A DNA stretch of 29,188 bases from a virus. Made by a program: the position numbers and the translations under genes. The notes below the pieces were generated by a model. It saw only the letters and a program-made list of their open reading frames with translations. It did not search any database and was not told the DNA's origin. Below are positions 1 to 29,188 of the stretch, in pieces (positions within the stretch are counted from its first letter, which is position 1; each line of letters starts with the position of its first letter). The stretch spans positions 1-29,188 of the IMG/VR virus record IMGVR_UViG_3300047376_000570, one strand, 5' to 3'.

Positions 1-2
1 CA

Positions 3-1958
3 GACGGTATTGCTTTAAACGGAGCAGTAACATTTTCAAACGCATCGACAGGAAGCGGTATAGATTATACCGACTTAGCCACTTATTTAAGTAATAACAG
101 TTATGCAACAACTAGCGATATACCATCGGCTTTTACCGATGCAGATGTTCAATCTTATTTAGATGCGCAAGGATATGTTGCTGGTCAAAATGCTTTAGAT
201 GATGCGCAGATTGCAACTTACTTAACTGATAACAACTACGTAACTACAACAACTACAATAGTTGGAGGACAAATTAGTACTGGTATTATAGCAAGCGGTG
301 ATTACGCCGATTCAACTCCAAACGATGGTTTCTCTGACACAGGTATGGCAATTAATTTAGATACTGGTTCTCTTCACTCTGAGAATTTCTACATTAACCC
401 TGATGGATCTGCAAACTTTGGTGGTTCTCATTCATCTGGTTCTATAGGACTTTGGACTGTTGACGAGACTAGTGGATCTTTAATGTCAGACGCAACTCAA
501 CCTGAAATAGTATTAGACCCATCGGGCACTTACAGTGAGGTTGGTGATGAAAAAGTAGTTATATCCTCAAAAGATCTTAGCACAATATCTCCAACCGCAG
601 GTGTTAGTATGGATTTTAGAATTAGCGCACTGACAGAAGACTTACCGAGTTACAATTCTGGTTCAGGAAACGAAATAGCAGGTGGAACTAGTATGCCTAG
701 TCCTGATACAACCACTAGCCCAGGTAATTATAGATATTATTTTCCAGATATAACAGGTAGCGTAGATGGTTTTTATGCTGCCGATAATATTTCTTTTCAA
801 AACTTCTCAGGTGGTAACTATTCTTTTGTGTTAGGCATACCAAGTCAAGAAGAAGCACCTTTTTCTTTAGAGTATTTAGTTCAATGGCACTGGGGTGTCG
901 ATCACGGATGGGGATTTACTACTCCTGGTGATACAGGCGGTGGCACACTAACACCCGACGTAGATGGACTTGGTGGCGGCGGTGGTGGTACTCCTATAGG
1001 AAACGAACCTCCAACAACTATACTTCCAAATGTAGCAGATGTAATAGGTTTTGACTACGAATATAAGCTAAAACTGACTCTCACTCCAACAGGTGTAAGT
1101 GGAATGGCTCCAGTATCAACTCATACTATAACTCTTAAGCAGGGTAGTGTTAAAGGTAACTTAAGTGACTTTAGCAATGTAAATAGCACCACTCAGCCTA
1201 GAGTTCCAAACAATGACCATGAGTATATAGCTCAAGAAATATATTCAACAGGATGGGAATCTACTACGTTAGAAGGAAGTGGTGCGGCTCCTTCTGATGC
1301 CACTGGTTTTGATGTTTCAGCTGAGTTTGAGTATGATATTACAAACATATTCGTGGAAGCTAATTCAAATATTCCTAGCCAGTACGGAGATGTCTTTCCT
1401 TTTGCAATACTAAAGGCCAATACAAATCAAATTCCACTTTCATCTCAAAGTAATACTTTTAGCCCAAATGCTCTTTCTAATGTTATTTTTACAGGCGCAA
1501 CGTCGAAAGTAAACGTTGGGTTAAACGGAGTGCAGGTAAGAGGCGATGATGGCTTTGTTGCTATTGGAGATGTAACAAATGCATCGTCTTCAGTTCTACA
1601 AGTATGGGGAGACGCTGAAGTATTCGGTACACTAACTAGTAATGTTTCTGAAACCTTCTCAGATAAAAGACTAAAAGACAACATTACACCAATTTGTGAC
1701 GCGTTAGGTGTGGTTTCAAAATTGGCGCCGGTTAGTTATAGTTGGAAACCAGAAATGATGGTTGATCAAGAGAAACGTTATGGGTTTATAGCGCAAGACG
1801 TAAAAGAGGTGCTACCTACTATCGTTAAGGAAAACAAACACTTTACATTGGAGTCAAATAATATTATATCTATTAATACCGCAGCTATTAAAGAGCTGAT
1901 GAACAAAATATATAAACTCGAAGAGGAAATAAAAATATTAAAAGAAAACAATGGCTAG
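3..1958 (+). CDS. Tail fibre/spike protein with C-terminal S74 self-cleaving chaperone domain (5' partial)
   Basis: The reading frame is open from the first complete codon of the window, so the gene begins upstream; the ATG at 345 is internal. The first 85 visible residues contain three related YL-x3-(N/G)-Y units (YLSNNSY, YLDAQGY, YLTDNNY), typical of repetitive fibre shafts. The middle is Gly/Ser/Thr-rich with a GGGGGG stretch. The C-terminus is a Peptidase_S74 intramolecular chaperone: the motif SDKRLK starts at visible residue 553 and places Ser and Lys five residues apart, as in the catalytic dyad of phage endosialidase. It is followed by YGFIAQDVKEVLP and a terminal coiled coil (IKELMNKIYKLEEEIKILK). 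In this family the domain trimerises the fibre and then cuts itself off before that Ser, which would release about 99 residues. The gene overlaps the next by 8 bases. The receptor is unknown. I am confident of the domain and moderately confident that it is a host-recognition fibre. Confidence 0.9.
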   Translation, partial: DGIALNGAVTFSNASTGSGIDYTDLATYLSNNSYATTSDIPSAFTDADVQSYLDAQGYVAGQNALDDAQIATYLTDNNYVTTTTTIVGGQISTGIIASGDYADSTPNDGFSDTGMAINLDTGSLHSENFYINPDGSANFGGSHSSGSIGLWTVDETSGSLMSDATQPEIVLDPSGTYSEVGDEKVVISSKDLSTISPTAGVSMDFRISALTEDLPSYNSGSGNEIAGGTSMPSPDTTTSPGNYRYYFPDITGSVDGFYAADNISFQNFSGGNYSFVLGIPSQEEAPFSLEYLVQWHWGVDHGWGFTTPGDTGGGTLTPDVDGLGGGGGGTPIGNEPPTTILPNVADVIGFDYEYKLKLTLTPTGVSGMAPVSTHTITLKQGSVKGNLSDFSNVNSTTQPRVPNNDHEYIAQEIYSTGWESTTLEGSGAAPSDATGFDVSAEFEYDITNIFVEANSNIPSQYGDVFPFAILKANTNQIPLSSQSNTFSPNALSNVIFTGATSKVNVGLNGVQVRGDDGFVAIGDVTNASSSVLQVWGDAEVFGTLTSNVSETFSDKRLKDNITPICDALGVVSKLAPVSYSWKPEMMVDQEKRYGFIAQDVKEVLPTIVKENKHFTLESNNIISINTAAIKELMNKIYKLEEEIKILKENNG

Positions 1959-4605
1959 AATACCTACTTATAGTAAAGACATAAACATATCGGATCTAGA
2001 TCGTTTTATCGGTACAGATGGAGATACTAACGAGCTAACTACCAAAAATTTTTACTTAGGTGATGTAGCTGAGTACGTTATAGACAAGTTTATAGACCCT
2101 GATGCTGAGAGTTTTACAATTCCAGTTTTTAGAGACACATCAGACACTTTAGGTGCAAATGCAACTAGAATAACTGGTTCTATAATTTCACAAAATAGCA
2201 TACAAGGCACTAATATATCTATAGCAGGTTCTCTAGATGTTAAAAGCCAAGTTTTCATAAGAGGTGGATCATCTCCTAGTGCATTAATTTTATCAACTGA
2301 AGATGCACAGGAGATTGTCTCTATTGAAGCGCCTAGCGTGCAAGATATAGTACAAGGTGGCTATAGGCTAATTCTACCCAAAGGTCCGGGTCAAAACCAT
2401 CAGCAATTAACTACCGATGGCCAAGGTCGTTTATATTGGTCAAACGCTGAAGATGATGATTTAACCATTAGAGGAGATTATGGAGAAGGCACAATAGATT
2501 TAGACTCTCAGAAGTTAACTATTAAGGGTAAAAACGGTATAATTACAGAAATGCAGGACCAGACGCTGACTGTATCTGGTAAAGGTGTTATTTTTGGTGT
2601 AGGATCTCAATACAACTTGGCTGTATTTGAAGATAATGATAGAATTGTTAATTCTTTAATAAGCCAAAACGATGTAGGTGGTAACGCCAATAAAGTTACA
2701 ATATCCGCTTCTAGTTTAGTTGTTGGTTCTTCTGTAGACGCGTACCAGAATCAACACGTCATAGGTAACAATGTAAACTCTGCTGCGAACACTATAATAG
2801 ACAGTAACACAACTGTAGCGCTTGGAGACGATATCGGAGGTGTTTCTAGCAGGTATAAAAATGTAGCTGTATTAAACAGAGGTTTACGTATAGGTAAAAA
2901 AGATGTAATAGGTAATACAACATCAAATACCACTGGTTATATAAACTTTAACGATTCTTCAGTAGGTAATCAAGCTTATATTAACTACAATGGTATAGTT
3001 GGTTATTTTCCAATGATAGCATCTGGTTCTAGTCATGCCTCGGCTCACTTTTTCAATGCGTTTAGTGAAGATTCTGCACTTAGTGATTTTGGAGTTGACG
3101 ATCACAACTCTTCTGCTCGTTATAATTTAAAATTCAACGATTTTGGAAATGATAGTAATTCATCTGGTAAAGGTGCTGTAAGCACTTTAGAGACACACGC
3201 GAACAACAACGAGGGATCAGTTTTTTACAACATAGCATATCAAAACTACGACTATAACAACGGTCCTCAGTCAACGCCGGGATCAGGAGGTATTTTTAGC
3301 TTTGATGCAAGAAATAATTACACTGATGGATGCGTTAGAGGCGGTACCACTTTGTTTCTATTGAAATCTGGTTTCAGCAATAATAAACTAAAAATACACC
3401 AAGTACAAGGTGGATCATCAAACCCTGCGCCCTCTTTAGAGTTTGGTAAAAACGCTAGCTCTACAGGACTAGGTGCTATAGCTATGGGTACAACTGTAAC
3501 TGCTTCTGGAAACAACAGTGCTTGTTTTGGAGCTTCAAATATAGCTTCAGGTAACTACTCTTCTACTCTTGGTCAAAACAACGAGTCTCAAGGCGCCAGC
3601 AGCTTTTCGGCTGGACAAGCTAATAAAACTATTGGATTAAGATCTATGGCTCTGGGTTATCAAAGCCAGGCTGAAGCTAACAACTCTGTAGCTATAGGTT
3701 ATAGTAATATATCTAATACAAAAAATGGTATAGCTATAGGCATGGAAAACCATGACAACGCAGGTTCTGATAGTCCTAACTTTTTAATTGGTCAAGGGAA
3801 TAATACTGATCACGTAGGTACTGAGGGAAATATTATTCTAGGTAGAGATAATACTATATCTAGTTCCACGTATGGTGACATGGAGCACAATATATTAGTT
3901 GGTAGAAACCTAACTGGATTAAACGCAGCTAACAACGCTAGAAAGGACGCACAAGCTAGCTCCGCTGACGCGTGTATCACTATAGGTGTTAACAACACGT
4001 TCCCAAGCCAAACAACATATCCAACCTCTATTATACTAGCGGCTGGTAAAGCTGGTGGCAACCCCAGCCAACAATACAACGCTATAGAGATAACGGAAAA
4101 ACAAACTAGCTCTGGCGACCCTAGTTATATAATAATAGGTGATGGTATTAAGAATTTAACAGATGATGCGGCTGCTGCTAGTGCCGGTGTGCCAATAAGA
4201 GGAATTTACCGCACTGGTAGTGATTTAAGAATAAGAATGGGTAGTGGGGGATTGCCACCTGTGCCAAATGCAACATTAACACCAACGAGTATAACCGCTA
4301 CAGCTGGACAGAATTTCTGGCTAACAGCATCTAACATTGGCGATCTTGGAAAAATAACTTGGGTTGGTGGAAATGGTACTTTTACATTAAAACTACCGCC
4401 CGCGGCTGGGACAACAAATAGAGTGATTAGACTTATTACGGACGGCACGTTTGGTACGGGCGCAGGGGATAAAGTTTTATTAAGCGCAAGAACCGGGGAT
4501 ACCATCGATGGCGCAGCAAGTTTTGAAATATCAAAAGCTTATGAAGGCGTTGCGGTATGGTCAGACGGATCAGAGTGGTATATAATTCAATCAAAAGCAC
4601 ACTAA
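1951..4605 (+). CDS. Large fibre/adhesin with YadA-like head repeats
   Basis: An 884-residue beta-rich protein with no signal peptide, overlapping the previous fibre gene by 8 bases. The N-terminus contains a segment (ISDLDRFIGTD, then TKNFYLGDVAEYVIDKF) that I recall at the start of other marine phage structural proteins, and it may be a virion-anchoring module. Residues about 505-600 hold about six copies of a 14-residue repeat (for example ALGYQSQAEANNSV and AIGYSNISNTKNGI), the pattern of the YadA/Hia left-handed beta-roll head. The last 100 residues (from TLTPTSITATAGQNFWL to SDGSEWYIIQSKAH) look like a compact beta-sandwich tip found at the end of many phage tail proteins. It is probably a second host-attachment fibre or a partner of the S74 fibre. 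The protein type is well supported; its exact place in the virion is inferred. Confidence 0.85.
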   Translation: MARIPTYSKDINISDLDRFIGTDGDTNELTTKNFYLGDVAEYVIDKFIDPDAESFTIPVFRDTSDTLGANATRITGSIISQNSIQGTNISIAGSLDVKSQVFIRGGSSPSALILSTEDAQEIVSIEAPSVQDIVQGGYRLILPKGPGQNHQQLTTDGQGRLYWSNAEDDDLTIRGDYGEGTIDLDSQKLTIKGKNGIITEMQDQTLTVSGKGVIFGVGSQYNLAVFEDNDRIVNSLISQNDVGGNANKVTISASSLVVGSSVDAYQNQHVIGNNVNSAANTIIDSNTTVALGDDIGGVSSRYKNVAVLNRGLRIGKKDVIGNTTSNTTGYINFNDSSVGNQAYINYNGIVGYFPMIASGSSHASAHFFNAFSEDSALSDFGVDDHNSSARYNLKFNDFGNDSNSSGKGAVSTLETHANNNEGSVFYNIAYQNYDYNNGPQSTPGSGGIFSFDARNNYTDGCVRGGTTLFLLKSGFSNNKLKIHQVQGGSSNPAPSLEFGKNASSTGLGAIAMGTTVTASGNNSACFGASNIASGNYSSTLGQNNESQGASSFSAGQANKTIGLRSMALGYQSQAEANNSVAIGYSNISNTKNGIAIGMENHDNAGSDSPNFLIGQGNNTDHVGTEGNIILGRDNTISSSTYGDMEHNILVGRNLTGLNAANNARKDAQASSADACITIGVNNTFPSQTTYPTSIILAAGKAGGNPSQQYNAIEITEKQTSSGDPSYIIIGDGIKNLTDDAAAASAGVPIRGIYRTGSDLRIRMGSGGLPPVPNATLTPTSITATAGQNFWLTASNIGDLGKITWVGGNGTFTLKLPPAAGTTNRVIRLITDGTFGTGAGDKVLLSARTGDTIDGAASFEISKAYEGVAVWSDGSEWYIIQSKAH

Positions 4606-4615
4606 AAAATAAATT

Positions 4616-4957
4616 ATGAGTTGGAAAATATTAGACATGCAACATAAAACCGCAGATGGTTTTGTTATAGAAGTTTCTTCGTGCTACGAATCAAAAAACG
4701 GTTTAGGTTACGCTAGAAAAGTTTTTACACAAGATTTTGAAGGCGAAGTTGGACCAGGTTTTATACCTTATGAAAACTTAACTGAAGATATTGTTATAGG
4801 TTGGGTTAAAGATAAATTAGGGACAGAAATTGTAAGTAAAACTGAATCCACTGTTAAAGCGACTGCGTTGGCTAAAAAACAAGAGCTAGAAGCTCCAGCT
4901 ATTAAAAGTGGTAAACCTTGGAACAAAAATATAGAAGATCCAACTACTAGTTTATAA
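4616..4957 (+). CDS. Small conserved phage protein, function unknown
   Basis: A 113-residue protein beginning after an A/T-rich leader (ctaaaaaataaatt) 10 bases downstream of the fibre gene. The segment GFIPYENLTEDIVIGWVKDK (residues about 49-68) resembles, from memory, a small family common in cyanophages and other marine phages next to tail fibre genes (F-x-P/A-Y-E/D-x-L-T-E-x-x-V-x-x-W-V-K). The last 30 residues are Lys/Pro-rich and probably disordered. No catalytic motif, membrane segment or signal peptide is visible. Its position after the fibres suggests a virion or fibre-assembly accessory, but no function can be assigned. Confidence 0.75.
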   Translation: MSWKILDMQHKTADGFVIEVSSCYESKNGLGYARKVFTQDFEGEVGPGFIPYENLTEDIVIGWVKDKLGTEIVSKTESTVKATALAKKQELEAPAIKSGKPWNKNIEDPTTSL

Positions 4958-5035
4958 AACATAAAATTACGTAATAATAAAAACATACCGGCACGGGATA
5001 GTGCAAACCAAATAATAACATAAAAACCAAAACCA
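4958..5035 (+). promoter_or_regulatory. 78-base intergenic leader with a small hairpin
   Basis: This is the longest gap between the fibre block and the chaperonin block. It is A-rich except for a short GC patch containing the 4-bp hairpin GCAC-gggata-GTGC (4991-5004). It ends in an A/C-rich leader (aaaaaccaaaacca) directly before the ATG at 5036, the initiation context seen elsewhere in the window. It could hold a promoter, but I see no Bacteroidetes-type TAnnTTTG element. Confidence 0.25.
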
Positions 5036-5332
5036 ATGACGTTTTATTACGAGACTAATTCGTGGACTAGTCAACCACAACCAAACCATAACCAAGTTAA
5101 ACTATGGAAACACATAGCTAACAAAGCTAACTGGCGCATAGTTCAATTACCAAACGGTTATTACCAAACAGAATATCAAGATCTTCAAGATGAAGAAAAA
5201 TGGATTGACGTCACTAGGCGTGAAACCATGCAGGCTGCAGAAACCGCGATTGATAAAACTGTTGAACACTACCAAAGGAAAGTTGAATTTTTAAACGGAC
5301 CGAAAGTAGTTAAAACTTTTAATAAAAAGTAA
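5036..5332 (+). CDS. Small hypothetical protein upstream of groEL
   Basis: A 98-residue soluble protein, rich in aromatic residues in its first half (FYYETNSW, KANWRIVQLPNGYYQTEY) with a charged helical C-terminal half (ETMQAAETAIDKTVEHYQRK). The first half has the alternating pattern of a short beta-hairpin domain. There is no recognised motif, signal peptide or membrane segment. It is 21 bases ahead of the chaperonin gene and probably on the same transcript. Similar short proteins occur, as far as I recall, in marine Bacteroidetes phage contigs without a known role. The gene is convincing because of its length and position between two coding blocks, but its function is unknown. Confidence 0.7.
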   Translation: MTFYYETNSWTSQPQPNHNQVKLWKHIANKANWRIVQLPNGYYQTEYQDLQDEEKWIDVTRRETMQAAETAIDKTVEHYQRKVEFLNGPKVVKTFNKK

Positions 5333-5353
5333 TATAAACTAAAATTTAATTTA

Positions 5354-6907
5354 ATGGAATTTAATAACCCTAGTGAGATCGTAAAAACTCTCACGTTTGG
5401 CTCAGATGCCAAAAACCAAATTATGCAAGGCGTTGAAAAATTATCAAGCGCAGTAAAGAGCACGTTAGGTGCGTCTGGAAAATGCGTTATATATGAAGAT
5501 GCCTTAGGTAGACCGGTAATAACAAAAGACGGAGTAACCGTTGCAGAAAGCGTAGTCTTATTACACCCGGTCGAAAACATAGGTGCAACATTAATAAAAG
5601 AAGCAGCTAGCAACACAGTCAAGGAGGCCGGTGATGGCACAACCACGTCAACAGTACTAGCTCATTCTTTGCTAAAAACAGTCAACAAACATTTAGATGA
5701 AGAAAAAGTTAGAGAACTTAAAAATGGCATTATTAGCGGTGCTGAAAAAGTTATGGTTTATCTTGACAAAACCAGTATTCCTGTTGAAGGCGAAATGTTA
5801 CGAAGTGTTGCTACTATTAGCTGTAATAACGATACAAGACTTGGAGATAAAATTGGACAAGCTTACGAAAAAGTTGGAAAAAATGGAGTCGTTTTAATGG
5901 AAGAATCAGATACAAACGAAACTTATGTTGAGTTTGTTGATGGAGTGCAATTTGATAGTGGTTTAAAATCACCTCACCTAGCCACCGATAAAAACAAAGG
6001 TTCTGCTACATTAGAAGACCCATACGTGCTTATAGTGTCTTCCCCTATACCTAACATACGAAGAATACAAAATGTATTAGAGTTTGTAATTAAAAATAAG
6101 AAAAGTTTATTAATAGTTGCAAACGTAGAACAACAACCGTACCAGACGTTATTAGCTAATAAAGTAAAAGGTAACATAAGGGTTAATATTGTAGACCTAC
6201 CTGGCTTTGGCCCCACGAAACAGCAAACGCTTGAGGACTTAGCTATGCTAACTGGAGCTAAAATAATAAACGAAGAGTTAGGGGACGATTTAGATCTTAT
6301 AGATCCTAATGTATTAGGTAAAGCATTTAAAGCCGTTACAGATGATAAAAACACTGTTCTGCAGGTTGATGAAGCAAATGAAGAGGTTGCATTAAGAATA
6401 ATAGATGTTGAAAAGCAGATAAGCGAGGAGACTAATCCGTTTTTTAAGAAACAATTAGAGCAAAGGCTATCAATGCTTACTGGTCAAGTCGGTATAGTTT
6501 ATGTTGGGGCAGACTCTAAAGTTGAATTAAAAGAAAAGAAAGATCGAGTTGAAGACGCGATTTACGCGACAAAAGCCGCTTATAAAGAAGGTATAGTGCC
6601 AGGCGGTGGTGTAGCTTTGTTAAACGCTTCTACTTTAGTTAAAGCTAAAAACAAGGGCGAAGAAATATTGCTAGAAGCAATTAAAGCACCGTACGAGACC
6701 ATACTAGAAAACGCCAACATACCAGTTGTATATCCTCAAATGAAAAATAGAGGTATAGACGTTAAAACAGGTAAAGACGTTAATATGGTTAAAGCAGGTA
6801 TCATAGACCCTGTGTTAGTCACAAAGACAGCTTTAAAAAATGCAGTGAGTGTTGTAAATACAATTATATCTGCCGATTGCGTAATCAGTAATAAACGATT
6901 AGCATGA
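5354..6907 (+). CDS. groEL: Phage-encoded GroEL-like chaperonin (Cpn60)
   Basis: A 517-residue group I chaperonin subunit, slightly shorter than bacterial GroEL (about 548). The ATP site is intact: VITKDGVTV puts Asp at residue 59 (equivalent to GroEL D52), GDGTTT at about 93-98 puts Asp at 94 (D87), and RVEDAIYAT puts the ATPase Asp at about 401 (D398), followed by the GIVPGGGVAL hinge segment. The apical domain is recognisable (FDSGLKSPHL, LPGFGP, LAMLTGAKIINEELG). The C-terminus ends in DCVISNKRLA and lacks the Gly-Gly-Met tail that lines the bacterial GroEL cavity. It sits among virion genes and overlaps the groES-like gene by ATGA, so it is probably made late to fold phage proteins such as capsid or fibres. 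The family call is very secure; the substrate is inferred. Confidence 0.96.
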   Translation: MEFNNPSEIVKTLTFGSDAKNQIMQGVEKLSSAVKSTLGASGKCVIYEDALGRPVITKDGVTVAESVVLLHPVENIGATLIKEAASNTVKEAGDGTTTSTVLAHSLLKTVNKHLDEEKVRELKNGIISGAEKVMVYLDKTSIPVEGEMLRSVATISCNNDTRLGDKIGQAYEKVGKNGVVLMEESDTNETYVEFVDGVQFDSGLKSPHLATDKNKGSATLEDPYVLIVSSPIPNIRRIQNVLEFVIKNKKSLLIVANVEQQPYQTLLANKVKGNIRVNIVDLPGFGPTKQQTLEDLAMLTGAKIINEELGDDLDLIDPNVLGKAFKAVTDDKNTVLQVDEANEEVALRIIDVEKQISEETNPFFKKQLEQRLSMLTGQVGIVYVGADSKVELKEKKDRVEDAIYATKAAYKEGIVPGGGVALLNASTLVKAKNKGEEILLEAIKAPYETILENANIPVVYPQMKNRGIDVKTGKDVNMVKAGIIDPVLVTKTALKNAVSVVNTIISADCVISNKRLA

Positions 6908-7161
6908 AAGCAATAAACTATTATGTAATTGTAGATAAAATAAAAGAAGCACCTAAAAAAGTTGCTGGCTTAGAGCTTACTGAAAAACAGGACAAAGAAG
7001 TTCGTTACGTTAAAGGTAGAGTACTTAGTGTTGGTGATCAAATATCTGTAGTAAAAGAAAACGATATTATAAGATACGATAAACACGCTGGGCACGGTAT
7101 TCAAGACGGTGAAAACCTATACTACGTTATCAAAATTAGCGATATAGTTATAGTTGAATGA
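6904..7161 (+). CDS. groES: GroES-like co-chaperonin (Cpn10)
   Basis: An 85-residue protein of Cpn10 length and layout (E. coli GroES is 97). The N-terminal strand YYVIVDKIKE matches DRVIVKRKE. Residues about 16-34 form a candidate mobile loop with a hydrophobic AGLEL in place of the GGIVL that docks on GroEL. KGRVLSVGD (38-45) matches GEVLAVG, VKENDIIRYDKHAG (50-63) matches VKVGDIVIF and what follows it, and the end YYVIKISDIVIVE matches VLIMSESDILAIVE. It overlaps groEL by ATGA and the next gene by ATGA, implying translational coupling. The order is groEL then groES, the reverse of bacterial operons, which argues against simple capture of a host operon. It is likely to cap the phage GroEL-like ring. 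Confidence 0.9.
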   Translation: MKAINYYVIVDKIKEAPKKVAGLELTEKQDKEVRYVKGRVLSVGDQISVVKENDIIRYDKHAGHGIQDGENLYYVIKISDIVIVE

Positions 7162-7598
7162 GACTAGATTCTGATTATATAAAAAACATTAATTTACTTA
7201 AGTATTACAGGCTTATTAGAAAATGGGCCTGTAAAACTTATGGCTTAAAAGATGCTGATTTAGAGTTATTAATATATTTAGATTGCAAAAAGCTTTTTAC
7301 GCGTAATGATTTTATTAACGGTGTTTACACTTATTCTTGGGATAAAAAAAGATGGGATACGTTAAGAGGTGAAGGCTGGATAGATGTGTTTAAACAAAGA
7401 AATAGAACTACATCTAAATACACGACATATAAAACCTCAATTAAGTGTCAAAGGCTTATTAAAAGAATCTATAGAATAATGTTGGCTGAGGAAGACTTAC
7501 CAACGTCACATAGAAGTACATTTTACAAAAACAAAACATATACTGATAAGGTCTATAACAAAGCTATAGATGACATGATCAACGACAAAGAAAGATAA
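7158..7598 (+). CDS. Basic protein, possible winged-helix DNA-binding protein
   Basis: A 146-residue basic protein whose start overlaps the groES stop (ATGA). Residues 12-52 are predicted helices (YYRLIRKWACKTYGL, then DADLELLIYLDCKKLFTRNDF), followed by Trp-rich W-x3-RWDTLRGEGWI (61-75), a pattern resembling a recognition helix and wing of MarR-like winged helices. The C-terminal half is strongly basic and helical (KCQRLIKRIYRIML). From memory, proteins with this W...LR-x-GWI arrangement and an RIYR helix recur in uncultured marine phages. It could be a regulator of late genes or an RNA/DNA-binding virion protein. The gene is certain; the winged-helix reading is an inference from the helix pattern. 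Confidence 0.6.
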   Translation: MRLDSDYIKNINLLKYYRLIRKWACKTYGLKDADLELLIYLDCKKLFTRNDFINGVYTYSWDKKRWDTLRGEGWIDVFKQRNRTTSKYTTYKTSIKCQRLIKRIYRIMLAEEDLPTSHRSTFYKNKTYTDKVYNKAIDDMINDKER

Positions 7599-7600
7599 TT

Positions 7601-7759
7601 ATGGCATATAAAGGATACAAAGGATGTGGCCCAAAAAAATTAGGAGCACCAAAGTCACCAACTAAAATATTAAGCGCAATTGCCGGGGCAGTAGCTCCAG
7701 CATTAATTAAAGGCGCTGCAGGGGCATTAGCTGGAAAGTTAATGAGCGGTAAAAAATAA
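7601..7759 (+). CDS. Small cationic, Ala/Gly-rich hydrophobic peptide (52 aa)
   Basis: A short open frame of 52 codons plus stop filling exactly the gap between two certain genes, with 2-base spacers on both sides (taa-tt-ATG and taa-ta-ATG). Residues 1-22 are basic (GYKGCGPKKLGAPKSPTK). Residues 23-48 are hydrophobic and Ala/Gly-rich (ILSAIAGAVAPALIKGAA, then GALAGKLM), and the end is GKK. This looks like one membrane-active or membrane-spanning helix between basic ends. It may be a pinholin-like or other lysis accessory, since the holin lies 2 kb downstream, or a small virion peptide. The cramped fit without overlap supports a real gene. Its function is unknown. Confidence 0.65.
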   Translation: MAYKGYKGCGPKKLGAPKSPTKILSAIAGAVAPALIKGAAGALAGKLMSGKK

Positions 7760-7761
7760 TA

Positions 7762-8142
7762 ATGGCATTTAAGTTAAAGTCTAAAGGAGAAATATTCGGC
7801 ATCAACGAAGAGCTATCTGAGTTTGGTAGACCAGTCTTTGAAAAAAACTTAGACCCAAATATAATAGCTGAAGCTAATAGGGATGGAACTACCTTTGTAG
7901 ACAAAAATGCAACAGATAAACAGAAAAAAGAAGCTATAGTCCACGAGAACGAGCACCATAAGCAGTTTCTTCAAAACAAACTACAATACACTGAAGATAC
8001 TGTTATATGGAAAAAAGACACAAAGTCACCATCCAGAGTTTACAACAGAGTTGGTGGCATGTTAATGTCAGAGTGTGGTTCATGTGCTATTGAAGGCCAT
8101 AATGGCTTTGAGTGGGAGGACGAGGCTTATAACCCTAAATAA
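7762..8142 (+). CDS. Small HExxH metallopeptidase-like protein
   Basis: A 126-residue soluble protein with a zinc metallopeptidase signature: HENEH at residues 61-65 (His61 and His65 as zinc ligands, Glu62 as catalytic base) on a helix beginning KKEAIVHENEHHKQFL. A downstream Glu in FEWEDEAY (E119 or E121) could be the third ligand, as in gluzincin-type enzymes. I recall small phage proteins with an HE-x2-H helix and a terminal W-E-x-E-A-Y, which supports the pairing. The N-terminus MAFKLKSKG shares a lysine-rich pattern with nearby small proteins. It has no signal peptide. Possible roles are virion protein maturation, injection-associated proteolysis, or part of lysis, as no conventional endolysin is seen in the window. 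The motif is certain; activity and substrate are not shown. Confidence 0.7.
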   Translation: MAFKLKSKGEIFGINEELSEFGRPVFEKNLDPNIIAEANRDGTTFVDKNATDKQKKEAIVHENEHHKQFLQNKLQYTEDTVIWKKDTKSPSRVYNRVGGMLMSECGSCAIEGHNGFEWEDEAYNPK

Positions 8143-8144
8143 TT

Positions 8145-8435
8145 ATGGCAATACCTATTACACAAAAAGCGAAGTCTCCTATAAAAAAATATGACATTAT
8201 AGAAGGAGAGAAACAAACTTTAGATTACGGAGGTAATAATATAGCTCAAATGATTTCTAAGAATATAGAAACAGACGAGCAAGAAAAAGGAGGATCCGAA
8301 AATCCAGCTCAGCTTCCAGGATCTGGAGACACTACTAAAACTCCAGGGATCAATCCCGACAAAAGTATGTTTAAAGTTCCAGATGACATAAAAAACATAA
8401 AATTAGATCTACCTAAAATGGATTTTAAATTATAA
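8145..8435 (+). CDS. Small hypothetical protein
   Basis: A 96-residue hydrophilic protein 2 bases after the metallopeptidase-like gene. The N-terminus MAIPITQKAKSPIKKYD has the basic Lys-Ser-Pro feature shared by several neighbours. The middle (about residues 45-75) is Gly/Ser/Thr/Pro-rich and probably disordered, and the end alternates Lys/Asp with Leu/Met (KNIKLDLPKMDFKL). There is no enzymatic motif or membrane segment. It lies in a run of small late genes before the holin, so it may be a minor virion or scaffolding component. No function can be assigned. Confidence 0.65.
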   Translation: MAIPITQKAKSPIKKYDIIEGEKQTLDYGGNNIAQMISKNIETDEQEKGGSENPAQLPGSGDTTKTPGINPDKSMFKVPDDIKNIKLDLPKMDFKL

Positions 8436-8447
8436 AAAATAATAAAA

Positions 8448-9536
8448 ATGAACAAACCTATAACAACAAGAGTAAATCAGTCTACTAGCTTGGGCATGGT
8501 AAAGAGCAGCGCTAAGCAGACAACTGGAGGCGGTGACTCTAAGAAAGAAGAACCTATTGTAGAGAACAAAACAAATGAAGGAACGCAGTTAGGTTTGAAT
8601 ACTGGTCAAAGATATGTTTCTAAAGATGGTTACATACAAATTGAAACACAGGGAAGTGACGGTACGCCAGACGAGGTTACACCTGGAAACTCAGGTAGCA
8701 AAGGATTTCAAGATGCTTTTGCAAAAGCTAGAAAAGATGGAAAAAGTGAGTTTGAATACGGTGGAAAACCTTATACGACTGAATTATCTAAAGATCCTAA
8801 CTTCGGAAAAGATAAAGTAAAAAAAGGAAAACCTGCAACCCCAAGCACATATGAGCATATTCCGTCTTCCACAGAAGGAACAGAAGGTACACCAGGTAAG
8901 CCAGCTGTTAAAGAAAAGAAAGGGGACTCTTTCAATGCTTTCCAGCAAAGAAACGTTAATAGAAAAGGTTTAAACTTAAATAGAATATCTAAAAAAGGAG
9001 GCAAAAAAGAACTTAGAGAAGAAAAGAAACAAGCTAAAGCTGGTTTAAGAAAAGCAAATGACGCTAACTTTTTTCAAAGACTTGTTGGTAAAAAAGGAAA
9101 AGATTACAGACAAGGTGTTAAAGATTTTAATAAAGGTAAATTTGACAGTAAAGCTTTAAGCAAGAAAGGTGTTAGTGATTTTGGATACAATGCTGATGAA
9201 GCGACAAAAGCTAAGAAAGTTTCTCTAGGTGGAGGATTTGACTTAACAGCGTACAACAAGGCGGCTTCGGATCACGCCATGAAACAAACATCACAAGGTA
9301 TAAGAGGTAAAACAGCTGGTGAGCACATAGCTTCTGGTACAACAGGTGCTAATAGAGTTACTACACAGGAATTCCAACCTGCAGTTGCTTCAACACCTGG
9401 GACATCTAGCACTAATAGCGACCGTACTGTAGACAATAAAAAGAACAGGGAAACCTATGGGATTCCAAAGAGAAAAGGATACAAGCAAAATAGTCCTACT
9501 TCCGTAGCTATGAAGAAATACTGCAGCAAGAAATAA
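8448..9536 (+). CDS. Lys/Gly-rich basic protein, probable virion-associated protein
   Basis: A 362-residue, very basic, low-complexity protein that starts after the leader aaaaaataataaaa. Residues 87-113 contain an F-x-D-A-F-x-x-A-R-x-x-G-x-x-x-F-x-Y-x-G-x-x-Y-x-T-E-L motif that I recall from structural-region proteins of Bacteroidetes and marine phages. A strongly basic stretch at about 165-230 (KKGGKKELREEKKQAK and following) could bind nucleic acid. The C-terminus (KGYKQNSPTSVAMKKYCSKK) again has a Ser-Pro and Lys-rich tail. It probably packages with DNA or coats an internal structure, but this is a guess from composition and context. There is no catalytic motif. Confidence 0.65.
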   Translation: MNKPITTRVNQSTSLGMVKSSAKQTTGGGDSKKEEPIVENKTNEGTQLGLNTGQRYVSKDGYIQIETQGSDGTPDEVTPGNSGSKGFQDAFAKARKDGKSEFEYGGKPYTTELSKDPNFGKDKVKKGKPATPSTYEHIPSSTEGTEGTPGKPAVKEKKGDSFNAFQQRNVNRKGLNLNRISKKGGKKELREEKKQAKAGLRKANDANFFQRLVGKKGKDYRQGVKDFNKGKFDSKALSKKGVSDFGYNADEATKAKKVSLGGGFDLTAYNKAASDHAMKQTSQGIRGKTAGEHIASGTTGANRVTTQEFQPAVASTPGTSSTNSDRTVDNKKNRETYGIPKRKGYKQNSPTSVAMKKYCSKK

Positions 9537-9537
9537 T

Positions 9538-9828
9538 ATGTCTTTTAATATTAAATCTCCTTTCCCTATAACAGATTCTGCTTATGAGTCTAGAAACAGA
9601 AAAATGCGTAGTAAGCATAAGTCTGAGACTGGTAAAACTTTAGGCTCAAGGCAGACAAAAGGCACTGGCAGCCGTAGAGTTTCTTTCGCTTGTAGATTTG
9701 CAGGTATGAAAGGTTCTATGAAAAAAGCTAACGGAGAGCCAACGCCTTATGCTATGGCTTTAAAAAAATGGGGTTTTGGTAGTAGAGAAGCTGCTAGAAA
9801 CTTTTGCCAAAAAAACAAGGGTAAATGA
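9538..9828 (+). CDS. Small basic Cys-containing phage protein
   Basis: A 96-residue basic protein that starts 1 base after the previous stop and overlaps the holin start by 4 bases. The N-terminus MSFNIKSPFPITDSAYESRN has the KSPF feature repeated among neighbours. The core RRVSFACRFAGMKGSMKK resembles, from memory, the S-F-C-A-R-M-x-G-M-K-G motif of a small family common in marine phages (I believe DUF6321-like), followed by ALKKWGFGSREAARNFCQK. The two Cys (in FACRF and NFCQK) might bind metal, but the pattern is not a classical zinc finger. It may be a DNA-binding or internal virion protein. The family resemblance is moderately sure; the function is unknown. Confidence 0.65.
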   Translation: MSFNIKSPFPITDSAYESRNRKMRSKHKSETGKTLGSRQTKGTGSRRVSFACRFAGMKGSMKKANGEPTPYAMALKKWGFGSREAARNFCQKNKGK

Positions 9829-10223
9829 AAAAAATATGGGAGTGGCTTACTGGTAATGTAATAAAAGAGGTTGGTCAGGTTTTAGATAATCTAACAACCA
9901 CTAAAGAAGAAAAGCTAGAAGCCCAAAGATTAATAACTGAGATACTTGAGAAGGCTGATAAAGAAGCCCAAGAACAAGTCACAGCAAGATGGGAGTCGGA
10001 TATGAAATCTGATTCTTTTCTTTCTAAAAATATAAGACCGATGGTCCTTATATATTTGACTGTTATATTTACAGCTTTGTGTTTTTTTGATGGAAACATA
10101 GGTGAGTTTAAAATAGCAGAAGAATATATACCAATATTTCAAACATTGTTAGTTACAGTTTATGGAGCTTACTTTGTAGGTAGATCTTGGGAAAAAACAA
10201 AATCAATAATAAACAACAAATAA
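9825..10223 (+). CDS. Holin, GTA-type three-helix family
   Basis: A 132-residue membrane protein with the layout of the GTA/phage 'holin of 3TMs' family. It has an N-terminal amphipathic segment (IWEWLTGNVIKEVGQVLDNL), a charged helix (about 27-58), then two membrane segments at about 70-88 (NIRPMVLIYLTVIFTALCFF) and 101-119 (YIPIFQTLLVTVYGAYFVG), ending in the basic tail RSWEKTKSIINNK. The N-I-R-P before the first segment and the Y-G-A-Y-F-V-G-R at the end of the second are typical of the family. It should permeabilise the inner membrane at the end of infection. No classical endolysin adjoins it. The start overlaps the preceding gene by 4 bases (ATGA). Confidence 0.88.
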   Translation: MKKIWEWLTGNVIKEVGQVLDNLTTTKEEKLEAQRLITEILEKADKEAQEQVTARWESDMKSDSFLSKNIRPMVLIYLTVIFTALCFFDGNIGEFKIAEEYIPIFQTLLVTVYGAYFVGRSWEKTKSIINNK

Positions 10224-10226
10224 ACA

Positions 10227-10475
10227 ATGGGACAATTCCATAATCAACCAGACTTTGCAACAGAGGCCGAGCTGGTCATAATAGGAACAACAGATGTTAA
10301 AGGATCAATACTTTACATAGGTACAGGTGGAGACATAGAAGTTAGCTTGATAGGCTCTCCATCAGAGTATGTAGTTTTTAAAAATGTAGCTACTGGCTCT
10401 TTTTTACCAGTTGTAGTTTCTGATATTTTAGCAGGCGATCGAACCACGGTTTCAAATGTTATAGCAGTAAAATAA
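10227..10475 (+). CDS. Small beta-rich phage protein, possible virion component
   Basis: An 82-residue protein 3 bases after the holin. It is rich in beta-branched residues and Gly, with the pattern ILYIGTGGDIEVSLIG, VVFKNVATGSFLPVVV and a terminal VIAVK. I recall near-identical openings (MGQFHNQPDFATEA) in small hypothetical proteins of uncultured marine phages. The YIGTGGD and FKNVATGSFLPV strands suggest a compact beta-barrel such as a decoration or spike-tip protein, but this is inference. No signal peptide or membrane segment is present. Confidence 0.65.
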   Translation: MGQFHNQPDFATEAELVIIGTTDVKGSILYIGTGGDIEVSLIGSPSEYVVFKNVATGSFLPVVVSDILAGDRTTVSNVIAVK

Positions 10476-11059
10476 TGGCAATAAGTATAGGAATAACAGG
10501 CACTAGAGACATATCAAAAATTGATAACGTTTCAGTAAGATTTCAGACTTCAATTGATGAAAGACTAGACTCACCTAGAACTGATGGTTGGTTTGCTAAT
10601 AACAATTTGAAATATCAAAAACTTCAATGCAACTTTAGCAACTTAGTTCTACAATCGGGTTTTACTTATAAACTAGTAATAGAAAGGTATAAAAAAAGCA
10701 AAAAACTAGGTAACGAAGGGCGATATGGTGGATATAGAAAAACAAATATAGCTGCAGGTATCAATGGTGTGTTTGCTAGTAGACCAGCAGAGCTGGAAAT
10801 AACTAGCTTAAGTCAATGGTTTGATTTTAGAAATGATTTATATTATTCTAGTTCTTATAACTATCCTTTTCCAAGACCTTCTGGTTTCGGAAAACCATCT
10901 TACCAGCGTAACTCTAGCACTCAGTTTTTTGCTTTTAGAATATCTAAAACAAATGACAGTAGTGGAGTTGTAGAGCTTTCTAAGGTTATAGGTACAGCAA
11001 AACTTATTGGAACCCTCAATGGGAATTATAGTACAGCCTATTGGAATTTAGGCTTATAA
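10475..11059 (+). CDS. Hypothetical protein at the end of the lysis-region block
   Basis: A 194-residue protein whose ATG shares one base with the previous stop (taATG). It appears to be mostly beta strand with many aromatics (YYSSSYNYPFPRP) and a basic middle (ERYKKSKKLGNEGRYGGYRK). There is no recognised motif, signal peptide or membrane helix. It is the last gene before the 420-base gap with the structured RNA, so it probably ends a transcription unit. It may be a minor virion protein like its beta-rich neighbour; there is no stronger evidence. Confidence 0.6.
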   Translation: MAISIGITGTRDISKIDNVSVRFQTSIDERLDSPRTDGWFANNNLKYQKLQCNFSNLVLQSGFTYKLVIERYKKSKKLGNEGRYGGYRKTNIAAGINGVFASRPAELEITSLSQWFDFRNDLYYSSSYNYPFPRPSGFGKPSYQRNSSTQFFAFRISKTNDSSGVVELSKVIGTAKLIGTLNGNYSTAYWNLGL

Positions 11060-11073
11060 AAAAAATTAAAAAC

Positions 11074-11130
11074 ATGAACACGCTAAGGATATATCTTTTT
11101 GATGTATCGTATTGGCTTTTCACTAGATAG
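11074..11130 (+). CDS. Possible 18-residue leader peptide
   Basis: An ATG follows aaaaaaaattaaaaac, the same A-rich context used by confirmed genes here, and opens 18 codons (MNTLRIYLFDVSYWLFTR) before a TAG at 11128. The coding part also contains the hairpin GATATATC-ttttt-GATGTATC (11088-11108). A short translated leader before a structured RNA could serve as an attenuation or translation sensor. It is short enough to be a chance ORF, so it is only a candidate. Confidence 0.25.
   Translation: MNTLRIYLFDVSYWLFTR
11088..11108 (+). terminator. AT-rich hairpin after the 194-residue gene
   Basis: GATATATC (11088-11095) pairs over 8 positions, with one G-U, with GATGTATC (11101-11108) across a TTTTT loop. 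It lies 29 bases past the preceding stop codon. It could mark the end of the upstream transcript, but it is AT-rich and not followed directly by a T-run, so termination is uncertain. Confidence 0.3.
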
Positions 11131-11187
11131 TCATAAGGCGTTTTCTAAAAAAACCCACAAAACTTGCTTGATCTAGATTGTGGCCTG

Positions 11188-11221
11188 CTAGTCTCTGCGC
11201 AAGCAGCGGCGAATTTGCTAC
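11188..11221 (+). repeat. Duplicated GNRA-hairpin motif, copy 1
   Basis: CTAGTCTC, then a GCAA-capped hairpin, then GGCGAA and, after a short spacer, CTAC. Copy 2 at 11289-11320 repeats the framework but differs in the stem bases while keeping pairing and a GNRA loop. Confidence 0.6.
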
Positions 11222-11288
11222 TTTTTATTTCCTGCATTTCGAGTCGGTTTGGACTTTTACCAGGCTAGCGTAGCTGGACAACGTTCAT

Positions 11289-11320
11289 CTAGTCTCCGTG
11301 CGAGCGGGGGCGAACACTAC
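11289..11320 (+). repeat. Duplicated GNRA-hairpin motif, copy 2
   Basis: CTAGTCTC, a GCGA-capped hairpin, GGCGAA and CTAC, aligned with copy 1 about 101 bases upstream. The stem is longer here (six pairs), and the spacer before CTAC is two bases shorter. Confidence 0.6.
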
Positions 11321-11481
11321 CGGGTGTAACAGCTTGGGTGGTGTCAAGCACTGCTACGGTGGTGCGGGTGGTGAGGACGGGTCTTTCGCTGTGCCAAAGG
11401 CCCCTTCGGGGGTCTCGGCAAACGCTAGCCACGGTAATTGTTTTAAAATTAAATAAATAAATTCAACTTAAATAAAATAAA

Positions 11482-11724
11482 ATGGCAAAAAAGCAAAAAT
11501 TAACATCAGACGAATTAGAAGTTTTAACAACTAGTATTAAACAACTAAACTCAATTCAGTCTCAAATAGGTGGATTGCAATTGCAACAACACGAATTACT
11601 ACATACGTTTTCAATTATAAAAGGCAAACTTGATGAGAATCAAAAAGCGCTTCAAGATAAGTATGGAGATAAGGTTATTGATATTAATACAGGAGAGCTA
11701 AGTGAGCCTACTGCGAAAAATTAG
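11482..11724 (+). CDS. Small coiled-coil protein at the start of the packaging operon
   Basis: An 80-residue helical protein that begins 45 bases after the structured RNA, with the leader ttaaataaaataaa. Residues 8-55 have a heptad-like pattern with many Gln and Leu (LTSDELEVLTTSIKQLNSIQ and QIGGLQLQQHELLHTF), followed by DKYGDKVIDINTGEL. I recall the same plan, a Gln/Leu coiled coil then D-K-Y-G and a short strand with Gly, in small proteins upstream of terminase genes in uncultured marine phages. It may be a minor scaffold or assembly factor. The function is unknown; the coiled coil is visible. Confidence 0.7.
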   Translation: MAKKQKLTSDELEVLTTSIKQLNSIQSQIGGLQLQQHELLHTFSIIKGKLDENQKALQDKYGDKVIDINTGELSEPTAKN

Positions 11725-11920
11725 TATTGGAAAAGACTATAAGAATGACGCCATGCACTACTCTGTTGGACAGGAGGTGTATGGCGGTCATACTATAGTT
11801 AATATTATAGAGGAGGAAGAAAAGTATTCTATCTATATACAAAAAGGTAAAGATGTTATACCTTGGAAAGATTTTAATAAAAACATGGCTATAGCTATAG
11901 AGTATAATATAGACTATTAA
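11702..11920 (+). CDS. Small conserved protein upstream of the tandem GroES-like gene
   Basis: A 72-residue protein whose start lies 23 bases inside the previous gene, in another frame, and whose last base is the first base of the next ATG. The core YSVGQEVYGGHTIVNII (about 20-36), then YSIYIQKGKDVIPWKDFNKN and the end IAIEYNID, suggests a small beta-barrel (SH3-like) fold. I recall similar V-G-Q-E-V-Y-G-G-H proteins near terminase genes in marine phages. An alternative start just beyond the overlap is not available until Met18, which would cut the domain close. The function is unknown. Confidence 0.7.
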   Translation: MSLLRKISIGKDYKNDAMHYSVGQEVYGGHTIVNIIEEEEKYSIYIQKGKDVIPWKDFNKNMAIAIEYNIDY

Positions 11921-12519
11921 TGAAAGGTGTTTTTGATTTTATAATCAAACCGGAAAAAAACAGATATAACAATACTAAAAAAATAGGTGAAGTCTCTTTA
12001 ATAACTAACACGGAGCTTCAAAACCATAACTATGTAAGTAGGGTTGGTGTTGTTATTAGTGAGCCAATAAGTAATAATACTAAAATAAAAAAAGGTGATA
12101 AAGTTATAATTCACCATAATGTTTTTAGAAGGTTTAGAGATATAAGAGGTAAAGAAAAAAATAGTAGAAGCTATTTTAAAGAAGACATGTATTTTGTGTC
12201 CGTTGAACAAATATTTGCATATAAACGAAAAAATCAATGGATTCCAATTGAAGGTTTTAATTTCATTAAACCTATAAAAGAAGATAAAATGTTTTCTATT
12301 GATTTTGAAAAACCACTAGTTGGTATTTTGAAATATAAAGATCCTAGCTTAAGCTCTGTTAGCGAGGGCGATCTTGTTGGTTTTAGGCCAGGTATGGAAT
12401 ACGAGTTTGTTATAGACGAGCAAAAACTTTATAGAGTTCCTACAAATCAAATTACAATTAAATATGAATATCAAGGAAACGAAGAAGAATATAATCCAAG
12501 CTGGACACAAGGCGGTTGA
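11920..12519 (+). CDS. Probable tandem (double-barrel) GroES-like protein
   Basis: A 199-residue protein in which two halves each show the Cpn10 pattern. First half: strand FDFIIKPEKN (5-14), a possible mobile loop KKIGEVSLITNTELQ (20-34, with GEVSL where GroES has GGIVL), RVGVVISEP (41-49, cf. GEVLAVG), KIKKGDKVIIHHN (55-67, cf. VKVGDIVIF) and YFVSVEQIFAYK (91-102, cf. VLIMSESDILAI). Second half: FNFIKPIKED (113-122), LVGILKYKD (133-141), VSEGDLVGFRPG (147-158), then EFVIDEQKLYRVPTNQITI (162-180); the loop between its first strands is short. Two fused Cpn10 domains are the plan of chloroplast Cpn20. The gene shares one base with the preceding gene and contains the start of the next. This is a pattern-based fold call; a lone phage-specific beta protein is the alternative. 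Confidence 0.6.
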   Translation: MKGVFDFIIKPEKNRYNNTKKIGEVSLITNTELQNHNYVSRVGVVISEPISNNTKIKKGDKVIIHHNVFRRFRDIRGKEKNSRSYFKEDMYFVSVEQIFAYKRKNQWIPIEGFNFIKPIKEDKMFSIDFEKPLVGILKYKDPSLSSVSEGDLVGFRPGMEYEFVIDEQKLYRVPTNQITIKYEYQGNEEEYNPSWTQGG

Positions 12520-12739
12520 AGAATTAATAAAAGTAGCTAAAGAAGCTATTGTTGATTCAGGAGATGACATAACAGCTGATAGGCTAAAAAATGCAGCAGC
12601 TACTAAAAAACTAGCTATATTCGATGCCTTTGAAATACTAACACGTATACAGGAAGAAGAGGCTATACTTGAAAACAAACCAAAAGAAGAAGTAAAAACA
12701 AAAACTTTTTCTGGTTTTGCTGAAAAAAGATCTAGATAA
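12464..12739 (+). CDS. Probable terminase small subunit
   Basis: A 91-residue helical protein directly upstream of the large terminase; its last base is the first base of the terminase ATG. It begins 56 bases inside the preceding gene in another frame, and no later Met is available before the conserved helices, so this start is likely. Residues 8-35 and 38-75 form long charged helices (KNIIQAGHKAVEELIKVAKE and DRLKNAAATKKLAIFDAFEI), with the tail FSGFAEKRSR. Size and position fit a small terminase, which recognises phage DNA and regulates packaging. I recall similar proteins just ahead of terminase genes in marine phages. No clear helix-turn-helix is seen, so the role rests on context. Confidence 0.6.
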   Translation: MNIKETKKNIIQAGHKAVEELIKVAKEAIVDSGDDITADRLKNAAATKKLAIFDAFEILTRIQEEEAILENKPKEEVKTKTFSGFAEKRSR

Positions 12740-14949
12740 TGTACGAACAGACTTTATATAGCGTTGTAACGCCGATAAAGAAAAATACTATATCGAGACT
12801 TAATAAGGGAAAAAAATGGAGCTACGGTTATAACAAAGAGCATGATGTCGTTGTTATAAGCAAAACAGGTCAAATAGGTGAAATATATAATATACAAAAC
12901 CTTAAAATAGCTTTACCCAAAGCACCTGTTAAAATAGATAAATCAAATGAAAAATGGATCGCCGAAGAATATCCAAAAGAACTAAAGCAGATACAAAATG
13001 TGTTTGAATGGAGAGATTACCCAGATGATTTCAAGGCGAGATGGGAGAAATATATAGATGAACAATTTAAAAAAAGAGAAGAAGGTCATTGGTTCAATAA
13101 CAGAGGCTTGGCTACTTACATTACTGGTACTCATTTTATGTACCTGCAGCACTCCAAGATTGACGTTGGGAAGCCAGATTTTAGAGAAGCAAACAGATTA
13201 TTCTTCATATTCTGGGAAGCTTGTAAAGCCGACTCTCGCTGTTACGGAATGTGCTACCTTAAAAATAGACGATCTGGATTCTCTTTCATGTCATCAGCTG
13301 AGACAGTTAATTTGGCAACGATCACGTCTGACGCTAGATATGGTATATTGTCCAAGTCTGGATCTGATGCTAAAAAAATGTTCACAGACAAAGTCGTACC
13401 AATATCAGTCAACTACCCGTTCTTTTTTAAGCCCATCCAAGACGGTATGGATAGACCCAAAACCGAACTTGCCTATAGGATACCGGCCTCGCGTCTTACC
13501 AGAAAATCAATACAAAACAAAAAAGATCAAGAATTACTTGAGGGATTAGATACTACTATTGACTGGAAAAATACAGGTGACAACAGTTATGATGGTGAGA
13601 AACTAAAACTACTTGTGCATGACGAGAGTGGTAAATGGGAGAGACCTGACAACATACTGAATAACTGGAGAGTAACTAAAACCACGCTTAGACTAGGATC
13701 TAGAATTATCGGCAAATGCATGATGGGGTCAACGTCTAATGCTTTAGATAAAGGTGGTGAAAACTTTAAAAAACTTTACAATGACTCAGACGTTACAAAA
13801 AGAAATAGAAATGGACAAACTAAGTCAGGATTATATTCTTTGTTCATACCTATGGAATGGAATTACGAAGGATTCATTGACGATTATGGAATGCCTGTAT
13901 TCGAAAACCCACCAGAAGATTGTGTTGGCCCACACGGAGACGCTATCGAAGTCGGGGTTATTGAACACTGGGATAATGAGGTAGAAGGCTTAAAAGGTGA
14001 TCAAGATGCTTTAAATGAGTTTTATAGACAGTTTCCTCGCACGGAGGAACACGCGTTTAGAGATGAAACAAAAAACAGTATATTTAATTTAGTAAAAATA
14101 TACGAGCAAATAGATTACAACGAAGATATAAAAAGTTCTAGCAACGTAACAACCGGTAGCTTTAGCTGGGAAAACGGAATAAAAGATACTAAAGTAATGT
14201 TTAGCCCTAATCCTAGCGGTAGATTTAAAGTTTCTTGGGTTCCAAGGATTACACTGCAGAATAAACAAGTAATTAAGAATGGTGTAAGGTATCCAGGTAA
14301 CGAGCATGTTGGAGCGTTTGGTTGTGATAGTTACGATATATCAGGCACTGTTGATGGTCAAGGCTCAAAAGGAGCATTACACGGTTTAACTACTTTTAGT
14401 ATGGAAGATGCGCCGCCTAATAGCTTTTTCTTAGAGTATGTAGCTAGACCACAAACAGCAGAGATGTTTTTTGAAGATGTATTAATGGCTTTAGTATTCT
14501 ACGGAATGCCTATACTCGCAGAAAACAATAAGCCTAGGTTGTTGTATTATTTAAAAAGAAGAGGTTATAGAGGTTACTCTATGAATAGGCCAGACAAAAG
14601 CTATAACAAGCTATCTGTGTCTGAAAAAGAAATAGGTGGTATACCTAACTCCTCTGAGGATATTAAGCAAGCTCACGCAGCTGCTATTGAAACATATATA
14701 CAAAAACACGTAGGTGTTACAAGTGAAGGAGAATATGGTAACATGTACTTTAATCGTACATTAAATGATTGGGCTAAGTTTGATATAAACAAAAGAACAA
14801 AGTTCGATGCCGCTATAAGCTCAGGTTTAGCAATAATGGCCTGTAATAGACACTTGTATAGACCTAATCCGTTAGTTCAAAGACCTAAATTAAATTTACA
14901 TATTGCAAAATACAAAAACGCCGGTTCAATATCGGAAATAATAAAATAA
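12739..14949 (+). CDS. terL: Terminase large subunit (packaging ATPase/nuclease)
   Basis: A 736-residue packaging motor protein. The ATPase part shows a deviant Walker A, YLKNRRSGFSF (residues about 173-183), in which the usual GK(S/T) is replaced by GFS. It also shows a clear Walker B, LLVHDE, with Asp295-Glu296, and a coupling-type MGSTSNALDKGG segment at about residues 329-340. The nuclease part begins near GAFGCDSYDI (about 527), where the Asp is a likely metal ligand. Crass-like and other Bacteroidetes phage terminases also have R-R-x-G-x-S type Walker A motifs, as I recall. It docks on the portal, the next gene, to pump and cut DNA. The family call is strong from motifs plus the small terminase/portal/capsid context. 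Confidence 0.88.
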   Translation: MYEQTLYSVVTPIKKNTISRLNKGKKWSYGYNKEHDVVVISKTGQIGEIYNIQNLKIALPKAPVKIDKSNEKWIAEEYPKELKQIQNVFEWRDYPDDFKARWEKYIDEQFKKREEGHWFNNRGLATYITGTHFMYLQHSKIDVGKPDFREANRLFFIFWEACKADSRCYGMCYLKNRRSGFSFMSSAETVNLATITSDARYGILSKSGSDAKKMFTDKVVPISVNYPFFFKPIQDGMDRPKTELAYRIPASRLTRKSIQNKKDQELLEGLDTTIDWKNTGDNSYDGEKLKLLVHDESGKWERPDNILNNWRVTKTTLRLGSRIIGKCMMGSTSNALDKGGENFKKLYNDSDVTKRNRNGQTKSGLYSLFIPMEWNYEGFIDDYGMPVFENPPEDCVGPHGDAIEVGVIEHWDNEVEGLKGDQDALNEFYRQFPRTEEHAFRDETKNSIFNLVKIYEQIDYNEDIKSSSNVTTGSFSWENGIKDTKVMFSPNPSGRFKVSWVPRITLQNKQVIKNGVRYPGNEHVGAFGCDSYDISGTVDGQGSKGALHGLTTFSMEDAPPNSFFLEYVARPQTAEMFFEDVLMALVFYGMPILAENNKPRLLYYLKRRGYRGYSMNRPDKSYNKLSVSEKEIGGIPNSSEDIKQAHAAAIETYIQKHVGVTSEGEYGNMYFNRTLNDWAKFDINKRTKFDAAISSGLAIMACNRHLYRPNPLVQRPKLNLHIAKYKNAGSISEIIK

Positions 14950-14953
14950 ATAT

Positions 14954-17380
14954 ATGGCTGAGTCAGTTATAAATAGTTTTTTTCCAAGCCAAGTAGCTAG
15001 TGACAAAGAAAAAATGTCACAGGACTATGGTTTAAGAGTTGGTAGAGCGATTCAAGACGAGTGGTTTAAGTCTGACTCTGGTACTAGTAGGTTCAAGAGT
15101 AATCAAAATACATTTCATAGATTAAGATTGTACTCTAGAGGTGAGCAGTCAATACAAAAATACAAAGATGAATTATCTATTAACGGTGATTTGTCTTATT
15201 TAAACTTAGACTGGAAACCTGTGCCTATTATACCTAAGTTCGTTGACATTGTTGTTAATGGAATATCAGAAAGAGCTTTTGACATAAAAGCGTACTCTCA
15301 AGATCCGTACGGAGTTGAAAAAAGAACAAAGTACATGGAGGCTATAGTGCGCGACATGCAGACTAAAGATATAAATAACTTTGTAGAAAAAGAGTTTGGA
15401 ATAAATCTTTTTGAATCTAACAAAAAAACACTTCCAGAGTCAAAAGAAGAGCTAGAGGTTCATATGCAGCTTTCCTATAAGCAAGCTGTTGAAATGGCTG
15501 AAGAACAAGCTATAGAGACGTTACTAAAAAGTAATAACTATGATCTAACAAAGAAAAGAGTTATTTACGATATAGCCACTATAGGTATTGGAGCTGTTAG
15601 AAATCAATTTTCAAAGTCAGAAGGTGTAACGGTAGATTACGTAGATCCTTCTAACCTTGTTTGGTCTTATACAGAGTCACCGTATTTTGATGATATATAT
15701 TATTGCGGTGAAGTTAAAAACGTACCAATTAATGAACTTAAAAAACAGTTTCCAGAATTAACAGATGAAGACTTAAAAAACATAGCGACGCAAGGATTCC
15801 AGAATAACGGATTTTACGATAGAAGCCTGACAAATAATAACACATCAGATTCTAACACTGTTCAGGTTCTTTATTTTAACTACAAAACTTATATGAACGA
15901 AGTTTATAAAGTTAAAGAAACAGCCACAGGAGCGTCTAAGGTGTTGCTTAGAGACGATCAGTTTGATCCACCGGTTGAAGTGCTTGAAAAGCAGTTTGGA
16001 AAATTATCAAGGTCCTTAGAAGTCTTATATGAAGGCGTTTTAGTCCTAGGAACTAACAAGCTTTTAAAATGGGAAATAGCTAAAAACATGATGAGGCCTA
16101 AGAGTGATAACGCTAAGGTTTTAATGAACTATAGCATTGTTGCTCCTAGAATGTACAAAGGTAAAATTGAATCTTTAGTGAGCCGTATTACTGGTTTTGC
16201 TGATATGATTCAATTAACACATCTAAAGCTGCAGCAAGTTATGTCAAGAATGGTGCCAGACGGCGTATATCTTGACGCTGATGGTTTGGCTGAAATAGAT
16301 TTAGGCAACGGGACGAATTACAATCCTCAAGAGGCGTTAAATATGTTTTTTCAAACAGGTTCTGTTATTGGTAGATCATTTACACAGGAAGGCGATATGA
16401 ATCCTGGTAAAGTTCCTATTCAAGAAATAACTAGTGGATCTGGAGGAAATAAATTAGCAGCTCTTATAAACACGTACAACTATTACCTGCAAATGATTAG
16501 AGACGTCACGGGTCTCAATGAAGCTAGAGATGGTAGTACTCCAGATTCTAAAGCTCTAGTAGGTGTTCAAAAAATAGCTGCAGCAAATAGCAATACAGCC
16601 ACTAGACATATATTAGAAGGTGGTTTGTTTCTAACATCTCAATTAGCTGAGTGTTTGTCTTTGAGAATATCTGACATTATAGAATACTCACCAACTAAAG
16701 AAGCTTTTATACAAAAGATAGGCTCTCACAATGTTGCTACTTTATCAGAAATGTCTAACTTACATTTATATGACTTTGGTATATTCATAGAATTAATGCC
16801 TGACGAAGAAGAAAAAGCAATGTTAGAAAACAACATACAAACAGCATTGTCAGCTGGTTTAGTAGATTTAGACGACGCTATAGATATAAGAGAAATAAAA
16901 AACTTAAAGCTAGCTAATAGACTTTTAAAAATAAGACGTAAGCAAAAGCAGGAAAAAGATCAAATTATTCAACAGCAGAACATTCAAGCTCAAGCGCAGG
17001 CTAATGCTCAAGCTCAACAGGTTGCTGCTCAGTCGGAAATACAAAAGAATCAAGCTATAACAGGTCAAAAAGTTCAACTAGCTCAATTACAGGCTCAAAT
17101 AGATCAAGCTAAAGTAGACAAAGAAGTTGAAGCTAAAATAAAGTTGATGCAACTAGAGTTTCAAATGAACATGCAATTAAAAAACATGGAAATTGAAAAT
17201 TTTAAATCAAAAGAAGGTTTCAAGGAAGATCGTAAAGACGAAAGAACTAAGATACAAGCATCACAGCAAAGCGAGCTTATAAACCAGAGACAAAACTCAT
17301 CACCTCCAAAAAGTTTTGAATCTTCTGGAAATGATATATTAGGAGGTGGATTTGACTTAGGTTCTTTCGAACCTAGGTAA
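14954..17380 (+). CDS. Portal protein
   Basis: An 808-residue protein 4 bases after the terminase and before the scaffold and capsid genes. Its N-terminal half has portal-type features: early Trp/Arg helices (VGRAIQDEWFKSD), DLSYLNLDWKPVPIIPKFVD (about 76-95), DYVDPSNLVWSYTESPYFDD (about 229-248) and LVSRITGFADMIQLTHLKLQQ (the long stem/clip helix region). From about residue 655 it has a long Gln/Ala-rich coiled coil (QQQNIQAQAQANAQAQQ and following), then a Gly/Ser-rich tail. The coiled coil could form the portal barrel or contact internal proteins, as in podovirus portals of this size. It forms the dodecameric vertex through which DNA enters and to which the connectors attach. Confidence 0.85.
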   Translation: MAESVINSFFPSQVASDKEKMSQDYGLRVGRAIQDEWFKSDSGTSRFKSNQNTFHRLRLYSRGEQSIQKYKDELSINGDLSYLNLDWKPVPIIPKFVDIVVNGISERAFDIKAYSQDPYGVEKRTKYMEAIVRDMQTKDINNFVEKEFGINLFESNKKTLPESKEELEVHMQLSYKQAVEMAEEQAIETLLKSNNYDLTKKRVIYDIATIGIGAVRNQFSKSEGVTVDYVDPSNLVWSYTESPYFDDIYYCGEVKNVPINELKKQFPELTDEDLKNIATQGFQNNGFYDRSLTNNNTSDSNTVQVLYFNYKTYMNEVYKVKETATGASKVLLRDDQFDPPVEVLEKQFGKLSRSLEVLYEGVLVLGTNKLLKWEIAKNMMRPKSDNAKVLMNYSIVAPRMYKGKIESLVSRITGFADMIQLTHLKLQQVMSRMVPDGVYLDADGLAEIDLGNGTNYNPQEALNMFFQTGSVIGRSFTQEGDMNPGKVPIQEITSGSGGNKLAALINTYNYYLQMIRDVTGLNEARDGSTPDSKALVGVQKIAAANSNTATRHILEGGLFLTSQLAECLSLRISDIIEYSPTKEAFIQKIGSHNVATLSEMSNLHLYDFGIFIELMPDEEEKAMLENNIQTALSAGLVDLDDAIDIREIKNLKLANRLLKIRRKQKQEKDQIIQQQNIQAQAQANAQAQQVAAQSEIQKNQAITGQKVQLAQLQAQIDQAKVDKEVEAKIKLMQLEFQMNMQLKNMEIENFKSKEGFKEDRKDERTKIQASQQSELINQRQNSSPPKSFESSGNDILGGGFDLGSFEPR

Positions 17381-17411
17381 TTATAAATTAATAATTATAT
17401 AATATTTTATC
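17381..17411 (+). promoter_or_regulatory. A/T-only spacer with possible promoter
   Basis: The 31 bases between portal and scaffold are nearly pure A/T. They include a TATAAT at 17398-17403 and, overlapping the portal stop, a 6-bp hairpin AATTAT-aaatta-ATAATT (17379-17396). They end in 'tatcATG', as does the spacer before 20085. A promoter for the scaffold/capsid genes is possible but unproven. Confidence 0.25.
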
Positions 17412-18581
17412 ATGAAAGAACAGGAAGAAGAAGTTCTTGAAGTATTAAACGATACACAAGATCAACAAGTGCCCGAAAGCGTGGAGGCTGAAGAGCAGCC
17501 AGCTCAACCAGTATCACAAGACGATGAAGGTACAATAAAAGTAGACTTAAGCAAATTAAACGCTACACCGGAAGAACCTCAAGTTGAAGTTGAGGAACAA
17601 CCACAAGAGCCCGAAGCTGAAGAACAGGCAGAGCCAATAGAAGATTCTGTTATAGAAGAAATAACCGAAGAACAGGTTCAAGAGCAAGCTGAGGATTTAA
17701 AGGAAGAAGTTGAGCAAGCTGTTGTAGAGTCTAACGAAACAGGTGTAGATTTACCTGAAAACATTCAAAAAGTTGTTGACTTTATGAATGACACAGGTGG
17801 ATCTCTTAATGATTACGTAAAACTAAACACAGATTATTCTTTGCTTAGCGAAAAACAGCTTCTAAGAGAATACTACGAAAACACTAGACCTCACTTAGAA
17901 AAAGACGAAATTGACTTCTTGATGGAAGACAATTTTAATTTCGATGAAGATCTAGACGAAGAAAGAGATATACGTAAAAAGAAAATAGCTTACAAAGAAG
18001 AGCTAGCGAAGGCTAAAAAACACTTAGATGGTTTAAAGTCTAAATATTACGAAGAAATTAAGGCTGGGTCAAGGTTAAACCCTGAGCAGCAAAAAGCGGT
18101 TGAATTTTTTAATCGCTACACAAAAGAAACTGAGGAGGCTAATAAGATAGCCAAATCAACTAATGAAATATTTTTAAATAAAACTAATAACGTCTTTAAT
18201 AAGGATTTCAAAGGTTTTGATTATTCTGTTGGAGACAAGAAGTATAGGTTTAAAATTAAAAATACCGAAGACGTAAAGACAACCCAAAGCGACATTAATA
18301 ATTTCGTCAAGAAGTTCTTGAATGATAAAAATGAAATGTCAGATGCCAAAGGTTATCACAAGTCTTTATTTACAGCTATGAATGCTGATGCGATCGCTAG
18401 TCACTTTTATGAGCAAGGTAAGGCCGATGCAATAAAAGATAGTGTAGCTCGATCTAAGAATGTTGATATGAATCCGAGAGGGAGACATGAAAAAACAACA
18501 ACTTCTAATGGTTGGACTATAAGATCAGTTTCAAGTGATTCAATTGGTACTAGTAGTTTTAAAGTTAAAAAACGAAAATAA
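17412..18581 (+). CDS. Acidic scaffold-like protein
   Basis: A 389-residue protein between portal and major capsid, the usual place of a scaffolding protein. Residues 1-110 are extremely acidic and Gln/Pro-rich (EAEEQPAQPVSQDDEG, EEPQVEVEEQPQEPEAEEQ), almost surely disordered. Residues about 118-250 are helical (PENIQKVVDFMNDTGGSLND, LDGLKSKYYEEIKAGSRLNP), and the C-terminus is basic (FKVKKRK). An acidic, helical protein with a basic tail is typical of scaffolds whose basic end binds the capsid protein. A family with the same acidic head and FM-x-x-TGG-x-L-N-D-Y-V-K motif recurs in marine phages as I recall. No protease is fused to it. The role is inferred from position and composition. Confidence 0.75.
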   Translation: MKEQEEEVLEVLNDTQDQQVPESVEAEEQPAQPVSQDDEGTIKVDLSKLNATPEEPQVEVEEQPQEPEAEEQAEPIEDSVIEEITEEQVQEQAEDLKEEVEQAVVESNETGVDLPENIQKVVDFMNDTGGSLNDYVKLNTDYSLLSEKQLLREYYENTRPHLEKDEIDFLMEDNFNFDEDLDEERDIRKKKIAYKEELAKAKKHLDGLKSKYYEEIKAGSRLNPEQQKAVEFFNRYTKETEEANKIAKSTNEIFLNKTNNVFNKDFKGFDYSVGDKKYRFKIKNTEDVKTTQSDINNFVKKFLNDKNEMSDAKGYHKSLFTAMNADAIASHFYEQGKADAIKDSVARSKNVDMNPRGRHEKTTTSNGWTIRSVSSDSIGTSSFKVKKRK

Positions 18582-18603
18582 TTAACCATTAAAAAATAAT
18601 AAA

Positions 18604-20007
18604 ATGGCAGGATTTACAGGGAGCGCAGGAGCTCTCGCACATTTAACTCCACGACCTATTAAAGGTTTATTTGGAGACAACTATCTCAGCGTTGCTGATA
18701 TGGATTTTACACAACAGTTTTTACCAGAAGTATATGAGAAAGAAGTAGAGCGATATGGAAATCGTACTATCTCTGGTTTCTTACGTATGGTAGGTGCTGA
18801 AATGCCTATGGCTTCAGACGTTATTACTTGGTCTGAGCAAGGGCGTTTACACATTGCTTATGATGATGCAGCTGTTGCATCTTCAACTAGCTTAACTTTA
18901 CCAGCTGGCCACTTGATTGGAAAAGGAATGACTATTGTTGTTTCTAAAGGTTTCGACACTCAGAAAGCTTACGTACAAGACGTAGTTGGTCAGACTGTAA
19001 CTGTAGATACTTACGGATCAGCTTCAGGACTTGTAATGACTGGATCTGACGTTAAAGTATTTGTATACGGTTCTGAGTACGCTAAAGGAACTTCACAAGC
19101 TGGTAATTCAGTTGACGCTTCTTTCACAACTTTTAGCAACAAGCCAATTATTCTTAGAGATAAGTATAATGTAAATGGCTCTGATGTTGCTCAAATTGGT
19201 TGGGTAGAAGTAACTACTGAAGCTGGAACATCTGGTTACCTTTGGTACTTAAAATCTGAGCACGAAGCTCGTATCCGTTTTGAAGATCAACTTGAAATGG
19301 CTATGGTTGAAGCTGAAAAATCAACAGATGGTTCAGGTAACGTTCGTAACATTACTGCTGCTTCTGGATTTGGTGGCGGTGCTAACGTAACAGGATCTGA
19401 AGGTTTATTTGCTGCTTTGGAAGAAAGAGGGTTAGTTTATGCTGATGCTGATTTCGACGGAGGCACTGGATTAGCCGAGTTTGATACTATTTTAGCTGAG
19501 CTTGACAAGCAGGGATCAATTGAAGAAAACATGCTTTTCTTAGATCGTGCAACTTCTTTGTCTATTGACAATATGTTAGCGCAGCAAAATTCTTACGGAG
19601 CAAACGGAACATCTTACGGTGTATTCGACAACTCTGAAGACATGGCACTTAACCTTGGTTTCTCAGGATTCCGAAGAGGTTCTTATGACTTTTACAAAAC
19701 AGACTGGAAATACTTGAACGATTCTACTACACGTGGATTAGTTGCTGATATTGAAGGTGTTTTAGTACCTGCTGGAACTTCAACGGTTTACGACCAACAA
19801 CTAGGACAGAACATTTCAAGACCTTTCTTACACATCCGCTACAGAGCTTCTGAAGCTGATGATCGTAGATTGAAGTCTTGGGTTACTGGCTCTGTTGGTG
19901 GAAACTACACCTCTGATGCTGACGAAATGAACGTTCATTTCTTGTCAGAAAGAGCTCTGTGTGTTCAAGCTGCAAATAACTTCGTGTTGTTGAAAGCAAC
20001 ATCGTAA
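18604..20007 (+). CDS. Major capsid protein
   Basis: A 467-residue protein after the scaffold-like gene, starting behind 'taaaaaataataaa'. The N-terminus (AHLTPRPIKGLFGDNYLSVA) and the body (FLPEVYEKEVERYGNRTISG, ITWSEQGRLHIAYDD) resemble major capsid proteins of uncultured marine phages as I remember them. Charged stretches such as EHEARIRFEDQLEMAMVEAE suggest the long spine helix of an HK97-type fold. Codon use differs from its neighbours: 13 of 20 Arg codons are CGN (nine CGT), against 2 of 14 in the next gene, where AGA dominates. This fits the most highly expressed protein. A strong hairpin follows the stop. No separate maturation cleavage site is evident. Confidence 0.85.
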   Translation: MAGFTGSAGALAHLTPRPIKGLFGDNYLSVADMDFTQQFLPEVYEKEVERYGNRTISGFLRMVGAEMPMASDVITWSEQGRLHIAYDDAAVASSTSLTLPAGHLIGKGMTIVVSKGFDTQKAYVQDVVGQTVTVDTYGSASGLVMTGSDVKVFVYGSEYAKGTSQAGNSVDASFTTFSNKPIILRDKYNVNGSDVAQIGWVEVTTEAGTSGYLWYLKSEHEARIRFEDQLEMAMVEAEKSTDGSGNVRNITAASGFGGGANVTGSEGLFAALEERGLVYADADFDGGTGLAEFDTILAELDKQGSIEENMLFLDRATSLSIDNMLAQQNSYGANGTSYGVFDNSEDMALNLGFSGFRRGSYDFYKTDWKYLNDSTTRGLVADIEGVLVPAGTSTVYDQQLGQNISRPFLHIRYRASEADDRRLKSWVTGSVGGNYTSDADEMNVHFLSERALCVQAANNFVLLKATS

Positions 20008-20014
20008 GGTAACT

Positions 20015-20055
20015 GTAAGTTTTACCCCTGATGAAGCTTCAGGGGTAACTCTTAC
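20015..20055 (+). terminator. Strong hairpin after the major capsid gene
   Basis: TTACCCCTGA (20022-20031) pairs perfectly with TCAGGGGTAA (20039-20048) around a 7-base loop. Flanking GTAAG (20015-19) and CTTAC (20051-55) add five pairs across a 2x2 internal loop. It is followed by mixed T-rich sequence rather than a clean T-run. It probably attenuates or terminates capsid transcription, or protects the capsid mRNA 3' end, so that the abundant capsid message is set apart from downstream genes. Confidence 0.7.
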
Positions 20056-20084
20056 TATTATTAACATTTTTATTATATTATATC

Positions 20085-20852
20085 ATGGCAAAAACAAAAA
20101 AAGAACCAGTTTTAGATACCTGGGAAATAAAAGATAGATTATATACTCTAAAGAACAATAAAAGACCTTTAGTACTTTCAATACCATCAAAACACACGGC
20201 TAGAAAACCCTTGTTGTTTTTTGATGAAGGCAAAGGCTATAATAGAGAGTTAAAGTATGCTACAAATCAGCCTACTCCTTTTGTGGACGAACACAAGGGA
20301 ACCTCAACTTTAGGTCGCATAGTATTTAGAGATGGCGCGTTAAATGTGCCAAAAAATAATCAAGTGTTACAAAAACTTCTTTCACTTTACCATCCAATGG
20401 CTGATAAGGTTTACGAAGAATACAAACCTCAGCAACAAGCCGCTAATGAGTTAGACTGGATTGAAGCTGAAATACAAGCTTTAAATTTAGCTAAGTCTTT
20501 GAGTATAGACGAAATAGAGGCTATACTTAGAGTTCATTTTGGATCTAAGGTAAATGAATTATCAAGCAGTGAGCTTAAAAGAGATGGTTTGATATTCGCG
20601 AAACGAAACCCTATATTATTTGTAGAGTTGGCGAATGATGACAATGTACAGCTTAGAAACTTTGGAATAAAAGCGGTTGAAGCTAGAATAATTAAGTTGT
20701 CTGCTGATCAAAGAACTTTCACTTACGGTGATGGTGATAGAAAGATCATGGCTGTCCCTTTTGACGAAAATCCATACTCGGCATTAGCTGCGTGGTTTAA
20801 GACTGACGAAGGAGTTGAAGTTTATAAAGCAATTGAAAAAAGACTTAAATAG
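20085..20852 (+). CDS. Conserved protein following the capsid gene, possibly structural
   Basis: A 255-residue protein bracketed by two intergenic hairpins. The N-terminal half is a mixed domain (TWEIKDRLYTLKNNKRPLVL, then SKHTARKPLLFFDEGKGYNR). The middle is helical and acidic (NELDWIEAEIQALNLAKSL), and the C-terminus (FDENPYSALAAWFKTDEGVE) is distinctive. I recall a family with these features immediately downstream of the capsid gene in many marine phages, of unestablished function. It may be a head-associated or decoration protein. Start and length are secure. The isolation between two hairpins suggests separate control of its dose. Confidence 0.7.
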   Translation: MAKTKKEPVLDTWEIKDRLYTLKNNKRPLVLSIPSKHTARKPLLFFDEGKGYNRELKYATNQPTPFVDEHKGTSTLGRIVFRDGALNVPKNNQVLQKLLSLYHPMADKVYEEYKPQQQAANELDWIEAEIQALNLAKSLSIDEIEAILRVHFGSKVNELSSSELKRDGLIFAKRNPILFVELANDDNVQLRNFGIKAVEARIIKLSADQRTFTYGDGDRKIMAVPFDENPYSALAAWFKTDEGVEVYKAIEKRLK

Positions 20853-20863
20853 TCACTCATAAT

Positions 20864-20892
20864 GGTTAGGCCATCTAATGGGTGGCCTAATT
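20864..20892 (+). terminator. Hairpin between the 255-aa gene and the connector genes
   Basis: TTAGGCCA (20866-20873) pairs perfectly with TGGCCTAA (20883-20890); two G-U pairs extend it to 20864-20892. It is followed by 'attataaataaaa' and has no T-run, so it may serve mRNA stability or processing as much as termination. Confidence 0.55.
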
Positions 20893-20909
20893 ATTATAAA
20901 TAAAAAAAT

Positions 20910-21695
20910 ATGAGCGTAAGTATAGATACTGTTTACCAAAGAGTATTGAGCATACTCAATAAAGAGCAACGAGGGTATGTTACGCCCCAGGAATTTAATT
21001 TGTTCGCTAATCAAGCACAGCTAGATTTGTTTGAACAGTATTTTTATGATATAAACCAATTTGGAAGAATACCAGGTAATGATACAGAGTATTCTGATAT
21101 GTTAGATTTATTAAATAAAAAAATAGCAATATTTGAAACGCAGGAGCAGTTAGCTTATAACACTTCTAACGCATACTTTGAAACACCTGCTAACATGTAC
21201 AGACTTGGTACTGTTATATTTACAAATGTAACTACTAGAGATCTCTACCCTTCCCCTACTCAACCAGCAAACTTCCCGGTTGATAATCCTGTAATACACA
21301 GACAAACTCTAAGCGAAGACATAGAAGCAGAAAGAATAAATGGCAATGAGCTTTTATACATAAACTCTTCTCCGCTAACTAAACCAAAAAACATTAGACC
21401 TATTTACGTTTCTAAAAAAGGAAATATAAACGTATATGGAGATCAAGAAATAACATCTGATGTTAAATGCAACTACATTGCTAAACCAGCAAAAGTTAAC
21501 TGGGGATACACTGTAGTTAATGGAAAAGCACTATACAACGCTGGCACTACGGTTAATTTTGAGCTACATGCTTCGGAAGAAGTTGAGTTGGTGTTTAAAA
21601 TACTACAGCTAGCAGGTATAAGTAGTAGAGCTCTAGACGTCTACCAATTAGCCGGCCAAGAAGAAATGAAAAATTTACAACAAGAAAAAGCATAA
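20910..21695 (+). CDS. Putative head-tail connector protein
   Basis: A 261-residue protein behind the leader ttataaataaaaaaat. The start VYQRVLSILNKEQRGYVTPQ and then EFNLFANQAQLDLFEQYFYD are helices that resemble, from memory, connector-region proteins of uncultured marine phages. The second half is beta-rich (NINVYGDQEITSDVKCNYIA, VNFELHASEEVELVFKILQ), ending in a helix. Position after the capsid and before a T7 gp11-like candidate fits an adaptor that joins portal and tail tube. There is no enzymatic motif. The structural role is likely; the exact ring is not known. Confidence 0.65.
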   Translation: MSVSIDTVYQRVLSILNKEQRGYVTPQEFNLFANQAQLDLFEQYFYDINQFGRIPGNDTEYSDMLDLLNKKIAIFETQEQLAYNTSNAYFETPANMYRLGTVIFTNVTTRDLYPSPTQPANFPVDNPVIHRQTLSEDIEAERINGNELLYINSSPLTKPKNIRPIYVSKKGNINVYGDQEITSDVKCNYIAKPAKVNWGYTVVNGKALYNAGTTVNFELHASEEVELVFKILQLAGISSRALDVYQLAGQEEMKNLQQEKA

Positions 21696-21698
21696 TAA

Positions 21699-22619
21699 AT
21701 GGGTTTACTATATCAAAACAACGAACAATACTACCTAGGAGCTGACGGCGTATGGAACAGTTACGATGAGAATTATGGCGATTACCAGTCTGTTTCTTTA
21801 AAAGATATAATAAATAATTTTATTATATCGTACGTTGGACAAGACAAGCTTATACCTAGAGTAAAAAGAACTGATGTAGCTTTTCACGCTCAACGCGGGT
21901 TAGCTGAAATGACTTTTGATATTTTACCATCATCTAAATGGATTGAAGTAGAAGTAGGTCCAACTTTGTCAACGCCACTTCCTCAAGACTTTGTAGGTTA
22001 TATAAAAATAGCAATGACAGATCAGTCAGGTATGGAAAGAATATTGTATCCTGCTAGAAAGACAGGTGATCCGCTTCCTTATGTTCAAGATCATAACTAC
22101 GAGTATTTATTTGACGAGCAGGACAGGCAAATAGTAACAGCAACTCCATCGGAAACATTTAAAAGATTTAGAACAGGTGAAGGACTAGGTGATAGTCCTA
22201 GTACGGACTTTCAGAATATGAACAACCCTGATTTACTGCAGCAAGGTGAGTTAGGTCGTAGATACGGTTTAGATCCTGAGCACTCTCAAAGTAATGGTGT
22301 ATTCTTTATAGATCCCATAAGAGGCGTTATGCACTTTAGCTCTAACATAGTGGGCCAAATGGTTACAATAAAATATGTATCGGATGGTTTAGCTACTGAT
22401 GAAGAAAGTAAAATTCACAAGTTTGCAGAAGAAGCGCTGTATAAATATATTGCGTATGCTATAGTTTCCACAAGACCAACAACGCCTGAGTATATTGTAT
22501 TAAGATGCAAGAAAGAAGCAAGAGCTTCTAAGCGAAACGCTAAATTAAGACTTTCAAATATAAAATTAGAAGAATTAACTCAAACTCTAAGAGGTAAGTC
22601 TAAGCAAATAAAACACTAA
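21699..22619 (+). CDS. Putative tail-tube/ring connector (gp11-like)
   Basis: A 306-residue protein 3 bases after the previous gene and 3 bases before the large tail protein. The segment SLKDIINNFIISYVGQDKLI, then DVAFHAQRGLAEMTFDIL (about 63-80), matches the helix layout of podovirus adaptor/ring proteins (T7 gp11 and crass-like ring proteins): a pair of helices followed by WIEVEVGPTLSTPLPQDFVG, a beta strand and the P-x-D-F-V loop. A beta section (FFIDPIRGVMHFSSNIVGQM) and a terminal basic helical region (RCKKEARASKRNAKLRLS) complete it. It should sit below the portal and receive the tail hub. The call is from pattern and synteny, without a defining motif. Confidence 0.65.
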   Translation: MGLLYQNNEQYYLGADGVWNSYDENYGDYQSVSLKDIINNFIISYVGQDKLIPRVKRTDVAFHAQRGLAEMTFDILPSSKWIEVEVGPTLSTPLPQDFVGYIKIAMTDQSGMERILYPARKTGDPLPYVQDHNYEYLFDEQDRQIVTATPSETFKRFRTGEGLGDSPSTDFQNMNNPDLLQQGELGRRYGLDPEHSQSNGVFFIDPIRGVMHFSSNIVGQMVTIKYVSDGLATDEESKIHKFAEEALYKYIAYAIVSTRPTTPEYIVLRCKKEARASKRNAKLRLSNIKLEELTQTLRGKSKQIKH

Positions 22620-22622
22620 AAT

Positions 22623-25600
22623 ATGCCTACATTAAAACACCACTTTCGTTATGGTAAAATGAATAAAGACCTAGACGAAAGATTAGTTGCCAATGGCGAA
22701 TACAGGGATGCTCTGAACGTGCAAGTTTCTAGTTCAGAAGGCAGTGATGTTGGTTCTTTACAAAATGTATTAGGTAACAAAAAACCTTACTCAAGCGATG
22801 TTGGAGTAATCGGTGCAACATGCGTTGGATCTATTAGAGACTCGCAAAATGAAAAAATATACTGGTTTATAGCTGGAACAAGTGTTTCGGCTATTGTAGA
22901 GTACAACCAACAAAATAATACGCACAATCCTGTTTTAGTGGATGCTAACTCTATATTAAATTTTAGTGAAAACAACCTTATAACAGGTATAAATATTATA
23001 GACGGGCTGTTATTTTGGACAGATGACCAAACAGAGCCTAAAGTAATAAATATAGAAAAATTTAAGCAAGGATCTACAGACTACCTAACCCACACTGAGC
23101 TTATTAGTGTTGCTACTGGTGTTTCTTATCAGTTTACTGAAGAAGACGTCACGGTAATAAAAAAGTCTCCTTTGAAAGCTCCTAGTATAGACATATCTAA
23201 CACAAAAAGAGTAACAGCGCAAGGAACTCCAGGTATATTAAACACCACAGTTACTGGTAATTTTTACGACGAAGACGAAGAAGGTTCTGTTCTAGAAGGT
23301 ACAGTTGTATCTACGATAATAACAGGTCAAGCGCCCACTTATATAGTAGGTGATTATGTTATATTAAACACAGGCGACGACGACGATATAAACGGCTTTG
23401 AGCCCGATTTTAGCATTAGAGCTCAAGTAATTTCTTTATCAGGCACAAGTATGCAAGTTGAAGTTTTATCAGCCCCAGATTTAGTACCTAGCGGAACTCA
23501 AGTATGGGATGTTGAGCTAGAGCAAGATGATCCAATGTTTGAAAATAAATTTATAAGATTTGCTTATAGATACAAATACAAGGATGGTGAGTTTTCAAGC
23601 ATAGGCCCTTTTTCTGAAATAGCTTTTATACCTAAAGATGATTTTGATTATGACCCCTCTAAAGGTTATAACTTAGCCATGCAAAATGATTGTAGATATT
23701 TAAGAATATATAATTTTGTACCAAGCGATATACCTAAGCAGGTTAAAGAAGTTGAAATAGTTTATAAAGACGAAAACTCCCCAGCGCTTTACACTGTTAA
23801 AAGCTTTAAACCATCTGACCCAGAGTGGCTATCAAATGGTTCTTTCGAGGTTGAATCCGAGGTTGTATATAAGGTAATACCGTCTAATCAATTACTAAGA
23901 CCCTGGGATAATGTCCCTAGAAAAGCAAAAGCTCAAGAGATGTCAGCTAACAGGCTTATATATGCTAATTATCTACAACAGTTCGACATGAAAGACGATA
24001 GAGGTAGAGACGTTACGCCTAACTTCAGCTTGTCAGTTATAAACAACTCAGACTACAACGATTACGTTCCAAAAAACCCAGGTAAGTCAATAAAATCTAT
24101 GAGGACTTACCAAATGGGTGTTGTTTACAAAGACGAGTACGGTAGAGAAACGCCTGTGTTTACAGACACAACTGGTTCTAAAAGAATAAACAAAGCAAGC
24201 GCGGTTAATTATAATAAGCTTCAAGTTAAACTAAACAATGAGCCGCCTAATTTTGCCACAGATTTTAAATTCTTTATAAAAGAAACATCTAATCAATACT
24301 ACAACTTAGCAATGGACAGGTGGTACGATGCTCAAGACGGTAATGTTTGGATTAGTTTTTCTTCGTCTGAAAGAAACAAAGTAGACGAAGAGACTTTTTT
24401 AATATTAAAAAAACGGCATGCTAGTGATGATTTTGTAGATGCTCTAGCTAAATACAAAATAATAGCAATTGAAAACGAAGCTCCTTTATATTTAAAAGAA
24501 CAAAAGGTTTCATATGGTATAGCTGATTATTCACCTGGAAACGTAACAGGCACTACTGCTAGGCCTATTGAAGGAGGATATAATTTTAAAATAACAGAAG
24601 CACAGCTTATAGACGATAGCTTAATAAGCGAGAACGTATTAAGCGACTCTGGTTTAGTTTTAAGATTTAAAAAAGACTTGTATATAACAGACTGGTATCC
24701 TATTGCTTCTATATCTGTAACAGGGCAGAGTAATAAAATATATGAATTTACAGTTGCCGAAAAGTTTGGATCTGACGTTGAGCCTTTTTCTACAGGTGAC
24801 ATGCAGCTAGAAATAGCTAGAATAGAGGTCAAAAACAAGGCTGAGTTTGCGGGTAGATTTTTTGTTAAACTAAACAGAGATGGTATATTAGAGGAAAATA
24901 TATTAAACACTATTGAGCAAGAATATGGTATTAAGGAAATAGCTTTAATGCAAAGAAAAACAAGTGTTCTAAGCGGCAGCGGCTGGAGAGACTGGCATCC
25001 TCATAAAAGAGGTTGGGTTACAGAAAACTCTCAAGGTGTAGCTACTTTAAATCATAGAAGCGGTAATAGAGATCTTTGGTTTGGAAATAGAGGCAGAAGC
25101 GTAGGCGACGGTATATATCCTGGAAATAGAATAATAACCTTTGCGTATCTTTGGTATGGAGCTGGTGACTCTTGGAGCTCTGGATCAGCTTTTGATAATA
25201 GAGACTTTGCTCTTGGAATACTAAAAATAGGAGCTAAATTTAGGTTTAGAGAAGATCCAGATCAAATTGTTTATACAGTGAAAGATTCTTTATTAACAGA
25301 GGGTAGAAATTACTCTACCTCTAGCAGAAAAAGAGGCTGGGGTAGTAATAAAAGATTTATTTTTCATTTAAAACTAGACAAAGAAATTCAAGGTTTTTCA
25401 GAAGCTGATTACCCTGAGTCTTGGATAAACGCTGGCATAGATAGAGCTGAGTTTCCTTTTCATATGGAATTACTGCAAGTTGATGCTGGAGATAACACTT
25501 TTTCAACAGATAACCCAGCTATATGGGAGACTGAACCAAAAGAAGACATAGGCTTAGATATATATTACGAAGCTACAGATGCTTTCCCTATATCAGAGCA

Positions 25601-26807
25601 CGGCGATGTTAAACAATTAGATTGGTTTAATTGCTACTCTTTTAAAAATGGTGTAGAATCAAATAGATTAAGAGACGACTTTAATAAAGTTCAAATATCA
25701 AAAGGCGTAAAAGCATCTTCAACGCTAGATCAAGAATATAAAGAAGAAAGAAAAGGTGCGGGTCTTATATTTTCAGGTATATTTAATTCAACATCAGGAA
25801 TTAATAGATTAAATCAGTTCATACAAGCAGAACCTATAACTAAGGACTTAAATCCTGCTTATGGTACAATACAAAAACTATACTCTAAGCCTACTAGAGA
25901 TGGTGATTTAATAGCTTTTTGTGAAGACAAAGTGTTTAATATATTGGCTAATAAAGATGCTTTATTTAATGCTGATGGAAACGCTAATATAACAAGCAAT
26001 AACGCCGTGTTAGGTCAAGCGCTACCTTACACTGGAGAGTTTGGTATTTCAAAGAACCCGGAGTCATTTGCTACGTATGGTTTTAGATCTTACTTTACTG
26101 ATAAAGCTAGAGGAGCGGTTTTAAGACTTTCAAGAAACGGAATAGAGCCAATATCTAAAGATGGCATGTTCGACTTCTTCAGAGACAAGCTAGCTAGCTG
26201 TTCTTTAATGATTGGTAGTTATGATGAAAATAAAGACCAATACAACTTAACGTTGACAAACTTAAACGAAACAGGTGTTGAAGATACAGTTTCATACTCT
26301 GAGTCTGTAAAAGGCTGGACAAGTAGATACTCCTTTTTAAAAGAAAGTGGCTTATCACTGAATAACATTTATTACACCTTTAAAAATGGCGAGCTGTATT
26401 CACATAACAACGAGACTAGAAATAACTTTTACGGTAATCAATATAACACGGAGGTTTCTTTGCTCATAAACGACATACCTGGATCTATCAAAAGTTACCA
26501 AACCCTTAACTACGAGGGCACAAAGTCTTATATTAAAAGCGATATTACTGATGATCAATTTTACAACGATCAAGATCAGCCAGGTTGGTGGTGTTCTTCT
26601 ATAAGTACAGATCTTCAAGAAGGTCATGTAGATCACTTTTTAGATAAGGAGGGTAAAAAGTTTCAGTATATAATGGGCAAAGCTACAACGTTAAGTAATC
26701 TTGATACTAAAGAGTTTTCTGTTCAAGGCATAGGCTCTTTCACTTCTATATCAGGTGACACTCAAATTAGCAAGGCGATTATAACAGTAACAGAAAACAA
26801 CGACTAA
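22623..26807 (+). CDS. Large tail hub/stabilisation protein (T7 gp12-like role)
   Basis: A 1394-residue, largely beta protein, the longest in the window. It opens with FRYGKMNKDLDERLVANGEY, then DALNVQVSSSEGSDVGSLQN, a signature I recall from tail stabilisation/nozzle proteins of crass-like and marine podoviruses. The long repeated strand blocks and the C-terminal FGISKNPESFATYGFRSYFT and WTSRYSFLKESGLSLNNIYY regions fit the beta-propeller nozzle class of T7 gp12. No tape-measure or sheath gene is present, consistent with a short tail. It attaches to the gp11-like ring and probably carries fibres. The start at 22623 preserves the conserved N-terminus. Confidence 0.75.
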   Translation: MPTLKHHFRYGKMNKDLDERLVANGEYRDALNVQVSSSEGSDVGSLQNVLGNKKPYSSDVGVIGATCVGSIRDSQNEKIYWFIAGTSVSAIVEYNQQNNTHNPVLVDANSILNFSENNLITGINIIDGLLFWTDDQTEPKVINIEKFKQGSTDYLTHTELISVATGVSYQFTEEDVTVIKKSPLKAPSIDISNTKRVTAQGTPGILNTTVTGNFYDEDEEGSVLEGTVVSTIITGQAPTYIVGDYVILNTGDDDDINGFEPDFSIRAQVISLSGTSMQVEVLSAPDLVPSGTQVWDVELEQDDPMFENKFIRFAYRYKYKDGEFSSIGPFSEIAFIPKDDFDYDPSKGYNLAMQNDCRYLRIYNFVPSDIPKQVKEVEIVYKDENSPALYTVKSFKPSDPEWLSNGSFEVESEVVYKVIPSNQLLRPWDNVPRKAKAQEMSANRLIYANYLQQFDMKDDRGRDVTPNFSLSVINNSDYNDYVPKNPGKSIKSMRTYQMGVVYKDEYGRETPVFTDTTGSKRINKASAVNYNKLQVKLNNEPPNFATDFKFFIKETSNQYYNLAMDRWYDAQDGNVWISFSSSERNKVDEETFLILKKRHASDDFVDALAKYKIIAIENEAPLYLKEQKVSYGIADYSPGNVTGTTARPIEGGYNFKITEAQLIDDSLISENVLSDSGLVLRFKKDLYITDWYPIASISVTGQSNKIYEFTVAEKFGSDVEPFSTGDMQLEIARIEVKNKAEFAGRFFVKLNRDGILEENILNTIEQEYGIKEIALMQRKTSVLSGSGWRDWHPHKRGWVTENSQGVATLNHRSGNRDLWFGNRGRSVGDGIYPGNRIITFAYLWYGAGDSWSSGSAFDNRDFALGILKIGAKFRFREDPDQIVYTVKDSLLTEGRNYSTSSRKRGWGSNKRFIFHLKLDKEIQGFSEADYPESWINAGIDRAEFPFHMELLQVDAGDNTFSTDNPAIWETEPKEDIGLDIYYEATDAFPISEHGDVKQLDWFNCYSFKNGVESNRLRDDFNKVQISKGVKASSTLDQEYKEERKGAGLIFSGIFNSTSGINRLNQFIQAEPITKDLNPAYGTIQKLYSKPTRDGDLIAFCEDKVFNILANKDALFNADGNANITSNNAVLGQALPYTGEFGISKNPESFATYGFRSYFTDKARGAVLRLSRNGIEPISKDGMFDFFRDKLASCSLMIGSYDENKDQYNLTLTNLNETGVEDTVSYSESVKGWTSRYSFLKESGLSLNNIYYTFKNGELYSHNNETRNNFYGNQYNTEVSLLINDIPGSIKSYQTLNYEGTKSYIKSDITDDQFYNDQDQPGWWCSSISTDLQEGHVDHFLDKEGKKFQYIMGKATTLSNLDTKEFSVQGIGSFTSISGDTQISKAIITVTENND

Positions 26808-26808
26808 A

Positions 26809-28452
26809 ATGGCTTTAACAAACTGCACTATAAACTCAGCATCAAGAACTGTAGATATAAATCAACCTTTAGGAAATGAGCCTGATGTTGATTTATTTAT
26901 AACTCCTGATCAAGGATACCTGGTTTCAGCTGATGATTTTGCTAACAATACTGTTGCAGATTTTAGAATAAACTCAATACTACTAGTTAACTCTACATCG
27001 GCATACGCAGAAGATAATAAAGTTAAAGTTATTATAGACTTAAAAGATGCTTTTGAGCCGTCTGGAGACGAAAATATAGTAATAGACATTGATGGAAAGG
27101 CTGTAAAGGCTGATGAAAGAGAGTACTTGATAAGTGGTACGTATAATTCAGTTCAGTCAGCTTCAACTATGAGTCCAGCTTACACAGGTAGATTTGAATC
27201 ACAGGGCCTAGAAGGATCTACTGCTTTACTTTTTGAAAAAACATTTACTGCTAATGCTGGTTATTATTATGAATCAGAACCTACTATTAGTATAAACTCT
27301 TCAAATGCTAGTGCTTATACGGTTGCTGAAGTTGATTACTTTGACAATACATTCTCTAATCACTTGATAGCGAAAAAGTTTACAATAAGTTATGAGTTTC
27401 CAAACTATGACATAACCACAGGTGAAGTTATAAACTTCAACGCAAGGGCTATTGCAATACCTGCATCTGGTTTAGAAATAATATCCTTTAATCAAAACAA
27501 AACACCAATCACAAATAGTGGCGGAATTAGATCTTTTAAGGTTTATGGAACGCCAGGAGCTAAGTTTAATGTAGTAGTTACAAAAATAAGTGATTCAAGC
27601 ACGTATGACTTTACTACTGGAACTTTCACATCAGCATCTACTGTGTTACAAGATGAAGAAATACAGTCCATAGGTTACACAAACGTTAGTTTAGTCTTAC
27701 CAACCACGTCAAGCGCTGAGCAATACGATGTGCTAATAACACCAGGCACTGGAACCACAGCTGCTAACTTCCCTGCTGACATACCTACTTTTACTCTAGG
27801 TCAAATATCTTCATTAAGTGAGCTAGAGGTTACAGCAACTACAACACAAGCTTTAACAGTTACTTATTCTGAAAACGTAATAAACGTTATACCTGGCCTT
27901 ACTTCTGCTGATGGATTACCTTTAGTAGATAAAAATTTACAAATAACAATAACATCAGCGTTAAAAGATCTATATATAAGAAGAAATCCAAGTTACAGCG
28001 ATTTTACTAATACAGATCCTTTAACTAACGGAGGAATGGTGTGGGATATAAATCCATTTTTACAAGGAGATGGCACGGGTGAAATAATAATATCTGGGTC
28101 TTTAAGAGTTTTCACATCGGGATCACAAGATGTTAGCTCTGTCATAGATTTAGATAATTTAATAAACCAGCAAGCTTTTGCTCAATCTATAACAACTCCG
28201 GTTTATGTTCCTCATGAAACACCTACAGATATACAGCTGTCAGTTTCAGATAACAACAACGACGATTTAACATACAGTGTAGTATCAAATCCGAGCATTG
28301 GAACTGTTTCTATAGATTCTAATGGCTTAGCAACTTACATACCTAATCAAGGTCAAGACGGGTCAGATTCTTTTACTTACAAAGCTAATGACGGTTTTGA
28401 AGATAGTAATGTGGCAACTGTAAACGTTTCAGTAGATATAGCGGCTCCTTAA
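26809..28452 (+). CDS. Tail-associated protein with C-terminal Ig/cadherin-like domain
   Basis: A 547-residue beta-rich protein starting 1 base after the tail hub stop. The body has many Ser/Thr/Asn strands without a clear family. Residues about 465-545 form a bacterial Ig/cadherin-like (VCBS-type) domain: TDIQLSVSDNNNDDLTYSVV, then the classical SNPSIGTVSIDSNGLATYIP and DSFTYKANDGFEDSNVATV. Such domains decorate tails and capsids and bind surface glycans. It has no signal peptide, as expected for a virion protein. It is likely a minor tail or fibre component that helps adsorption. The domain is secure; the role is inferred. Confidence 0.75.
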   Translation: MALTNCTINSASRTVDINQPLGNEPDVDLFITPDQGYLVSADDFANNTVADFRINSILLVNSTSAYAEDNKVKVIIDLKDAFEPSGDENIVIDIDGKAVKADEREYLISGTYNSVQSASTMSPAYTGRFESQGLEGSTALLFEKTFTANAGYYYESEPTISINSSNASAYTVAEVDYFDNTFSNHLIAKKFTISYEFPNYDITTGEVINFNARAIAIPASGLEIISFNQNKTPITNSGGIRSFKVYGTPGAKFNVVVTKISDSSTYDFTTGTFTSASTVLQDEEIQSIGYTNVSLVLPTTSSAEQYDVLITPGTGTTAANFPADIPTFTLGQISSLSELEVTATTTQALTVTYSENVINVIPGLTSADGLPLVDKNLQITITSALKDLYIRRNPSYSDFTNTDPLTNGGMVWDINPFLQGDGTGEIIISGSLRVFTSGSQDVSSVIDLDNLINQQAFAQSITTPVYVPHETPTDIQLSVSDNNNDDLTYSVVSNPSIGTVSIDSNGLATYIPNQGQDGSDSFTYKANDGFEDSNVATVNVSVDIAAP

Positions 28453-28468
28453 TAAAAAAATAAACACA

Positions 28469-28822
28469 ATGTCAACAACACAATCTATAACACTAACGTT
28501 TGATTTTCAAATTAATGACTCTGTTCAAATTGGAGATACAGCGTATTACACCCCACAGTCAGCTGTTGGTCCAAATAGCACTGGTGGAGAAATTGTAGTT
28601 ATTGGTGAAATAACAGCTATAAGCGAAAATAGCATAACTTGTAATATAGCTAGTAATACAGTTAGACCAACGAGCTTAGACTTTATATTGTTCAGCAAAG
28701 ATAATGCTGTAAATATGGCTAGTCCCTTAGGTTACTATGCTTTAGTTAATTTAAAAAATAATGACACATCTAGCGCGGAAATATTTAGTGTTGGCTCAGA
28801 AGTATTTGAGAGCAGTAAATAA
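28469..28822 (+). CDS. Small hypothetical protein in the tail region
   Basis: A 117-residue beta-rich protein behind the leader ttaataaaaaaataaacaca. It starts ITLTFDFQINDSVQIGDTAY, then has alternating strands (GGEIVVIGEITAISENSITC) and a mixed end. From memory similar sequences (V-Q-x-G-D-x-x-Y-Y) follow tail genes in marine phages. The appearance is of a small barrel of OB or SH3 type. It may be a minor virion protein. No motif defines its function. Confidence 0.65.
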   Translation: MSTTQSITLTFDFQINDSVQIGDTAYYTPQSAVGPNSTGGEIVVIGEITAISENSITCNIASNTVRPTSLDFILFSKDNAVNMASPLGYYALVNLKNNDTSSAEIFSVGSEVFESSK

Positions 28823-28839
28823 CACGTAATGATAACTAT

Positions 28840-29188
28840 ATGTCTAAAAGTAAAATTAAATCAAATAATAATAAATTAAGCAATTTTGTAAGTCAATTAG
28901 AAGACATGCAAAACTTAATGATAGAAAACAACGACATAGAAGGTGTATATGGTGATGGTAAAAACTTAGTAAACAACGACGTTTTTAAAATATCACATGA
29001 TTTTTCTGATCAATTGTATATGAGAAAAATGATTATGCCTGCGGGCTCGTTTGTAATAAGTGCAATGCATCATACAGATCATTTTTGGTTTTTAATGACT
29101 GGTAGAATACTAGTCACAACAGATGGTGAAGAAATAGAACACATAGCGCCTTGCTATGAAAAATCAATTAAAGGTGCTAAGAGATTAA
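28840..29188 (+). CDS. Cupin-like protein (3' partial)
   Basis: An open frame from ATG 28840 to the end of the window (116 complete codons, no stop), so it continues beyond. The first 35 residues are hydrophilic and helical (NNNKLSNFVSQLEDMQNLM). Residues about 65-115 show a cupin barrel: YMRKMIMPAGSFVISAMHHT, then DHFWFLMTGRILVTTDGEEI and IEHIAPCYEKSIKGAKR. His in MHHTDH are candidate metal ligands and G-R-I/V with a later P-x-x-x-x-x-x-G matches the family. I recall cupin-fold proteins with this HxTxHxFFLLxGRI layout in marine phages near tail genes. The function in phages is unclear: a sugar-binding or structural role are options. The upstream spacer has no Shine-Dalgarno. Confidence 0.7.
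   Translation, partial: MSKSKIKSNNNKLSNFVSQLEDMQNLMIENNDIEGVYGDGKNLVNNDVFKISHDFSDQLYMRKMIMPAGSFVISAMHHTDHFWFLMTGRILVTTDGEEIEHIAPCYEKSIKGAKRL

Follow-up and report, generated by a model that had tools for sequence, protein, structure and literature searches.

The window analyzed here is a whole virus record of 29,188 bases with an overall GC content of 0.359. It encodes a terminase (12739-14949) and a portal protein (14954-17380), both identified by PHROG family matches. In the phage collection, the terminase matched those of Flavobacterium, Cellulophaga, Tenacibaculum, and Maribacter phages, and among viral contigs we found 80 loci with terminases 76-92% identical to it. Given these matches to flavobacterial phages, the source of the window is probably a phage infecting marine flavobacteria. 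A GroEL-like protein (5354-6907) and a small GroES-like protein (6904-7161) were recognized by eye from the sequence. A second GroES-like protein (11920-12519, phrog_13932) adjoins the terminase, and a GroES gene beside the terminase is also present in related Flavobacterium and Cellulophaga phages.

Between the open reading frames (ORFs) at 10475-11059 and 11482-11724 lies a gap of 422 nt (11060-11481), the longest found when the plus strand was scanned for ORFs of 55 aa or more; the runner-up is 7599-7761. The GC content of the window over 150 nt reaches its maximum here, with 0.627 in the stretches starting at 11281 and 11291. An earlier note, made from the letters of the window, had described an abrupt GC-rich island in the only large gap and the absence of a long ORF. 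Both descriptions are correct, and its count of 97 G or C in 155 bases was right in substance. The inner ORFs reach at most 60 aa from stop to stop; four short ORFs of the gap had no Pfam match, and the 60-aa ORF had no tblastn match in phages. The number of CTAG sites in the window is near that expected by chance.

The features of the locus are listed in Table 1. The terminase gene begins about 1.3 kb downstream of the GC-rich element. The ORFan gene on its upstream side is missing, together with the RNA, from the relatives examined, and its structure prediction was unusably poor (mean pLDDT of 45.7).

TABLE 1 Features at the locus, with the z scores of RNA folding energy for the domains
Feature	Position	Strand	z on + / z on −	Basis or remark
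ORFan gene, 194 aa	10475-11059	+		Just upstream of the RNA; no relative found
Possible 5′ domain, AT-rich hairpin with two inner stems (GAA.ACGCU ... GGCGU.UUC)	11074-11146	+	−3.3 / −1.9	Minimum free energy (MFE) fold; membership uncertain
Domain 1, long hairpin with internal loops and a GCAA (GNRA)-capped end stem	11151-11250	+	−2.5 / 0.0	Pair probabilities mostly >0.8
Module copy 1, CUAGUC-hairpin(GCAA)-GGCGAA	11188-11213	+		Internal direct repeat
Domain 2, GC-rich, branched, closing helix 11257-11271/11422-11437	11251-11443	+	−4.3 / −2.6	Helix pair probabilities ~1
Module copy 2, CUAGUC-hairpin(GCGA)-GGCGAA	11289-11314	+		Internal direct repeat
Hairpin with loop UGUAACAG	11315-11343	+		Fold, pair probabilities
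C(UACG)G-capped hairpin	11348-11365	+		Pair probabilities ~0.99
C(UUCG)G-capped hairpin	11392-11420	+		Pair probabilities 0.74-0.94
AT-rich leader of the 11482 gene, like the leaders of relatives	11444-11481	+		Mostly unpaired

Fold and strand of the element

Folded as RNA, the whole gap has an energy of −140.3 kcal/mol (z of −4.9). In a coarse scan of folding energy, the z score of the stretch 11151-11443 was −3.9 on the plus strand and −1.0 on the minus strand, and with DNA energies the values were −1.3 and −0.9, which are not unusual. The predicted fold of 11150-11445 contains five hairpin loops (CGCAAG, UGCGAG, UGUAACAG, CUACGG, and CUUCGG), two of them of the GNRA class, two of the C(UNCG)G class, and one of another kind. 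The earlier note had considered such loops to be far more frequent than chance would give, and this view is supported by the fact that none of 480 dinucleotide shuffles had four GNRA or C(UNCG)G loops (4 of 5 loops in the element), and the preference of the folding programs for such loops applies to the shuffles as well. The fold of the minus strand has no loop of these classes. The RNA z scores, the loops, and the DNA controls agree in indicating folding beyond chance on one strand.

Folding energy of this order is not unique to the element, since the coding stretch 11601-11800 reaches a z score of −3.7. What distinguishes the element is its loops. That coding stretch includes a long hairpin (11733-11800), located within the first part of the 11702 gene, which is strongly conserved. 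With another hairpin domain at 11076-11145 (z of −3.3), the element may extend over 11074-11443. The top strand is predicted to fold far better as RNA than expected by chance over a GC-rich length of about 290 to 370 bases.

Duplicated GNRA-hairpin module

A 26-nt module, CTAGTCTCYGYGCRAGCRGSGGCGAA, occurs twice in the element, once in each main domain, and the copies are identical at 21 of 26 positions. All five differences preserve the GNRA hairpin: they comprise a two-sided compensatory change from U-A to C-G, a change from C-G to U-G, a substitution at the R of the GNRA loop, where either purine is allowed, and the replacement of a U.C mismatch by U-G. When five random base changes were made to copy 1, only 0.6% of the results retained the GNRA loop and equaled or exceeded copy 2 in pairing. 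In the reverse direction, starting from copy 2, 11% performed as well as copy 1 (26% if transitions were favored). This view of covariation is limited to two internal copies with one two-sided change, and the duplication lends moderate support to the structure.

Transcription and the downstream leader

No flavobacterial promoter pattern was found at the gap, and no hairpin with a T run, as in a terminator, was seen at the element. Positions 11445-11481 have a mean unpaired probability of 0.82, and the start of the 11482 gene is mostly open. The folding ensemble contains about 10 pairs between the element and the downstream sequence 11444-11620, so that the domains may depend to some extent on the mRNA. 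Elsewhere in the window, stable hairpins are located at 20007-20085 and 20852-20910, after the probable capsid gene and after the gene that follows it. UUCG- or UACG-capped hairpins with similar spacing are found in several relatives, apparently at corresponding places (15910 and 16798 in L154; 9269 and 10159 in L150). These hairpins near the capsid gene are perhaps terminators or mRNA-end structures of the phage group.

Absence of the element from related loci

The genes flanking the gap are conserved in relatives, and blastn of the gap against the 80 loci with related terminases gave no match. Where the sequence upstream of the 11482 homolog could be read, it mostly consists of an AT-rich leader of 11 to 71 nt. 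Of the few longer gaps shown, some contain coding sequence on inspection (L002 and L016, for instance, have the end of the holin gene there), and others were fixed stretches taken where there was no upstream ORF. In the two nearest relatives, almost nothing separates the holin gene from the 11482 gene. The alignment with L002, whose terminase is 91% identical, covers 9824-10202 of the window and resumes at 11445, leaving an interruption of 10203-11444. In L014, a gene whose product begins like that of 10227 (MGQF.NQPDF; a weak phmmer match with an E value of 0.0019) directly follows the holin gene, and neither the ORFan nor the RNA is found after the holin gene. The slot from the holin gene to the 11482 gene (10203-11444) is variable in relatives, being nearly empty in L002 and L016 and holding other genes elsewhere.

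The element is absent at this place from relatives with terminases 77-92% identical to that of the window, an absence that concerns this place only, many of the relatives being contig fragments. The earlier note had named absence without consequence for synteny as something that would refute the RNA. Such absence is what we found, with synteny intact, and we read it as pointing to an accessory RNA and not to an unreal one. Gain of the stretch by the window and loss by the relatives would look alike in these comparisons.

Searches for homologs and comparison with known RNAs

Searches beyond this place were also negative. A covariance model of 11263-11430, which was built from a single sequence, is of limited reach, and had no positive control, gave no further match in about 1 Mb of the window plus related sequence and none in 40 related records. 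In phages and plasmids, blastn of the gap gave only short chance matches. Pattern scans were run on viral contigs (six) and on species genomes (one); two were empty, and the matches of the others, when read or screened, were due to chance. The strict module pattern used on species genomes, including flavobacterial ones, had a single chance match, in Sulfitobacter. In short, no homolog was found by searches whose reach is limited for a diverged RNA, in collections that may omit records very near the window.

Several other places were inspected. GC-rich upstream places in L007, L013, L044, and L046 look protein coding, mostly collagen-like or glycine-rich, and GC-rich gaps elsewhere in relatives (five loci) contained one tRNA and otherwise had no match to Rfam or to the model. 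The related record MW202828 has no annotation over 444 nt, an AT-rich stretch that resembles an overlooked coding sequence. The intergenic stretch at 1350-1640 of L143, a related phage, ends in a tRNA-like sequence (GGTTCGATTCCTGCCACGTCC), which Rfam did not report as a tRNA.

The Rfam search proposed in the earlier note was run and gave no family for the element at gathering thresholds, which supports its idea of an undescribed RNA. When 10950-11600 (651 nt) was scanned up to an E value of 10, the only family reported was c4-a1b1, the targets of the C4 antisense RNA. It resembles the CUAGUCUCCG stretch and the sequence that follows (11289-11340; E value of 0.042), but the score is 18.4 bits against a cutoff of 46.7, and the E value rises to 0.23 in a 3.5-kb scan. 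In the window, there was no match to C4 RNA, and complementary sites were at chance level.

Phages and prophages encode GOLLD and ROOL, two classes of large structured noncoding RNA whose functions are poorly understood; GOLLD RNAs are in many cases longer than 800 nt, and members of both classes are often located near tRNA islands (PMC12286853). The element differs from them in its size (about 290 to 370 nt in a gap of 422 nt), in matching neither covariance model, and in lying in a window with no tRNA, the window being a genome fragment. The earlier note had likened a possible trans-acting RNA to these two; membership in either class is not borne out by the Rfam scan up to an E value of 10, and GOLLD and ROOL serve at most as analogs. 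Among known motifs, STAXI is the closest in style: it has a structural module repeated at least twice and frequent UUCG tetraloops, which argue for RNA over DNA, and its repeated units, of which there are usually three, form pseudoknots and lie near genes whose products handle DNA (PMC2864571). The element shares the repeated module and the UUCG loop; however, its repeat, folded with programs limited to pseudoknot-free structures, is a GNRA hairpin, and STAXI had no Rfam match up to an E value of 10. A type III toxin-antitoxin system was set aside on inspection, the RNA following the ORFan with no array of short repeats.

Discussion

What we observed is a nonrandom fold on one strand, with special loop types and an internal duplication, at a place where relatives have no such element. 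With confidence slightly short of an even chance, we favor an accessory structured noncoding RNA that entered the late operon at a variable slot, is made as part of the late transcript, and acts in trans; the open leader and the lack of a promoter or terminator at the element are the reasons for this preference. The RNA would have been gained downstream of the holin gene, ahead of the small gene heading the packaging operon, and would be transcribed from the plus strand without a promoter or terminator of its own. It would comprise two domains or more (11151-11250 and 11251-11443; the 5′ domain at 11074-11146 may belong to it), each main domain carrying one GNRA-hairpin module. The stable UNCG-capped stems could let the RNA persist, perhaps after trimming, and it may then bind a host or phage partner in trans while being dispensable for the basic phage cycle. 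Action in trans is suggested by just three features, namely, the complexity of the element, its open leader, and its optional occurrence. It is conceivable, though more doubtful, that the element represents an undescribed class of phage noncoding RNA with two domains, each bearing a CUAGUC-hairpin-GGCGAA module, that acts in trans during infection. Strand specificity, the special tetraloops, and the lack of an Rfam family fit the undescribed phage RNA of the earlier note, whereas the link to packaging that it had also suggested is not supported. Against the accessory RNA in trans, only a single sequence is known, so no homolog backs the structure, and its place before the operon would also fit a leader acting in cis. 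The lack of a promoter or terminator at the element and the predicted pairs with downstream sequence also weigh against it.

Such a leader, the main rival, would be a 5′ untranslated region that controls the translation, stability, or read-through of the 11482 operon or protects its mRNA. The element shares the strand of the operon, immediately precedes it, and abuts the leader, it is expected to form the downstream pairs described above, and intergenic hairpins exist elsewhere in this phage group. However, in relatives the same genes are expressed with short leaders that lack the element, the start site of the 11482 gene is mostly open, and neither a terminator-like hairpin nor a match to a riboswitch family was found, making this explanation rather unlikely. 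A fragment of host or other foreign DNA that is now functionless, whether it came from a chromosomal noncoding RNA or from GC-rich DNA of another kind, would explain a GC-rich island in an AT-rich genome with an orphan gene alongside. We consider it quite unlikely, as the strand-specific RNA loops and the coherent fold suggest present or recent selection as RNA, and the module pattern met only the Sulfitobacter chance match in species genomes.

HEARO and other guide-like RNAs of mobile elements are multistem intergenic RNAs, and the gap might hold a mobile or selfish element of this kind, such as a transposon guide RNA lacking its nuclease or the remnant of an intron-like ribozyme. Its presence here and absence from the corresponding place in relatives, and a GC content foreign to the genome, are consistent with this. 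Yet there was no match to HEARO, group I or II introns, or any other such Rfam family up to an E value of 10, a group I intron core was not found by eye, the repeat scan revealed no element-wide terminal inverted repeats, no partner nuclease was recognized among the neighboring genes scanned, and no second copy was found; a mobile element is therefore very unlikely. The phage phi29 pRNA is encoded near packaging genes, and the earlier note had cited it together with pac and cos sites as precedents for a role in DNA packaging, which the proximity to the terminase gene might suggest. However, the element is missing at this place from relatives whose terminases are closely similar and whose flanking genes are the same, its fold as DNA is ordinary, and it does not match pRNA, so a packaging site or motor RNA is highly improbable.

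If the accessory RNA acting in trans is real, a marine flavobacterial phage would have an RNA gene in a slot that is empty or holds protein genes in its relatives. Singletons of this kind escape discovery by covariation, which depends on numerous homologs. The element provides a defined sequence to seek in marine metatranscriptomes and would test whether the accessory regions of phages house RNA genes besides protein genes.
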